Assembly: GCF_029840635.1 (NCBI RefSeq)
Contig: NZ_JAOCCU010000018.1
Span: 62,001-126,000 of the forward strand
Direction of reading: 5' to 3'
DNA from: Mitsuaria sp. GD03876
Lineage (GTDB): Bacteria > Pseudomonadota > Gammaproteobacteria > Burkholderiales > Burkholderiaceae_C
Length of the DNA: 64,000 nt
The position numbers and the translations under genes were made by a program. This document shows positions 1 through 64,000 of this stretch, one piece after another; position 1 is the stretch's first letter; the number at the start of each line of letters is the position of its first letter. The notes under the pieces are model-generated. The model saw only the letters and a list, made by a program, of their open reading frames with translations. It was not told the DNA's origin and did not search any database.

Positions 1-366
1 CTTGACCCAGATCAGCCGCTCGCCGAGGAACAGCGCGGCCAGTCCGACGAGCAGGAAGGGCTGCACGTTGTAGACCGCCGTGCTGATCGCGATCGACGCG
101 CGGGGGAAGGCCGCGAACAGCAACACCCAGTTGAAGACGATCGCGACACCGCTGAGCACGCTCAGCAGGACGACCCGCCGGTCGAGCCATTCACGCCGGA
201 ACTGGCCCAGCGCCGCGCAGACCACGCCCAGCGTCGCGGCGCCGATGACGCAGCGCCAGAACACGACGGTCATCACCGGCACGCCGGCGGCGAGCACGAA
301 CCAGCCGATCGTCCCGGAGATGAGCATCGCGACGATCATGGACAAGGAGCCGGGGTGGCGGGTCAT
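1..366 (-). CDS. EamA/DMT-family transporter, 5' part only
   Basis: This is the first 122 codons of an integral inner-membrane protein; the rest lies beyond the left edge. The ATG at 366-364 opens MTRHPGSLSMIVAMLISGTI, followed by hydrophobic helices with small polar breaks. The stretch FWRCVIGAATLGVVCAALGQ and the later VYNVQPFL and FLGERL stretches are typical of the first EamA repeat of drug/metabolite exporters (usual length about 300 residues in two repeats). Such proteins export amino acids or other small metabolites. The gene is divergent from the Lrp-type regulator across about 150 bp, an arrangement in which Lrp/AsnC proteins often control the neighbouring exporter. The substrate cannot be read from the fragment. 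Confidence 0.85.
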   Translation of the reverse strand, partial: MTRHPGSLSMIVAMLISGTIGWFVLAAGVPVMTVVFWRCVIGAATLGVVCAALGQFRREWLDRRVVLLSVLSGVAIVFNWVLLFAAFPRASIAISTAVYNVQPFLLVGLAALFLGERLIWVK

Positions 367-516
367 GGAACGCCTTGGAAGTGAAGGGAATGGCCTTCAT
401 TCTTCCCACTGAGGGCTGCGCTCTCCAGCGCATGACGAAGGCAAAGGGAGGCGATGGCCTTTAGGATCAAGGCGAATCCGCGCTTTCTCCTTTTCACCGT
501 CTTCGAGGCCGCCGCC

Positions 517-954
517 ATGACCGACGACATCGACCATCTGTTGCTGCGCCTGCTCTCGCAGGACGCGCGCCAATCGCTGAAATCGCTCGCGCAGGCCTGC
601 GGGCTGTCGGCGCCGAGCGTGGCCGAGCGGCTGCGCAAGATGGAGGAACGCGGCGAGTTGATCGGCACGACGGTCGACATCGATGCCCGCAAGTTCGGCT
701 ACCAGTTCCAGGCGCTGGTGCGGATCCGCCCGCTGCCCGGGCACCTGCAGGTGGTCGAGCAGCAGCTGATCGAGACGCCGCAGGTCATCGAGTGCGACCG
801 CATCACCGGCGACGACTGCTTCCTCGCGCGGCTGCAGGTCCGCTCGATGGACGAGCTCGACGTGGCGCTGGACGCCTTCAACCTGCATGCGCAGACGAGC
901 ACCGCGATCGTCAAGAAGTCGCCGGTCAAGCGCCGCCTGCCACCGCTGGACTGA
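517..954 (+). CDS. Lrp/AsnC-family transcriptional regulator
   Basis: A 145-residue DNA-binding protein of the feast/famine family. An N-terminal winged helix-turn-helix (about residues 5-55; DARQSLKSLAQACGLSAPSV, then AERLRKMEERGELIG) is followed by the RAM/AsnC effector domain (about 65-140, with VRIRPLPGHLQVVEQQL and VIECDRITGDDCFLARLQV). The length matches the family. The reading frame is open back to 454, but the start at 517 gives the standard MTDDIDHLLLRLL beginning. Members form dimers to octamers and respond to amino acids. The divergent EamA exporter is the obvious candidate target, by inference from position. Confidence 0.9.
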   Translation: MTDDIDHLLLRLLSQDARQSLKSLAQACGLSAPSVAERLRKMEERGELIGTTVDIDARKFGYQFQALVRIRPLPGHLQVVEQQLIETPQVIECDRITGDDCFLARLQVRSMDELDVALDAFNLHAQTSTAIVKKSPVKRRLPPLD

Positions 955-971
955 CACTCGGCGCAAAGAAA

Positions 972-1001
972 AAGGCCTGCCCCGTCGCCGGGGCAGGCCT
1001 T
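972..1001 (-). terminator. Rho-independent terminator of the TonB-dependent receptor gene
   Basis: A perfect hairpin (12-bp arms AAGGCCTGCCCC and its complement, 6-nt loop) sits between the convergent lrp and TBDR genes. Read on the minus strand it is followed directly by TTTTTC, so it serves the TBDR ending at 1045. On the plus strand no T tract follows. Confidence 0.8.
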
Positions 1002-1044
1002 CGCGCGGCGCGGCCCGGAGGCCGCGATGCCGCGATGCCGTCGA

Positions 1045-3306
1045 TCAGAACAGCGCCTTGAACTGCACGCCGTAGGTCCGCGGGTCGTTGATGAAGCCCG
1101 TGTTGTTGTTGAAGTCGATCGCGCCGGTCACGCGGATCTGGTTCGTGATGTTGCGGACGAAGGTCGCGACCTCGTACTTGCCGTTGTTCCACACGTAGCC
1201 CACGCGCAGGCCGCCTTCGGTCAGCGACTTGCCGGTGAACTCCTTGGCCTCGTACAGGAAGAAGTTCACCTTCGAGCGGTAGGCCCAGTCGGTGTAGATG
1301 TAGAACTCGTTGCCGGCCGGGGTCGGGATCGAGTAACGCGCGGTCAGGTTGGCGACCCACTTCGGCGCGTTCGGCAGGGCGTTGCCGTCGATGCTGTAGT
1401 TGGTCGTGGAACCGGCCACCAGCGGATCCAGCATCGTGCAGCCGCCGCCGCACGCCGGCAGCGACAGGCTCGCGTCGCGGATCTTGGTGTTGTTCAGGCT
1501 GCCGCCCAGGGTGATCAGCAGCTGGTCGACCGGCAGCAGTTCCAGGTTGACCTCGACGCCGTTGCCGGTGGCCTTCTTGGCGTTCAGCAGACGGTTGGCG
1601 TTGTTCTGGCCACCGACGGCGGTCAGCTGCAGGTCCTTGACGGTGTAGTCGAAGACGCTGGCCGACAGGCGCGCGCGGCGATCCCAGAAGTCCGACTTCA
1701 CGCCGATCTCATAGGAGGTCACGTTCTCCGGCGTCGCCTGCGACTGGCCGGCGAAGCGCGACGCGCCCTGCACCGACGAGGCGCGGAAGCCGGTCGCGAC
1801 GCGCGCGTACAGGTTGGTGTCCTTGGTCAGCGCATAGGTGCCCGACACGTCCCAGTTCCACTTCTTGTCGGCGGTGCTGGCCGACACGCCGGTGCTGGTG
1901 TTCAGGTCCGCGTAGCTGCTGGTGACGTTGACGTCCTTCTTGTCGTGCGTGTAGCGCAGGCCGCCGCGCACCGAGAAGTCCTGCGTGACCGCGTAGTTCA
2001 CCGAGCCGAACGCCGCCCACGCGGTGTTCTTCTGGTACGTGTCGACGTAGCCGGCGGCCGCGCCGCTGGAGGTCGTGTAATCGGTGCTGCGGGCGGTGTA
2101 GCGCTCGTTGAAGAAGTACAGGCCGCCTTGCCAGCGCAGCGGGCCCGGCGTCGCCGATTCGAGGCGGAATTCCTGCGTGATCTGGCGATGGCCGCTCATC
2201 GAGCTCGAGGACTCGGCCGGGAAGCTCGCCTGGCCTTCCTGCGTGAACGGCTTGGTGCCGCCGTAGATGTAGCCGCCGTCCACGTCGCCGCGGCTGAACG
2301 GGCGCACCGACTCGTAGCCGGTGATCGAGTACAGGTTCACCTGGCCCAGGCCCCAGCGCAGGCGCGCGCTGCCGCCGGTGGCGTGCAGCGTCTGCTCGTT
2401 GACGCCGTCGGTGTAGGCCTTCTCCGGATCGAAGCCATCGACCAGGTCGTTCGTGCCCGGCTTGATGATCGAGGAACGGAACAGGCGCGCGCTGCCCTTC
2501 AGGTCACGGCCATGGAAGTTGAACAGCGCGCTGAAATCCTTGTGCGGCTGGTACAGGGCCTGCAGGCGGATGGCGCGGTCGTCGTAGCCCTCGAGCTCGC
2601 CGGTCTTGCCGGTCGGGACCTGGTTCTTCACCCAGTCGTCGCGGTGCTGGATCTGCGCGGAGATGCGCGCGGCCCAGTCGCCGGTCAGCGGCACGTTGGC
2701 GGCGCCTTCCAGGTTCATCGTGCCGTAGGTGCCGTAGGAGACGTTGAGGTACCCCTCCTGGCGCTGCGACGGCTTCACCGAGTCGAACTTCACCACGCCG
2801 GCCGGCGTGTTGCGACCATACAGCGTGCCCTGCGGGCCGGCCACCACTTCGACGGCGGCCAGGTCGAACGCGGGGAAGCCCTTCAGGATCGGGTTCTCCT
2901 GGACCACGTCGTCATAGACCAGCGAGACGGGCTGCGACGCGTTCAGGCGGAAGTCGGTGTTGCCGTAGCCGCGGATGTAGAACCGCGGGAAGGCGCGGCC
3001 GAAGGACGATTCGATGTTCAGGCTGGGGACGCGGCCCGACAGGAAGCGCACGTCCTGGCCGGCGGAGTTCAGCACGTCGAGCTTCTCGCCGGAGATCTTC
3101 GTGACCGCGTTCGGGACTTCCTTGATGTTCTCGACGCGCCGCTCGGCGGTGATGGTCACGGTGTCCAGTTGGCCCTTTTCCTTGGCGGGGGCGTCGGTCT
3201 GGGCGTCCTGGGCCAGCGCGGGCCAGGCGAGCAAGGCCAGCGACACAGCCGCGGCGGCCTCGCGCAGCGCCGGCAGGGCAGCGCGCTGGGTGGCGAATCG
3301 ATTCAT
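1045..3306 (-). CDS. TonB-dependent outer-membrane receptor
   Basis: A 753-residue outer-membrane beta-barrel receptor that imports a scarce substrate, most often a ferric siderophore, using TonB/ExbBD energy. The signal peptide spans about residues 1-32 (ends PALA before QDAQ). A TonB-box-like LDTVTITA follows at 47-54. The plug domain carries FYIRGYGNTDFRLN and VEVVAGPQGTLYGRNTPAGV, and the protein ends in the phenylalanine expected for a barrel (VQFKALF). The ATG at 3306 is preceded by GGAG and starts the signal peptide; the longer open frame to 3486 has no such start. It stands alone, convergent with lrp and divergent from xthA. It is of the siderophore-receptor type, unlike the three larger TBDRs at 23-34 kb. 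The substrate is not determinable. Confidence 0.93.
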   Translation of the reverse strand: MNRFATQRAALPALREAAAAVSLALLAWPALAQDAQTDAPAKEKGQLDTVTITAERRVENIKEVPNAVTKISGEKLDVLNSAGQDVRFLSGRVPSLNIESSFGRAFPRFYIRGYGNTDFRLNASQPVSLVYDDVVQENPILKGFPAFDLAAVEVVAGPQGTLYGRNTPAGVVKFDSVKPSQRQEGYLNVSYGTYGTMNLEGAANVPLTGDWAARISAQIQHRDDWVKNQVPTGKTGELEGYDDRAIRLQALYQPHKDFSALFNFHGRDLKGSARLFRSSIIKPGTNDLVDGFDPEKAYTDGVNEQTLHATGGSARLRWGLGQVNLYSITGYESVRPFSRGDVDGGYIYGGTKPFTQEGQASFPAESSSSMSGHRQITQEFRLESATPGPLRWQGGLYFFNERYTARSTDYTTSSGAAAGYVDTYQKNTAWAAFGSVNYAVTQDFSVRGGLRYTHDKKDVNVTSSYADLNTSTGVSASTADKKWNWDVSGTYALTKDTNLYARVATGFRASSVQGASRFAGQSQATPENVTSYEIGVKSDFWDRRARLSASVFDYTVKDLQLTAVGGQNNANRLLNAKKATGNGVEVNLELLPVDQLLITLGGSLNNTKIRDASLSLPACGGGCTMLDPLVAGSTTNYSIDGNALPNAPKWVANLTARYSIPTPAGNEFYIYTDWAYRSKVNFFLYEAKEFTGKSLTEGGLRVGYVWNNGKYEVATFVRNITNQIRVTGAIDFNNNTGFINDPRTYGVQFKALF

Positions 3307-3649
3307 GGATGAACTCCGGGGGAGGATGAGAAACCGGGGAGATGCCGGACCCAGCCACGTGGTGACAGCGGTGGGCAATGGCAAAAATGTGTGTGCGCGA
3401 TGGCGCGGTGGACGCGAATCTAGCAAGTTCGTCATAAAGGCGTCACCCCACGCACCACCATGGTGCGGTTTGTGTTGCCCAAACACTGCATCCGGCCGCC
3501 GGTCGCCCAGACGAACGGGAATGGGTCACGCCGTGGCCTCCCAGCGGTGCGCCAGCCCCCACCCCGCGCGGCACCGGCGCGGTCCGCTCCTGCCAACTTC
3601 CGCGCCGAGGCTTTGCGATACTGCCGCCCTCTTCCAGGGGGCTCCCGTC
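3307..3649. other. Intergenic region between divergent TBDR and xthA genes
   Basis: 343 bp without a convincing gene. It must hold both promoters. The only clear structure is a 17-bp palindrome at 3451-3467 (CGCACCA-CCA-TGGTGCG), about 145 bp upstream of the TBDR start, which could be a regulator site. I could not recognise a Fur box. Confidence 0.4.
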
Positions 3650-4435
3650 ATGCGCTTCATCACCCTCAACCTCAACGGCATCCGCTCGGCCGCCACCAAG
3701 GGCGTCTTCGACTGGCTGCCGCCCCAGCAGGCCGACGTCGTCGGCGTCCAGGAACTGAAGGCCCAGGCCGATGTCGTCGAATCCCAGTTCGCCGGCTACG
3801 ACACCCTCTCCGGCCACTTCCATTACGCCCAGAAGAAGGGCTACTCCGGCGTGGGCCTCTACACCCGCGAAACCCCCTCCGACGTGATCGTCGGCTTCGG
3901 CAGCACCGAGTTCGACAACGAGGGCCGCTGGATCGAAAAACGCTTCGACAAGCCCGGCCGCAAACTCAGCCTCATCTCCTGCTACTTCCCCAGCGGTTCC
4001 AGCGGAGAGGAACGCCAGGCCGCCAAGTTCCGCTTCCTCGCGGAAATGCACCCCTACCTCATGGCCTTGCGCGCCGAACGCGAATTCATCCTCGTGGCCG
4101 ACGTCAACATCGCCCACAAGGAAATCGACCTCAAGAACTGGAAAGGCAACCAGAAGAACAGCGGCTTCCTCCCGGAAGAACGCGCCTGGATGACCAAACT
4201 CCTCGAGAAGGACATCGGGCTCGTCGATGTGTTCCGCACGCTCAACGACAAGGCCGAGCAGTACACGTGGTGGAGCAACCGCGGGCAAGCCTGGGCGAAG
4301 AACGTCGGGTGGCGCCTGGACTACCACCTGGCCACGCCAGGCATGGCCCACCTGGCCAAACGCGAAGCCATCTACCTCGACCAGCGGTTCAGCGACCACG
4401 CGCCGTTGACCATCGACTACGACTTCAAGATCTGA
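3650..4435 (+). CDS. xthA: Exodeoxyribonuclease III
   Basis: A 261-residue DNA repair enzyme: AP endonuclease, 3'-5' exonuclease and 3'-phosphatase acting in base excision repair. All catalytic landmarks of the Mg-dependent exonuclease III/EEP family are visible: N7 and N9 (LNLNGIRSA), E35 (VGVQELKAQ), Y112 (ISCYFPSG), D151 and N153 (VADVNIAH), and the terminal SDHAP with H250. The length equals the family norm. The open frame extends to 3014, but the ATG at 3650 begins the conserved MRFITLNLNGIRS. No operon partner; the downstream inverted repeat may end transcription. Confidence 0.96.
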   Translation: MRFITLNLNGIRSAATKGVFDWLPPQQADVVGVQELKAQADVVESQFAGYDTLSGHFHYAQKKGYSGVGLYTRETPSDVIVGFGSTEFDNEGRWIEKRFDKPGRKLSLISCYFPSGSSGEERQAAKFRFLAEMHPYLMALRAEREFILVADVNIAHKEIDLKNWKGNQKNSGFLPEERAWMTKLLEKDIGLVDVFRTLNDKAEQYTWWSNRGQAWAKNVGWRLDYHLATPGMAHLAKREAIYLDQRFSDHAPLTIDYDFKI

Positions 4436-4443
4436 GGCGGTCG

Positions 4444-4561
4444 CTCAGCCGGCGGCATGGGACCCCTCCTTGCACGCCGCTCAGCCAGCGGCACGGGGGC
4501 CCCTCGTCGCTCAATCTCCTCCTCGCCGCTCGGAATTCGCGCCGAGGGGCCCCCGTGCCGC
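4444..4561. repeat. Long inverted-repeat element (copy A) with a preceding half copy
   Basis: Perfect 19-bp arms at 4488-4506 and 4543-4561 (GCGGCACGGGGGCCCCTCG and its complement) enclose a 36-nt loop. The arms extend outward to about 24 bp with mismatches. A diverged direct repeat of the left arm lies at 4444-4469, offset by 36 bp. The loop, read on the minus strand, contains GCGAATTCCGAGCG, GGAGG and TGAGCG, closely matching the loop of the element at 36095-36181. It lies between the convergent ends of xthA and the Bug gene, so a bidirectional termination role is possible, though there is no T tract. Confidence 0.75.
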
Positions 4562-4628
4562 CGGCTTCGAAGTCACTGACTGCACCGAGTTCGCTGACTG
4601 CGGGAGGGAGTGGGGCAAGGGAAGTTGA

Positions 4629-5621
4629 TCAGTCCACCTTCGCGCCGGACGCCTTCACGACCTTCGCCCACTTGGCCGTCTCGCTGGCGATGAGCGCGGC
4701 GAACTCCGCGCTCGAACCACCGCCCGGCACCGCGCCCTGACTCGCCAGACGCTCCTTCATCACCGGCGTCGCCAACGCCTTCGCCGCCTCGCGCTGCACC
4801 CGCGCCACCTGGTCCGCCGGCTGCGAGGACGGCGCCAACAACCCAAACCAGGACGAGGCCTCGAAGCCCTTCAGCTCCGGCAAGCCGCTCTCGGCGATCG
4901 TCGGCAGATCCGGCAACGCCTCGCTGCGCCGCGCGCTCGTCACCGCGATCGCCTTCAACTTGCCCGACTTGATGTGCGGCAGCGCCGACGGCAGGTTGTC
5001 GAACATCAGGTCCATGTTCCCGCCCATCAGGTCCAGCAGCGCCGGACCCGACCCCCGGTACGGGAAATGGACCATGTAGGTCCCCGTCAGGCTCTTGAAC
5101 AACTCCCCCGCCAGGTGGATCGAGGTGCCATTGCCGCTGGAGCACATGTTCAGCTTGCCCGGATTGGCCTTGGCCACCCGCGCCAGGTCGGCGACGCTGT
5201 GGATGCCGTACTTCTGCGCGTTCGCCGGATTCATCACCAGCACGTTGGGCACCGCTGCCACCAGCGTGATCGGCGCGAAGTCCTTCACCGGATCGAAAGG
5301 CATCTTCGGATACAGCGACTGGTTGATCGCATGCGTGCCCACCGTGCCCATCAGCAAGGTGTGCCCATCGGTCGCGTGCGCCACGTCGGCGGAACCGGTG
5401 TTCCCACCCGCGCCCGGCTTGTTCTCGACGATCACCGGCTGCCCCAGCGCCTTCTGCAGTTCCGGCGCCATCGCGCGGGCCATCAGGTCCGTCGTGCCGG
5501 CCGGCGGAAAGGGCACGACGATGCGCAGCGGCCGCGACGGCCACGCGGCTTGCGCGCGCACCCCACCCGGCAGGCAAACAACGGACGACAGCGCGAGCAG
5601 CGCGCGGCGGTTCAGGCTCAT
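4629..5621 (-). CDS. Bug/TctC-family tripartite tricarboxylate transporter substrate-binding protein
   Basis: A 330-residue periplasmic solute-binding protein that captures carboxylated or amide small molecules. The signal peptide covers residues 1-23 ([20 protein letters not shown], cleavage after VRA). The mature start [19 protein letters not shown] is the hallmark of the Bug family, as are [14 protein letters not shown] and [14 protein letters not shown]. The ATG at 5621 has a GAGGAG Shine-Dalgarno. No TctA/TctB membrane genes adjoin it, so it is an orphan receptor, as is common in Burkholderiales, and may work with a distant permease or as a sensor. It lies 62 bp downstream of the diguanylate cyclase gene on the same strand and could be partly co-transcribed. 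Ligand unknown. Confidence 0.93.
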
Positions 5622-5683
5622 GGGGGTCTCCTCGTTGTGATCTCGATGCTCGATCGCGACGCGCCGGGAGGCCGCCCGCGCCG

Positions 5684-7783
5684 TCAGGCCGCGGCCTCGG
5701 GCACCTCGGGCGGCTCCGGGCCCAGGATGGTCTGGAGCTGCACGCGTTCGGAACTGCAGGCGGCATCGAAGTCCGCCTCGATCTGGATCAGCGCCTGCGC
5801 GTCGCCCGCCTCGACGGTGACGATGCCGCGCGCGCGGTTGCGGCCCTGCGACTTGGCCGTGTACAGCGCCATGTCCGCCCAGTTCACCGCCTGCTCCCAG
5901 TGCAGCGCCAGCTGCGCCGGCGGCAACGGGAAATGCGCGAAGCCGATCGAGCAGGTCACCCGCAGCGCGCCCGCCTGGGTGCGCACCGGCTCCTGGCCGA
6001 CGATGAACAGGATGCGCTCGGCCAGCAGCTGCAGCTGGTCCGGCGCGACGTTGCGCGCGAAGACCAGGAACTCCTCGCCGCCCCAGCGCACGACCAGGTC
6101 CTCCGCGCGCACCGCCTGCGCGATGCGCCGCGAGACCTCGACGATCACCGAATCGCCGGCCGCATGGCCGTAGCGGTCGTTGACATGCTTGAAGTGATCG
6201 ATGTCGATCATCAGCAGCGCGCCGGTGAAGACGTCCTTCGCGTGGCGATCCATGACCGCCAGGAAGTGGCGGCGGTTGGCCAGGTCGGTCAGCGGATCGC
6301 GCTCGCTCTGCGCGCGCAGCAGGCTCTGGTTGGCCTTGAGCTTGCGATTGGCCTCCCGCACCCGCGCCAGCATCACGCCGATCAACACCAGCGACAGCCC
6401 CATCAGCGCCGCCAGCCCGACGCCGACGTACTGCGCCAGCTCGCGGTTGTCGAGCTCGCGGTCCTTCAGCGTCTGCTCGCGCCGCAGCAGCTCGAGGTCG
6501 CGCTGCTTGGCCTCGCTGTCGTACTTCAGGCGCAGCTGCTGCAGCGAGGACTCGCGGTTGCGCCGCGCCGTCTCGGCGCTCAGCGCGCGTTCCTCGTGAT
6601 AGAGCTTGAGCGCTTCCTTCCACTGGCCGACCTTGGCATAGGCCTCGCCCAGCTCGCGCAGCTGCAGGGCGCGGCGCACCGGGTCGTAGTCGCCCTGCGC
6701 GAGCTCGACGACGCGTGCCACCTCGCGCCGCGCCGGCTCGAACTGGCGCTGCTGCACCAGCGCCACCGCCAGGTTGTGCCGCAGCGTGCGCTCCACCGTC
6801 TGGTCGCGGTAGGACTGCACCACCGGCAACGCCAGCTGCGCCAGCTTGACCGCCTTGGCCGACTGGTCGGTGTGGATGTAGGCGTCCAGCAGGTTGTTCT
6901 GCAGCAGCGCGACGTCGCGCCGCGCGCCGGCCTGCTCGGCCAGGCGCAGCGCCTCCTCGAGCGTGCCCATCTGCGTCGCGCGGTCGCCGCGGCGCGACGC
7001 GACCATCGACTCGTACATCTTGACGCGGCTCATCGCCGCGACGTCGCCCTGCGCCAGCTGCCACGCCTGCGCCATCCACTGCTGCGCCGCCTCGGACTCG
7101 TCGCGCACCTGGCTGTTGAGCGCGAGCGAGGCCATCATCAGCCCCGTCGCGTTGTGGTCCTGCAGCGCCTGCGCCAGCGCCAGCGCGCGCCGCAGCGTGG
7201 TGTCGACGAAGGCGTACTCGCCGCGCGCGCCCTGGGCCCGCGCCACCAGGCGCAGCGCCTGCAGCGCGACGCGCGCGTCGCAGCCCGGCGGCACGGCCTG
7301 GTTCTGCGGCGCCGGGCAGGTCGGCGCCAGCTCGTCGAGCGCCTGCTGCGCCATCTCGCCCGAGCGCCCGGTCTGGCCGAGCCGGTCCTGCAGCTCCGCC
7401 AGCAGCACCCGCGCCAGCGGCTTGCCGCCGGGACGGGTCTCGAGCTCGGCGGCGATGCGACGGGCCTCGTCGGGACGGCCGGCGTAGACGTGGTTGCGGC
7501 CCAGCGCGTAGACCAGGTGCGTCCGGTGCGACGCATGCGCCGGATCGGCGAGCAGCGCGCGCAGCTGCTGCGCGGCCTTGTCCGGCTCGTTGTAGCCGAA
7601 GCGGTCGAGCTGGACGAGCTGCGCGTCGAACGCGCGGTCGGGGATCTCCGCGCGGGCGCCGGGCGCCGTCGCGCCGAGCAGCGCGCCCAGAAACGCCGCG
7701 GACAGGCCGCCGGTCAGCCGTCGGCGCAGGCGCTCTGGAAGGCGCTCCAGAACGCGCGGGCATCGCGTCGGCCGGCGGCTCAT
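5684..7783 (-). CDS. TPR-containing membrane diguanylate cyclase (GGDEF)
   Basis: A 699-residue protein predicted to make cyclic di-GMP. An N-terminal signal or anchor (about 25-45) precedes a periplasmic helical TPR-like region (about 70-400), a coiled coil (about 405-445), one transmembrane helix (about 452-473) and a cytoplasmic GGDEF domain (about 490-650). The active-site loop is GGEEF (568-572), and the product-inhibition I-site RxxD is present five residues upstream (R559-D562), so the enzyme looks active and feedback-regulated. The substrate motif [14 protein letters not shown] is intact. The ATG at 7783 overlaps the stop of the upstream paralogue by 4 nt and has a GGAGGG Shine-Dalgarno, implying translational coupling. 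Confidence 0.93.
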
Positions 7784-9867
7784 GCGCGTCCCTCCTGCAC
7801 CGGGCCGATGAGGCTCACGAGCTGCACCTGGCCCTGGTGCCAGGCCGATTCGATGCGGCCGGCCAGCGCCAGCAACTGGTCGCGGTCGCGTGCCTGCATC
7901 GCCGCGACGCCATAGGCCTTGTTGCGGCCATGTGCCTTGGCCATGTACATCACCGTGTCGACGAGGTCGATGGCCCGCTCCCAGGCCAGCGTCAGGTCCT
8001 GCGGCGCCATCGGGAAACTGGCGAAACCGATCGACGCGCTGATCGGGATGCGCAGCGGCCCGTGGTCGACCGGCAGACCGCCGATCTGGTCCAGCAGCCG
8101 CTGGCCGAGCTGGCGCGCGTCCTCGGTCGATTCCGAATTCACCAGGATCAGGAACTCCTCGCCGCCCCAGCGCACGACCAGGTCCTGCTCGCGCAGCACG
8201 CCGCGCAGCCGGCGCGCGACCTCGACCAGCACCGTGTCGCCGGCCGCGTGGCCCCACTGGTCGTTGATGCGCTTGAAGTGGTCGATGTCGATCAGGAACA
8301 GGCTGCCGCGCAGGCCGCCCGACTCGCGGGTGTGCCGCGCGATCGCCTGCTGGAAGTGGCGTCGGTTGGCCAGCCCGGTCAGCGGGTCGCGCTCGCTCTG
8401 CACCCGCAGCGATTCATTGGTCTGCGCCAGCGCCGCGTTGGTGCGACGGATGCGCCGGTAGGCCAGCGCCAGCAGCGCGCTCGAGAGCAGCACGCAGCCG
8501 CCGACCTCCGCCCACAGCTTGAGCTGCAGGTCGCGGGTGCGGATCTGCTCGCTCTTGAGGCTGTTGTCCTGGTTGAGCAGCCGGATCTCGCGCTGGCGCT
8601 GCTGGTCCTCGTAGCGCGCCTGCGCCTCCAGCACCGCCTTGCGGGTCTCGTCGCGCAGGACCGCGTCGAATTCCTTGCGCGAGCGGTGGTACGCGTCGAC
8701 CGCGCCGGCCAGGTCCTCGAACTTCTCCAGGTAGCCGCCCAGCTCCAGCCACGCGTCGGCGGTGTAGCTGCCGGCCTCGCGCTGCGCGTCCATCGTGATG
8801 GCCTGCAGCACGTCGCGCTTGCCCTCGTCGAGCTTGCGCAGCCCGATCTTCGCGATCCCCATGTTGTGCCGCGCCAGGATCTCGGTGGAGATGTCGGCGC
8901 TCTCGTGCGCCAGCGCCAGGCTTTGCGTGGAGAGCTCCAGCGCCTGCGCGTAGTTGCCGCTGCGCAGCTCGTAGTCGGCCAGGTTGCCCAGCGCCAGCGC
9001 CTGCAGCGTCGGCGCCTGCGCCTCGCGCGCGTACTGCAGCGCCTGCTCGCGCGCCTGCTGGCTGGGGCGCGGATCCTCGTCCTGCGAATAGACGATGCCC
9101 AGGATCGTGTGGACCGAGTACATCAGCACCGGGTCCGGGTCCTGCTGCGCCGCGGCCAGCGCCTCGCGCGCGGTGCGCTTGGCATGGTCGGTCTGCTGGC
9201 TGCGGAAGTAGTTGAAGGCGAGCGTCGCCTCGGTGGTCGCGGCCCGCCAGTGCGCCTCCATCGCGCGCGCCATCTCGAGCGCCTTGAGGCCGCTCTCGAC
9301 CGCGGCGTCGACCTCGCCGTAGTCGCCCTGCATGTAGGCGCGCAGCTCGACCGCGCGCCACAGCAGCCGCCGGTCGGCCCGGGCCGCGTCGACCTCCGAC
9401 AGCCCGCCCAGCAGCCGCACGCCGGCGCCCAGTTCCCCATTGGCCTTGAGCCATTGCGCCTTGGCCAGCATCAGCGCCAGCGGCACCTGCGCGCGCGACG
9501 GCGCGTCCTCGGGCCAGGCCTTGAGCGCCTCCAGCGCGGCCTCGTGGCCGGTGCGGTCGCGCAGCTGCGCGAACAGCGCCGCGCGCTGGCTCAGCGCCTC
9601 CAGCCGCTCGGCGCTGCCGGGCGCGGCCCGCGACTCGATCGCCTGCAGCTCGCGCAGGTGTTCGCGCGGATGGGCCTGGGCGACTCGCTCCTGCTGCTCG
9701 AGCTCGCCTTGCAGCGCGCGGTCCTGCACGCCGCTGCCGGCCGTCGCGGCCGAAGGCGGCGATGCCGGCGAGGCGCCGTCGCCCGGCCGAGGCCCGCACC
9801 CGGCCAGCAGCGCCAGCGCGAGGCCGGCGGCCGAAGCCAGGGAGGCGGGTCGCGGCAGGCCCGTCAT
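7780..9867 (-). CDS. Lipoprotein-anchored TPR diguanylate cyclase (GGDEF)
   Basis: A 695-residue paralogue of the downstream cyclase with the same architecture and the GGEEF loop at the same residues (568-572), I-site R559-D562. Unlike its partner it begins with a lipobox (LALALLAGC, Cys24), so the N-terminus is probably lipidated while a transmembrane helix near 452-470 carries the GGDEF domain into the cytoplasm. About residues 70-400 are TPR-like helices, likely the periplasmic sensor. The start lies only 2 nt after the uraA stop and the stop overlaps the next start by 4 nt, so all three genes form one operon. The signal sensed is unknown. Confidence 0.92.
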
Positions 9868-9869
9868 GC

Positions 9870-11156
9870 TCAATCCGCGCGTCCGCGCCGCAGCAGCGCG
9901 TGCAGCAGGATCGCGCCGAAGGTGGCCGTGCCGATCCCGCCCAGCGTGAAGGCGCCCAGCTTGAGCGTGAAGTCGCCGGTGCCGATGACCAGCGTGATCG
10001 CGGCCACCATCAGGTTGCGCGGATCGCGGAAGTCGACCTGGTGGTCGACCCAGATGCGGGCCCCGGCGATCGCGATCAGGCCGAAGACGACGATGCTGAC
10101 GCCGCCCATCACCGCCAGCGGGATCGCCTGGATCAGCGCGCCGAACTTCGGCGAGAAGCCCAGCGCCAGCGCCATCAGCGCCGCCACGACGAAGACCGCC
10201 GTCGAGTAGATGCGGGTCGCGGCCATGACGCCGATGTTCTCGGCATAGGTCGTGACGCCGGTGCCGCCGACCGCGCCGCTGGCGATCGTGGCCAGCCCGT
10301 CGCCGACGAAGGCCCGGCCGAGGAAGGGCGACATGTCGCGCCCCGTCATCGCGCCGACCGCCTTGAGGTGGCCCAGGTTCTCCGCCACCAGGATCAGCGC
10401 CACCGGCGCGATCATCAGCATCGCCTTCGCGTCGAAGACCGGCGCCTGGAAGCGCGGCAGCCCGAACCACGGCGCCGCGAAGACCGCCGTCAGGTCGATC
10501 GGCTTGCCCAGCCCGAAACCGTTGGTCAGCAGCGCGTAGATCAGGCTGGCCTGGATCAGGCCGGCCAGGATCAGCAGCCGCTGCAGCATGCCGCGCGCAT
10601 GCACCGCCACCAGGCCGACGCTCAGGAAGGTCGCGGCCTGCATCCAGGCGTCGAAGGCCGTCGGCGCCATGTTCTTGATCGGCACCGACGCGAGGTTCAG
10701 CCCGATCACCGCGACGACGGCACCGGTCACCACCGGCGGCATCAGCCGCTCGACCCAGCCGCTGCCCGAGGCCGAGACCACCAGCCCGATCAGCGTGTAC
10801 AGCACGCCGCAGGCGATGATGCCGCCCAGCGCGAGCGGCAGGTTGGGATTGGGGCCGCTGCCGGCATAACCGGTCGCGGCGATGACCACGCCGATGAACG
10901 CGAAGCTCGAGCCCAGGTAGCTCGGCACCCGGCCGCCGGTCAGGAAGAAGAAGAGCAGCGTCCCGACGCCGCTCATCAGCACCGCGACGTTCGGATCGAA
11001 GCCCATCAGCAGCGGCGCCAGCACGGTGGCGCCGAACATGGCGATCACATGTTGCAGGCCGAGCGCCGCGGTCTGCGGCCAGGACAGGCGTTCATCGGGG
11101 GCAATCGCCTTCTCGGGGCCGACGGTCACGGGCCGCCAGCGCATCAACCACGCCAT
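9870..11156 (-). CDS. uraA: NCS2-family uracil/xanthine permease
   Basis: A 428-residue inner-membrane nucleobase:proton symporter, matching the length of UraA. Fourteen hydrophobic segments are expected. The substrate-site signatures VAENLGH and GTGVTTYAENIGVMA (carrying the two functional glutamates of UraA) and the N-terminal LQHVIAMFGATVLAPLLMG are clear. The ATG at 11156 starts MAWLMRW; no strong Shine-Dalgarno is visible. It leads an operon with two diguanylate cyclase genes, an unusual partnership suggesting that pyrimidine uptake is tied to c-di-GMP. Uracil specificity is inferred from similarity; xanthine or uric acid members share these motifs. Confidence 0.88.
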   Translation of the reverse strand: MAWLMRWRPVTVGPEKAIAPDERLSWPQTAALGLQHVIAMFGATVLAPLLMGFDPNVAVLMSGVGTLLFFFLTGGRVPSYLGSSFAFIGVVIAATGYAGSGPNPNLPLALGGIIACGVLYTLIGLVVSASGSGWVERLMPPVVTGAVVAVIGLNLASVPIKNMAPTAFDAWMQAATFLSVGLVAVHARGMLQRLLILAGLIQASLIYALLTNGFGLGKPIDLTAVFAAPWFGLPRFQAPVFDAKAMLMIAPVALILVAENLGHLKAVGAMTGRDMSPFLGRAFVGDGLATIASGAVGGTGVTTYAENIGVMAATRIYSTAVFVVAALMALALGFSPKFGALIQAIPLAVMGGVSIVVFGLIAIAGARIWVDHQVDFRDPRNLMVAAITLVIGTGDFTLKLGAFTLGGIGTATFGAILLHALLRRGRAD

Positions 11157-11318
11157 GGACTTTCCTCAATGGAACAAGCCATCGAGTGTAAGGAGCCCCC
11201 AGGACATCGCCACTCCGGGCATATCCCGTGACCACAGGGACGGCCAAGGCTTGACGCGGCGGCGGCGAGGGGGTTCGGCGCGGCGCCGCGGCCGGCCCGG
11301 CAGCCGCCGGGTGCCGGG

Positions 11319-11438
11319 TCAGAACAGCACCAGGTCGCGGTTGTGGCGCGGCAGCATGCGCAGCAGCCGCCGCCACGACACCCAGGCGCGCCACAGCGCG
11401 CCGCCGAACACCAGGCTCAGGATCAGCAGGATGGTCAT
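11319..11438 (-). CDS. Small single-span membrane protein (39 aa)
   Basis: A short frame encoding MTILLILSLVFGGALWRAWV followed by a basic, Arg-rich tail ending in DLVLF. The first 20 residues form one hydrophobic helix, and the following RRLLRMLPRH would face the cytoplasm by the positive-inside rule. GAGGAG lies seven bases upstream of the ATG at 11438, which supports translation. It is downstream of tetR on the same strand. I do not recognise the family. It could be spurious, but the good Shine-Dalgarno and coherent helix argue otherwise. Confidence 0.5.
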   Translation of the reverse strand: MTILLILSLVFGGALWRAWVSWRRLLRMLPRHNRDLVLF

Positions 11439-11448
11439 GATGGACTCC

Positions 11449-11568
11449 TCAGGAACGGGGCAGGGACAAGGGCGACGGCAGGCGCGGTCGCGGGAAGGGG
11501 ACGTCGTCGCCGACGATTTCGCACGCACGTGCGAAATCGGGCGGCGCGAGCGGGTGGGTCGTGGTCAT
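11449..11568 (-). CDS. Possible small protein of unknown function (39 aa)
   Basis: A 39-codon frame directly after tetR (11 nt gap) beginning MTTTHPLAPPDFARACEIVG, proline- and arginine-rich at the end, with GAGGA before the ATG at 11568. It contains the large palindrome at 11514-11539, so the stretch may be regulatory DNA rather than a gene. No recognisable domain. The spacing tetR / this frame / small membrane protein resembles a three-gene operon, but coding status is doubtful. Confidence 0.3.
   Translation of the reverse strand: MTTTHPLAPPDFARACEIVGDDVPFPRPRLPSPLSLPRS
11514..11539. promoter_or_regulatory. 26-bp palindrome, candidate TetR operator (site 2)
   Basis: Perfect 11-bp arms CGATTTCGCAC and GTGCGAAATCG flank GCAC. 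The core at 11521-11532 reads GCACG-CA-CGTGC, the same pattern as the site just upstream of the neighbouring tetR. It lies about 76 bp upstream of the small membrane protein start, a suitable place for an operator. Confidence 0.5.
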
Positions 11569-11579
11569 GTCGGGGGTCC

Positions 11580-12260
11580 TCAGGCGGGAGAAGCCGGAGA
11601 TGCCGGAGATGCGGGAGAGGCTTGGGAACCGGGGGCGACGCCGGCGGCCGCGGCGCTGCCCGCCGGAATCAGCACCGGCGCCATCAGGCGGCGGTAGCTG
11701 GTCCAGGCCCGGTCGGTCGCGCCCGGCGTGCGCAGGAAGCGCACCTCGCGGACCAGCGCGGTGAACAGGCCGTCGAGCTCGAAGATCAGTTGGTCGAGGT
11801 CGGCGTCCTCGCGCACCTGCCCGGCGTCCTGCGCCTGGACCAGCGTGCGGCGCAGCGTCGCGCGCCAGCGCCTGACGCCGTCGAGCAGCCGGTCGCGCAT
11901 CGCGTCGTCGCGGTCGTCGTACTCGAACGCGCCGGCCACGTACAGGCAGTTGCCGTGCGGCCCGTCGACCCGCCCCAGCCAGCCGCGCACCATCGCGTCC
12001 ATGCGGGGCAGGCCGCGCGGCTCGCGCAGCGCCGGCAGGATGACCTCCTGCTGGAAGGTCTTCTCGAAGGCATCCAGCACCGCGCACTGCAGCGCCTCCC
12101 GCGAGCCGATGCGCGAGAACACGCCGCTCTTGGACAGGTTCAGCCGCTTGGCCACCTCGCCGATGGACAGGCTGTCCAGGCCGTCCAGGCGCGCCATCTC
12201 CAGCGCGACATCGACGATGGCGCTCTGGGTCAGTTCGCTGCGGGCGGTCTTGGCTTCCAT
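11580..12260 (-). CDS. TetR/AcrR-family transcriptional regulator
   Basis: A 226-residue repressor-type regulator. The N-terminal helix-turn-helix (about 10-55; IVDVALEMARLDGLDSLSIG then EVAKRLNLSKSGVFSRIGSR) is typical, followed by an all-helical ligand domain. The C-terminus ends in an unusual alanine/serine/proline tail with a short repeat (ASPASPASPASPA). I prefer the ATG at 12260 to the TTG at 12269. The palindrome GCACGGTCGTGC at 12274-12285, 13 bp upstream of the start, is probably its own operator. Ligand and distant targets are unknown; regulators of this general type often control lipid or solvent-related genes. Confidence 0.9.
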   Translation of the reverse strand: MEAKTARSELTQSAIVDVALEMARLDGLDSLSIGEVAKRLNLSKSGVFSRIGSREALQCAVLDAFEKTFQQEVILPALREPRGLPRMDAMVRGWLGRVDGPHGNCLYVAGAFEYDDRDDAMRDRLLDGVRRWRATLRRTLVQAQDAGQVREDADLDQLIFELDGLFTALVREVRFLRTPGATDRAWTSYRRLMAPVLIPAGSAAAAGVAPGSQASPASPASPASPA

Positions 12261-12273
12261 GCGGCGCAATTTA

Positions 12274-12285
12274 GCACGGTCGTGC
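12274..12285. promoter_or_regulatory. Candidate TetR autoregulatory operator (site 1)
   Basis: GCACG-GT-CGTGC is a perfect 5-bp-arm dyad starting 14 bp upstream of the tetR start and preceded by TTTA. Many TetR proteins bind TAGCACG-N2-CGTGCTA-like dyads. A second copy of the same pattern lies downstream of tetR at 11521-11532. Confidence 0.55.
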
Positions 12286-12326
12286 GGAGAGCGCCGGGCG
12301 GCCGAATGGCGGGGATGTCGATCGGG

Positions 12327-12608
12327 TTATTCGTCGCGCCCGTCCCGGGCGTCGCCGTCATCGGCGCTGGCATCGGCGCCGGGATCGCCGTCGCCCTCGG
12401 CCGGGGATTCACCCGCCACCGGCGGCCGGCCGCGGCGCGCCGACGGCGACGGCGCGGGCTTGATGCCGCGCCGCTTCAGCGCCTCGCGCAGCAGCAGCTC
12501 GATCTGGGCATTGGACGAGCGCAACTCGATCGCCGCCAGGCGCTCGATCTCCTCCCACAGGGCGGGATCGAGCCGCAACGGGAACTGCTTCTTGCCGGGG
12601 CTGCCCAT
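12327..12608 (-). CDS. Arc-type ribbon-helix-helix DNA-binding protein
   Basis: A 93-residue protein whose first 50 residues form a ribbon-helix-helix fold: the strand KQFPLRLDPALWEEIERLAA is followed by SNAQIELLLREALKRRG, as in Arc/MetJ-like repressors. The rest is a low-complexity tail rich in Asp, Gly, Ala and Pro. It starts 21 nt after the SPFH stop, so the two form an operon. The palindrome GTGATATCAC in front of the SPFH gene is its likely binding site (inference), which would make the operon autoregulated. No toxin gene is beside it, so I do not call it an antitoxin. Confidence 0.75.
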   Translation of the reverse strand: MGSPGKKQFPLRLDPALWEEIERLAAIELRSSNAQIELLLREALKRRGIKPAPSPSARRGRPPVAGESPAEGDGDPGADASADDGDARDGRDE

Positions 12609-12629
12609 CGGTGCGTCGCCGCTCGGCGC

Positions 12630-13550
12630 TCAGTTGTAGAGCGTGCCCGCGTTGACGATGGGCTGCGTGTCCTTGTCGGAGCACAGCACCACCAGCAGGT
12701 TGGACACCATCGCCGCCTTGCGCTCGTCGTCGAGCTGCACGATCTCGCGTTCGCTCAGGCCCTTGAGCGCCTCCTCGACCATGCTGACCGCGCCGTGCAC
12801 GATCTTCTTGCGGGCGCTGATGATGGCCTCGGCCTGCTGGCGGCGCAGCATCACCTGCGCGATCTCCGGCGCGTAGGCCAGGTGCGTCAGCATCGCCGTC
12901 TCCACGCCGACGCCGGCCGGATGCAGCCGCGCCTGGAGTTCGGCGATCAGCGCGGCCATGACCTCGTCGGCGCCGGCGCGCAGCGTGGTCTCGTGGGTGT
13001 CGAGGTCCTCGCCCTCGTCGTAGGCGAACTGCGAGGCCAGGTGCCGGATCGCGGCCTCCGCCTGGATGCGCACGTACTGCTCGAAGTCGTCGACCTCGAA
13101 CACCGCGCGCGCCGTGTCCTCGACCCGCCACACGACCGCGGCGCTGATCTCGACCGGATTGCCGCGCTTGTCGTTGACCTTGAGCGTGGGCGCGTCCAGG
13201 TTGCGGGCGCGCAGCGACAGGCGGCGCTTGCTCATGAACAGCGGGATCGTCCAGCGCAGGCCCGCCGCCCGGTCGGTGCCGACGTAGCGGCCGAACAGCA
13301 TCAGCACGCGGGCCTCGTTGGGCTGCTGGATGTAGAGCCCCGTCATCAGGATCACGCCGCCCAGCACCAGCGCCAGCTGCGGCAGCCCGATCGCGTCATG
13401 GCCCAGCGTCGCGAAGCGCCAGATCGCCAGCGCCAGCAGGCCCAGGCCGATCAGCAGCGCGGCATAGCCGTTGGCCGTGCCGGCGCGGCGCTCCAGCGGC
13501 GTCGTCGCCGTGCGCGGCGGGACATTCTTCGGGACTGCGGTCGTGCTCAT
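12630..13550 (-). CDS. SPFH/Band 7 domain membrane protein
   Basis: A 306-residue stomatin-like membrane scaffold protein. Two hydrophobic segments (about 28-50 and 55-75) precede the SPFH domain (about 80-260), recognisable from [41 protein letters not shown] and [22 protein letters not shown] helical region follows ([20 protein letters not shown]). The ATG at 13550 has a GGAGGAG Shine-Dalgarno; the longer frame to 13580 runs into a palindrome and is unlikely. It is co-transcribed with the ribbon-helix-helix gene downstream. Members organise membrane microdomains or protease complexes; a specific role cannot be inferred. Confidence 0.9.
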
Positions 13551-13566
13551 CACCTGGCTCCTCCAA

Positions 13567-13583
13567 AAAGGTGATATCACTTT
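13567..13583. promoter_or_regulatory. Palindrome in front of the SPFH operon
   Basis: The perfect 10-bp palindrome GTGATATCAC (13571-13580) is flanked by AAAG on the left and TTTA on the right, 17-33 bp upstream of the SPFH start. It is AT-rich against a GC-rich background and well placed to overlap the promoter or the 5' leader. Candidate operator for the ribbon-helix-helix protein of the same operon. Confidence 0.55.
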
Positions 13584-13675
13584 AAGCGGCGGACACCGGT
13601 TCGCGCAAGCCCTGTCGGCGCCGGTCCCCCAAGAGAGGGGCGGGCAGCCCCCGGGAAGCGGACCCCGGAAAGCAC

Positions 13676-13698
13676 GAAGCGCCCGCGAGGGGCGCTTC
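13676..13698 (-). terminator. Hairpin terminator downstream of dsbA
   Basis: Arms GAAGCGCCC and GGGCGCTTC (9 bp) with a 5-nt loop lie 26 bp beyond the dsbA stop. On the minus strand a T-containing tail (GTGCTTTCC) follows; the T tract is weak. Confidence 0.5.
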
Positions 13699-13723
13699 CG
13701 TCATGCCTGCGCGGACGCGCGGG

Positions 13724-14404
13724 TCACTTGCCGGTGCGGACCTTCGCCACCAGCTCGTTCATGATGAGGACGCAGCGCTGGGCGAGCTCCTCCTCGGGAA
13801 CGCGCAGGCCGAAACCGGCCATCGACGGCGAGGTCATGAACTTGCCGCCGATCCCGACGGTGGGCACGCCGTCGATGTTGTACTGGTTCTGGAGCTTCTC
13901 GGCCTGCTGGCAGCGGGTCTGCACGGTGAAGGACTTGAAGGTCTCCTTGAACTTGGCCGCGTCCACGCCCAGCGGCGCCAGGAACTTGGCCATCTCGTCG
14001 ACGTCCGTCAGCGACTGGCCGCCGCGGTGGATCGCGTTGAAGATGGCGGGGCGCACCTGCGCTTCCTTGCCCATCGCCTCCAGCGTGTAGAACAGCTGCT
14101 GGTGGATCTTGACGTTGGCGCGGAAGGCCACGTGGACCTTGCGGTAGGCGACGTCCGACGGCAGCTGCTTGGCCCAGGCCTCGATGGTCGGCTCGAACAC
14201 GTAGCAGTGCGGGCAGCCGTACCAGAAGAACTCGATCACCTCGATCTTGCCCGGCGCCGAACCCGGCACCGGCGTCGCCAGGCGCTGGTATTGGCGCCCC
14301 TCGATCGGACCGCCCTGGGCCTGCGCCGACGCGCCGGTCAGGAGCAGGCCGCCACCCGCGGTGGTCGACAGGGCCGTGAGGGCGGTGAATTCGCGACGCT
14401 TCAT
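13724..14404 (-). CDS. dsbA: Thiol:disulfide interchange protein DsbA
   Basis: A 226-residue periplasmic oxidase that introduces disulfide bonds into exported proteins. The active site is C64-P-H-C67 (FFWYGCPHCYVF) in a thioredoxin fold with an inserted helical domain; the cis-proline loop is GVPTV (P181). The leader MKRREFTALTALSTTAGGGL contains a twin-arginine-like RREF pattern, so Tat export is possible, though it could also be a Sec signal. The ATG at 14404 follows from the leader. Upstream on the same strand are the SPOR protein and argS, a layout (argS, SPOR, dsbA) I associate with Burkholderiales. Reoxidation would need DsbB, not in this window. Confidence 0.93.
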   Translation of the reverse strand: MKRREFTALTALSTTAGGGLLLTGASAQAQGGPIEGRQYQRLATPVPGSAPGKIEVIEFFWYGCPHCYVFEPTIEAWAKQLPSDVAYRKVHVAFRANVKIHQQLFYTLEAMGKEAQVRPAIFNAIHRGGQSLTDVDEMAKFLAPLGVDAAKFKETFKSFTVQTRCQQAEKLQNQYNIDGVPTVGIGGKFMTSPSMAGFGLRVPEEELAQRCVLIMNELVAKVRTGK

Positions 14405-14542
14405 TTTTCGATTCCTTGTTGGTTCCGCTGCGACCGGCGCCGCGGCGGCCGGCCATCCTAGAAATGCAAGCTTAGAACGGGATTAACCGCTGATCGAACG
14501 ATGGTGACGGCACGCGGCCATCCCCATCGACGCCCCGGCGGT

Positions 14543-15205
14543 TCAGCGCTGGATCGCGACCAGGTTGGCCTCGACGCCGGCGCCCTCGAGCTTCTTCTGC
14601 TGCGACTCCGCCTCGTCGCGGGTGTCGAACGGTCCCAGGCGCACGCGGTACACGGTGCGGCCCGATTGCTCGCGCTCCATCACCTTGGCCGAGAACCCCT
14701 GGATCGCCAGCTTGGCGCGCTGCTGCTCGGCGTCCTCCATGCGGGTGTAGGCACCGGCCTGGACGAAGAAGCTGCCGCGCGACCCGTCCGAACGCGCGCC
14801 GTCGGCGCTGCGGGTCTCGGCCGGGCGCGGCTCGGGCTTGGCGGCCGGCGCCGGCGTCGCTGCGGGCGCCCGTTCAGCCGGGCGGCCTTCCACGGCCGGG
14901 GCCGGGGTCGCGCCGCTGGTCACCTGCGGGGCCGGCGTCTGCGGCACCAGCGCCGGCGCCGGCGTCACGACGCCCGAGGCGGCCTTCGCGCCCGCGCGGC
15001 CGGCCAGCGGCGCGTTCGGGTCCCAGTTCTTGTTGCGTTCGGCTTCCTGGGCGTCCTGCTCCGCGGTGCGCTGCGGCAGCTTGTTGACGAACGGCACCGG
15101 CGCCTTCGTCACGTACAGGGCCACGCCCAGCGCGATCCCCAGACCCAGCAGCAGGCCCACGATCAGGCCCATGGCGAATCCGCCGCGCTGCTTCTGCTTG
15201 CTCAT
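14543..15205 (-). CDS. SPOR-domain membrane protein (FtsN-like)
   Basis: A 220-residue bitopic protein: short cytoplasmic basic N-terminus, one transmembrane helix (about 12-31), a long proline/alanine-rich periplasmic linker (about 60-140), and a C-terminal SPOR domain (about 145-218; [40 protein letters not shown]). SPOR domains bind denuded septal peptidoglycan, so a cell-division role like FtsN is likely. Its ATG overlaps the argS stop by 4 nt (ATGA), indicating translational coupling to argS. A gap of 138 bp separates it from dsbA. Confidence 0.87.
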
Positions 15206-16932
15206 TGCTGCTCCTGCGAGTCACGTTCCATCGCGTCCGGGGCCGACACCCCCAGCACCGCCAGCGCGTTGCGCATCACCTGCCGCGTCGCGGCCAGCAG
15301 CGCCAGGCGCGCGCGCGTCAGGGCCGGGTCGTCGCCCAGCACGCGTTCGGCGCCATAGTAGCTGTGCAGCGCGCCGGCCAGGTCGCGCAGGTAGAACGCC
15401 ACGTCGTGCGGGGCCAGGTCTTGCGCCGCCGCGGACAGCATGCGGGGATAGTCCGCCAGCCGGGCCATCAGCGCGTACTCGGTCGGCGCGGTCAGCAGCG
15501 CGGCATCGGCCTGCGCCAGCGTGTCCTCGCCATGGCCCTGCTCGGCGCCCTTGCGCAGCACCGAGCAGATCCGCGCATGCGCGTACTGCACGTAGAACAC
15601 CGGGTTCTCGTCGTTGGCCTTGAGCGCGAGGTCGACGTCGAAGACGAACTCGGTGTCGGCCTTGCGGCTGATCAGGAAGAAGCGCACCGCGTCGCGGCTG
15701 GTCCAGTCGATCAGGTCGCGCAGCGTGACGTAGCTGCCGGCGCGCTTGGAGATCTTGACCTCCTCGCCGCCCTTCATGACCGTGACCATCTTGTGCAGCA
15801 CGTAGTCGGGGAAGCCCTGCGGGATGCCGACGCCGGTGGCCTGCAGGCCGCCGCGCACCCGGGCGATCGTGCCGTGGTGGTCGGTGCCCTGGATGTTGAT
15901 GCACTTCGAGAAGCCACGCTTGAACTTGTTCACGTGGTACGCGACGTCCGGGACGAAGTAGGTGTACGTGCCGTCGGACTTGCGCATCACGCGGTCCTTG
16001 TCGTCGCCGTAGTCGGTGGAGCGCAGCCACAGCGCGCCGCCGTCCTCGTAGGTCTTGCCGTTGGCGACCATGCGCGAGACGGCGTCCTCGACCTGCCCGC
16101 CGGTGTAGAGCGAGGACTCGAGGAAGTAGTTGTCGAAGCGCAGCCCGAACGCCTGCAGGTCCAGGTCCTGCTCGTGACGCAGGTAGGCCACGGCGAACTG
16201 GCGGATGCCGTCCAGGTCGTCGATGTCGCCCGAGGCGGTGAACGCGCGGTCGTCCGCCTTGACCGTCTCCTTGCGCAGGAAGGCCTCGGCGATGTCCTGG
16301 ATGTAGTCGCCGTTGTAGGCGGACTCGGGCCAGCCCGCGTCGCCGGGCTTGAGGCCCTTGAGCCGCGCCTGCGTCGACTGCGCCAGCGTGCCGATCTGCA
16401 CGCCGGCGTCGTTGTAATAGAACTCGCGCTTGACGTTCCAGCCCTGCGTCGCGAACAGGTGGCACAGCGAGTCGCCCAGCGCCGCCTGGCGCGCGTGGCC
16501 GACGTGCAGCGGACCGGTCGGGTTGGCCGATACGAACTCGACCAGCGCCGAGGTGTCGCGCGCCGGCTGGTGGCCGAAGCGCGCGGCGCCCGCGACCACC
16601 TCGCCCAGCACCGCCTGGCGGGCCGCCGGCTTCAGCCGGATGTTGATGAAGCCCGGGCCGGCGATCTCCAGCGCGTCGACCCAGCGCTCGAACGCTGGCT
16701 GCGCCTGCAGCTGGGCGATCAGCGTCGTGGCCAGCTCGCGCGGGTTCTTCTTCAGCGCCTTGGACAGCTGCATCGCGGCCGTGCAGGCGAAGTCGCCGTG
16801 GGAGGCTTGCTTGGGGGTCTCGAAAGCGGCCACCGGCGCGGCGGCGACGAGGCCGGCGTCGACGGCCTCCTGGCTCAGGCCCTGGAGCACGGTGCCGAGG
16901 GCGGCGAGCAATTCCTGCTTGGCTTGGATCAT
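15202..16932 (-). CDS. argS: Arginyl-tRNA synthetase
   Basis: A 576-residue class I aminoacyl-tRNA synthetase that charges tRNA-Arg in the cytoplasm. The ArgRS-specific N-terminal Add-1 domain (about 1-105, ending [16 protein letters not shown]) is followed by the catalytic domain with the HIGH-type motif PLHVGHAR (141-148) and KMSKS-type KISKR (393-397). The C-terminal anticodon-binding DALR domain is also present ([20 protein letters not shown]). The length fits the family. The ATG at 16932 starts MIQAKQELL. It overlaps the SPOR gene by 4 nt and is divergent from the kinase gene across 86 bp. Confidence 0.97.
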
Positions 16933-17018
16933 GGTGTCGCATTTTAGGGGTCCTCCCCTGTAAGAGACCGTGAGCCCCCCTTGTCGAGGCCCTCCCCGTG
17001 GGGCACGATGCCCCTCCG

Positions 17019-18401
17019 ATGAGCGCCCCCAGCGAATCCCGCCCTTCCACCTTCTCCGACTCGACGCTCGGCGGGCTGGCCGACCTGCCGGAGCAGATCG
17101 GCAAGTACCGCGTGCTGCGGCGGCTGGGCGAGGGCGCGACCAGCGACGTCTTCCTCGCGATGGACGATTTCAAGGGGCAGGAGGTCGCCATCAAGCGCAT
17201 GCGCGCCTGGTCCGGCGGCGGCCGCTCCGAGGAGGACACGCTCAGCATCCGCTTCTTCGCCGCCGAGGCCGCGCTGGCCGGCCGGCTGCAGCACCCGAAC
17301 GTCGTGCAGATCCTGGACGCGGTGCAGGACGGCGACCTGCCCTACCTCGTCATGGAGTACGTCCACGGCGTCACGCTCAAGCACTTCTGCCGCAGCGACC
17401 GGCTGCTGCCGCTGGACCAGATCGTGGAACTCGGGTTCAAGTGCGCGATGGCGCTGTCCTACGTGTTCCGCCAGGGCGTCGTGCACCGCGACATCAAGCC
17501 CGCCAACCTGCTGGCCGTGCTGGACAACCAGGGCCAGGTCACCGACGTCAAGGTCAGCGACTTCGGCAGCGCGCTCAACCTCAACGCGGACATGACGCAG
17601 GTGCACCGCGTCGGCTCGCTGGCCTACATGCCGCCCGAGCAGATCGAGGGCGGCGACGTCGGCGCGCAGGCCGACATCTACGCGCTGGGCGCGGTGCTCT
17701 ACCACCTGGTCAGCGGCCGCCCGCCCTTCGACGCGCCCAACCAGATGGCGCTGATGCACCAGATCTACCACCAGGCGCCGCAGCCGCTGCTGGGCCAGCG
17801 CGGCGGCGTGACGGCGGAGCTCGACGCGGTGATCCAGAAGGCCCTGGCCAAGCATCCGCACGAGCGCCACGCCGACTGGGAGGCCTTCGGCCTGGCGCTG
17901 TCGGAGCTGGTGGCGCGGCAGCTGGTGCCGCTGGCGCGGCTCAACGAGGTCAAGGACTCCGAGCGCTTCAACCTGCTGCGCGGGCTGGAGTTCTTCGCCG
18001 GCTTCGGCGACGTGGAGCTCTGGGAGGTGGTGCGGCGCGCGCGCTGGCGGCGTTATCCGCTGGAGGTGCTGCTGTTCAAGAAGGGCCAGGAAGGCAACAC
18101 CTTCCACATCATCACGCAGGGCGAGGTCGAGGTCTGGCGCGATGGCGCGCTGGTGGCGACGCTGGGCACCGGCACCTCGGTCGGCGAGATGGCCTACCTC
18201 GCCCCCAACCCCGACCTGCGGCGTCACAGCACCGACATCCGGGTGACCCAACTTTGCACGACCGTGTCCTTCACGCCGGAATCGCTGGGGCAGCTCAGTC
18301 CCGAGTGCCAGCACCGCTTCGACCGCGCGTTCATCCAGGTCCTGGTCAGGCGACTGCATCTGGCGCATGAGGCGCTGGCATCTCCGCGCCGAATCATGTG
18401 A
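17019..18401 (+). CDS. Serine/threonine protein kinase fused to a cyclic nucleotide-binding domain
   Basis: A 460-residue cytoplasmic protein. Residues 30-300 are a Hanks-type kinase with an intact glycine loop ([10 protein letters not shown], 37-46), K59 (VAIKRM), HRD 156-158 ([12 protein letters not shown]), DFG 181-183 and PPEQ 205-208. Residues about 320-435 form a cNMP-binding domain with the cassette G389-E390 (SVGEMAYL) and arginines 401-402. No membrane segment, so regulation is likely through the C-terminal ligand domain rather than an external sensor. I choose the ATG at 17019; a GTG at 16998 would add seven residues. Substrates unknown. An 18-bp-armed or smaller hairpin downstream (18408-18464) may end the transcript. 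Confidence 0.9.
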
Positions 18402-18407
18402 GTCAGC

Positions 18408-18464
18408 GACCGACTCGTCGTCGGCATGGCGCGCCGGTTCGGCGTCAATCGGTCTGAGTCGGTC
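18408..18464. repeat. Inverted repeat downstream of the kinase gene
   Basis: Nine-base arms GACCGACTC (18408-18416) and GAGTCGGTC (18456-18464) enclose 39 nt, starting just after the kinase stop. No T tract follows, so a terminator role is uncertain. The loop does not resemble those of the elements at 4.5 and 36.1 kb. Confidence 0.4.
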
Positions 18465-18567
18465 ATTCTCTTGACGTCCGTCAACCGCTATTGAGAGGCG
18501 CCCGTTGCTGTGCTCCACTGGCCCAGAGGTCCTTCCTTAACCCCGTAGCCCCCTGAAGGAGAGAGAG

Positions 18568-18900
18568 ATGACACGACTGACCCCGATCTCGCTGATCGCC
18601 GGCGCGATGCTGGCCCTGGCCTCGCTGGGCGCGCATGCCGCGGACGAGGCCAAGAAGGCCCCGACCGCGCAGCAGCAGCGCATGAAGACGTGCAACGCCG
18701 ATGCCAAGGGCAAGTCCGGCGACGAGCGCAAGGCCTTCATGAGCAGCTGCCTGAAGGGCGAGACCGCCGCCGCGTCCGCGCCGGCGATGACCGAGCAGCA
18801 GACCAAGATGAAGACCTGCAACGCGGACTACAAGGCGTCCGGCAAGAGCGGCAAGGCCGAGCACGACAAGTTCATGAAGGCTTGTTTGTCCGCGAAATAA
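18568..18900 (+). CDS. psiF: PsiF-repeat exported protein
   Basis: A 110-residue secreted protein with a signal peptide (about 1-24, SLGAHA before ADEAKK) and two PsiF repeats (about 36-63 and 79-108), each with the pattern QxxKMKTCNAD and KxFMxxCL, where paired cysteines probably form disulfides. In E. coli psiF is induced by phosphate starvation; its function is unknown. AAGGAG precedes the ATG at 18568. It appears monocistronic, 166 bp downstream of the kinase gene and convergent with the DUF2214 gene. Confidence 0.85.
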   Translation: MTRLTPISLIAGAMLALASLGAHAADEAKKAPTAQQQRMKTCNADAKGKSGDERKAFMSSCLKGETAAASAPAMTEQQTKMKTCNADYKASGKSGKAEHDKFMKACLSAK

Positions 18901-18920
18901 ACGGCGGATGATCGGAACGA

Positions 18921-18944
18921 CAAGGCCCTCTCGCGAGGGCCTTG
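18921..18944. terminator. Bidirectional hairpin between psiF and the DUF2214 gene
   Basis: Perfect 10-bp arms CAAGGCCCTC and GAGGGCCTTG with the loop TCGC fill the gap between two convergent genes. T tracts are weak on both strands (TTCACTTCG on plus). Confidence 0.6.
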
Positions 18945-18945
18945 T

Positions 18946-19401
18946 TCACTTCGTCATGACGCCGCGCGCGAGCATCACGGCCGCGATCGGGATCAGCATC
19001 AGCAGGTGCGCCTGGATCATCACCAGGCGACGCGTCGCACGGACCTCGTCGTCGCTCGGGATCCCTTGCCGGGCATCGATCGCCTTGACCCATCGGCGAT
19101 AGGTCAGGGTCGGCTTGATCGAGATCAGCCCGATGACGACGAACATCCCGAACTTGAAGTGCAGCAACGGCTGGTGCCAGTACCACTCGAAGCCCTTCAT
19201 GCCCCACCAGGTGCGGGCCAGGCCGGTCAGCAGCACCGCCACCGCGGTCATGCCGTAGATCATGTCCAGCCGCGCCAGCCGCCGCACCACCGCCGCATTC
19301 ATCCATTCGACGCGGCACAACGCCGCCTGGCTCGACAGGAACACGACCAGGCTGAGGATCGCCAGGATGTGCAGGCCGGCCAGCAGGGCTTCGAGGCTCA
19401 T
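18946..19401 (-). CDS. DUF2214 family membrane protein
   Basis: A 151-residue protein with four predicted transmembrane helices (about 5-25, 50-70, 82-100, 128-148). The patterns MSLEALLAGLHILAILSLVV, RLARLDMIYGMTAVAVLLTG and GMKGFEWYWHQPLLHFKFGM match the DUF2214 family, whose function is not known. Two starts are possible because the Shine-Dalgarno/ATG block is tandemly duplicated: ATG 19401 (MSLEAL) and ATG 19419 (adding MNLGDP). The upstream ATG overlaps the LysR stop by 4 nt. I report the 19401 start because it matches family N-termini. It is the downstream gene of a LysR operon. Confidence 0.8.
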   Translation of the reverse strand: MSLEALLAGLHILAILSLVVFLSSQAALCRVEWMNAAVVRRLARLDMIYGMTAVAVLLTGLARTWWGMKGFEWYWHQPLLHFKFGMFVVIGLISIKPTLTYRRWVKAIDARQGIPSDDEVRATRRLVMIQAHLLMLIPIAAVMLARGVMTK

Positions 19402-19428
19402 GGGGTCTCCGAGGTTCATGGGGTCTCC
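19393..19428. repeat. 18-bp tandem duplication of a ribosome-binding/start block
   Basis: GAGGCTCATGGGGTCTCC (19393-19410) is followed at once by GAGGTTCATGGGGTCTCC (19411-19428), with one difference. Read on the minus strand each unit contains GGAGACC and an in-frame ATG, so the DUF2214 gene has two near-identical start regions. Confidence 0.85.
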
Positions 19429-20342
19429 CAGGTGGAGGCGCGCGCCCAGTAGTCGGCGCTGCCGTGGTGTTCCTTCAGGAAGTCTATCCACAGCCTCACC
19501 CGCAGCGGCAGGTGCTTGCGCTGCGGCAGCACCGCGAAGATCCCGTTCGGCGGCGCCGCGAAGTCGTCGAGCACGCTGACCAGCTCCCCCGCGCGGATCG
19601 CCGCGGCGACCTCCCAGGTGCTGCGCCACGCCAGGCCCAGGCCCTGCCGGCACCAGTCGTGCAACACCTGGCCGTCGCTGCAGTCCAGCCGCCCGGTCGG
19701 GCGCAGGTGCTGGACCTGGCCGTCGATGCGGAAGGCCCAGCCGCGCGTCTGGCTCGCATCGGAGCTCAGCATCAGGCATTCATGCCGCGTCAGCTCCGAC
19801 GGGTGCTTCGGCGTGCCGGCGCGCTTGAGGTAGGACGGCGCGGCCACGCACAGCCGCCGGTTGTCGGCCAGGCGCATGCTGATCAGGCTCGAATCGCTGA
19901 GGTCGCCGACCCGCACCGCGCAGTCGAAGCCCTCGTTGACGATGTCCACGACCCGGTCGCTGAGGTTGAGCGACACGCTGACCTCCGGATGGCGCGCCAG
20001 GAAGGCGGGCACCAGCGGCGCGACATGGCGACGGCCGAAACCCGCTGGCGCGGTGATCCGCAGGTGGCCGCTGGCCTGGATGCCGCCGGCGCTGACGCTG
20101 GCCTCGGCGCTGGCGAAATCGGCCAGCAGTCGCTGGCAGTCCTCGAGGAAGGCGATGCCCTCGTGCGTCAGCGTCAGCTTGCGGGTGGTGCGCAGCAACA
20201 GCTTCACGCCCAGCCGCGCCTCCAGCGCATCCAGGCGGCGACCCATCACCGCGGGCGCCACGCCCTCGGCCTGCGCGGCCGCCGTCAGGCTGCCCTTGGT
20301 CGCGACCAGCACGAAGGACTCGATCTGTTTGAGACGGTCCAT
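19416..20342 (-). CDS. LysR-family transcriptional regulator
   Basis: A 308-residue regulator with an N-terminal winged helix-turn-helix (about 1-60; MDRLKQIESFVLVATKGSLT, RRLDALEARLGVKLLLRTTR) and a periplasmic-binding-protein-like effector domain (about 90-300; GHLRITAPAGFGRRHVAPLV). It belongs to the branch with DRVVDIVNEGFDCAVRVG. It is divergent from glcB across 241 bp and overlaps DUF2214 by 4 nt on its 3' side. By the usual LysR layout it may control glcB, but that is inference only. Confidence 0.92.
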   Translation of the reverse strand: MDRLKQIESFVLVATKGSLTAAAQAEGVAPAVMGRRLDALEARLGVKLLLRTTRKLTLTHEGIAFLEDCQRLLADFASAEASVSAGGIQASGHLRITAPAGFGRRHVAPLVPAFLARHPEVSVSLNLSDRVVDIVNEGFDCAVRVGDLSDSSLISMRLADNRRLCVAAPSYLKRAGTPKHPSELTRHECLMLSSDASQTRGWAFRIDGQVQHLRPTGRLDCSDGQVLHDWCRQGLGLAWRSTWEVAAAIRAGELVSVLDDFAAPPNGIFAVLPQRKHLPLRVRLWIDFLKEHHGSADYWARASTWETP

Positions 20343-20583
20343 GGGCGGCCATGTTCCGTCGTTGCGCCGCCCAAGGCAATGAATGAAGACCCTGAGGCGC
20401 CAGATTCATGCAGAAAAGTCAGGGATCTTCGACCAGGGCCGACATGAATGGCGCCTCCACCGCGCCCTACAGTCGACGCATTCGGATTGCCCCTTCTCCG
20501 TTGCTCCACCGTCTCCGCACCGTCTCTTTACCGTCTTTCCACCACCCCTTTCGCCGTCCTTCCTCCGTCTTCCGGGAGTCCCC

Positions 20584-22782
20584 ATGAGCGCACGCAGCCA
20601 ACATCACCGCCTCCAGATCGACGCCGACCTGGCCCGCTTCATCGAGACCGAGGCCCTGCCCGGCACCGGCATCGAGCCGGCGGCGTTCTGGCAGGGCTTC
20701 GACGCGCTGGCGCACGACCTGGCGCCCAAGAACGCCGCGCTGCTGGCCGAGCGCGACCGGCTGCAGACCGAACTCGACGGCTGGCACCGCGCCCACCCGG
20801 GCCCGATCGCCGACATGGCCGCCTACCAGGCCTTCCTGCGCGAGATCGGCTACCTGGTGCCGGTGCCCGCCGACGCGCGCGCGACGACCGCCAACGTCGA
20901 CGCCGAACTCGCGCTGCAGGCCGGCCCGCAACTGGTGGTGCCGATCCTGAACGCGCGTTACGCGCTGAACGCCGCCAACGCGCGCTGGGGCTCGCTGTAC
21001 GACGCGCTCTATGGCACCGACGCGATCCCCGAGACCGACGGCGCCGAACGCGCCGGCGGCTACAACCCGGCGCGCGGCGCCAAGGTCATCGCCTTCGCCC
21101 GCCAGGTGCTGGACCAGGCCGCGCCGCTGGCGGGCGCGTCGCACGCGGACGCCACCGGCTACCGCGTCGAGGGCACCGCGCTCGCGGTCGCGCTGAAGGA
21201 CGGCCAGACCGCCGCGCTGGCCGATCCGGCGCAGTTCGTCGGCTACCTGGGCGACGCCGCCGCGCCGACGGCGATCCTGCTGCGCCACCACGGCATTCAC
21301 ATCGAGATCCAGGTCGACCGCGCCTCCCCGATCGGCAAGACCGACGCCGCCGGCGTGGCCGACCTGCTGATGGAATCGGCGCTGTCGACGATCCTGGACC
21401 TCGAGGACTCGATCGCCGCCGTCGACGCCGAGGACAAGCTGCTGGCCTATCGCAACTGGCTGGGCATCCTGCGCGGCTCGCTGACCGAGGAAGTCAGCAA
21501 GGGCGGCCGCAGCTTCGTGCGGCGCCTGAATCCGGACCGCGTCTACAAGGCCGCCACCGGCGGCGAGGACGTCGTGCTGCCGGGCCGCTCGCTGCTGTTC
21601 GTGCGCAACGTCGGCCACCTGATGACCAACCCGGCCATCCTGCTCGACGGCGGCCGCGAGATCCCCGAGGGGATCATGGACGCGGTGATCACGACGCTGA
21701 TCGCGCTGCATGACCTGAAGCAGCTGTCGGGCTCGGGCCTGCGCAACTCGCGCCAGGGCTCGATCTACATCGTCAAGCCCAAGATGCACGGCCCGGCCGA
21801 GGTCGGCTTCGCCAACGAGCTGTTCGGCCGCGTCGAGCAGCTGCTGGGCCTGCCGGCCTCCACGGTGAAGCTGGGGATCATGGACGAGGAGCGCCGCACC
21901 AGCGTGAACCTCGCGGCCTGCATCGCCGCGGCGCCCAGCCGCGTCGCCTTCATCAACACCGGCTTCCTGGACCGCACCGGCGACGAGATGCACACCGCGA
22001 TGCTGGCCGGCCCGATGCTGCGCAAGGGCGAGATGAAGACCAGCGCCTGGATCCAGGCCTACGAGCGCAACAACGTGCTGGTCGGCCTGAGCGCCGGCCT
22101 GCGCGGCCGCGCCCAGATCGGCAAGGGCATGTGGGCCATGCCCGACCTGATGGCCGCGATGCTGGAGCAGAAGATCGCCCATCCGAAGGCCGGCGCCAAC
22201 ACCGCCTGGGTGCCGAGCCCGACCGCCGCGACGCTGCACGCGCTGCATTACCACCAGGTCAGCGTCGCGCAGGTGCAGCAGCAGATCGAGGCCGAGGCGC
22301 CGTCGATCGACCGCGCCGAACTGCTGCAGCGCCTGCTGACCATTCCGGTCGCCGCGGCGCCGAACTGGTCCGACGCCGACAAGCAGCAGGAGCTCGACAA
22401 CAACGTCCAGGGCATCCTCGGCTACGTGGTGCGCTGGATCGACCAGGGGGTCGGTTGCTCCAAGGTGCCCGACATCAACCAGGTCGGCCTCATGGAGGAC
22501 CGCGCCACGCTGCGCATCTCGAGCCAGCACATAGCGAACTGGATCACCCACGGCGTCGTGACCGAGCAACAAGTTCGGGCGACATTCGAACGCATGGCAT
22601 CGGTGGTCGACGGCCAGAACGCCGGCGACGCGCTGTACGAGCCGATGGCGGGCCATCCGGACAGCATGGCCTACCAAGCGGCGCTCGATCTGGTGTTCAA
22701 GGGGCGTGAACAACCCAGCGGCTACACCGAACCGCTGCTGCACGCCTGGCGCCAGAAGCGCAAGGCGGCCGCGGCCCGCTGA
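20584..22782 (+). CDS. glcB: Malate synthase G
   Basis: A 732-residue cytoplasmic enzyme that condenses glyoxylate with acetyl-CoA to malate in the glyoxylate/glycolate pathway. The large single-chain G isoform is shown by length and by signatures such as [55 protein letters not shown] (acidic metal-site region), [15 protein letters not shown] and [18 protein letters not shown]. The ATG at 20584 starts [13 protein letters not shown] after a short C/T-rich leader; the frame is open to 20383 without good starts. It is followed by a strong terminator at 22860-22891 and has a divergent LysR gene. No glcD/E/F genes are present nearby. Confidence 0.96.
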
Positions 22783-23147
22783 GTTCGCCCCCGACCTCCC
22801 GACCGCGCCGTCATCTGTCGCGATCCGCCGCCTTCGTGCGGCGTACGACAACGGCGCCTGAAGCGGCCCCTCGTGGGCCGCTTCGCTTTTTCCGTCGTAT
22901 CACTTCTGCTATTTCGGGCGAGCACCGCCCGAAGCATCGCCCTGACTTCCGGCACCTGGGATGGCGCGGGCGCGAGTACAGGTTCGCATAGCGATTCACA
23001 AGAGCGGCAATCCCGTAAGGAAGAGCCCTGGGGTCGGCGGAAACACCTGTTCCTTAAAGTTTCTTCACCAACGCGCAGCATTCGGACGTGGGGCGTTTGT
23101 CCATGACCGGAAGCTGCTTGTCATTTTTGCCATTTCACGGAACAGGC
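22783..23147. other. Intergenic region between glcB and a TonB-dependent receptor
   Basis: 365 bp. It contains the glcB terminator (22860-22891) and the receptor's promoter and leader. Nothing resembling a cobalamin riboswitch or tRNA is visible. Open frames here look accidental. Confidence 0.5.
22860..22891 (+). terminator. Rho-independent terminator of glcB
   Basis: Ten-base arms GAAGCGGCCC and GGGCCGCTTC with a 5-nt loop, followed by GCTTTTT. Strong hairpin and T tract. Confidence 0.88.
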
Positions 23148-25835
23148 ATGTCCCACACCCTTCGCCAAGTCAGCCTGGCCGCAGCGATCCTCGCGGCCTC
23201 GATGGGCGCGCACGCACAGGACGCGCAGCCCCAGCAGCTGGAACGCATCGAAATCACCGGCTCCGCCATCAAGCGCTCGATCTCCGACGAAGGCGCGCTG
23301 CCGATCTCGGTCATCAAGGCCGATGAGCTGCGCCAGTCGGGCGTCACCAGCGTCGAGCAGATCATCGACCTGCTCGCGTCCAGCCAGTCCAGCAACACCG
23401 GCTCCAACTCGATCGGCTCGAGCACCGGCGGCGCGGCCTACGCCAACCTGCGGGGCCTGGGCACCAACAAGACGCTGGTGCTGCTGAACGGCCGCCGCAT
23501 GACGGCCTTCGCCTTCGGCGCCACCGCGGTCGACCTGAACTCGATCCCGTTCGCCGTCATCGACCGCGTCGAGGTGCTGCGCGACGGCGCCTCCGCCGTG
23601 TACGGCACGGACGCCATCGGCGGCGTCATCAACTTCATCACGAAGAGCAATTTCCGCGGCGGCCAGTTCGTCGTGGAAGCCACCCGTCCGGACGAGGACG
23701 GCGGCAAGAAGGAAGGCGCCTCCATCACGGTCGGCTTCGGCGACCTGGAGAAGGACCGCATCAACTTCTGGGCCTCCTACGACCAGCGCCGCCAGCAGCG
23801 CGTGCGGGCGCTGGACCGCGACTTCTCCAAGACCGGCATCATCCCGTCGCGCGGCGTGGCCGGCAGCTCGGGCACGACCTTCCCGGGCAACTTCTCGCAG
23901 GGCAGCACCTTCGGCGGCAACCCGACCGCGCCGGGCTGCCAGCCGCCGCTGTCCATCGTCAGCCCGACCAACCCGGCCAACTGCATCTTCGACTTCAGCT
24001 CGACGATCGACATCGTCCCGGACACGAAGCAGGACACGCTGGCCGGCCGCTTCACCTTCAAGCTGTCCGAGGACCACCAGTTCTCGCTGGAAGGCAACCA
24101 GACGGTCAACGACAACGTGTCGCGCGTCGCGCCGGATCCGGTCACCGGCATCACGATGCAGCCGAGCAACCCGTTCTTCCCGCGCAACTATCCCGGCATC
24201 GACCTGACGCAGCCGATCAGCGTGGGCTGGCGCATGGTGCCGGCGGGTCCGCGGACCAACGCCGCGCATGCCGAGGCGCAACGCGTCGTGGCCGACCTCT
24301 CCGGCGTGGTCGCCGGCTGGGACTACCGCGTCGGCGCGCTGTACTCGCGCAGCACCGCCAATGACGCGGCCGTCGACGGCTACGTCAACGCGCCGTTCGT
24401 GCGCTCCCAGGTCGCCGCGGGCAACCTGAACCCGTTCGGCGAGGCCACCCCGGCGCAGCTGGCGATCATCCAGCAGGCCAAGCGCTCCGGCGTCTTCGCC
24501 AACGCGCTGGGCACGACCAAGAGCATCGACGCCCGCGTCAGCAAGGAGATCTTCGACCTGCCGGGCGGCCGCGCCGCGATCGCGGTGGCCGGCGAGTTCC
24601 GCAAGGAGTTCTACAAGAACGACACCAACGACGCCGTCGTGCTGGCGATCCCGTCGGCCGGCCGTTCGCCCAACCACGTCGGCGGCAAGCGCGACGTGAA
24701 GGCGATCGGCGTCGAGCTGCTGCTGCCGGTGCACAAGATGGTCGAGGTCCAGCTGGCGCTGCGCACCGACGACTACTCCGACGCCGGCCGCACGACCAAC
24801 CCGAAGATCGGCCTGCGCTTCCAGCCGATGAAGGAACTGGCCTTCCGCACCTCGTACAACACCGGCTTCCGCGCCCCGGCGCTGGACGACCTGTACGCGC
24901 CCAAGTCGGTGACCTTCACCGCGGGCGCCAAGAACGATCCGTTCCTGTGCGACGCGCAGGGCAAGCCGATCGTCTCGCGCGGCGCGGTGGGTTCGCGGGA
25001 CTGCGGCCAGCAGCCGCAGGTGCAGAACGGCGGCGACGCCAACCTGAAGCCGGAGAAGTCCAAGACCTTCACGCTGGGCGCGGTGTTCGAGCCGATGAAG
25101 GCGCTGACCGTCGCGGTGGACTACTGGAACATCAAGCTGCGCGACCAGATCGACGTGCTGCCGGTGGACTCGCTGCTGGCGAACTCGACCCGTTACGCCG
25201 ACCGCATCGTGCGCTGCAACCAGGTGCCGGTGGCCGAGCAGGCCAACCTGCAGCGTTGCTCGGGCCTGTGGGTGAACGGTCCGGCGATCGCCTACCTGAT
25301 CACGCACAACGAGAACATCGGCCGCATCAAGACCGACGGTTTCGACTTCAGCGCGGCGTACAGCCAGGGCCTGGGCGGCTGGGGCAACATGTCGCTGGCG
25401 TACGAGGGCACCTACGTGCGCAAGTACGACTACCAGACCAACCCGGCCGATCCGTACAAGAGCCGCCTGGCCAACTACAACGACGGCAGCGTGGTCTTCC
25501 GCTGGAAGCACAACATCTCCGCCGCGTGGGCCATGAACAACTGGGGCGCGCGCCTGGCGGTGCGCCACCAGTCCGGCTACCGCGACCAGAACGATCCGAC
25601 CACGGTGGTGGGCGGCGCGTCGTTCTACGGCGACGTCGACTCGTACACGCTGGTGGACCTGTCGGGCACCTACAAGTTCAACAAGGCCACGTCGCTGACG
25701 CTGGGCGTGAAGAACCTGTTCGACACCGACCCGCCGTTCTCCAACCAGTCGTCGCGCTCGCAGCGCGGCTATGACCCGCGTTACTCGGACCCGCTGGGCC
25801 GCGCCTTCTTCGTGCGCGCCGCCTACGGCTTCTGA
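23148..25835 (+). CDS. Large TonB-dependent receptor (GSAIKR type)
   Basis: An 895-residue outer-membrane receptor. The signal peptide is about 1-23 (GAHA before QDAQ), then a TonB-box-like LERIEITGSAIKRS. The plug contains NLRGLGTNKTLVLLNGRRMT and VLRDGASAVYGTDAIGGVIN, and the barrel ends RAFFVRAAYGF with terminal Phe. The ATG at 23148 is chosen because it opens the signal peptide; an in-frame ATG lies at 23088. It is closely related to the receptors at 28020-30608 and 31235-33850. This subclass is common in bacteria that scavenge peptides or complex organic matter, and the neighbouring S9 peptidase fits peptide-type substrates (inference). Confidence 0.93.
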   Translation: MSHTLRQVSLAAAILAASMGAHAQDAQPQQLERIEITGSAIKRSISDEGALPISVIKADELRQSGVTSVEQIIDLLASSQSSNTGSNSIGSSTGGAAYANLRGLGTNKTLVLLNGRRMTAFAFGATAVDLNSIPFAVIDRVEVLRDGASAVYGTDAIGGVINFITKSNFRGGQFVVEATRPDEDGGKKEGASITVGFGDLEKDRINFWASYDQRRQQRVRALDRDFSKTGIIPSRGVAGSSGTTFPGNFSQGSTFGGNPTAPGCQPPLSIVSPTNPANCIFDFSSTIDIVPDTKQDTLAGRFTFKLSEDHQFSLEGNQTVNDNVSRVAPDPVTGITMQPSNPFFPRNYPGIDLTQPISVGWRMVPAGPRTNAAHAEAQRVVADLSGVVAGWDYRVGALYSRSTANDAAVDGYVNAPFVRSQVAAGNLNPFGEATPAQLAIIQQAKRSGVFANALGTTKSIDARVSKEIFDLPGGRAAIAVAGEFRKEFYKNDTNDAVVLAIPSAGRSPNHVGGKRDVKAIGVELLLPVHKMVEVQLALRTDDYSDAGRTTNPKIGLRFQPMKELAFRTSYNTGFRAPALDDLYAPKSVTFTAGAKNDPFLCDAQGKPIVSRGAVGSRDCGQQPQVQNGGDANLKPEKSKTFTLGAVFEPMKALTVAVDYWNIKLRDQIDVLPVDSLLANSTRYADRIVRCNQVPVAEQANLQRCSGLWVNGPAIAYLITHNENIGRIKTDGFDFSAAYSQGLGGWGNMSLAYEGTYVRKYDYQTNPADPYKSRLANYNDGSVVFRWKHNISAAWAMNNWGARLAVRHQSGYRDQNDPTTVVGGASFYGDVDSYTLVDLSGTYKFNKATSLTLGVKNLFDTDPPFSNQSSRSQRGYDPRYSDPLGRAFFVRAAYGF

Positions 25836-25862
25836 TCGACCGTTCGGGCCTGCGCTCGAAAC

Positions 25863-25894
25863 AAAGCCCGGCCGCTCGCGCGGCCGGGCTTTTT
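25863..25894. terminator. Bidirectional Rho-independent terminator
   Basis: Twelve-base arms AAAGCCCGGCCG and CGGCCGGGCTTT with a 6-nt loop and TTTTTC on the plus strand, between convergent TBDR and S9 peptidase genes. On the minus strand the tail is TTTGTTTC, so both genes may use it. Confidence 0.85.
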
Positions 25895-25946
25895 CGTTGG
25901 CGCGGCCCGTCGGCGCGGCCGGTCCGGCCACGCCTCGGGTCACGCT

Positions 25947-27944
25947 TCAGGCCAGGTTCTTGGCCAGGAACTTCTCGACGCGGCCCCAGAAGTCGACGTT
26001 GTTGGCTTCGCGGCGCCAGCCGTGGGCCTCGTCCGGATAGACGACCCACTCGACGTTCTTGTTGTGGCCCTTCAAGGCGTCGCGCATCTTCTCGCCGTTG
26101 ATCATCGGCACGCGCACGTCCTGGGCGCCGTAGCCCATCAGCACCGGCTGCTTGATCTCGGCGGCGCGCAGCAGCGGCGAGGTCTGCTTGAACTGCTCCA
26201 CGTCCTTGTCCGGATCGCCGATCAGGCGGCGCAGGCTGGTGTCGGGACCGCCGAAGCGGTTGAAGTCGGTCCAGGTGACGGTGAACATGAAGCTCGGGTC
26301 GGTCACGCCGACCCAGTTGACGCCGCACTTGAACAGGCCAGGCTCCTTCACCAGGCCCATCATCGTCAGGTAGCCGCCGTAGCTGGCGCCCATGATGCAG
26401 ATGCGCTGCCCGTCGACCTTGCCCTGCGCGATCAGCTGCTTGACCCCGTCGGTGACGTCGTCCTGCATGCCCAGGCCCCACTGCTTCCAGCCGGCGCGGA
26501 ACAGCTTGTCGCCGAAGCCGGTCGACGCGCGCGGCGCCGGCATGAAGACGGCGTAGCCGCGCGAGGCCAGGAACTGCACGATGGGGTCCCAGTGCATGTG
26601 GACCGGTCGCACCCACGGGCCGCCGTAGTGCAGCACGATCAGCGGCGGCTTGCCGTCGCCGGCGGGCAGCGTCAGCTGCGCGGGGATCTGCATGCCGTCG
26701 CGGGCGGCGTAGCGGAAGAAGGTCGTGGGCCGCATCGCGTCGGCCTTGATCCAGGGCCGCGACGCGCCCAGGCCCTGGAACTTGTCGTCCTTGACCTGGT
26801 AGAGGTAGTAGCGGCCCGGCTCGCGGTCGGACGAGGAGGACACCAGCACCACCCGGTCGTCGCCCTTGCCTTCGACCTGGATCGTGTTGACCGTGTCGGG
26901 CAGCGCCTTGTCGACGGTGGCCTGCAGCGCGGCGCGCTCGTCGTCGAGCCAGTAGGTGCCGGGGTTGATCGCCTCGTAGGCGATGCCCAGCAGCCGCTCG
27001 CCGACACGGTCATGCAGCATCGCGACCTCGTCGGCGTCGAAGCCCTTGACGGCGAAGACCGGCGTGGGCTCGAGCTTCTGGGTCTTGGGGTCGAACAGGT
27101 AGATGCCGCTGGTGTCGTTGCCGTTGTAGGCGACGACGTAGATCCGGCCGTCGGTGGCGATCGACTCGGGCTTGAGCGCCGCGGCGGTCTCCTCGTCGCG
27201 CCAGCTGTAGACCTTGCTCCAGGGGCCGTCGTCGGCGGCGCGGTAGTGCAGCGCGAAGGTCTCGTCGTGGTAGCTCACGCAGCAGCGCACGACGCCCTTG
27301 CCGTCGACCAGCCATTGCTGCGCGTCACCGGGCGCGCCCAGCGTCAGCGAGGTGTAGCGGCCCGTGACCGTGTTGAGCTTGACCAGCGTCGAGGACTGCT
27401 TGCCCTTGGCCTGGTACGAGTGGACCTGGACGCGGACCTCGTCGGTCAGCTGGCCGTTCTCGACGACGCGCGAGTGGAAGCTGCTGCTGGCGGGCAGCAG
27501 CTTGCCGCCCTCGGAGACGAAGGAGCGCTCGGCCAGCGTCATGAAGCGGCCGGCGTCGGCGTCGATCGCGAACAGGCCGGCGGCGGCGGTCTGGTCGCCG
27601 CCGCCGCGCTGGCGGTCGACCATGCTGAAGATCAGCCGCTCGGCGTTGATCCAGGTGACGCCGGTGACGTCGGCGTCGCTGAAGTTCGTGATGATCTTGA
27701 CCTTGCGGGTCGCGACGTCGAGCACCACGATGTTGTTGCGCCCGTTGGTCACGCGGGTGCCGGCGATCAGCTTGCCGCCGGGGGCCAGGCGCGCGCCGCT
27801 GAGCACCGGGTTGCGGAAGAAGTCCTCGAGCTTGGGGGGCGCGCTCGATTGGGCGAGGGACAGCGAGGGCAGGCCGGCCAGCGGCGTCAGCGTGGCCGCG
27901 GCCACCAGCGCGCGGCGGCGCGCATCGGGTTGGTGTCGTGTCAT
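25947..27944 (-). CDS. S9-family prolyl oligopeptidase-like serine peptidase
   Basis: A 665-residue exported peptidase. The leader (about 1-31, LPSLSLA before QSSAPP, with RRRA early) suggests periplasmic or outer location. Residues about 40-400 form a beta-propeller gate, and the C-terminal alpha/beta hydrolase domain carries the triad S521 (GASYGGY), D609 (GAQDVRVP) and H641 (DEAHGW), with the oxyanion region LHYGGPWVRP. The family cleaves short peptides, often acylaminoacyl or dipeptidyl substrates. It sits between two TBDR genes, convergent with the first and separated from the second by a terminator, consistent with breaking down imported peptides. The ATG at 27944 starts MTRHQPDARRRALVAA. 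Confidence 0.92.
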   Translation of the reverse strand: MTRHQPDARRRALVAAATLTPLAGLPSLSLAQSSAPPKLEDFFRNPVLSGARLAPGGKLIAGTRVTNGRNNIVVLDVATRKVKIITNFSDADVTGVTWINAERLIFSMVDRQRGGGDQTAAAGLFAIDADAGRFMTLAERSFVSEGGKLLPASSSFHSRVVENGQLTDEVRVQVHSYQAKGKQSSTLVKLNTVTGRYTSLTLGAPGDAQQWLVDGKGVVRCCVSYHDETFALHYRAADDGPWSKVYSWRDEETAAALKPESIATDGRIYVVAYNGNDTSGIYLFDPKTQKLEPTPVFAVKGFDADEVAMLHDRVGERLLGIAYEAINPGTYWLDDERAALQATVDKALPDTVNTIQVEGKGDDRVVLVSSSSDREPGRYYLYQVKDDKFQGLGASRPWIKADAMRPTTFFRYAARDGMQIPAQLTLPAGDGKPPLIVLHYGGPWVRPVHMHWDPIVQFLASRGYAVFMPAPRASTGFGDKLFRAGWKQWGLGMQDDVTDGVKQLIAQGKVDGQRICIMGASYGGYLTMMGLVKEPGLFKCGVNWVGVTDPSFMFTVTWTDFNRFGGPDTSLRRLIGDPDKDVEQFKQTSPLLRAAEIKQPVLMGYGAQDVRVPMINGEKMRDALKGHNKNVEWVVYPDEAHGWRREANNVDFWGRVEKFLAKNLA

Positions 27945-27967
27945 GTCGGGTTCAGGTTGGAATGAAA

Positions 27968-27991
27968 AAGGGCACCGTTGCCGGTGCCCTT
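27968..27991 (-). terminator. Rho-independent terminator of the second clustered TBDR
   Basis: Arms AAGGGCACCG and CGGTGCCCTT with loop TTGC. On the minus strand it is followed by TTTCATTCC, so it ends the receptor gene at 28020 before the peptidase start at 27944. Confidence 0.8.
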
Positions 27992-28019
27992 CGCAGTGCG
28001 GTCTACAGCCGTCCGGATT

Positions 28020-30608
28020 TCAACGGAAGGTGTACTTCGCGCCCAGCTGGAAGTAGCGGCCGCGGTTGCTGTACAGCTCCGCGAAGCCCATCTGGGTGTA
28101 CAGGTTGCTGTTGGCGTTGGTGGCGCTGAACGGCGGCATGCGGTCGAACAGGTTCTTCACGCCGAAGCTCAGTTCCAGGTTCTTGACGCCCGAGTACTGC
28201 ACCAGGACGTCGGCTTCCTCGTGGTTGCCGACCTTCTTGGTACCGGCGGCCAGCGGACGGGCCTCGTCGGTATCCCAGAAGCCGCCCACGGTACGCCAGC
28301 TCACGCCGTAGGCCCACGGGCCGTTCTCGACGCTGACGTTGAACGTGTTGCGGAAGCGCGGGGTGGCGTAGGTGCCCGAGAACTCTTCCCACTCGTCGCC
28401 GGCGCCGCTCTTCTTCTTGTTGTGGTAGTAGTAGCTCAGCAGGTTGCGCAGCGTCACGTTGCCGGCGAACGTGCTGCCCACGCGCCAGCGCGCGTCGACG
28501 TCCACGCCCGAGGTCTCATGCTCGGCGATGTTCTGCAGGTTGGTGAAGATGCTGTAGCGCGCGCCTTCCTTGACCCAGCGGCCGTCCTCGATCGCGGAGC
28601 CGATCGTCGGCGACGAGATGTCGTTGGTCTTCTTGATCTTCCACCAGTCGATGCTGGCGTTGACGTCCTTGAAGGGCTCGAACACCGCGCCGAGGTTGAA
28701 GGTCTTGCCCTTCTCCGGCTGCAGGTCCGGGTTGGAGCCGTTCACCTCGAAGGCGTTCAGCTGGCACTTGCCCGACGCGTCGAGCGGCACGCCCAGCTGG
28801 GTGCACTGCTTGGGATCGGTGATGGTGATAGCGCCCTGTTCCTGGGCACCGAACAGCTGCTTGAGCACCGGGGCGCGGAAGCTGCGGGTGTACGAACCAC
28901 GGAACGCCAGCTCAGGCATCACCGTCCACTTCAGGCCCACGCGCGGGCTGGTGGCGTCGGCGTTGGGGTACTTGTCGTAGCGGACCGCGGCCTGGCCTTC
29001 CAGGGACTTCAGGATCGGGATCGACAGTTCGGTGTAGACCGCCTTGTAGGTGCGCTTGGCTTCCACCGCGGCTTGGGCGATCGAGCCAACGACATCGCCG
29101 GCCTGCGTCATCGGATCGGGGTTGTCCGACAGCGTCTCGCGGTTGACGTTCACGCCCACGGCGAACTTGACCGCGCCTGCCGGCAGGTTGAACAGGTCGC
29201 CTGCGACCTGCGCGTTGAACGTCGTCAGCACCGACTTGCCGGTGCGGACCGGCTTGACCTTCAGGCCTTCGACGAAGGCGGCGTCATTGGTGTCGACGGT
29301 CGGATCGAGCGCGCCGCTGCTGGTGGCATCGAGCCACTTCGTGGCGTCGTAGTAGTTGAAGTCGCTGTTGGTGACCTTGCTCTGGCCGCGCGACAGCGAG
29401 ACCTTCCAGTCGTAGTTGCGGAACGTGCCTTCCAGGCCGGTGGCGACGTTCAGGAACTTGGACTTGCGCTCGGTGATGCGCGGGCCGCCTTGCATGAAGC
29501 GGCCGGCGATGTACACCTTGCCGGTGCCGTTGCCGTTCGCGTCCAGGATCTGGTACGGCAGCTGCGACGGGCTGGTCACCGGGACGATGAAGAAGTCGGG
29601 CACCGGGTGCGCTTCGAAGCGGTCCTTCGAATCGGAGTAGGTCGCTTCGACGAAGGCCTTCGTGTCCGGGTTGATCTGGAAGCTGCCCACGGCCATCGCG
29701 CTCTTGCGGTCGGCGCCGTTGTAGGCGGTCAGCAGCGAGGCGTTGAAGTCGTAGCGGCAGACGTTGTTGGACAGGTTGCCCTCGGGGCAAGCCTTGTACG
29801 GCATCACGTTGTTGCCGAAGTTCGGGTCGATCACGTTGCCGGTCGGCGAGAACGAGCTGCGCGAGTCGTTGCCGCCGTAAGGCGTGAAGTTCACCGAGTT
29901 CGAGATCGGACGATCCTTGCGAAGGATCGGATCGCGCTTGAGCACGTCCAGGCCGAACAGGAAGTTGTAGCGGTCGGTGCTCAGGTCGCCGAAGCCGGCG
30001 GCCAGGCTCACGCGCTTCTCGGTGCCGTCGCCGCGGCTGGACTGGCCCCAGCTGCCCGAGGCCTCGATGCCCTGGTAATCGGTCTTCGTGACGAAGTTGA
30101 TGACACCGGCGATGGCGTCCGCGCCGTACAGCGCCGAGCCGCCGTCCTTCAGGATTTCGACGCGCTCGATCGCGCCGATCGGCAGCGAGTTGATGTCGAA
30201 CGCGGCGCCCGCGCCCGACGAGTCATACAGCGCGTTGACCGGCATGCGGCGGCCGTTGACCAGCACCAGCACTTCGCTGCTGCTCAGGCCACGCATGGCG
30301 ATGTTGGCCGTGCCGGAACCGGCCGGCGAGTTCGACGCCAGTTCGCCCTGGTCGAAGATGTCGATCGAGGGGATCGAACGCAGCAGTTCGTTGACCGAGG
30401 TGGCGCCGGTGCGCTCGATCTGCTTGCGCGACAGCACTTCCACCGGCGACACGCCTTCGGCGTTGGTGCGCTTGATGGCGGAGCCGACGACCTCGACGCG
30501 TTCGAGCTTCTGGGCGCCCTGGTCGGTGGTTTGCTGCGCCTGCGCCAGGCCCGCGAGCCCGCCCAGGACCAACAGGGCGGCTGCGGAGAGAGTAGTACGT
30601 TGATGCAT
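28020..30608 (-). CDS. Large TonB-dependent receptor (GSAIKR type)
   Basis: An 862-residue outer-membrane receptor with a signal peptide about 1-24 (LAQA before QQTTDQ), TonB-box-like LERVEVVGSAIKRT, plug motifs IAMRGLSSSEVLVLVNGRRM and ILKDGGSALYGADAIAGVIN, and a barrel ending GRYFQLGAKYTFR. The final residue is arginine after Phe rather than the usual terminal aromatic, a small oddity. The ATG at 30608 opens the signal peptide; the open frame extends to 30716. It is divergent from the third receptor across a 626-bp intergenic region. Likely substrate class: peptides or similar, inferred from the S9 peptidase downstream. Confidence 0.93.
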   Translation of the reverse strand: MHQRTTLSAAALLVLGGLAGLAQAQQTTDQGAQKLERVEVVGSAIKRTNAEGVSPVEVLSRKQIERTGATSVNELLRSIPSIDIFDQGELASNSPAGSGTANIAMRGLSSSEVLVLVNGRRMPVNALYDSSGAGAAFDINSLPIGAIERVEILKDGGSALYGADAIAGVINFVTKTDYQGIEASGSWGQSSRGDGTEKRVSLAAGFGDLSTDRYNFLFGLDVLKRDPILRKDRPISNSVNFTPYGGNDSRSSFSPTGNVIDPNFGNNVMPYKACPEGNLSNNVCRYDFNASLLTAYNGADRKSAMAVGSFQINPDTKAFVEATYSDSKDRFEAHPVPDFFIVPVTSPSQLPYQILDANGNGTGKVYIAGRFMQGGPRITERKSKFLNVATGLEGTFRNYDWKVSLSRGQSKVTNSDFNYYDATKWLDATSSGALDPTVDTNDAAFVEGLKVKPVRTGKSVLTTFNAQVAGDLFNLPAGAVKFAVGVNVNRETLSDNPDPMTQAGDVVGSIAQAAVEAKRTYKAVYTELSIPILKSLEGQAAVRYDKYPNADATSPRVGLKWTVMPELAFRGSYTRSFRAPVLKQLFGAQEQGAITITDPKQCTQLGVPLDASGKCQLNAFEVNGSNPDLQPEKGKTFNLGAVFEPFKDVNASIDWWKIKKTNDISSPTIGSAIEDGRWVKEGARYSIFTNLQNIAEHETSGVDVDARWRVGSTFAGNVTLRNLLSYYYHNKKKSGAGDEWEEFSGTYATPRFRNTFNVSVENGPWAYGVSWRTVGGFWDTDEARPLAAGTKKVGNHEEADVLVQYSGVKNLELSFGVKNLFDRMPPFSATNANSNLYTQMGFAELYSNRGRYFQLGAKYTFR

Positions 30609-31234
30609 ATGTGCTTCCCGATATGAGCTGTGGAACCTTTGCGAACCACGGCAGACAGCGCGGCGGCCGGTTCCCGGGTTGGGAGCACTCGCCGAATAGC
30701 TGTTCCGAACGGGCAATTCTTTGGCAGCCCCCTTTTGCGCCCGTCGGGGAACTCTCTAGGTCACAAGACCGGAAGCGCTGATCCACCTATCGCCTCGGTG
30801 ACACGACGGGTGAGATAAGTCATTGATTCACAACGTGTCCTACTAAACAAACCCTCCAAAAACACCATACGCGTAAAGTTAAATTGCTAGAGAACCCCCC
30901 AATTTCTCGTTGGTATCCGGCAACGAAATGTCGCCGGATGATTCGGGTTCACCCTTGGTTAACAGCCGGAAACCGCGGCTTCGCGGATCCTTCACGACGC
31001 CATATGTCACCGAGTTGTCGCACGACAGCAACGGTTTCTCAAATCGGCGTCAGGGTTTTCCTGGAGTTGTGACGACTCAGAAATGCCAGCCGCCCCCTTC
31101 TATTACTAAGCGCACCCCCGCAACAAAAGTACATGGGGGGTTCTGCACACTGCCCTGAGCCATGGATACCCCGTGGCCTTTTTTTGTTACGCCGTGCTGA
31201 CAAGCCTCGGTGTAACCCATCAGGAGTTGCAGAG
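30609..31234. other. Long AT-richer intergenic region between divergent TBDR genes
   Basis: 626 bp with clearly lower GC than its surroundings. It holds the promoters of both receptors and an intrinsic terminator at 31159-31185 pointing toward the right-hand receptor. ACCCCC (31114-31119) can pair with GGGGGT (31136-31141) just upstream. Short open frames (for example 30910-31158) show no recognisable protein. A small RNA or an attenuating leader is possible. Confidence 0.5.
31159..31185 (+). terminator. Intrinsic terminator inside the leader of the third TBDR
   Basis: Stem GCCATGG / CCGTGGC (7 bp with one G-U pair), loop ATACC, then C and seven T residues. It ends 49 bp upstream of the receptor ATG at 31235. 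Either it ends an upstream small transcript or it is a regulated attenuator in the leader. Confidence 0.6.
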
Positions 31235-33850
31235 ATGTACAAGCTGAACGCGGTGAGCCTGGCAGTCGCCGCCACCATTGCGGCCGCGTCTTTCCCGGCG
31301 CTGGCACAGGAACAACAGGATCAGGCCCAGCTCGAGCGGGTCGTGGTCACGGGATCGGCCATCAAGCGCATCGACGCCGAGACCGCGGTCCCGGTGACGG
31401 TCGTGAAGATGGACGACCTGAAGAAATCGGGCATCACGTCCGTCGAGCAGGTCATGGCCAACCTGTCCTCGGTGCAGGCCAACACCAACGCGGCGCAGTC
31501 GATCGGGTCGAACACCGGCGGCGCCTCCTTCGCCAACATGCGCGGCATCGGCGCGGACAAGACGCTGGTGCTGCTCAACGGCCAGCGCATCGCCAACAAC
31601 GCGGTGGACGGCACGGCGCCGGACCTGAACATGATCCCGTTCGCGGCGATCGACCGCATCGAGGTGCTGCGTGACGGCGCCTCGGCGCTGTACGGCACGG
31701 ACGCGATCGGCGGGGTGATCAACTTCATCACCAAGTCCAACTTCCAGGGCGGCTCGATCACCCTGGGCGCGGACCAGCCCGAGAAGTCCGGCGGCAAGAC
31801 CCGCAACATCAACGCCGGCTACGGCTACGGCGACCTGCAGAAGCAGGGCTTCAACATCTTCGGCTCGATCTCCTACCGCAAGCAGGACCCGATCAACGGC
31901 ACCCAGCGCCCGTTCAACCAGCGCATGCCGGGCGGCCTGTCCTACAGCACCTCGCCGGCCAACTACACGCAGGACAACGCGACCTTCTACAACCCGACGG
32001 GCAGCGCCTGCAGCGGCACGCAGATGATCAACTCGGCCGGCGACTGCAAGCTGGTCACCGCCTCGTTCGTCGACTTCACGCCGGCCTCGGAGAACACCTC
32101 CGGCATGCTCAAGGGCTCGCTGCTGGTCAACGACAGCCTGACGCTGGGCGCCGAGCTGTTCGCCACCTCCAACAAGGTCACCACCTACGTCGCCCCGGTG
32201 CCGTACGGCGGCTACGCGGTCAACCCGGGCACGGCGTTCTACCCGACGCCGCCCGCGGGTTCCAACATCGACCCGACCAAGCCGGTGCTGGTGTACTGGC
32301 GCGACTTCCCCAACGGCTCGCGCGGCCAGACCAACAAGAACAACCAGCAGCGCCTGATGCTGACGGCCGACGGCAACGGCCTGGGCTGGGACTACTCGGT
32401 CAACCTGTCCTACAACCGCAACAAGGTCGACCAGTACCTGGTCAGCGGCTACGGCGACGGCGACCTGATCGGCGCGGGCCTGGCCGACGGCACGATCAAC
32501 CCGTTCGGCGACCAGACCGCCGCCGGCAACGCGCTGCTGCAGCAGGCCGCGCTCAACGGCCTGCTGGAGTCCGCCAAGGGCACCGTCACCAACCTGAACG
32601 CCCATGCGAGCCGCGACCTGAGCGACTGGTTCGGCGCCGGTCGCGCCGCCCAGCTGGCGCTGGGTGTCGAGCTGCGCCGCGAGAAGTTCAAGTCGGCCGC
32701 CAACACCGAGTTCGCCTCCAAGGTCTCGGCCTCCACCGGCGTGGATCCGAACTCGCTGGCCGAAGGCTCGCGTAACGTCTCGGCGCTGTACGGCGAGCTC
32801 AACGTGCCGGTGTTCAAGTCGCTGGACGTGACCGGCTCGCTGCGCTACGACAAGTACAGCGACTTCGGCAGCTCGACCAACCCCAAGGTCAGCTTCCGCT
32901 TCCAGCCGGTCAAGGAACTGCTGGTGCGCGGCTCGGCCTCGACCGGCTTCCGCGCCCCGACGCTGTATGAGCTGTACGCCAGCCCGGCCTACACCAACAC
33001 CGCCGGCAACTACGCCAACCCGCTGCTGTGCGCGGACGGCCAGAACGGCAGCCAGTGCGAGGCCCAGTTCCAGGTGCTCAACGCCGGCAACAAGAACCTG
33101 CGTCCGGAGAAGTCCAAGACCGCGACGCTGGGCTTCGTCTACGAGCCGGTGGCCAACGCCAGCGTGGGCATCGACTTCTGGTGGGTGCACCTGAAGGACA
33201 AGATCGGCTCGATCCCGCAGTTCGCCCTGTTCAACGGCTACTACGACTTCCCGGCGCTGCAGCAGTACTACCACTTCGGTCCGGGCAACACGCTGTCCAT
33301 CGCCAGCAACTGCCCCGGCGACGAGTGCGGCTACGTCGACCAGACGCTGCTCAACCTCGGCAAGGTCCGCACCAACGGCCTGGACCTGAGCGCGCAGTAC
33401 CGCCTGAACAGCCCGATCGGCCAGTTCGACTTCGCGCTGAACAGCACCTACATCGCCAAGTACGAGTTCCAGGACTTCAAGGACGGCTACTGGGTGCAGA
33501 ACGTGGGCAACTACGGCGAGTCGGGCCCGATCTTCCGCTGGCAGCACAACCTGACGACGAACTGGAAGTACCAGCAGTTCGGCGCCGGCGTGACCATGCG
33601 CTACAAGTCCGGCTACGCCGACTTCGACCCGAGCACGCATGCCCGCGTGCCGTCGTACACGACCTTCGACGTGTTCGGCAGCTGGGCGCCGCGCAAGGAC
33701 CTGTCGCTGGTCCTGGGCGTGCGCAACCTGTTCGACCGCGATCCCCCGTTCTCCAACCAGGAAGACCTCTTCCAGGGCGGTGGCTGGGATTCGCGCTACG
33801 CCGACCCGACCGGTCGCGCCTACTACGTGCGGGCGACCTACTCGTTCTGA
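31235..33850 (+). CDS. Large TonB-dependent receptor (GSAIKR type)
   Basis: An 871-residue receptor with a signal peptide about 1-24 (PALA before QEQQDQ), TonB-box-like LERVVVTGSAIKRI, plug motifs NMRGIGADKTLVLLNGQRIA and [20 protein letters not shown], and a barrel ending YYVRATYSF with terminal Phe. AGGAG precedes the ATG at 31235. It is the closest relative of the receptor at 23148-25835 (shared GVINFITKSNF and NLFD-DPPFSNQ near the end). An intrinsic terminator in its leader and another strong one after its stop frame the gene as a single regulated unit. Confidence 0.93.
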   Translation: MYKLNAVSLAVAATIAAASFPALAQEQQDQAQLERVVVTGSAIKRIDAETAVPVTVVKMDDLKKSGITSVEQVMANLSSVQANTNAAQSIGSNTGGASFANMRGIGADKTLVLLNGQRIANNAVDGTAPDLNMIPFAAIDRIEVLRDGASALYGTDAIGGVINFITKSNFQGGSITLGADQPEKSGGKTRNINAGYGYGDLQKQGFNIFGSISYRKQDPINGTQRPFNQRMPGGLSYSTSPANYTQDNATFYNPTGSACSGTQMINSAGDCKLVTASFVDFTPASENTSGMLKGSLLVNDSLTLGAELFATSNKVTTYVAPVPYGGYAVNPGTAFYPTPPAGSNIDPTKPVLVYWRDFPNGSRGQTNKNNQQRLMLTADGNGLGWDYSVNLSYNRNKVDQYLVSGYGDGDLIGAGLADGTINPFGDQTAAGNALLQQAALNGLLESAKGTVTNLNAHASRDLSDWFGAGRAAQLALGVELRREKFKSAANTEFASKVSASTGVDPNSLAEGSRNVSALYGELNVPVFKSLDVTGSLRYDKYSDFGSSTNPKVSFRFQPVKELLVRGSASTGFRAPTLYELYASPAYTNTAGNYANPLLCADGQNGSQCEAQFQVLNAGNKNLRPEKSKTATLGFVYEPVANASVGIDFWWVHLKDKIGSIPQFALFNGYYDFPALQQYYHFGPGNTLSIASNCPGDECGYVDQTLLNLGKVRTNGLDLSAQYRLNSPIGQFDFALNSTYIAKYEFQDFKDGYWVQNVGNYGESGPIFRWQHNLTTNWKYQQFGAGVTMRYKSGYADFDPSTHARVPSYTTFDVFGSWAPRKDLSLVLGVRNLFDRDPPFSNQEDLFQGGGWDSRYADPTGRAYYVRATYSF

Positions 33851-33904
33851 TGAGGGGAGGACCGGCGCGGGCTCCGGCCCTCGCCGGCGCCACGACGCCA
33901 CGCG

Positions 33905-33936
33905 AAAGCGGGAGGGGAGACCCTCCCGCTTTTTTT
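33905..33936 (+). terminator. Rho-independent terminator of the third TBDR
   Basis: Twelve-base arms AAAGCGGGAGGG and CCCTCCCGCTTT with loop GAGA, running into TTTTTTT. Very strong. Confidence 0.92.
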
Positions 33937-33992
33937 CGTTGGGCCGGGCTCCCTAGAATGTCCGACTTCCGTCATCCGTTCGAAACGCATTC

Positions 33993-35222
33993 ATGGTCGT
34001 CGAGTCGTCCGCGGGCCTGCCCGCCGCCTGCCAGGTCCTGATCATCGGCGCCGGTCCCGCCGGCAGCGCCGCGGCGCGCTGGTTGTCCCGGGCCGGCCTG
34101 GACGTGGTCCTGGCCGACCAGCAGCCGCTGGGCCGCGACAAGGTCTGCGGCGACGGCCTGATCCCGGACGCGCACCACGCGCTGGACCGGCTGGGCCTGC
34201 TGGAGCGGGTGATGGCGCGGGCGCAGCGCTCGACGCATGTGGGCTGCATCGGGCCGCGCGGCGGCCGCATCGACGTTCCCGGGCATCTGGCGGTGCTGCC
34301 GCGCAAGCAGCTCGACGAGATCCTGAACCTCGGCGCCCAGGAGGCCGGCGCGCGGTTCCTGGCGCCGGCGCGCTTCGAGTCGGCGCTCGAGGACGCCCAG
34401 GGCCGCGTGCGCGGCGCGCGGTTGACGATCGACGGCCAGGCGCACGAGATCGCCGCGGACTGGGTGATCCTGGCCACCGGCGCGGTGCCCAAGGCGCTGA
34501 CGGCGGCCGGCATGTGCGAGCGCCACACGCCCAGCGGCGTCGCGCTGCGCGGCTACGTGCGCGCGCCGTCGCTGGTGGGCGAGATCAAGGCGCTGGAGGT
34601 GGTCTGGTGCAAGCCGGTGCAGCCGGGCTACGGCTGGATCTTCCCGGCGCCGGACGGCAGCTTCAACATCGGCGTCGGCGTGACCGACAGCCACAAGGAC
34701 ATGGCCGGCAAGGGCCGCAAGAAGGACGTCAACCTGCGGGCCATCTTCGACGCCTTCGTCGAGCACTACCCGCCGGCCAAGCGGCTGATGGCCGAGGGCG
34801 AGCTGGTGGGCGAGCTCAAGGGCGCGCCGCTGCGCTGCACGCTCAAGGGCGCGCGCTGGACGCGGCCGGGGCTGCTGGTGACGGGCGAGGCGGCGGGGTC
34901 GACCTACTCGTTCACCGGCGAGGGCATCGGCAAGGCGATGGAGACCGGCATCCTGGCGGCCGAGGCGATCCTGGCGCACCGCGCCGACGACGCGAAGGTC
35001 CGCGCCCAGTACGAGCAGGGCCTGCGCGCGCTGCAGCCCAAGTACGACCTCTACGAGCGCGGCAACCGCGTGAACCGCTTCCCGTGGCTGGCGGACCTGC
35101 TGATCTGGCGCGCGAAGAAGAGTCCGCGGTTGATGCAGCGCATGAGCGGCGTGCTCAACGAGACCAGCAACCCCGGCAACCTGGTCAGCCTGAAGGGGCT
35201 GACCCGGCTGTTCCTCGAATGA
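33993..35222 (+). CDS. Geranylgeranyl reductase-family FAD-dependent oxidoreductase
   Basis: A 409-residue flavoprotein. The N-terminal Rossmann fold LIIGAGPAGSAAARWL binds FAD, CGDGLIPD is the family's conserved cysteine-glycine motif, and LVTGEAAGSTYSFTGEGIGK is the second FAD motif. Family members reduce isoprenoid or other double bonds, or hydroxylate, using NAD(P)H. The exact substrate is not readable. No chlorophyll or carotenoid genes adjoin it, so a geranylgeranyl-chlorophyll role is unlikely here. The amidotransferase gene follows after 20 nt and is probably co-transcribed. Confidence 0.88.
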   Translation: MVVESSAGLPAACQVLIIGAGPAGSAAARWLSRAGLDVVLADQQPLGRDKVCGDGLIPDAHHALDRLGLLERVMARAQRSTHVGCIGPRGGRIDVPGHLAVLPRKQLDEILNLGAQEAGARFLAPARFESALEDAQGRVRGARLTIDGQAHEIAADWVILATGAVPKALTAAGMCERHTPSGVALRGYVRAPSLVGEIKALEVVWCKPVQPGYGWIFPAPDGSFNIGVGVTDSHKDMAGKGRKKDVNLRAIFDAFVEHYPPAKRLMAEGELVGELKGAPLRCTLKGARWTRPGLLVTGEAAGSTYSFTGEGIGKAMETGILAAEAILAHRADDAKVRAQYEQGLRALQPKYDLYERGNRVNRFPWLADLLIWRAKKSPRLMQRMSGVLNETSNPGNLVSLKGLTRLFLE

Positions 35223-35242
35223 CGCGCTGAGCGAGGTCCGCG

Positions 35243-35998
35243 ATGTGCCAGCTGATGGGCATGAACGCCCGCCGACCGACGGATGTGATGTTCAGCTTCG
35301 CCGGGCTGGCGACGCGGGCGCACGAGCACAAGGATGGTTTCGGCATCGCCTTCTTCGAGGGGCGGGGGCTGCGGCATTTCGTCGATCACCACAGCGCGCG
35401 GGTCTCGCCGCTGGCGGAGCTGGTGAAGACCTACCCGATCCGCAGCGACGTGGTCATCGCGCACATCCGCAAGGCCACGCAGGGCGTGGTGTCGCTGGAG
35501 AACACCCACCCGTTCGTGCGCGAGCTGTGGGGCCGGTACTGGGTGTTCGCGCACAACGGCGACCTGAAGGGTTTCGCGCCGCGGCTGCATGCGGCCTTCA
35601 AGCCGGTGGGCCAGACCGACAGCGAGCAGGCGTTCTGCTGGCTGATGCAGGAGTTGTCGAAGGCGCACGCGACGATGCCGGCGATCGAGGAGCTGAACCA
35701 CACGCTGCGCGAGCTGCTGCCCGCCCTGAACCGGCATGGCACCTTCAACATGCTGCTGTCCAACGGCCAGGCGCTGTGGGCGCACGGCTCGACGAAGCTG
35801 CATTACCTGCTGCGCCAGCCGCCGTTCGGCTCGGTGACCTTGCAGGACGAGGACCTGACGGTCGACCTGGCGGCGAAGACGACGGAGGACGACCGCATCG
35901 CGATCGTGGCGACGGAGCCGCTGACGCGCGGCGAGCCCTGGATTCCCATCCCCGCGGGGACCTTGAAGGTCTTCGTCGGCGGCGAGCCCCAATGCTGA
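35243..35998 (+). CDS. Class II glutamine amidotransferase (YafJ-like)
   Basis: A 251-residue Ntn-type glutamine amidotransferase. After Met removal Cys2 (MCQLMGMNA) is the nucleophile that takes ammonia from glutamine; HKDGFGIAFFE, HIRKATQG and NTHPFVRELWGRYWVFAHNG are the family's glutaminase signatures. The synthase partner domain is absent, as in YafJ/YhcR-like stand-alone proteins. It lies 20 nt after the flavoprotein. Oddly, the frame continues open for 40 codons after the TGA stop at 35996-35998, encoding Ala/Pro-rich 9-residue repeats, as if the stop had truncated a longer tail. Confidence 0.9.
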   Translation: MCQLMGMNARRPTDVMFSFAGLATRAHEHKDGFGIAFFEGRGLRHFVDHHSARVSPLAELVKTYPIRSDVVIAHIRKATQGVVSLENTHPFVRELWGRYWVFAHNGDLKGFAPRLHAAFKPVGQTDSEQAFCWLMQELSKAHATMPAIEELNHTLRELLPALNRHGTFNMLLSNGQALWAHGSTKLHYLLRQPPFGSVTLQDEDLTVDLAAKTTEDDRIAIVATEPLTRGEPWIPIPAGTLKVFVGGEPQC

Positions 35999-36028
35999 GG
36001 CGACGCGCCTGACCTCGCTGCCGCGCCC

Positions 36029-36100
36029 CAAGGCATCGACGCTGCCGCACCGCACCACGGCGTCGAAGCCGCCCCACCGCGCCACGGCGTCCAAGCCGCC
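36029..36100. repeat. 27-bp imperfect tandem repeat, 2.7 copies
   Basis: Copies at 36029-36055, 36056-36082 and 36083-36100. Copies 1 and 2 agree at 21 of 27 bases; copies 2 and 3 at 17 of 18. Core unit CACGGCGTCGAAGCCGCC. It continues the frame of the amidotransferase after its stop, giving G-[IV]-[DEQ]-A-A-type repeats, and runs into the left arm of the inverted repeat at 36095. Confidence 0.75.
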
Positions 36101-36181
36101 TGGGAGACCGGTGCCCCTTGAAGCGAATGCCGAGCGTGCGGAGGCGCCTGAGCGGAAAGGGGCACCGGTCTTCCAGGCGGC
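36095..36181. repeat. Long inverted-repeat element (copy B)
   Basis: Twenty-five-base arms (36095-36119 and 36157-36181) pair at 24 of 25 positions, around a 37-nt loop containing GCGAATGCCGAGCG, GGAGG and TGAGCG. The loop closely matches that of the element at 4488-4561 on the opposite strand, though the arms differ. It lies between the amidotransferase stop and the histidine kinase start, in non-coding DNA. Confidence 0.8.
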
Positions 36182-36277
36182 CTGCTCGGTCGCCGCAGTC
36201 GCCTGCCCATCCCACCTGCCCGCCATTCACCGCATCCAGTGGCGACGCGGCGAGGAATGCTGACCTAGACTGCCCGC

Positions 36278-37456
36278 ATGACCACGCCCAGCGCTCCTGC
36301 CGATGCTCCTGACGCCGCACGAGGCGCGGTTTCCGGCGTTGTTTCCGGCGCTGCCTCCCGCGCTGCTTCCGGAGCGGCGCGCTCCGACTGGACCTACCTG
36401 ATCTTCCCTGGCCCGCAACGCAGCTTCACGGATGCCGAGCTGAGCCGATCCGGCCTGGCCGCCTGGCCGACCGGCATCGATTACTACGTGACGAGCAACG
36501 TGCTGGTGCTGGGTCTGGTGTTCTACACGATGCTGCCGCGGCACCTGGCGCATGTGATCTTGATTGGCGGCCTGGCGATGGCGACGGTGGGCCTGGGGGT
36601 GGCGCGCTGGCTGTGGCGCCAGCCGACGCGCACGCGGTTCAACGGCGCGACGCTCGGACTGAGCGTGCTGATGCTGCTGGTCACGCTGGTGATGGTGAAG
36701 CTGGGTTTCCGGGAGGAGGCGCGCGACCTGTTGCCGTTCGGTGCTGGCGGGATGACGCTGACGGTGTCCTCGTGGTGGTTCCTGACGCTGTACCGCACGC
36801 AGCAGCTCGGCGCGCGGCTGGCGGAGCTGGATGCGCAGGATGAGCGCATCGCGATGGCGCAGCGGCTGGCGACGGCGCAGATCCAGCCGCATTTCCTGTT
36901 CAACACGCTGGCGTCGCTGCAGCACTGGGTCGACACCCGCGACGACCGCGCGGGGCCGACGCTGCGGTCGCTGACGCGCTATCTGAGGGCGACGCTGCCG
37001 ATGTTCGAGCAGGACCGGCTGCCGCTGGAGCAGGAGCTGCAGATCGTGCGCAGCTACCTGGACATCATGCAGGCCCGGCTGGGGCAGCGGCTGACGTGGT
37101 CGCTGGAGCTGGACGAATCGGCGCAGGCGACGATGGCGGGCGCGAGCCTGCCGCCGGGCACGCTGCTGACGCTGGCGGAGAACGCGATCACCCATGGCAT
37201 CGAACCCAGCCTGCGCGGCGGGCACATCGCCGTGAGGGCCCGGGCGATCGGCGGCGGACGACTGCGGCTGGAAGTGCAGGACGGCGGCCAGGGCCTGGCG
37301 CCCGGCGCCTGCGACGGCCTGGGCCTGGCCAACACGCGGGAGCGGCTGATGGCGCAGTTCGGCGGCCGCGCCGCGCTGGGGCTCGAGCCCGCGCCGGCGG
37401 ACGCGCCCGGCTGCCTGGCCTGGGTCGAGGTGCCGGCTTCCGCCCCGAGCGCCTGA
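36278..37456 (+). CDS. LytS/YehU-type sensor histidine kinase
   Basis: A 392-residue membrane kinase. An Ala/Ser-rich N-terminus is followed by about four transmembrane helices (about 70-88, 92-112, 125-142, 155-172), a short coiled coil, the His_kinase domain with H205 (TAQIQPHFLFNTLASLQHWV), and the ATPase domain with N-box LLTLAENAITHGI and glycine-rich DGGQGL and GLGLANTRERL. The partner response regulator follows after 28 nt. Stimulus unknown; the family senses membrane or extracellular metabolite signals. Confidence 0.93.
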   Translation: MTTPSAPADAPDAARGAVSGVVSGAASRAASGAARSDWTYLIFPGPQRSFTDAELSRSGLAAWPTGIDYYVTSNVLVLGLVFYTMLPRHLAHVILIGGLAMATVGLGVARWLWRQPTRTRFNGATLGLSVLMLLVTLVMVKLGFREEARDLLPFGAGGMTLTVSSWWFLTLYRTQQLGARLAELDAQDERIAMAQRLATAQIQPHFLFNTLASLQHWVDTRDDRAGPTLRSLTRYLRATLPMFEQDRLPLEQELQIVRSYLDIMQARLGQRLTWSLELDESAQATMAGASLPPGTLLTLAENAITHGIEPSLRGGHIAVRARAIGGGRLRLEVQDGGQGLAPGACDGLGLANTRERLMAQFGGRAALGLEPAPADAPGCLAWVEVPASAPSA

Positions 37457-37484
37457 CGCGCCACCGACATCGATGGAGACACCC

Positions 37485-38276
37485 ATGACAACGAAGATCC
37501 GCACGCTGATCGCGGACGACGAGGAAGGCCCGCGCGAGCAGCTGCGCGCCGCGCTGGCCCGGCTGGCGCCGGAGCTGGAGATCGTGGCGGCCAGCGTCAA
37601 TGGTTGCGACGCCTGGGACGACTGCCTCGAGCACGAACCGCAGCTGTGCTTCCTGGACATCCGCATGCCGGGCATGTCGGGCCTGGAGGTCGCGCAGCGG
37701 CTGTCGCAGCTCGCCGAGCCGCCGCGGGTCGTGTTCGTCACCGCCTATGGCGACCACGCGCTGTCGGCCTTCGAGGCCGGCGCGGTGGACTACGTGCTCA
37801 AGCCGGTCGAGGACGCGCGGCTGCAGCACTGCCTGCAGCGGCTGCGCCAGCGCCAGGCGGCGGGCGCGGCCGAGCCCGATGCCCCGCGCATGCTGGCGAT
37901 GCCCGCCGAGACGCTCGAGCTGCTGCGCCAGCTGCTGCCCACGCAGCGGCCGTCGTCGCGGCCGATCCAGGCCAGCCAAGGCCGCGAGATCCAGCTGATC
38001 GCGCCCGACGACATCCTGTTCTTCCAGAGCGACAGCCGCTACACCCGCGTCGTGCACCGCGACGGCGAGGCCTGGATCCGCACCGCGCTCAAGGAGTTGC
38101 TGACCGACCTCGATCCGGCGGTTTTCTGGCAGGTGCACCGCTCGGTGCTGGTCAACAGCCGCTTCATCGCCAGCGCCACGCGCGTGGACGAGAACACGAT
38201 GCAGCTGTCGATGAAAGGCAGCGCCGAGAAGCTGCCGGTGTCGCGGCAGTTCCAAGGCCTGTTCAAGGGCCAATGA
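37485..38276 (+). CDS. LytTR-family response regulator
   Basis: A 263-residue two-component regulator. The receiver domain (about 5-120) has acidic residues D11-D12, phosphoacceptor D58 (CFLDIRMPG) and the conserved KP after residue 105 (VLKPVED). The C-terminal LytTR DNA-binding domain (about 160-262) shows ILFFQSDSRYTRVVHRDGEA and FWQVHRSVLVNSRFI. The ATG at 37485 has GGAGA eight bases upstream; an in-frame ATG at 37473 is less likely. Its stop overlaps the hydrolase start (ATGA), so the hydrolase is probably made with the sensor system. Targets unknown. Confidence 0.93.
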   Translation: MTTKIRTLIADDEEGPREQLRAALARLAPELEIVAASVNGCDAWDDCLEHEPQLCFLDIRMPGMSGLEVAQRLSQLAEPPRVVFVTAYGDHALSAFEAGAVDYVLKPVEDARLQHCLQRLRQRQAAGAAEPDAPRMLAMPAETLELLRQLLPTQRPSSRPIQASQGREIQLIAPDDILFFQSDSRYTRVVHRDGEAWIRTALKELLTDLDPAVFWQVHRSVLVNSRFIASATRVDENTMQLSMKGSAEKLPVSRQFQGLFKGQ

Positions 38277-40381
38277 GCCGGCGCGCGCGGAGGGCGGCCT
38301 CGGTGGCCGCGGCGGTCGCCCTGCTGGCGGCCGGAAGCGCGCAGGCGCGGGTGACGCGCATCGTCGTCGACGAGATCTCGCCGCTGATCGGCGAACAGCG
38401 CGGCTATGAGCAGCTGCGCGGCCGGGCCTTCGGCGAGCTCGATCCGGCGGACCCGCACAACGCGGTGATCACCGACCTGACGCTCGGCGCCGATGCCGAG
38501 GGCAAGGTCCGCTATGAGACGAACTGGGTCCTCACCCGGCCCGTCGGGCGCAAGCGCGCGAGCGGGTTCCTCTGGCACGACGTGCCCAACCGCGGCGGCG
38601 AGGTCCGGCTGCAGCCCGGCGAGCTGGCCGCCGGCGACATCGGCCTGCGCAGCGGCTGGCAGGCCGACAACGCCGGCAACACCGGCGTGCCGGCCGTCCG
38701 GCCCGAGGCCGCGCGCCATCACTACGTCCGCGTGCCGGTGGCCCGCATCGACGGCAAGCCGGTCACCGGGCGGGTGATGGCGCGCATCGTCAACCGCGCC
38801 GGGCTGGATTCGCAACCGCTGCTGGTGCAGGGCAACCCGATGCCCTACCTGCCGGTCTCGCTCGACACGGCCGGCGCGACGCTGACCGTGCATGCGAAGG
38901 AAACCGTCGACGGACAGGTCACCGTCGAGCGCACGATCGATCCGAAGGACTGGGCCTTCGCGCGCTGCGACGTGGCGACGCCGTTCCCCGGCACGCCGAT
39001 CAACATCGACCCCGCCCGCGCACCGGCCAACCTGCCGGTCCACGTCTGCGTGCGCGGCGGTTTCGAGCCGGGCAAGGTCTATCAGCTCACCTACACCGCG
39101 GGCAACGCGTACGTGCTGGGCGTCGGCATGGCGGCGTTCCGCGACGTCGGCGCCTTCTTCCGCCACGCGAAGGCCGACGACGCCGGCACGCCCAATCCGA
39201 TCGCCGGCCAGGTGCGCGGCAGCGCGATCCGGGGCGTGTCGCAATCGGGGAACATGGTCCGGCAGTTCCTGTTCATGGGCCTGAACCAGGACGAGTCGAA
39301 CCGCCAGGTCCATGACGGCGCCTGGGCCATCATCGCGGGGCGCCGCGTCGCCGCGAACGCGCGCTGGGCGCAGCCGGACGGGGTGCTGGAGCTCTTCCAG
39401 ATGGGCAGCGAAGGCCCGCAGTGGTGGGTCGCCCGCGAGGACAGGGCGCGCGGACTGCCGGCCAAGGGCCTGCTCACGCGCTGCACGGCGACGAAGACCT
39501 GCCCGAAGGTGTTTGAGCATTTCGGCGCGGCCGAGGTGTATGCGCTCAAGCTGTCGCTGGAGTGGGTCGGCTCGTCGGCGGACGCGGACATCCCGTTGGG
39601 TCCGAACGTGCGGCGCTACTACGTCGCCGGCAGCCCGCATGGCGGCGGGGCGGGCGGCTTCCGGAGCGAGGTGGACGGCAAGCCGTTCCAGTGCCCCGGC
39701 AACAACTTCGGCCAGGCCACGCTGGCGGCGAACCCGGTGCCGCATCGGGAGCTGCGCAACGTGCTGAGCGCGGCGATGCGCGCGTGGGTGCTCAAGGGCA
39801 CGCCGCCGCCGCCGAGCCGTTATCCGACGCTGGCCGACGGCGAACTGGTCGACCCGACGCGCGAGGCGATGGGCTTTCCGCGCGGCGTGCCTGGCATCCC
39901 GGAGAGCATCTTCAAGCCGGAGAACTTCGTGTTCCCGGTGCTCGATTACGACTGGGGTCCGGGGTTCGATCGCACGGAGGCCTCGGGGGTGCCGGACCAG
40001 GTGCCGCCGAGGATCCGGAGCGTCCTGCCGGCGAAGGTGCCGCGCGTCGATGCCGATGGCAACGAGGTCGGCGGCGTGCCGACGGTGCTGACGATGGCGC
40101 CGCTGGGGACCTACCTCGGCTGGAACATCACGGCCGACGGCATCCATGCGGGGCAGGTCTGCAACTACGCCGGCGGCTACGTGCCGTTCGCGCGCACGCG
40201 CGCCGAGCGCGAGGCTCGTGGCGATCCGCGCTTGTCGCTCGAGGAGCGCTACAAGGATCGCGCGGGCTACCTCGCCGCGGTGAAGGCCGCGACGGATCGC
40301 GCGATGGCGCAGGGCTTCCTGCTGCCCGCGGACCGCGATCGCTTGCTGAAGGAAGCGGCGGGCAGCGACGTGCTGCGCTGA
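38273..40381 (+). CDS. Large exported alpha/beta hydrolase-domain protein
   Basis: A 702-residue protein with a signal peptide about 1-26 (AAGSAQA before RVTRIVV). The long conserved body (GYEQLRGRAFGELDPADPHN, FLWHDVPNRGG, IRGVSQSGNMVRQFLFMGLN, HGGGAGGFRS, APLGTYLGWNI) matches what I know as the alpha/beta hydrolase domain-containing family PF20091. SQSGN is the likely nucleophile elbow. Function in the family is largely uncharacterised; esterase or lactonase activity is plausible. The start overlaps the response regulator stop by 4 nt, which is an unusual coupling of an exported enzyme to a LytTR system. A hairpin follows the stop. Confidence 0.82.
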   Translation: MSRRARRAASVAAAVALLAAGSAQARVTRIVVDEISPLIGEQRGYEQLRGRAFGELDPADPHNAVITDLTLGADAEGKVRYETNWVLTRPVGRKRASGFLWHDVPNRGGEVRLQPGELAAGDIGLRSGWQADNAGNTGVPAVRPEAARHHYVRVPVARIDGKPVTGRVMARIVNRAGLDSQPLLVQGNPMPYLPVSLDTAGATLTVHAKETVDGQVTVERTIDPKDWAFARCDVATPFPGTPINIDPARAPANLPVHVCVRGGFEPGKVYQLTYTAGNAYVLGVGMAAFRDVGAFFRHAKADDAGTPNPIAGQVRGSAIRGVSQSGNMVRQFLFMGLNQDESNRQVHDGAWAIIAGRRVAANARWAQPDGVLELFQMGSEGPQWWVAREDRARGLPAKGLLTRCTATKTCPKVFEHFGAAEVYALKLSLEWVGSSADADIPLGPNVRRYYVAGSPHGGGAGGFRSEVDGKPFQCPGNNFGQATLAANPVPHRELRNVLSAAMRAWVLKGTPPPPSRYPTLADGELVDPTREAMGFPRGVPGIPESIFKPENFVFPVLDYDWGPGFDRTEASGVPDQVPPRIRSVLPAKVPRVDADGNEVGGVPTVLTMAPLGTYLGWNITADGIHAGQVCNYAGGYVPFARTRAEREARGDPRLSLEERYKDRAGYLAAVKAATDRAMAQGFLLPADRDRLLKEAAGSDVLR

Positions 40382-40389
40382 AAGTGACA

Positions 40390-40409
40390 AGGGGGCCGTG
40401 AGGCCCCCT
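40390..40409. terminator. Hairpin between the hydrolase and RND operon ends
   Basis: Arms AGGGGGCC and GGCCCCCT with loop GTGA between convergent genes. A second hairpin CCGCGCC-TTT-GGCGCGG (40425-40441) lies beside it. T tracts are short. Confidence 0.5.
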
Positions 40410-40448
40410 GTCGTTCCATCATTCCGCGCCTTTGGCGCGGCACGAGGA

Positions 40449-41885
40449 TCAGCGCATCGCGGTAGGCGCCGGCGCCTCGGCATCGATGCCGCCGGCCAGC
40501 GCCTTGTAAACGCCCACCAGCGACGTCGCCGCCGAGGTCTGCGACTGCGCCAGCTGGTTGCGTGCCGTCAGCAGTTCCCGCTCGGCGTCCAGCACCGCCA
40601 GGAAGTCGCTGATGCCGACCTTGAACCGCTCGCGCGCGATGTTGGCCGCGCGTTCCGCCGACACCGCCGCGTCGAACAAGGCCTGCGCCTGCTGCTGGCT
40701 GCGGTTGTAGGTCACCAGCGCGCCCTCGGTCTCCTCCAGCGCCGCGAGCACCGTGCGCTCGTAGCTGATGAAGGCCGCCTCGTTGCGCGCGTCCGCCGCC
40801 GCGATCTGCGCGCGGATGCGGCCGAAGTCCAGCAGGTTCCACACCAGCTGCGCGCCCAGGTTGTACGCGTAGGCCGGACCGTCGTTCAGGTTGCCGATCC
40901 GCGACGCGTTCTGCCCGATCGTCCCGCCCAGCGTGATGCGCGGGAACATCGCCGAGCGCGCCACGCCGACCCGCGCCGCGGCCGCGGCCGCCTGCGCCTC
41001 GGCCACCCGCACGTCCGGACGCCGCCGCAGCAGGTCCTCCGGCGTGCCGATGCGGTCCAGCGCGATCGTCTTCAGGCCCGGCAGCGGCTTGACGTCCGAC
41101 AGCTCCACGTCCAGCGCCGTCGGCGGCTGTCCGGTCAGCACCGCCAGCCGGTAGCGCGTGCGCGCCAGCGCCATCTCCAGCGCCGGGATCGTCGCGGCCG
41201 TGCTCTGCACCAGCGCGCGGGCGCGCTCGGTGTCGAAGCCGGTGCCGCGGCCCGCTTCCTGCCGGCCGGCGACCAGCTTCAGCGCGCCCTGCTGCGTGTC
41301 CAGCGACTGCTGTGCCACGCGCAGCTGCTCCTGCAGCCCGCGCAGCTCGAAGTAGTTGCGCGCCACCTCCGCCGCGACGCTCACCTGCGCCGCGCGCAGG
41401 CCCGCCTCGCCGGCCAGCAGCTCGGCCGCGGCGGCGCGACGCTCGTCGGACAGGCGGCCGAACAGGTCCGCCTCCCACCGCACGTCGAAGCCGACCGAGA
41501 ACGCGTTGTTGGTCTGCGGATTGCCTTGCGTGTCCGGCGCCCGGACCCGCGCCGCGCCGGCGGTCAGGTCCACCGTCGGGAACAGCTGCGCATCGGCGAA
41601 GCGCGACAGCGCCCGCGCCTCGCGCAGGTTGGCCGAGGCGATCCGCAGGTCGGTGTTGGCCTGCAGCGCGCGGTTGACCAGCGCGTCCAGCCCGCTGTCG
41701 TTGAAGCCCTGCCAGAAGCGGCCCACCGGCGCCTGGCCCAGCGTCGCCGCGTCGCCTTGCGGCGCGTTGGCGAAACCGGACGCCAGCGGCACCTCGGACT
41801 TCTTCGGCGCCGGCGCCGTCGAGCAGCCGGTCAGCGCCACCGTCGCGGCCGCCGCGGCGGCCATCAAAGAGACTCGAACAAACAT
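40449..41885 (-). CDS. RND efflux outer-membrane channel lipoprotein (OprM/NodT family)
   Basis: A 478-residue TolC-like outer-membrane factor. The lipobox VALTGC gives lipidated Cys21. Two outer-membrane efflux repeats follow (ALQANTDLRIASANLREARA, LLRRRPDVRVAEAQAAAAAA, FKVGISDFLAVLDAERELLT). It forms the trimeric channel of the pump encoded upstream. The ATG at 41885 overlaps the permease stop (TGATG); a GTG three bases earlier is an alternative. Third gene of the adaptor-permease-channel operon, resembling MexEF-OprN order. Confidence 0.93.
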   Translation of the reverse strand: MFVRVSLMAAAAAATVALTGCSTAPAPKKSEVPLASGFANAPQGDAATLGQAPVGRFWQGFNDSGLDALVNRALQANTDLRIASANLREARALSRFADAQLFPTVDLTAGAARVRAPDTQGNPQTNNAFSVGFDVRWEADLFGRLSDERRAAAAELLAGEAGLRAAQVSVAAEVARNYFELRGLQEQLRVAQQSLDTQQGALKLVAGRQEAGRGTGFDTERARALVQSTAATIPALEMALARTRYRLAVLTGQPPTALDVELSDVKPLPGLKTIALDRIGTPEDLLRRRPDVRVAEAQAAAAAARVGVARSAMFPRITLGGTIGQNASRIGNLNDGPAYAYNLGAQLVWNLLDFGRIRAQIAAADARNEAAFISYERTVLAALEETEGALVTYNRSQQQAQALFDAAVSAERAANIARERFKVGISDFLAVLDAERELLTARNQLAQSQTSAATSLVGVYKALAGGIDAEAPAPTAMR

Positions 41886-44800
41886 CACGCGCCTCCCTTC
41901 GGCGACGGGGTGCCGCCCTTGGGCGGATCGGCGTCATCCACGCCCGGATGGAACGGATGGGCGGCGGCATCGATCTGATGACGCAGCTCCACCGCATGGG
42001 CGCGCTGCTTCTCCGTGCCCTTGCGCAGCAGCGAATAGAACACCGGCGTCAGGAAGATGCCGAACAGCGTCACCCCGACCATGCCGGAGAACACCGCGAT
42101 GCCCATCGCGCGACGCATCTCGCTGCCCGCGCCAGAGCCCAGGATCAGCGGGATCACGCCCGCGCAGAACGCGATCGAGGTCATCAGGATCGGGCGCAGA
42201 CGCATGCGGCAGGCGTGGATGATCGCGTCGCCCAGCGCCTCGCCGCGCTCCTCGAGTTCCTTGGCGAACTCGACGATCAGGATCGCGTTCTTGCACGCCA
42301 GGCCCACCAGCACCACCAACGCCACCTGCGTGAAGATGTTGAGGTCCCCCGCCTGCATGAATGGCGGCAGATGCGACAGCCACACCCCGAACAGCGCCGA
42401 CAGGATGCACATCGGCACGATCAGGATGATGGCCAGCGGCAGCGTCCAGCTTTCGTACTGCGCCGCCAGCACCAGCACCACCAGCAGCACCGAGATCGCC
42501 AGCACCGCCGCCATCGTCGGGATCGAGAAGCCGCCCGCCTTGATGTCGCGGGTCAGCCGGTCCTGGTAGGTCAGCTCGGTCCACTCGTAGGTCATGCCGC
42601 GCGGCAGGTTCTTCAGCCGTTTCTCCATCTCGGCCTCGGCCTGGCCGCTGGAGAAGCCCGGCTTGGCCGCGCCGTTGATGTCCGCGCTCGGGAAGCCGTT
42701 GTAGCGCGTCACGCGGGTCGGGCCGAAGGTCGGGTCGACCTGCATCAGCGCGCCCAGCGGCACCATCTCGTTCTTCTCGTTGCGCGTCTTCAGGTCGGTG
42801 ATGCTGCCGGCGTTGGCGCGGAAGGGCGCGTCGGCCTGCACGATCACCTGGTAGGTCTTGCCGAAGCGGCTGAAGTCGTTGACGTACAGCGAGCCCAGGT
42901 TGATCTGCAGCGTGTCGTAGATGTCCTGCAACCTCACGCCCATCTGCTTGGCCTTGGTCCGGTCGACGTGGGCGAACAGCTGCGGGACGTTGATGTCGTA
43001 GGTCGAGTACGGCGTGCCGATGCCGCTCTTGGGGTCGCCGTAGATCGGTCCCAGCGTGCCCCAGACGGCGCCGAACAGCGCCTGCTCGCCCAGGCCGGAG
43101 CGGTCCTGCACCTGCACCTTGAAGCCGCCGGCGTTGCCCAGGCCGTCCACCGCGGGCGGCGGCACGACGAACATGCGCGCGCCCTGGATCTGCTGGATCG
43201 CGCCGTTGACCTTGCCCAGGATCGCGTCCTTGGACAGGTCGGACGAGGTGCGCTTCTCGAAGTCGTCCAGGCCGAAGAACACGATGCCTTCGTTGGGCGC
43301 GGCCGAGAAGCCCGCGATCGACAGGCCCGGGAAGGCGATCGAGTCACGGATGCCCGGCACCTTCAGCGCGATGTCGCTCATGCGGCGGATCACCTCGTCG
43401 GTGCGGTCCAGCGTGGCGCCCGCGGGCAGCTGCGCGATGCCGATCAGGTACTGCTTGTCCGGCGCCGGCACGAAGCCCGACGGGATGCGCGTGAACAGCA
43501 GCGCGGTCAGGCCCAGCAGCACCGCGTAGACGACCAGCGCGGCCGACTTGCGGCGCAGGATGCCGGTGACGCCGCGGCTGTAGCCCTCGCTGCGGCGCTG
43601 GAAGAAGCAGTTGAACCAGTGGAAGAACCGGCCGAACAGCTTGTCCATCACCTTCATGATGGGGTCCTTGGGCGCGTCGTGCGGACGCAGCAGCAAGGCC
43701 GCCATGGCGGGCGACAGGGTCAGCGAGTTGAACGCCGAGATCACCGTCGAGATCGCGATCGTGACCGCGAACTGGCGATAGAACTGGCCCGACAGGCCCG
43801 GCACGAAGGTCAGCGGGATGAACACCGCGCACAGCACCAGCGCGATCGCGACGATGGGTCCGGAGACCTCGCGCATCGCCTTGATCGTCGCGTCGTGCGG
43901 CGTCAGGCCGTCCTCGAGGTTGCGCTCGACGTTCTCCACCACCACGATCGCGTCGTCGACCACGATGCCGATGGCCAGCACCAGGCCGAACAGCGTCAGC
44001 GTGTTGATCGAGTAGCCCAGCAGCAGCAGGATGGCGAACGTGCCCACGATGGACACCGGCACGGCCAGCAGCGGAATGATCGACGCGCGCCAGGTCTGCA
44101 GGAAGATGATCACCACCAGCACGACCAGCAGCACGGCTTCGATCAGGGTCTCGATGACCTTCTCGATGGACGTGGCGACGAAGCGCGTCGGGTCGTAGAC
44201 GATGTCGTAGGCGACGCCGGCCGGGAAGTTGGCCTTCAGCCGCTCCATCGTCGCGCGGACATCCTTGGAGATGTTCAGCGCGTTGGACTGCGGGGCCTGG
44301 AAGATGCCGATGCCGACCGCTTCCTTGTTGTTGAGCAGGCTGCGCAGCGCGTAGGTGCCGGGGCCCATCTCGACGCGGCCGACGTCGCGCACCCGGACCA
44401 GGCCGCCGGTGGCGGTGTCGGTGCGGATGATGACGTTGGCGAATTCCTCCTCGGAGACGAGGCGGCCCTGCGTGTTGATCTGCAGCTGGAAGTCGGTGCC
44501 CTTGGGCGCGGGCGGCGCGCCGACGACGCCGGCGGCGACCTGCGTGTTCTGCTCACGGATCGCGTTGGTGACGTCGGTGGCGGTCAGGCCGCGGCCGGCC
44601 AGCTTGGCCGGGTCGAGCCAGATGCGCATCGCGTAGTCGCCCGAACCGAACACCTGCACCGAGCCCATGCCCTGCACGCGCAGCAGCTCGTCGCGGACCT
44701 GCAGCTGCGCGTAGTTGCGCAGGTACAGCGCGTCGCGGCTGTTGTCCGGGCTGACCATGTGCACGACCATGGTCAGGTTGGGGCTGGACTTCTCGGTGGT

Positions 44801-45187
44801 CACGCCGATCTGCCGGACGATGTCGGGCAGGCGGGGCAGCGCGCGGTTGATGCGGTTCTGGACCGCCGTTTCCGCGGCTTCCGGGTTGGTGCCGATCTTG
44901 AAGGTGACCGTCAGCGTCATGCCGCCGTCGGCGGTGGCCTGGCTGTCGAAGTACAGGACGTTCTCGAGGCCGTTGATCTGTTCCTCGAGCGGCGTGGCCA
45001 CCGTCTCGGAGATCACGCGCGGGTTCGCGCCCGGGAACTGGGCGCGCACGACGACCTGCGGCGGCGCGACCTCGGGGTACTCGGAGATGGGCAGCCGGAA
45101 GATCGCCAGCAGGCCCACGAGGAAGATGAAGATCGAGAGGACCGACGCGAAGCGCGGCCGCTCGATGAAGAAGCGGGAAATATCCAT
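41885..45187 (-). CDS. RND efflux permease (MexF-like HAE1 family)
   Basis: A 1100-residue inner-membrane drug:proton antiporter. MDISRFFIERPRFASVLSIF is a MexF-like start; LPISEYPEVAPPQVVVRAQF, GLVLAIGIVVDDAIVVVENV (the TM4 proton-relay aspartates), DGLTPHDATIKAMREVSGPI and FVPGLSGQFYRQFAVTIAIS are standard HAE1 motifs. Twelve transmembrane helices and two periplasmic porter loops are expected at this length. The resemblance to MexF suggests export of phenicols, quinolones or related aromatic compounds, but the substrate range is inference. It lies 18 bp after the adaptor gene. Confidence 0.95.
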   Translation of the reverse strand: MDISRFFIERPRFASVLSIFIFLVGLLAIFRLPISEYPEVAPPQVVVRAQFPGANPRVISETVATPLEEQINGLENVLYFDSQATADGGMTLTVTFKIGTNPEAAETAVQNRINRALPRLPDIVRQIGVTTEKSSPNLTMVVHMVSPDNSRDALYLRNYAQLQVRDELLRVQGMGSVQVFGSGDYAMRIWLDPAKLAGRGLTATDVTNAIREQNTQVAAGVVGAPPAPKGTDFQLQINTQGRLVSEEEFANVIIRTDTATGGLVRVRDVGRVEMGPGTYALRSLLNNKEAVGIGIFQAPQSNALNISKDVRATMERLKANFPAGVAYDIVYDPTRFVATSIEKVIETLIEAVLLVVLVVIIFLQTWRASIIPLLAVPVSIVGTFAILLLLGYSINTLTLFGLVLAIGIVVDDAIVVVENVERNLEDGLTPHDATIKAMREVSGPIVAIALVLCAVFIPLTFVPGLSGQFYRQFAVTIAISTVISAFNSLTLSPAMAALLLRPHDAPKDPIMKVMDKLFGRFFHWFNCFFQRRSEGYSRGVTGILRRKSAALVVYAVLLGLTALLFTRIPSGFVPAPDKQYLIGIAQLPAGATLDRTDEVIRRMSDIALKVPGIRDSIAFPGLSIAGFSAAPNEGIVFFGLDDFEKRTSSDLSKDAILGKVNGAIQQIQGARMFVVPPPAVDGLGNAGGFKVQVQDRSGLGEQALFGAVWGTLGPIYGDPKSGIGTPYSTYDINVPQLFAHVDRTKAKQMGVRLQDIYDTLQINLGSLYVNDFSRFGKTYQVIVQADAPFRANAGSITDLKTRNEKNEMVPLGALMQVDPTFGPTRVTRYNGFPSADINGAAKPGFSSGQAEAEMEKRLKNLPRGMTYEWTELTYQDRLTRDIKAGGFSIPTMAAVLAISVLLVVLVLAAQYESWTLPLAIILIVPMCILSALFGVWLSHLPPFMQAGDLNIFTQVALVVLVGLACKNAILIVEFAKELEERGEALGDAIIHACRMRLRPILMTSIAFCAGVIPLILGSGAGSEMRRAMGIAVFSGMVGVTLFGIFLTPVFYSLLRKGTEKQRAHAVELRHQIDAAAHPFHPGVDDADPPKGGTPSPKGGA

Positions 45188-45205
45188 GGAGGACCTCGCG
45201 CCGGG

Positions 45206-46399
45206 TTACTTCGACGCGGCCGGCGCGGCGGGGGCGGCGCCTTGCGGCGGGGCGACGGCGCGGCCCTTGTCGTCGAGCTTGACCGTCTGCGGCGTGACCG
45301 GCGCGCCGGGCATCGCGTGCTGCAGGCCGTCGAAGATGACGAGCTCGCCGGGCTTGACGCCCTGGACGGCGCGGTAGCCGTCGAACTGGGCGCCGGGCAC
45401 GACCGGGCGTGGCGCGACGATGTTGTTGGGGCCGACGACCATCACGACCTTGTTGCTCTGGTCGGTGCCGATGGCGCGTTCGGGGATCAGCGTGGCGGTG
45501 TAGGCGCCGGTGCCTTCGAGCTTGACGCGGGCGAACAGGCCCGGGGTGAAGGTGCCGTCCTTGTTGTCGAAGACGGCGCGGCCGCGGATGGTGGCGGTGG
45601 CCGGGTTCAGGCGGTTGTCGACGAAGTCCATGCGGCCCTCGTGCGGGTAGCCCTGTTCGTTGGCCAGGCCGAGGTAGACCTTGTTGGCCTGCTCGCGCTT
45701 GGCGCCGCCGGCGCGGGCGGCGGCGGCGTACTTCAGGAAGGTGGCCTCGCTGGCGTCGAAGTAGGCGTAGACCTTGTCGCTGGAGACGACGGTGGTGAGC
45801 ACCGGCTCGCCGACGTTGACCAGGTTGCCGGCGGTGACGTTGGCGCGCGAGCTGCGGCCGGTGACCGGGGCGCGGACCTCGGTGAACTCCAGGTTCAGCT
45901 TGGCCTGGGTGACGGCGGCCTCGGCGGCGCGGATGTTGGCGTCGTTGTTGCGGACGCTGGACTTGAGCTGGTCGATTTCCTGCTGGCTGACGCCCTGGAT
46001 CGCGACGAGTTTCTCGGCGCGGCCGAGGTCGGCCTTGGCGAGGTCGGCGGCGGTGCGGGCGGCGGCGAGCTGGGCTTCGGCGCGGGCGACCTCGGCGCGG
46101 AAGGGGCGGGGGTCGATGGTGAAGAGCGGGTCGCCCTTCTTGACGACCTGGCCTTCGCGGAAGTGGACCTTGTCGAGGGTGCCGGCGACGCGGGCGCGGA
46201 TCTCGACGGTGTCGGGCGCTTCCAGGCGCGCGGTGAATTCATCGAAGTCCTGGACTTCGCGGGAGATCGCGGGGGCGACGCTCACGGGCGGGGGGCCGCC
46301 ATGCTGTTGTTGTTGGTCCTGTTGTTGTCCGCAAGCGGTCAGCAGCAGCGCCACGAAGGCGCCGGCGACGGCGGTGCGCGAGAAATTCGATCCAGCCAT
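45206..46399 (-). CDS. RND efflux periplasmic adaptor lipoprotein (MexE-like)
   Basis: A 397-residue membrane-fusion protein. The lipobox ALLLTAC places lipid on Cys23; a Gln-rich spacer follows. The lipoyl/beta-barrel/hairpin layout is visible in TVEIRARVAGTLDKVHFREG, VVKKGDPLFTIDPRPF, an alpha-hairpin at about 110-160, and LNLEFTEVRAPVTGRSSRAN. It bridges the permease and outer-membrane channel. The ATG at 46399 follows a promoter with a palindrome about 50 bp upstream. No regulator gene adjoins the operon in this window. Confidence 0.93.
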   Translation of the reverse strand: MAGSNFSRTAVAGAFVALLLTACGQQQDQQQQHGGPPPVSVAPAISREVQDFDEFTARLEAPDTVEIRARVAGTLDKVHFREGQVVKKGDPLFTIDPRPFRAEVARAEAQLAAARTAADLAKADLGRAEKLVAIQGVSQQEIDQLKSSVRNNDANIRAAEAAVTQAKLNLEFTEVRAPVTGRSSRANVTAGNLVNVGEPVLTTVVSSDKVYAYFDASEATFLKYAAAARAGGAKREQANKVYLGLANEQGYPHEGRMDFVDNRLNPATATIRGRAVFDNKDGTFTPGLFARVKLEGTGAYTATLIPERAIGTDQSNKVVMVVGPNNIVAPRPVVPGAQFDGYRAVQGVKPGELVIFDGLQHAMPGAPVTPQTVKLDDKGRAVAPPQGAAPAAPAASK

Positions 46400-46777
46400 G
46401 CATCACTCCCGAAAACGCCCACGGCATCTGGTGCACCGCAGCGTGCGGCGGAATGTACGCGGTACATGAATGACCGCAAAGTGCCGAGGGCAATACCTGT
46501 CCCTTTGACCGAGGGCTTCATTGACGACCCGGTCGAGGGTGTGAGCAAGTCTCGATGAAAGCGCTGCCGGAAAACGTCAGGAGGATTGGGCAAGGACGCC
46601 GGACCGCGCGAAGGCGGATGCGGGGATCCGAAGAGGTCAGGCGAAGCGATGCGCGGGGGAAACTTTCCTAGGGATTGAAAGTGAGGATGTTCGAGGCGGG
46701 TGCGGGATGCAGGCCGACTTCGAACCAGGAAGGTGCATGAGCGACTGCTTGGCCTTCACGTCAATGGAGAGCGACTC
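46400..46777. other. Intergenic region between the RND operon and a Sel1-like gene
   Basis: 378 bp. It holds the pump promoter and palindrome (46452-46479). The rest shows no recognisable gene or RNA; the frame open from 46700 is better started at 46778, where a Shine-Dalgarno is present. Confidence 0.45.
46452..46479 (-). promoter_or_regulatory. Promoter and palindromic operator of the RND operon
   Basis: On the minus strand a -35-like TTGCGG (46479-46474) and -10-like TACATT (46457-46452) are spaced 16 bp. The -10 overlaps the palindrome ATGTAC-GCG-GTACAT (46453-46467). A repressor binding there would block transcription, as TetR-type regulators of RND pumps do. Confidence 0.5.
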
Positions 46778-47659
46778 ATGAGTCGACAGGCAATGAAGGG
46801 GGCTGGCGGCGCGGTGATCGTGGGACTCGGCGTCGTGATCGCGCTGATCGTTTGGAGCGGTTGGACGGAGTCCGACATCGGGCCGGCGACGCCGGGCATC
46901 ACGCAGGACCCATCACGCGCCGTGAGCAGGACGTCGATGGAGCCTGCTTCGGCACCGGCTGCCCCTGCCTCGATGCCAAGAGCTTCGACGGTGTCGGTGT
47001 CAGCGGCGGAGTACCCGGCGCCATGGTCGACATGGCTGCACTTCGAGACGGACGACGAGCGCCGTGCCCGGCATCGTCGGAGCGATCCGTTCGATGCGGT
47101 GGACGATCTGCAGGGGCTGCTGTCACGAGCGGCGCGAGGCGATTCGGAAGCGGCGCTCCGGCTGCATGACCTGGCCGAGTACTGCGATGACCATCGAGAA
47201 GCGCCGGAGCTGCCGCCGGACTACCTGCGACTGGATTGCTCCACCCCCAGGTCCTGGAGCGCGGATCAGCGGCGCGGGTGGCGTCGACAGGCGGTGTTCA
47301 CCGGCGACCCTTCGCCGCCGATGAGCATGCTCCAGGAGGCCGAGTCCATGCGGCCGGGCAATCCCCTGCTGGCCGAAACCGCTTCCGATGCGGCACTGGC
47401 GCTGGACTACGCCGCGAGACGAGGTTGCCTCGCTTGCATCGTGGCCCTGGCCGGGCTGTTCAAGGACGGACAGCTCGTGCAACAGGACCTGAGACGCAGC
47501 TTTGCCTACCTGCAGGTGGCCGCCGCGGCGAGCGGTGAGCCGATCTACACGGAGCACGCCGAGAAGCTCCGCGCTTCCCTGCGGCCGATCGACATCGAAT
47601 TCGCTCGCGCGCTTCAAGAGCGCCTCGCGAAGGCGCTTGAAAAGAACAAGGCCCGCTGA
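46778..47659 (+). CDS. Membrane-anchored Sel1-like repeat protein, paralogue 1
   Basis: A 293-residue protein of unknown function. An N-terminal transmembrane helix (about 8-28, AVIVGLGVVIALIVWSG) is followed by a Ser/Pro-rich linker. The C-terminal helical region holds at least one Sel1-like repeat (CIVALAGLFKDGQLVQQDLR, SFAYLQVAAAAS). The motif PPDYLRLDCSTPRSWS recurs in the protein at 48613-49314, so the two are paralogues, the other lacking the membrane helix. GGAGAG precedes the ATG at 46778; the frame is open to 46700. Sel1-like proteins usually mediate protein contacts. It is convergent with the CxxCH protein gene. Confidence 0.75.
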   Translation: MSRQAMKGAGGAVIVGLGVVIALIVWSGWTESDIGPATPGITQDPSRAVSRTSMEPASAPAAPASMPRASTVSVSAAEYPAPWSTWLHFETDDERRARHRRSDPFDAVDDLQGLLSRAARGDSEAALRLHDLAEYCDDHREAPELPPDYLRLDCSTPRSWSADQRRGWRRQAVFTGDPSPPMSMLQEAESMRPGNPLLAETASDAALALDYAARRGCLACIVALAGLFKDGQLVQQDLRRSFAYLQVAAAASGEPIYTEHAEKLRASLRPIDIEFARALQERLAKALEKNKAR

Positions 47660-47670
47660 GCGGGCCTTGG
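47648..47670. terminator. Bidirectional hairpin overlapping a stop codon
   Basis: Perfect 10-bp arms CAAGGCCCGC and GCGGGCCTTG around TGA, spanning the stop of the Sel1-like gene and ending 3 bp before the end of the convergent CxxCH gene. T tracts are poor. Confidence 0.6.
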
Positions 47671-47673
47671 TCG

Positions 47674-48450
47674 TCAGAGCAGCGAGTCGATGATGCGACC
47701 GCGAACCTGCGGCTCGAAGCTGGCGATCAAGCGATGCAGGTCCGCTTCGGGTGATGTGTCGCCATCCGCTGCCGCGGTCGAAGCGTCTCCGCGCCCTTTC
47801 GAAACGGACTCCAGGTGATGCGTCGGTGTCTTCAGTCGCGGAGCCCGCTTGGATCCGGATATCTGACCGTTATGGCACGCCGCGCATGACACCCCTGCAG
47901 GGGCTCCTTGATGCGGGGTGACCGGGCCCACGATGACTTCTCCGCGACGTGCGGGTGGCATCAACCCGCCGAAGGTCTCTGCCGGAGCGGAGATCGGCTG
48001 GCCTCGTCCTCCGCCGACACGCTCAAGCACGCCTTCGCAGTTTTCTTTGACGGTGGACTTGAACTTGATTTGGCGCACAACTTTTGTCTTCATCTCTACC
48101 ATGTAGTGAATTTCAATTTCCATTCGCCGCCGCCAGAACTGACCTGGAGCTCCGTTATTCACTGAGGCGTGGTGAATGCTGCGGATTGCGTATTTTCTCC
48201 AGGAACCACTGGTATTGAATGGCCAAGCATGAAACGGACCATTCATGATGTCCCTCCCGGGAGGGTCAGCGAATTCATCGCGCAGATAATCACCAATTCT
48301 TGACAGCGCCTCCGCCATTGCCACTTGCTCCTCATGACACTGCGCATCCCCCGCGCCACGCGGCGCTGCAAGACCGTGCGGTACGATGACGCAAAGCGGG
48401 AATGCGATCACGAAGAACCGCCCTCCCAAGATCGCCCGAAAACCAGGCAT
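47674..48450 (-). CDS. Exported protein with one CxxCH motif, unrecognised
   Basis: A 258-residue protein. A hydrophobic leader (about 10-28, GRFFVIAFPLCVIVPHGLAA) suggests export. A single heme-attachment-like motif CAACH occurs in GVSCAACHNGQISG near residue 190, but no distal methionine is obvious, so a c-type cytochrome is only a possibility; a zinc or redox site is another. The N-terminal half (FHAWPFNTSGSWRKYAIRSI) matches nothing I know. The 5' half is markedly less GC-rich than its neighbours, hinting at transfer. It is flanked by two Sel1-like paralogues on the opposite strand, convergent with one and divergent from the other. Confidence 0.6.
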   Translation of the reverse strand: MPGFRAILGGRFFVIAFPLCVIVPHGLAAPRGAGDAQCHEEQVAMAEALSRIGDYLRDEFADPPGRDIMNGPFHAWPFNTSGSWRKYAIRSIHHASVNNGAPGQFWRRRMEIEIHYMVEMKTKVVRQIKFKSTVKENCEGVLERVGGGRGQPISAPAETFGGLMPPARRGEVIVGPVTPHQGAPAGVSCAACHNGQISGSKRAPRLKTPTHHLESVSKGRGDASTAAADGDTSPEADLHRLIASFEPQVRGRIIDSLL

Positions 48451-48612
48451 ATCAACTCTCCAGATTGTTTCGAAGTTGGGCTGGCTTTTCTAATGGCAAA
48501 GAATGGCGAGCTGTGTATTTCTATCTGGGAGCGAATGATTCAACAATTGCCCGAATCATTCATTTTCAATGATCAGTCTTTGCTACCGCAGCACTAATTC
48601 AAGGCGTTTTCC

Positions 48613-49314
48613 ATGACACATGATGGAAATCACGAACCAGCATTCTCAATTCCTACGGAATTTCCGTTCGATTGGTTCAAAGCGATGGATTTCGAGTTTG
48701 AAAGGCCGCGCGGGCAAGGATTCGATTGGCCCGACCCCTATGAGGCCTTGAAGAATCTGCCGTGGCTGCTCAAGCAGGCGAATGAGGAGCACGACCCGGG
48801 CGCCGCATACAAACTGTTCGATCTCGCGCTCTGCTGTTCAGAGCAAGCCGAGCGACCGATACCTCCCGGTATCCAGCCGCTGGACTGCTCTCCCGTGAAC
48901 GCCTGGAGCGTTGAAGAACGCGCCGCCTGGATGCGACTTGCCGCGCGGGGCGGCTACACGACAGCCGCCCTCGCCACCCTCTCGGCTGCGGAAAAGTCGA
49001 ATGCGCCACTTGAGATGCGCCGCGAGATGACGAAGGACGCTGCGATCGGCCTTGAGATTTCGGCGTCGCGTGGGTCGCTGGAGGCCGCGCTCGCGCTAGC
49101 CACGTTGCTCAGGGATGGTGACCTCATCGAGGCCGATCTGCCGAGGTCCTATGCCTACTTCCAGGTGGCTGCGGCAGCCACGTCTGCCGACGCCTATTCC
49201 CGGCACGCCGGGTCCGTCCGCGAACGGCTGAAGTCCTCGGATCTCGCAATCGCGCGTTCGATCCAGGAGAAGTTGGCAGCGGCGTTGGCTGCCAATGGCC
49301 GCTGCAATCGTTGA
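48613..49314 (+). CDS. Soluble Sel1-like repeat protein, paralogue 2
   Basis: A 233-residue cytoplasmic-looking protein without signal or membrane helix. It shares with the protein at 46778-47659 the motif PPGIQPLDCSPVNAWSVEER and the closing Sel1-like segment ALATLLRDGDLIEADLPRSY then AYFQVAAAATS and a C-terminal helix ending KLAAALAANG. Its first 150 bp and the DNA upstream are AT-richer than average. Start ATG 48613 has only a weak AAGGCG upstream. Function unknown; shared ancestry with the first Sel1-like gene suggests duplication with loss or gain of the membrane anchor. Confidence 0.72.
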   Translation: MTHDGNHEPAFSIPTEFPFDWFKAMDFEFERPRGQGFDWPDPYEALKNLPWLLKQANEEHDPGAAYKLFDLALCCSEQAERPIPPGIQPLDCSPVNAWSVEERAAWMRLAARGGYTTAALATLSAAEKSNAPLEMRREMTKDAAIGLEISASRGSLEAALALATLLRDGDLIEADLPRSYAYFQVAAAATSADAYSRHAGSVRERLKSSDLAIARSIQEKLAAALAANGRCNR

Positions 49315-49341
49315 TTCGAGCCAACTGGGCGGGCATGAAAA

Positions 49342-49362
49342 AACCCGGGCACTGCCCGGGTT
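49342..49362 (-). terminator. Rho-independent terminator of the POT transporter gene
   Basis: Nine-base arms AACCCGGGC and GCCCGGGTT with loop ACT, followed on the minus strand by TTTTCATG. It lies between the convergent Sel1-like and POT genes. Confidence 0.8.
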
Positions 49363-49404
49363 CTTCATGTCTGCGCGAAGCGCCTGTTGGCGCGGGACGC
49401 GCCC

Positions 49405-50949
49405 TCAATGCACGCCGTGCATCAGCTTCTTCATCCACGGGCTGAGCAGCATCAGCAGCACGCCGGCGCCGGCCGGGACGATGGTGAAGATCAGGAAGAA
49501 GGTCGACATCGAGTACGTCGACGAGATCGCGTCGATGTACGAGCCCGTCATGCCGGCGATCTTGTTGGCGATCGCCGCGTTCACGAACCAGACCCCGAAC
49601 ATCAGGCCCAGCAGTCGCGCCGGCGCCAGCTTCGAGATGTAGGACAGCCCCACCGGCGACAGGCACAGCTCGCCCATCGTGTGGAGCAGGTAGGCCAGCG
49701 TCAGGAACACCATGCTCACCTGCGCCGTCTTCGCGCCCGCCGGGATGCCCGACGCGCCGTACGACAGCGCCGCGAATCCCAGCCCCAGCAGCACCAGCCC
49801 GACACCGAACTTCACCGGACCGCTCGGGTTCCAGTGCCGCTCCCACATCTTGCTGAACATCGGCGCCAGGATCACCAGGAAGAAGGAATTCAGCACCCCG
49901 AACCAGGTCGCCGGAATCTCCGATTGCTCCATCTGGAACTCGCGGCCCAGCATCCACAGCGACAGGCCCCAGATCAGCGCCAGCGCGCCGGCCAGCAGCA
50001 GGTTGGACAGGCCGTAGCGGCCTTCCGTGCTGCGCGTGAGCTTGATCAGCAGCCAGCTCAGGATCGCCACCGGGATCAGCGTCATCAGCGAATTGACGAT
50101 CTTGAACACCAGCCCGCTGGTGCCCACCAGCGCGCGGTCCGTGTAGTCCGCCGCGAAGATCGTCATCGATCCGCCCGCCTGCTCGAACGCGAACCAGAAG
50201 AAGATCGTGAAGAACGAGAACACGCCGATCGCGATCAGCCGGTCGCGCACGATGTGCGCCGGCGTGTCGTCCAGCGGCTCGCTCGCATCCACCAACGGAG
50301 CGTCCTTGCCGGCCGGCGCGCCGCCGATCTCGCCGAAGATGCCCTGCGCCAGCCAGAACTGCAGCGCGCCCAGGATCATGAAGACCGCCGCCAGGCCGAA
50401 GCCGTAGTGCCAGCCGATCTTCTCGCCGATGTAGCCGCACAGCGAGATGCCGAAGAACGCGCCCGCGTTCACGCCCATGTAGAACAGCGTGTAGCCGCCG
50501 TCGCGCTGGCCCTCGTTGTCCTTGCCGTAGAGCTGGCCCACGATCGCCGAGATGTTCGGCTTGAACAGGCCCGTGCCCAGGATCACCAGACCCAGGCCGA
50601 GGAAGAAGCTCACCCGCGTGTCGAAGAACAGCGAGATGTGACCCGCCGCGATGATGAAGCCGCCCAGCACCACCGCGCGCCGCGTGCCCAGGAACCGGTC
50701 CGCGATGTAGCCGCCGATGATCGGCGTCAGGTAGACCAGCATCGTGTACCAGCCGTACAGGCTGGTCGCCTCCGCCCGCGTCCAGCCCCAGCCGCCCTTG
50801 GAGACCTCCGAGATCAGGTACAGCACGAGCAGCGCCCGCATGCCGTAGTAGGAGAACCGTTCCCACATCTCGGTGAAGAACAGGACGAACAGGCTGTTGG
50901 GCTGGCCGAGGATGGTCTGCCGCGCTCCGGGAGTTTGAATTGTGTTCAA
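49405..50949 (-). CDS. POT/PTR2-family proton-dependent oligopeptide transporter
   Basis: A 514-residue inner-membrane importer of di- and tripeptides. Signature motifs are FFTEMWERFSYYGMRALLVL (helix 1, ExxER), GGYIADRFLGTRRAVVLGG, the PTR2 motif region GTGLFKPNISAIVGQLYG and FYMGVNAGAFFGISLCGYIG. Twelve to fourteen helices fit the length. No ATG is placed correctly: the frame is open to 51099, but the only start with a Shine-Dalgarno (GGAG, seven bases away) is TTG at 50949, giving LNTIQTPGARQTILGQPNSL. Peptide uptake here complements the TBDR/S9 peptidase locus at 23-34 kb. Confidence 0.9.
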   Translation of the reverse strand: MNTIQTPGARQTILGQPNSLFVLFFTEMWERFSYYGMRALLVLYLISEVSKGGWGWTRAEATSLYGWYTMLVYLTPIIGGYIADRFLGTRRAVVLGGFIIAAGHISLFFDTRVSFFLGLGLVILGTGLFKPNISAIVGQLYGKDNEGQRDGGYTLFYMGVNAGAFFGISLCGYIGEKIGWHYGFGLAAVFMILGALQFWLAQGIFGEIGGAPAGKDAPLVDASEPLDDTPAHIVRDRLIAIGVFSFFTIFFWFAFEQAGGSMTIFAADYTDRALVGTSGLVFKIVNSLMTLIPVAILSWLLIKLTRSTEGRYGLSNLLLAGALALIWGLSLWMLGREFQMEQSEIPATWFGVLNSFFLVILAPMFSKMWERHWNPSGPVKFGVGLVLLGLGFAALSYGASGIPAGAKTAQVSMVFLTLAYLLHTMGELCLSPVGLSYISKLAPARLLGLMFGVWFVNAAIANKIAGMTGSYIDAISSTYSMSTFFLIFTIVPAGAGVLLMLLSPWMKKLMHGVH

Positions 50950-51127
50950 ACGACGCTCCGTGATGGATCGAAGACCCGGCCTTCCGGGTCGCTGGACATC
51001 GCGCGTTCCATGGATCAGAACGCGCTTGCCGCTGGTCCAGGCCCCGGATCGATCGATCCCTCGGGGCCCGCCAGCGGCAGGCGCGCCATTGTCAGCCAAA
51101 CGTCAGCGTCGACCCGGCCCTCGGCAT

Positions 51128-51141
51128 TAGGGGACACCCTA
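51128..51141. promoter_or_regulatory. Short palindrome upstream of the POT gene
   Basis: TAGGG-GACA-CCCTA lies about 180 bp before the TTG start of the POT gene, in the gap after cadA. It may be an activator site; position and symmetry are the only evidence. Confidence 0.25.
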
Positions 51142-51188
51142 GGTGACGGCGGCTCCCGCCGCCGCCTCGCGCCGGGTCCGCCAGCCGG

Positions 51189-53681
<2,493 letters not shown>

Positions 53682-53688
53682 GAGGTGG

Positions 53689-53719
53689 ATTGGAATGTCT
53701 GTAGCCGCTCCAAGGTCAA
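53689..53719 (-). promoter_or_regulatory. CadR/MerR-type promoter-operator of cadA
   Basis: On the minus strand TTGACC (53719-53714) is followed by a 19-bp spacer containing GAGCGGCTACAG and a -10-like TCCAAT (53694-53689). The over-long spacer with GGCTACAG matches the known cadA promoter layout of pseudomonads. A longer dyad TAGCCGCT / AGCGGCTA (53702-53726) covers it. Confidence 0.7.
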
Positions 53720-53737
53720 GCGGCTATCCTGACGCCC

Positions 53738-54244
53738 ATGCGAATCGGCGAATTGAGCAAGTCCACCGGCGTGGACATCGAGACCATCCGCTTCTACGAG
53801 AAGAGCGGCCTGCTGCCGCCGCCCGCCCGGAGCGAGAACGGCTATCGCGACTACGCGCACGCGCACCTGGAGCGCCTGGCCTTCATCCGGCATTGCCGCG
53901 CGCTGGACATGTCGCTGGCGGATGTCGCGCTGCTGCTGGACAGCCTGGCGACCCAGGATCCGGAGGCGCTGGTGAAGGTGGACGTGCTGGTGGCCTCGCA
54001 ACTCGGCAAGGTCCGCGCCCGGCTCAAGAGCATGCAGGCGCTCGAGGCGCAACTCGTCGCGCTGCAGAAGCGCTGCGACGCCGACCACGACCACCACGCC
54101 TGCGGGATCCTGGAGGAACTCGTCTCCGCCGCGCACGGCGAGGCCTGCGCCTGCCATCCAGAACCGGGCCAGGCCGCGGGTGCACCGGGCAAGGCCGGCG
54201 GCCACGGCAGCCACGCCGGCGGTCCGGCAGGCAGGGCTCGCTGA
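53738..54244 (+). CDS. cadR: MerR-family CadR/PbrR-like metal regulator
   Basis: A 168-residue regulator divergent from cadA, 56 bp away. The MerR helix-turn-helix is complete (MRIGELSKSTGVDIETIRFY, then YRDYAHAHLERLAFIRHCRA), followed by the dimer helix and the metal loop C113-DADHDHHA-C122. The C-terminus is His/Cys-rich (HGEACACHPE, GGHGSHAGG). In CadR, PbrR and ZntR a further cysteine sits at the start of the dimer helix (about residue 77-79); here the equivalent segment is PEALVKVDVLVASQ with no cysteine. The protein should still control cadA, but metal coordination may differ, perhaps using histidines. Confidence 0.88.
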   Translation: MRIGELSKSTGVDIETIRFYEKSGLLPPPARSENGYRDYAHAHLERLAFIRHCRALDMSLADVALLLDSLATQDPEALVKVDVLVASQLGKVRARLKSMQALEAQLVALQKRCDADHDHHACGILEELVSAAHGEACACHPEPGQAAGAPGKAGGHGSHAGGPAGRAR

Positions 54245-54275
54245 TCGTCGACAGGCCCGCGGCGCCGGCTGACGC

Positions 54276-55190
54276 TCAGCGCTCCGGCAGCGCCGCCTGC
54301 AGCAGCCGTTCGCGCAGCCGCGGCACGGCGAAATCGATGAACGCGCGCAGCTTCAGCGGCAGCCGGCCCTGCGGCGCGTAGACCAGGTGCACCGGCCGCG
54401 GCGCGGCCTCGAAGTCCTCCAGCACCAGCTGCAGCCGGCCGGCGCGGACGTCCTCGTTCACCTGGTAGGACAGCGCTCGCACCAGCCCGGCGCCGGCGCG
54501 GCCGGCGTCCAGCGCGGCATCGATCGTGTTGACGCCCAGGCGCGAGCGGAACGCCCCGGTCCGTGGCTGCCCGTCCTGGCGGAAGGGCCAGGCACCGCCG
54601 GTGGCGACGCTCTCGAACGACACCACCCGGTGCCGCATCAGGTCGTCCGGCGACGCCGGCACGCCCTGCGCGGCCAGGTAGCCTGGCGCCGCGCAGATCA
54701 CATGCCGCACTTCCCCCAGCCGCGTCGCGACCAGGCTGCTGTCGGCGAGCTCGCCGATCCGCAGCGCGACGTCGATCTGGTCGTCCAGGAAATGCGCGAC
54801 CCGGTCGGTCAGCTTCAGGTCGACCGCCACGTCCGGAAACGCGGCCAGGAACCCGCTCACCGTCGGCAGCACGTGCAGCCGCCCGAACATCGTCGGCGCC
54901 GTCACGATCAGGTCGCCGCGGGGCTCGGTGTACTCGCCGGCGGCGGCGCGTTCGGCCTCGTTCAGCTGGTCCAGGATCGCCTTGGCCGCCTCGACGTAGG
55001 AACGGCCCGCGTCGGTCAGCTCCAGCCCCTTGGCCGAGCGGATCAGCAGCGTCGCGCGCAGGTGTCGTTCCAGGTCGGCCACCTTGCGGCTGACCGTCGC
55101 CAGCGGCAGCCCGAGCCGCTTGCTCGCCTTCGACAGGCTGCCGGCGTCCACCGCGGCGATCAGCATCGCCATCGCGTCGAGTCGATCCAT
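54276..55190 (-). CDS. LysR-family transcriptional regulator
   Basis: A 304-residue LysR regulator (helix-turn-helix about 1-60: MDRLDAMAMLIAAVDAGSLS, SRKVADLERHLRATLLIRSA; effector domain about 90-295 with GDLIVTAPTMFGRLHVLPTV and DRVAHFLDDQIDVALRIGEL). The ATG at 55190 is chosen over the frame extending to 55295. It is divergent from the alpha/beta hydrolase across 155 bp and likely controls it (inference). It converges with cadR across 31 bp. Confidence 0.92.
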   Translation of the reverse strand: MDRLDAMAMLIAAVDAGSLSKASKRLGLPLATVSRKVADLERHLRATLLIRSAKGLELTDAGRSYVEAAKAILDQLNEAERAAAGEYTEPRGDLIVTAPTMFGRLHVLPTVSGFLAAFPDVAVDLKLTDRVAHFLDDQIDVALRIGELADSSLVATRLGEVRHVICAAPGYLAAQGVPASPDDLMRHRVVSFESVATGGAWPFRQDGQPRTGAFRSRLGVNTIDAALDAGRAGAGLVRALSYQVNEDVRAGRLQLVLEDFEAAPRPVHLVYAPQGRLPLKLRAFIDFAVPRLRERLLQAALPER

Positions 55191-55345
55191 GCGCGTCCAG
55201 GCCTGCCGTCGGCGGGGCCTTCCAGTTTTCGAGAGGGTTGTTCTCGATCCTAGCGGCTTCCGGAGAATTCCGGGAATCCGGAGACTGCGTCCCATGCCCT
55301 CCAGCGCGGATCGCCGATCCGGGGAAGGGCGCCAAGGACCCCGCC

Positions 55346-56278
55346 ATGACCGCGATCGCCTCCGCTTCCGGTTCCACCGTCTCGACCGTCCCTTCGGCGG
55401 TCGCGCCCGTCGCCTCGTCGGCCCCCGCCGCCATCCGCCATCGCACGGCGACGGTGCTCGGCCGCCAGGTCTTCTACCGCGAGGCCGGCGATCCGTCCCT
55501 GCCGACGCTGCTGCTGCTGCACGGCCTGCCGACCAGCAGCCGGATGTTCCTGCCGCTGATCCCGCTGTTGGCGGACCGCTTCCATGTGATCGCGCCGGAC
55601 TACATCGGCTTCGGCCACTCGGACGCGCCGTCGCCGAGCGAGTTCACCTACACCTTCGACCACCTGGCCGAGCACGTCGCCGGGCTGGTCGACGCGCTCG
55701 GCCTGACCGCGTACACGCTCTACATGCAGGACTACGGCGGCCCGATCGGCTACCGGCTCTTCACGCAGCGTCCGCACCAGGTGACCGGCTTCATCATCCA
55801 GAACGCCAATGCCTACGTCGAAGGCGTCGGCGACGAGGCCAAGACGGTGTTCGGCCCGCTGTGGCAGTCGCGCACCCCGGCCACCGAGGCCCCGGCCCGC
55901 GAGTTGATCAGCATGGCCGGCACGAAGTGGCACTGGCTGGTCGGCGTGAAGGATCCCGAGCTGATCGACCCGGACCACTGGATCGTCGACCAGGCGCTGC
56001 TGGACCGGCCCGGCATCCAGGACGCCAACGTCGACCTGCTGGCCAACTACCAGACCAACCTCGCGCTGTATCCGACCTGGCACGAGGCCTTCCGCCAGCA
56101 CCGGCCCAAGACGCTGATCGTCTGGGGCAAGAACGACCCGATCTTCATTCCGCCCGGCGCCCGCGCCTACCTGAACGACCTGCCCGACGCCAAGCTCGTC
56201 TGGCTGGACGGCGGCCACTTCGTGCTCGACGAGTTCGCGCCGCAGGTGGCGGCGGAGATCCGCGCCTTCTTCGGGTGA
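55346..56278 (+). CDS. Alpha/beta hydrolase, dehalogenase/epoxide hydrolase-like
   Basis: A 310-residue hydrolase. After a Ser/Ala/Val-rich N-terminal 30 residues the fold shows the oxyanion motif HGLPTSS (59-65), an aspartate nucleophile D129 in YMQDYGG (aspartate rather than serine, as in haloalkane dehalogenases, fluoroacetate dehalogenases and epoxide hydrolases), the acid in WGKNDPIF, and H291 (GGHFVLDEF). AAGGA precedes the ATG at 55346. The Ala-rich start could be a weak signal peptide. The substrate is unknown; a chlorinated or epoxide compound is suggested by the Asp nucleophile only. Confidence 0.86.
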   Translation: MTAIASASGSTVSTVPSAVAPVASSAPAAIRHRTATVLGRQVFYREAGDPSLPTLLLLHGLPTSSRMFLPLIPLLADRFHVIAPDYIGFGHSDAPSPSEFTYTFDHLAEHVAGLVDALGLTAYTLYMQDYGGPIGYRLFTQRPHQVTGFIIQNANAYVEGVGDEAKTVFGPLWQSRTPATEAPARELISMAGTKWHWLVGVKDPELIDPDHWIVDQALLDRPGIQDANVDLLANYQTNLALYPTWHEAFRQHRPKTLIVWGKNDPIFIPPGARAYLNDLPDAKLVWLDGGHFVLDEFAPQVAAEIRAFFG

Positions 56279-56324
56279 TCGGCTGATCGGTTGATCGGCC
56301 GGGCCGGCGGCGCGGACGGCCGGC

Positions 56325-57236
56325 TCAGCGCGGCATCGGCCGGGCGAATTCCTCGAGCCGCCGGCGGAGTTCGTCCCGCAGCTGCCGCAGCGCCGGCGTC
56401 AGTTGCGCGCGGCCCGGCACGATCAGGTGCAGCGGCGCGGGATCGCCGCGCCAATGCGGGTTCACATGGACCAACTGGCCGCTGGCGAGCTCCTGGGCCA
56501 CGTCCGGCCAGGACTTGTAGGCGATCCCCAGCCCCGCCAGCGCCCAGCGCTTGACGACCTCGCCGTCATCCGCGACCCGGCGGCCGTTCAGCGGCAGCGC
56601 CTCGGGGCGGCCGGCGATCTCCACCGGCCAGTGCGACGGCACCTCGCCGTCCATCAGGTAGCGCAGCGCCTCGTGGCGGGCCATGTCCTCGGGCGACGCC
56701 GGCATCCCGTGCAGCGCCAGGTAATGCGGCGCGGCGACCAGCACCCGGCGGCAGTCCGGTAACAGTGGCAGCGCGACCTGCGAGCCGCCCGCCGGCTGGC
56801 CGTAGCGGATCGCCGCGTCGACCGGACGCCGCAGCAGGTCGGTCAGCGGATCGCCGATCTGCAGCCGCAGGGTCAGCGCCGGATGGCGTTCCTGGAACTG
56901 CTCCAGCCACGGCAGCAGCACGTGCCGGCCCAGGTCCGACGGCAGGGTCAGGTGCAGCTCGCCGGCCAGCGCCTCTCGCCCGGCGATCGCCTCGTCGCGG
57001 CCCTCGGTCAGGGCGCGCAGCGCCGCGCGCGCATGCGGCAGGTAGCGCTGGCCTTCCCCCGAGAGCCGCAGGCTGCGGGTGCTGCGCACGAACAGCGAGA
57101 AACCCAGCTGTTCCTCCATCCGCTTGAGCGCGGCGCTGGCCGCGGCGGGCGACCAGTCCAGCGCCTTGGCAGCGGCGGTGAGGTTGCCGAGGTCGGCGAT
57201 GCGCACCAGCAGTTCGAGGTCGGCGATCCGGGTCAT
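56325..57236 (-). CDS. LysR-family transcriptional regulator
   Basis: A 303-residue LysR protein (helix-turn-helix: LELLVRIADLGNLTAAAKAL, AALKRMEEQLGFSLFVRSTR; effector domain with GELHLTLPSDLGRHVLLPWL). It is divergent from the SDR/Old Yellow Enzyme pair, with 97 bp between starts, and is their probable regulator. Many such LysR proteins respond to electrophiles that the Old Yellow Enzyme reduces. Confidence 0.92.
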   Translation of the reverse strand: MTRIADLELLVRIADLGNLTAAAKALDWSPAAASAALKRMEEQLGFSLFVRSTRSLRLSGEGQRYLPHARAALRALTEGRDEAIAGREALAGELHLTLPSDLGRHVLLPWLEQFQERHPALTLRLQIGDPLTDLLRRPVDAAIRYGQPAGGSQVALPLLPDCRRVLVAAPHYLALHGMPASPEDMARHEALRYLMDGEVPSHWPVEIAGRPEALPLNGRRVADDGEVVKRWALAGLGIAYKSWPDVAQELASGQLVHVNPHWRGDPAPLHLIVPGRAQLTPALRQLRDELRRRLEEFARPMPR

Positions 57237-57333
57237 TGTTCGATTTTCTTTGAAAAAGCTTCCGCCGGCAGCCGGTTCAATGGGCCGCGATGGGGTTTCA
57301 GACTTCGTTCATCAAACAGCCTGGAACACCCCC

Positions 57334-58041
57334 ATGAAACCTCCGAGCACCCCCACCGACCTCCGCAACCCCGCCTTCAGCGCCGAGACCGTCAGCGTCG
57401 TCGTCGGCGGCACCTCCGGCATCGGCCGCGCCGTGGCCAACGCGCTGCGCGCTCGGCCGGGCGAGGTCATCGCCGCCAGCCTGAACACCGGCCTGGACAT
57501 CACCGACGCGGCGGCCGTGGCCGCGTACTTCGACGGCCTCGGCCCGGTCGACCATGTCGTCGTCACCGCCGGGTCCCAGGCGCCGGGCGGTCCGGTCGCC
57601 GCGGTCGACCTGGACGCCGCCAAGGCCGCTTTCGACGTCAAGTTCTGGGGCGCGATCGCGGTGGCCCGGGCCGCGGCGCGGCACCTGCGCCCGGGCGGCA
57701 CGCTGACGCTGACCTCCGGTTTCCTGTCGCGCCGCGCGACGCCCGGCGCCTTCGTGAAGACGGCGATGAACGCGGCGCTGGAGGCCTCGGCCAAGCTGCT
57801 GGCGCGGGAGCTCGCGCCGCTGCGGGTCAACGTCGTCAGCCCCGGCCTGACCGACACCGAGGCCTACGCCGCGATGGCGCCCGAGGCGCGCGACGCGATG
57901 CTGGCCAAGGCGGCCGCGACGCTGCCCGCCGGCCGCGCGGGCCGGCCGCAGGACCTGGCCGCGGGCTACCTGTTCGTGATCGACAACCCCTTCGTCACCG
58001 GCGCCGTCATCGACATCGACGGCGGCGCGCTCATCCAGTGA
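57334..58041 (+). CDS. Short-chain dehydrogenase-like protein lacking the YxxxK motif
   Basis: A 235-residue Rossmann-fold protein. The cofactor motif is GGTSGIG (25-31), and NVVSPGLTDT and DGGALIQ are standard SDR C-terminal features. The catalytic serine position is kept (LTLTSGF, S128), but the usual Tyr-x-x-x-Lys is K142-T-A-M-N146. I recall a subgroup of SDR-like proteins with the same loss, so this may be typical of that subgroup and the chemistry may differ. It lies 17 bp before the Old Yellow Enzyme gene in one operon under the divergent LysR. Confidence 0.85.
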   Translation: MKPPSTPTDLRNPAFSAETVSVVVGGTSGIGRAVANALRARPGEVIAASLNTGLDITDAAAVAAYFDGLGPVDHVVVTAGSQAPGGPVAAVDLDAAKAAFDVKFWGAIAVARAAARHLRPGGTLTLTSGFLSRRATPGAFVKTAMNAALEASAKLLARELAPLRVNVVSPGLTDTEAYAAMAPEARDAMLAKAAATLPAGRAGRPQDLAAGYLFVIDNPFVTGAVIDIDGGALIQ

Positions 58042-58058
58042 TTGCCCGCGAGGACCCC

Positions 58059-59156
58059 ATGACCGACCTTTTCTCTCCCCTGACCCTGGGCCCGCTGACG
58101 CTGCCCAACCGCATCGTGATGGCGCCGATGACGCGCGCCCGCAGCAGCCAGCCCGGCAACGTGCCCAACGCGCTGATGGCCGCCTACTACGCCCAGCGCG
58201 CCAGCGCCGGCCTGATCGTCAGCGAGGCCACGCAGGTCTCGCCGCAGGGCCAGGGCTACAGCTTCACGCCGGGCATCCACGGCGACGAGCAGGTCGCGGG
58301 CTGGCGCCTCGTCACCGAGGCGGTGCACCGCGCCGGCGGCCGCATCGTGCTGCAGCTGTGGCACGTCGGCCGAATGTCGCATCCGGTCTTCCACGACGGC
58401 GGCCTGCCGGTGGCGCCGTCGGCGCTGTCGCCCGAGGCGCAGGTCTGGGTGGCCGACGAGCAGGGCGTCGGCCGCATGGTGGATTGCCCCACGCCGCGCG
58501 CGCTGACGCGCGAGGACATCGCCGGCGTCGTCGCCGACTTCCGGCGCGGCGCGGCCAATGCCATGCGGGCCGGCTTCGACGGCGTCGAGATCCATGGCGC
58601 CAACGGTTACCTGATCGACCAGTTCCTGCGCACCACCTCCAACCAGCGCGACGACGACTACGGCGGCTCGCGCGACAACCGGCTGCGCTTCCTGCGCGAG
58701 GTCGTCGACGCGGTCGCGGCCGAGATCGGTGCCGAGCGTGTCGGCGTGCGTCTGGCGCCCTTCATCACCGCCCGCAACATGGACTGCCCGGACATCATCC
58801 CGACCATCCTCCAGGCGGCGGAGGAACTGTCGGCGCGCGGCGTCGGTTACCTGCACCTGTCCGAGGCGGACTGGGACGACGCGCCGCAGATTCCCGAGGC
58901 CTTCCGTGTCGCGCTGCGCGAGCGCTTCGGCGGCCGCATCGTCGTGGCGGGCCGCTACGACGCCGCGCGGGCCCGGCCGCTGCTGGACGCGGGGCTGGTC
59001 GACCTGGTCGCGTTCGGGCGGCCCTTCATCGCCAACCCGGACCTGCCGGCCCGGCTGGCCGGTGGCCTGCCGCTGGCGGCCTTCGATGGCGCGACCCTCT
59101 TCGGCGGCACCGACCGGGGCTACAGCGACTACCCGCCCCTGGCCGCGGCGGCCTGA
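58059..59156 (+). CDS. Old Yellow Enzyme-family NADH:flavin oxidoreductase (N-ethylmaleimide reductase-like)
   Basis: A 365-residue FMN-dependent ene-reductase that reduces activated C=C bonds, nitro groups or electrophiles. The TIM barrel shows LPNRIVMAPMTRARSSQPGN, FMN/substrate motifs QLWHVGRMSHP, the active-site pair in VEIHGANGYLIDQFLRTTSN, and VAFGRPFIANPDLP. GAGGA precedes the ATG at 58059. Second gene of the SDR operon. Confidence 0.94.
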   Translation: MTDLFSPLTLGPLTLPNRIVMAPMTRARSSQPGNVPNALMAAYYAQRASAGLIVSEATQVSPQGQGYSFTPGIHGDEQVAGWRLVTEAVHRAGGRIVLQLWHVGRMSHPVFHDGGLPVAPSALSPEAQVWVADEQGVGRMVDCPTPRALTREDIAGVVADFRRGAANAMRAGFDGVEIHGANGYLIDQFLRTTSNQRDDDYGGSRDNRLRFLREVVDAVAAEIGAERVGVRLAPFITARNMDCPDIIPTILQAAEELSARGVGYLHLSEADWDDAPQIPEAFRVALRERFGGRIVVAGRYDAARARPLLDAGLVDLVAFGRPFIANPDLPARLAGGLPLAAFDGATLFGGTDRGYSDYPPLAAAA

Positions 59157-59190
59157 GCGGGCGCGCCGTCCGTGACGGAGTGGGCGCTTT

Positions 59191-59212
59191 CCCTCGCGCC
59201 GAGGCGCGAGGG
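59191..59212. terminator. Hairpin after the Old Yellow Enzyme gene
   Basis: Ten-base arms CCCTCGCGCC and GGCGCGAGGG with a 2-nt centre, extended outward by GCGCT/AGCGC. It lies 35 bp after the stop. No T tract, so a Rho-independent role is uncertain. Confidence 0.45.
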
Positions 59213-59328
59213 AGCGCTCCGCGGTTCAGACCGGGCCCGATCGGACGATGTAGAGTGCGAGCCGCCCGCGTTACAAATTTCAGACATTCCCGGCGCGGCT
59301 GGCTCTTCCTCCGCTCATCGCGCCTGTC

Positions 59329-60465
59329 ATGCGTGTCTGTTCACTGTCATCGGTCAAGAACCGGATCGTCCTCGGTCAGCCGCTCGCCTTCAGCGTGCGC
59401 GACACCGACCGGACGCTGCTGCTCGCGCGCGGACAGGTCATCGCGGACGAGGAACAGCTCAACGCGCTGATGCGCCGCGGGGCGCTGGTGGAGGTCCACG
59501 AGCTGACCGAGGCGGTGCGCCAGCCGGGACGACCGGCCTCCGCCGCCTACCTGCGCGACCGCCTGCCCGAGGAATGGAACCGTGGGCTGCAGGACGTGCG
59601 CAACGCGCTGTCCGCGACGCCGGACCGCCTGGCCGACGCGCTCGACGGCGCGACGACGCTGCTGATGTCGCTGATCGACAGCTCGCCGGAGATGGCCCTC
59701 GCGCAGGTGGTCCGACAGCCTGAATCGAGTGGCGGCCACTACGGCGTCACCCATTCCTTGCATGCGGCGACGGCCTGCCACGCGGCGGCGCGCTACCTGG
59801 GCTGGGGTCCGGAGGACCAGCGGCTGGCCTTCCAGGCGGCGCTGACGATGAACCTGGGCATGCTGGACCTGCAGGCGCGGTTGTCCAGCCAGGTCTCGCC
59901 GCTGACCTCGATGCAGCGCGAGGCGATCAACGACCACCCGATCCGCAGCGTCGAGATGCTGGATGCGGCGGGCATCACCGAGCGGGACTGGCTCGAGGCG
60001 GTGCTGCAGCACCATGAGACGCCGGATGGGCGCGGTTATCCGCACGGCATCAGCGACATCGGCGAGCTGGCCGAGATGCTGCGTTACGCGGACGTCTACA
60101 CGGCGCGGCTGAGCAGCCGCGCGAACCGGCCGGCGATGAGCGCGGCGCAGGCGGGGCGCGAGCTGCACCAGATGGCCGCGCAGAGTCCGCTGGCGGCCGC
60201 GTTGATAAAGGCCTTCGGCATCTTCCCGCCGGGCAGCCTGGTGCGGCTGGCCAGTGGCGAGGTGGGGCTGGTGGTGCGCAACGGCGAGAAGGCGCATCGA
60301 CCGATGGTGTCGGCCTTGACCAATGCCAACGGCGAGCCGCGGCAGATGCCGGTGCTGCGCGACAGCAGTCGCGACGACCATGCCGTGGTGGCGCTGCTCC
60401 CCGCGCACGCCTCCCCGATCCGCCTTTCGGACGAACGCATCGCGACCCTGATCGCAGGCGCCTGA
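59329..60465 (+). CDS. HD-GYP-related protein with degenerate HD motif
   Basis: A 378-residue protein of the c-di-GMP phosphodiesterase HD-GYP superfamily. An N-terminal domain (about 1-110) is followed by an HD-GYP-like domain (about 135-290) that keeps H142, NDHPIRSVEML and HHETPDGRGYPHG (HHE 228-230, GYP 236-238). At the place of the metal-binding HD dipeptide it has M174-N175 (AALTMNLGML), so hydrolysis is probably lost. It may bind c-di-GMP or a protein partner instead. The ATG at 59329 has no clear Shine-Dalgarno. It is monocistronic. It is notable in a window that also carries two active-looking diguanylate cyclases. Confidence 0.82.
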   Translation: MRVCSLSSVKNRIVLGQPLAFSVRDTDRTLLLARGQVIADEEQLNALMRRGALVEVHELTEAVRQPGRPASAAYLRDRLPEEWNRGLQDVRNALSATPDRLADALDGATTLLMSLIDSSPEMALAQVVRQPESSGGHYGVTHSLHAATACHAAARYLGWGPEDQRLAFQAALTMNLGMLDLQARLSSQVSPLTSMQREAINDHPIRSVEMLDAAGITERDWLEAVLQHHETPDGRGYPHGISDIGELAEMLRYADVYTARLSSRANRPAMSAAQAGRELHQMAAQSPLAAALIKAFGIFPPGSLVRLASGEVGLVVRNGEKAHRPMVSALTNANGEPRQMPVLRDSSRDDHAVVALLPAHASPIRLSDERIATLIAGA

Positions 60466-60614
60466 CCCCGCCCGATCCGCGCCGCCGCCCGCCCTCCACA
60501 AAGCCTTGCATCCCGGGCCCACAAATCCATCACTCCCGCTCCACAGAGCCTTTCTTCCAGTAAACCTCTGACACCCCCTCCCCGCGCAGACTCCGCCGCT
60601 TTCGATCACGGGGG

Positions 60615-61406
60615 ATGCGAGTGGTGCGCGAGGTTGAATTGAAGTCGGGATGTTGGCGCGCGATGGTCGTGCCGGATCGGGGGGGTCGATTGCGTTGGCT
60701 GGGGGAGGTGGGCCCGGACGGCCGGCAGCCGTGGTTGCGGCCGTTGACGAACGAGCGGGGCCTCCTGGTGGGTGGAGGCGGGGTGAGACTGGCGGCGCCG
60801 GGCCATGTGACGGAGGAGATGGCGCGGCAGGTGCCCGATCCGCGGGTGTTCGACGCGATCTGGCAGGTGACGCAGCAGGCGCCGGACCGGGTGACGCTGA
60901 TGCTGCATCCGGGCGCCGCGTCGCCGGGGCGCTGGGGGTTTCAAGCCAGCCAGACGCTGCATCTGGACGAGCACCGCCTCGACTGGGAGTTGTCGGTGCG
61001 CAACCTGAGCCGGATGCCGATGCCGGCTCGCCTGGGCTGGTTGCTGCAGTTCCCGGAGGACTTCGCCGAGGCCCTGTGGCTGGACGACACGCTGGAAGCG
61101 GTGCGTCAGCTGCCGCGCGGGCAGTCGGTGGTCCGGGATCCGTGGTGCGGTTTGGCATCGCTGAACGGCGAGGCGGGTCGGCTGGTGCTGCTGCGCGGCG
61201 ATGCGCCGCTGGACACGCTGCACGTGGAGCGCCACCCGTCGCGCGCCTGGCTGCAGTTGCGGCTGATGACGCCCGACACCACGCGGCTGACGCCGCTGGC
61301 GCGCGGCGAGGAGCTGACGCTGCGCCTGACGATCGACCTGCTGGCCTCCCGCATCCCGCCGCCCACGGTGCGCCAGGACAAGCCGGCGGACCCGCCGATC
61401 CTGTGA
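60615..61406 (+). CDS. Unrecognised protein, possibly galactose-mutarotase-like fold
   Basis: A 263-residue cytoplasmic-looking protein. The middle segment (WGFQASQTLHLDEHRLDWEL then SVRNLSRMPMPARLGWLLQF) has the rhythm of the beta-sandwich of aldose 1-epimerases: an extended strand, then a NxxxxPxPxxxG turn. However, I cannot place the catalytic His/Glu, so this is a weak suggestion. The ATG at 60615 follows GGGGG. It lies 83 bp before the SulP gene on the same strand. The codon composition fits a real gene. Confidence 0.6.
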   Translation: MRVVREVELKSGCWRAMVVPDRGGRLRWLGEVGPDGRQPWLRPLTNERGLLVGGGGVRLAAPGHVTEEMARQVPDPRVFDAIWQVTQQAPDRVTLMLHPGAASPGRWGFQASQTLHLDEHRLDWELSVRNLSRMPMPARLGWLLQFPEDFAEALWLDDTLEAVRQLPRGQSVVRDPWCGLASLNGEAGRLVLLRGDAPLDTLHVERHPSRAWLQLRLMTPDTTRLTPLARGEELTLRLTIDLLASRIPPPTVRQDKPADPPIL

Positions 61407-61489
61407 ACCGGGGCGTCGCCAGGGCGCACGGCGCGTCCGGGGCGGCCCCTATACTGCCGCGCGCCCTGCCGCCGCGGCGCCCCCCACCC

Positions 61490-63133
61490 ATGCCGACGTT
61501 GCCGTCCCTCGCCGCCCTGCGGCCCTACCTGCGCGACGCCCTGCGCGACGACCTCGTCGCCGCCGTGGTGGTCAGCGTCCTGTTGATTCCGCAAAGCCTG
61601 GCCTACGCGATGCTCGCCGGCCTGCCGCCGCAGGTCGGGCTCTACGCCAGCCTGCTGCCGCCGCTGTTCTACGCGGCGCTGGGCTCCAGTCCCTACCTGA
61701 ATATCGGCCCGGTCGCGGTGCTGGCGCTGATGATCATGCAGACGCTGCAGCTCGCGCCCGCCGGCGTCAGTCCGAGCGAGGCGGCCTTGGTGCTGGCGGC
61801 CGAGGTCGGCCTGTTCCTCGGCGCCGCCGCGCTGCTGCGGCTGCATGCGCTGGCGGCGCTGCTGTCGGTGCCGGTGCTGCATGGCTTCGAATCGGGCGCG
61901 ACGCTCGCGATCGCCGCGAGCCAGTTGCCGGTGCTGATCGGCTCCTCGGCCAGCGGCGGCACCTGGACCGACCTGGGCCGCTCGATGGTGGCGCGGGGCT
62001 TCGACTGGCACGGCATCGCCGCGCTGTTCGGCATCGCCTCGCTGCTCGCGCTGGTCGCGGTGCGGCGGCTGCCGAAGGGCTTCGTCTCGCGCGTGGCACC
62101 GCTGGCGGTGCTGCTGGCGGGCATCGCCGTCGCCTGGGGCTGGGATCCGCAAGACCTGCCGCGCGTCGGCGAGCTGCCGCCGCTGGCGCTGGTCTTCACG
62201 CTGCCGCGGCTCGACGCCGAGCTCTGGACCGCGATGCTCCCCGGCGCGGCGCTGATCGGGCTGCTCGGGTACGTCTCCAGCCTGGCGGTCGCGGAGTCGC
62301 TCGCGCGCCGCGTCGGCCAGCGCGTCGACGCCCGGCGCGAGTTGATGGGTCTGGCGGGCGCCAACCTGGCCGCGGCGCTGTCGGGCGGGATGCCGTCGGC
62401 CGCCAGCTTCTCCCGCAGCGTCCTGATGAGCGACGCCGGCAGCCGCACCCGGATGACCGGCGTCTTCGTCGCCGGGCTGATGGGCCTGACGTTGCTGACG
62501 CTGTCGCCGCTGTTGGCCTGGGTGCCCAAGCCGGTGCTGGCCGCCAGCATCATGGTCGCGGTGCTGTCGGGGCTGAAGTTCGGGCCGTATGCCGATGCCT
62601 GGCGCTACGACCGCGGCGAGGCGCTGCTGATGGCGGCGGTCACGCTGCTGGTGATGTTCGTCGGCATCACCGCCGCGCTGGGGCTGGGCGTGGCCGGCGC
62701 CATCGCGCTGCTGCTGCAGCGCAGCGCGCGGCCGCATGTCGCGCTGATCGGCCGCATCGCGGGGACCGAGCATTACCGCAACGTCGAGCGCCACCAGGTC
62801 GAGCTCGACCCGCTGGTGCTCGGGCTGCGCATCGACGAGAGCCTGCTGTTCCTCAACGGGCGCAGCCTGGCGGACGTGGTGCAGGCCCATCTGGACACGC
62901 ATCCCGCGACGCGGCGCGTGCTGCTGCAGATGTCGCCGGTCAACAGCATCGACTTCAGCGGCTTGAGCGCGCTCAGGGAGCTGCATGAGACGCTGGAGCG
63001 CCAGGGCCGGCGGCTGGACCTCAGCGAGGTCAAGGGGCCGGTGCTGGACCGGCTCAAGGACAGCGGGTGGGAGACGTGGTTCCGCGGGCGGGTGTACCTC
63101 TCCCACCACCTGGGGATGCAGGACCGGGACTGA
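61490..63133 (+). CDS. SulP-family inorganic anion transporter with STAS domain
   Basis: A 547-residue membrane transporter for sulfate, bicarbonate or a dicarboxylate. About 10-14 helices (about 20-410) include the family motifs VVVSVLLIPQSLAYAMLAGL, PPQVGLYASLLPPLFYAALG and GGMPSAASFSRSVLMSDAGS. A C-terminal STAS domain (about 430-545) follows, with QMSPVNSIDFSGLSALRELH including the usual Ser. The ATG at 61490 is inside a long open frame; it is chosen by the family N-terminus. It ends 6 bp before the convergent kgtP stop. Confidence 0.92.
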   Translation: MPTLPSLAALRPYLRDALRDDLVAAVVVSVLLIPQSLAYAMLAGLPPQVGLYASLLPPLFYAALGSSPYLNIGPVAVLALMIMQTLQLAPAGVSPSEAALVLAAEVGLFLGAAALLRLHALAALLSVPVLHGFESGATLAIAASQLPVLIGSSASGGTWTDLGRSMVARGFDWHGIAALFGIASLLALVAVRRLPKGFVSRVAPLAVLLAGIAVAWGWDPQDLPRVGELPPLALVFTLPRLDAELWTAMLPGAALIGLLGYVSSLAVAESLARRVGQRVDARRELMGLAGANLAAALSGGMPSAASFSRSVLMSDAGSRTRMTGVFVAGLMGLTLLTLSPLLAWVPKPVLAASIMVAVLSGLKFGPYADAWRYDRGEALLMAAVTLLVMFVGITAALGLGVAGAIALLLQRSARPHVALIGRIAGTEHYRNVERHQVELDPLVLGLRIDESLLFLNGRSLADVVQAHLDTHPATRRVLLQMSPVNSIDFSGLSALRELHETLERQGRRLDLSEVKGPVLDRLKDSGWETWFRGRVYLSHHLGMQDRD

Positions 63134-63139
63134 CGGGGG

Positions 63140-64000
63140 TCAATGCACGTCGTTCAGGTGGCCGTGCCGGCGCAGGTCCGGCATCAGGAAGCAGACCAGG
63201 AACGCGAAGAAGCACATCACCGACACGTAGACGTAGAAGGCGCTTTCGACGTTCGCCGCCTTCAGGCTCAGCGCGACGTACTCCGCCGAGCCGCCGAAGA
63301 TCGCGTTCCCGATCGCATAGGACAGCCCGACGCCCAGCGCGCGGATCTCCGGCGGGAACATCTCCGCCTTGATCAGCCCGCCGATCGAGGTGTACAGCGA
63401 CACGATCGCCATCGCCACGATGATCAGCCCGAACGCCGCGTACGGGCTCTGCACGCCCTTGAGCGCCGTCAGGATCGGCCAGGTGCCCAGCGCCCCGAGC
63501 ACGCCGAACCACAGCATCGACGTGCGCCGCCCGATCCGGTCCGACAAGGCGCCGAACAGCGGCTGCATGCACATGTAGACGAACAGCGCCGCCGTCATCA
63601 CCGTGCTGGCCACCTTCTTGTCCATGCCCACGCTCAGCACCAGGTACTTCTGCATGTAGGTCGTGTACGTGTAGAAGGCCAGCGATCCGCCGGCGGTGAA
63701 GCCCAGCACGATCAGGAACGCCTTCGTGTGCTTGGCGAAGAGCTCCCGCATCGAGCCCGATTCCTTGCGGTCGAGCTGGTCCGCCTTGGCCGTCTCCGCC
63801 AGCGAGCGGCGCAGGTAGAAGGCGATCACCGCGGTCGCCGCGCCGGCCATGAACGGGATGCGCCAGCCCCAGTCGTGCATCTGCGCGTCGGTCAGCGTCT
63901 GCTCCAGGATCGCCACCACCAGCACCGCCAGCAGCTGCCCGCCGATCAGCGTCACGTACTGGAACGACGCGTAGAAGCCGCGCTGGCCGCGCAGCGCCAC
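63140..64000 (-). CDS. kgtP: Alpha-ketoglutarate permease (MFS, MHS family), 3' part only
   Basis: The C-terminal 286 codons of an MFS proton symporter; about 145 N-terminal residues lie beyond the right edge. The sequence is strikingly like E. coli Kgt[65 protein letters not shown] and [20 protein letters not shown]. It takes up 2-oxoglutarate or a related dicarboxylate. The apparent Met at the window edge is an internal GTG, not the true start. It ends [11 protein letters not shown], convergent with the SulP gene. Confidence 0.9.

Follow-up and report, generated by a model that had tools for sequence, protein, structure and literature searches.

A small dispersed hairpin repeat in Roseateles with a fixed loop, covarying arms and stem irregularities that fit folding of one strand

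ERIC sequences are imperfect intergenic palindromes of about 100 bp. The Roseateles element described here has the same general form and is found in both orientations, as is the case for other stem-loop repeat families (PMC2267715; this and the other papers cited were consulted in part). It is unlike these families in that its loop is fixed, its arms covary and its wobble pairs are biased to one strand, and the part of PMC2267715 consulted contains no test of that kind.

The nearest documented precedent is TnpA-REP (RAYT), which recognizes REPs strand-specifically as single-stranded DNA and, in the E. coli group, needs an irregularity in the stem (PMC8266576, in part). Like REPs and REPINs, the Roseateles element is a dispersed extragenic palindrome, and the strand-specific recognition by TnpA-REP would have its counterpart in a one-strand fold that we read here from sequence alone. 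It is unlike them in several respects. The stems are about 25 bp long and variable in sequence, and the conserved part is the central internal loop. There are about 29 copies in the Roseateles genome, versus a REP copy number that is usually above 100 (PMC2817692, in part). The element also lacks a GTAG tag, and no transposase was linked to it at 20 Y1 loci. A second comparison can be made with Rickettsia palindromic elements (RPEs), inserts of 20-30 residues that are also found within genes and are translated (PMC3733652, in part); all 13 Roseateles copies within three gene clusters leave the reading frame open. The two differ in that their hosts are unrelated and the Roseateles copies are mostly intergenic, the element lying between domains in three proteins of the genome studied.

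Two hairpins in the window and their relatives in the genus

The window is the whole stretch of DNA that was analyzed, 64,000 nucleotides (64 kb) in length, and genes were called with our own codon-usage caller trained on it. The original prediction described a hairpin at 36095..36181 with arms paired at 24 of 25 positions around a 37-nt loop (copy B), and an opposite-strand element whose loop, at 4507-4542, has the same motifs (copy A). Both were confirmed, copy A spanning 4483-4566, and their features are as follows.

36095..36119, + strand: 5' arm of copy B, part of a 25-bp stem (sequence, inverted-repeat scan, shuffle folding)
36120..36156, + strand: conserved 37-nt loop of copy B, with an internal GCGA / TGAGC motif and an inner hairpin (loop pattern, alignment, covariation)
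36157..36181, + strand: 3' arm of copy B, forming 24 Watson-Crick pairs and one G·T wobble with the 5' arm
36184..36191, + strand: conserved 3' flank GCTCGGTC of copy B, just beyond the stem (edge-motif enrichment in 81 copies)
36048..36100, + strand: tandem duplication (about 26 bp, imperfect) immediately 5' of copy B, reaching into its 5' arm (read from sequence)
4543..4566, - strand: 5' arm of copy A (sequence, inverted-repeat scan, shuffle folding)
4507..4542, - strand: conserved loop of copy A (sequence, loop pattern)
4483..4506, - strand: 3' arm of copy A (sequence, inverted-repeat scan, shuffle folding)
4447..4466, - strand: degenerate second copy of the copy A 3' arm (20-nt repeat, 85% complementary to 4547-4566)

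The odd pair of copy B is a G·T wobble on the + strand, and the inverted-repeat scan offered an alternative with 28-nt arms (93%). The loop contains GCGAATGCCGAGCG (36123-36136), GGAGG and TGAGCG. In copy A, read on the minus strand, 23 of 24 arm positions pair and the remaining one is a G·T on the loop-sense strand; its loop has GCGAATTCCGAGCG (4540-4527) together with the loop motifs of copy B. The two copies fold much more stably than their 200 dinucleotide shuffles, with z-scores of -7.5 and -7.9. The genes on either side of copy B encode a class II glutamine amidotransferase and a histidine kinase. Copy A has convergent neighbours, an endonuclease/exonuclease/phosphatase-family gene and a TctC-type receptor gene, and lies between their ends. 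Short tandem duplications like that at 36048-36100 also flank other copies (L196 and L218).

Within the window alone, the loop pattern with two mismatches allowed was seen 4 times versus 7.8 expected, no excess over chance. Taken by itself this count speaks against the family, so it is the whole-genome count that decides that copies A and B are real. The 14-base loop core GCGAATNCCGAGCG occurred 22 times in the genome versus 0 times for the pattern read backwards, and all 22 matches form the loop of a long hairpin. This count bears out the dispersed family with a fixed loop that had been proposed, and it answers the doubt, raised at the same time, that there might be no further copies or that the loop similarity might be at chance level. 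A scan of the genome and its relatives with a covariance model had also been suggested, and it was run with a model built from 31 copies. The genome itself yielded 47 matches at E≤1; with opposite-strand echoes removed, 29 matches at E<1e-3 and two weak ones were left. Hairpin B is one of about 29 copies of a new small dispersed repeat in this Roseateles genome.

Nine of 16 genomes of the genus matched the model at E≤0.001: six of them, including the genome studied, carry the core family, two (G014 and G015) carry a cousin with a shorter loop, and one (G004) has a single weak match. Among 200 genomes sampled from the taxonomic family (141 genera), scanned with stricter filters that may lose weak matches, only the genome studied matched at 1e-5. 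The strict loop pattern gave 27 matches in the named genome collection. Of these, 26 were in Roseateles, Mitsuaria or Rubrivivax-labelled records (Roseateles noduli, Roseateles chitinivorans, Mitsuaria sp. PDC51 and a Rubrivivax-labelled MAG). The other was a Rokubacteria record, which has no such hairpin fold and was rejected as a family member. The same pattern had 0 matches in viral contigs. Within what was sampled, the element was found only in the genus Roseateles.

The original prediction knew of no named family that would fit, and comparison with Rfam agreed: over the window there were 0 matches at gathering thresholds, and permissive scans returned only matches far below gathering, none of them credible and mostly to microRNA models (the best, MIR949, at 30.2 bits versus 100). 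In literature searches on Roseateles and Mitsuaria hairpins, palindromic repeats and covariation, which mostly did not extend to subscription journals, the family was not named in the titles and abstract beginnings among the matches listed.

A set of 81 copies was picked from the own-genome and genus scans, with 28, 16, 13, 13, 7 and 4 copies per genome. It leaves out opposite-strand echoes, a contig-end copy in G011, the tandem copy G000:C20:3837, the two weak matches of the genome studied, the single weak G004 match and matches beyond those listed, so some loci counted below as own-only may have weaker relatives. The cousins (G014 and G015; L187, L188, L190, L191 and L193) form intergenic tandem arrays with a unit of about 150-350 bp, and in some arrays the hairpins alternate between the two strands. 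The 39 cousins analyzed represent seven stretches and four single loci, and many are near-identical tandem units.

Covariation and strand bias in the stem

The arms, about 25 bp long, drift in sequence yet stay paired, and they close a fixed internal loop that consists of a GC pair step, GA facing GA and a short inner helix. Stem length varied from 19 to 32 bp in the 81 copies. Over 31 core copies, 21 of 29 pairs had changed on both sides. The covariation score was 0.462, versus 0.152 ± 0.012 when shuffled and 0.077-0.135 when slid, and the claim of covarying arms was thereby upheld; for 18 cousins the score was 0.619 versus 0.166 shuffled. The copies are related, so these counts and the wobble counts given below are counts of non-independent events. 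In the core inner helix the pair at columns 36-53 was U-A in 17 copies and G-C in all of the other 14, and the cousin pair 31-51 was C-G in 15 and U-A in 3. Two pairs of the innermost cousin helix fail, in 6 and 1 rows (7 of 72 inner-hairpin cells unpaired). The GA facing GA between the inner helices was invariant in all 31 core rows and all 18 cousin rows; such GA/GA steps would be expected to form sheared G·A pairs. A pseudoknot of the loop sequence CCGAGCG with the 3' flank CGCTCGG was considered and rejected: it had no covariation support, the flank staying GCTCGG when the loop reads GGAGCA or GGAGCC.

An A·C pair on one strand is a G·T pair on the other, and a strand-symmetric cause should therefore give equal numbers of the two. 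All non-Watson-Crick pairs of the stem were treated alike and oriented by the loop-sense strand. On this strand the 81 copies had 45 G·T, 2 T·G, 0 A·C and 16 other mismatches (wobbles 47:0), and with one copy per locus the counts were 22 G·T or T·G, 0 A·C and 11 other. The bias persisted in the 22 copies of the genome studied that were found by the loop alone (19:0) and in the 57 copies with the long loop pattern (30:0), and hence it was not made by the covariance model. In the 39 partly duplicated cousins there were 25 G·T, 24 T·G, 1 C·A and 5 others (49:1); taken by array and strand (14 groups), G·T was present in 11, T·G in 8 and C·A in 1. The ratio was 22:0 in 32 copies where the sense strand is not the one read by the upstream or host gene, and 25:0 in the other 49 copies. 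In all 81 copies the sense strand was predicted to form the more stable fold, by RNA and DNA parameters alike; among control pieces, folded with RNA parameters, this was so in 33 of 81. Differences between orthologs, de-duplicated by locus, position and pair of states, told the same way: 114 were changes from one Watson-Crick pair to another with both sides changed, 29 were Watson-Crick versus G·T (23 of them one-sided), 10 involved other mismatches and 0 involved A·C.

Of the 47 core-family wobbles, 45 are 5'G·3'T, concentrated 18-19 bases before the GCGA motif, a preference that the mobile-repeat reading leaves unexplained and that the cousins lack (25 and 24). Wobbles may have been inherited from donor copies and hence are not counts of independent events, and some of the bias could also be imitated by strand-biased mutation (C to T in the sense strand). 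A control with 37 E. coli REPs from seven K-12 stretches, scored on the GTAG strand, gave 38 A·C, 37 A·G and 1 T·C, counts that consist almost entirely of the fixed bulge and come from a search pattern that fixes most stem positions and hardly sees variation.

The original prediction left a choice between a structured RNA and a repeated cruciform. The first is a possible reading; the second is contradicted by the wobbles, 47:0 and 49:1 on the loop-sense strand, since a cruciform folds both strands. More broadly, the element could be a double-stranded palindromic protein site or a cruciform whose arms are kept alike by template switching in replication. Template switching would make arms covary without selection, and this explanation would suit both the long near-perfect palindromes and the tandem duplications beside copies. 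However, a cruciform, a double-stranded site or arm copying predicts no such strand bias, symmetric mechanisms requiring G·T to equal A·C, and template switching leaves the fixed loop unexplained. We regard this explanation as quite improbable.

The stem irregularities that are left are compatible with predicted folding of the loop-sense strand and not with that of the other strand. It seems that only one DNA strand has kept its ability to fold, a sign of a mobile or regulatory element that works as a folded single strand. Tolerance of G·U on one strand only is a classic mark of RNA. A single-stranded DNA stage would fit at least as well as a structured RNA, because the element lies either way round relative to neighbouring genes and appears mobile. 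A first use of these counts is that sequence data by themselves suggest one strand of a dispersed DNA palindrome to be the working molecule, and loop-oriented counts of G·T versus A·C could be applied to other orphan palindromic repeats, where they would separate single-strand or RNA elements from double-stranded ones.

Genomic context, gain and retention

At 39 independent loci the flanking genes were arranged +- in 12 cases, ++ in 10, -- in 9 and -+ in 3, and 5 loci overlapped genes. The median distance to the stop codon was 16 nt for an opposite-strand gene (22 loci) and 70 nt for a same-strand gene (23 loci), and 12 of 34 intergenic loci had no upstream gene on the sense strand.

A long G+C-rich hairpin after stop codons is a property shared with intrinsic terminators, and a bidirectional terminator family with freely evolving stems would explain why copies lie between convergent genes, just after stop codons. 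Unlike those of terminators, the 3' flanks inspected do not consistently start with a T-tract, and ordinary T-tract terminators are found elsewhere in the window. Nor does a terminator need a fixed loop of 32-33 nt, and some copies lie within ORFs. Terminator-like hairpins coexisted with the element at three loci examined. At L196 such a hairpin, present in relatives too, follows the stop codon with the element in between; the hairpin retained at L213 also has counterparts in relatives, and L218 has its own. The element is an addition there and not the terminator. We find a terminator family hardly credible.

Eighteen of the 39 loci were common to two to six species. Between orthologs the flanks differed at 37% of aligned sites, the arms at 14-15% and the loop at 10%. 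Retention of this kind is what a structured RNA of the host would lead one to expect, for instance a 3'-UTR or small-RNA element whose stem protects or punctuates transcripts and whose loop binds an RNA-binding protein. The tolerance of G·U on one strand, the short distances to stop codons in genes of either orientation and the invariant GA-facing-GA columns of both alignments argue in the same direction. On the other side, orientation to transcription is not fixed, as the 12 intergenic loci without a sense upstream gene illustrate, a crude sigma-70 scan of one copy per locus at 39 loci gave no clear sense promoter signal, and two clusters are antisense within coding genes. A host RNA is a real possibility, if a doubtful one.

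In this set sixteen loci were singletons of the genome studied, and for 11 of these two to seven relatives have an orthologous gene end (L206 in 2, L208 in 5 and the other nine loci in 7, some at 71-81% identity), and 69 of 70 regions, searched to 300-420 nt past the matched gene end, had no comparable hairpin. The exception is a variant in G005 at the L220 site, on account of which L220 cannot be called strictly own-only. Copies absent from all relatives examined are most simply explained as gains. The element-free sites gave neither a target-site duplication nor an exact point of insertion, the boundaries being too diverged to call, and the arms vary among copies; a MITE moved by a DNA transposase would be known by such a duplication and by fixed terminal inverted repeats. 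A different palindrome, with arms like CCCTCTCCCG..CGGGAGAGGG, was observed at gene ends of relatives where the genome studied has the element (L283 and L305 at the L209 site; L240, L245 and L309 at the L218 site). An A+T-rich palindrome with arms like TTTGGTCA, perhaps another repeat family, was seen at the L220 site (L232, L250 and L296; G011, G006 and G010).

Three gene clusters with 6, 4 and 3 copies carried the 88-bp element in an open frame in 13 of 13 cases. Twelve of these copies were inside one called ORF; in the other case (L155) the gene was split by the caller and the frame is open across the element. Two ABC proteins of the genome studied have the element between their two ATPase domains, antisense to the gene in both: a fused peptide-type protein (residues 337-367) and a sugar-type protein (residues 271-301). 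In a sigma-54 activator it lies between the AAA lid and the Fis-type DNA-binding domain (residues 449-479). These are cases of a palindromic repeat in frame between protein domains in a betaproteobacterium, and one such gene is kept in six species.

Mobility, outer motifs and candidate enzymes

The data demonstrate dispersal, presence or absence between species, retention at shared loci and a one-strand fold. We put the odds at about even (a probability near 0.5) that the element is a miniature mobile repeat resembling REPs and RPEs, recognized as a folded single strand of fixed polarity via the fixed internal loop. An enzyme would recognize the folded strand through this loop, the outer GCTCGGT and CTCGGT motifs may be its ends or the places where it is cut, and the element would spread through an intermediate of single-stranded DNA or RNA, on the model proposed for TnpA-REP and REPs. 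Once settled, the hairpin would be tolerated next to stop codons and in linkers between protein domains, where it may even be kept. Against a mobile repeat stands the great divergence of arms among copies: simple copying would leave them alike, unless they evolve fast.

Of the 81 copies, 30 have GCTCGGT within the 60 nt that follow the element, and its first occurrence is at offset 0-4 in all 30. CTCGGT was found within 60 nt 5' of the element in 17 of 81, and in 9 it ends 4-5 nt away. Shuffled expectations were 0.55 and 1.8, and 162 control pieces gave 0 and 1. Enriched edge motifs were CTCGGTG and GCTCGGTC. On this sequence evidence GCTCGGT and CTCGGT may mark the element ends.

A RAYT-mobilised REP/REPIN family in the strict sense would likewise have a strand-specific folded hairpin, a mostly extragenic position near 3' ends and tandem clusters such as those of the cousins, and the genome studied has two Y1 transposase genes. 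The edges do not fit: in the 16 nt across each edge of the 81 copies GTAG was found 0 and 0 times (shuffled 4.8 and 1.5) and CGTC 5 and 13 times (shuffled 5.8 and 12.2, no excess), while other edge motifs were enriched. The covariance model at E≤1 placed no element at 20 Y1 transposase loci of the genus, about 3.3 kb each, and the transposases are equally present in element-free genomes. Stems of 19-32 bp also exceed the 6-13 bp of GTAG-family REPs (PMC3733652, in part). Taken strictly, a REP/REPIN family is very improbable.

The search for a mobilising enzyme in 16 genus members, covering Y1 transposase, TnpB and reverse transcriptase, gave no co-occurrence with the element. Y1 transposase (PF01797) was rejected as the mobiliser, being present in 16 of 16 members with or without the element. 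TnpB (PF07282) was found in 0 of 16, and reverse transcriptase in 14 of 16 but not in the element-bearing G011. A more specific and rather unlikely variant of the mobile-repeat reading is a class of element in which the fixed internal loop of one folded strand would be the main recognition signal, the arms would drift under a pairing constraint only, and spread would depend on an enzyme unlike RAYT, possibly via an RNA copy. If true, such a class would supply the host with 3'-end hairpins and protein linkers.

Y1 transposase matches numbered two in 14 of the 16 genus members and one in two members. The two Y1 (REP-type) transposase genes of the genome studied are L266 (on C29) and L268 (on C67), and its single reverse-transcriptase domain match (PF00078) is located at G000:C67:39791-40414.
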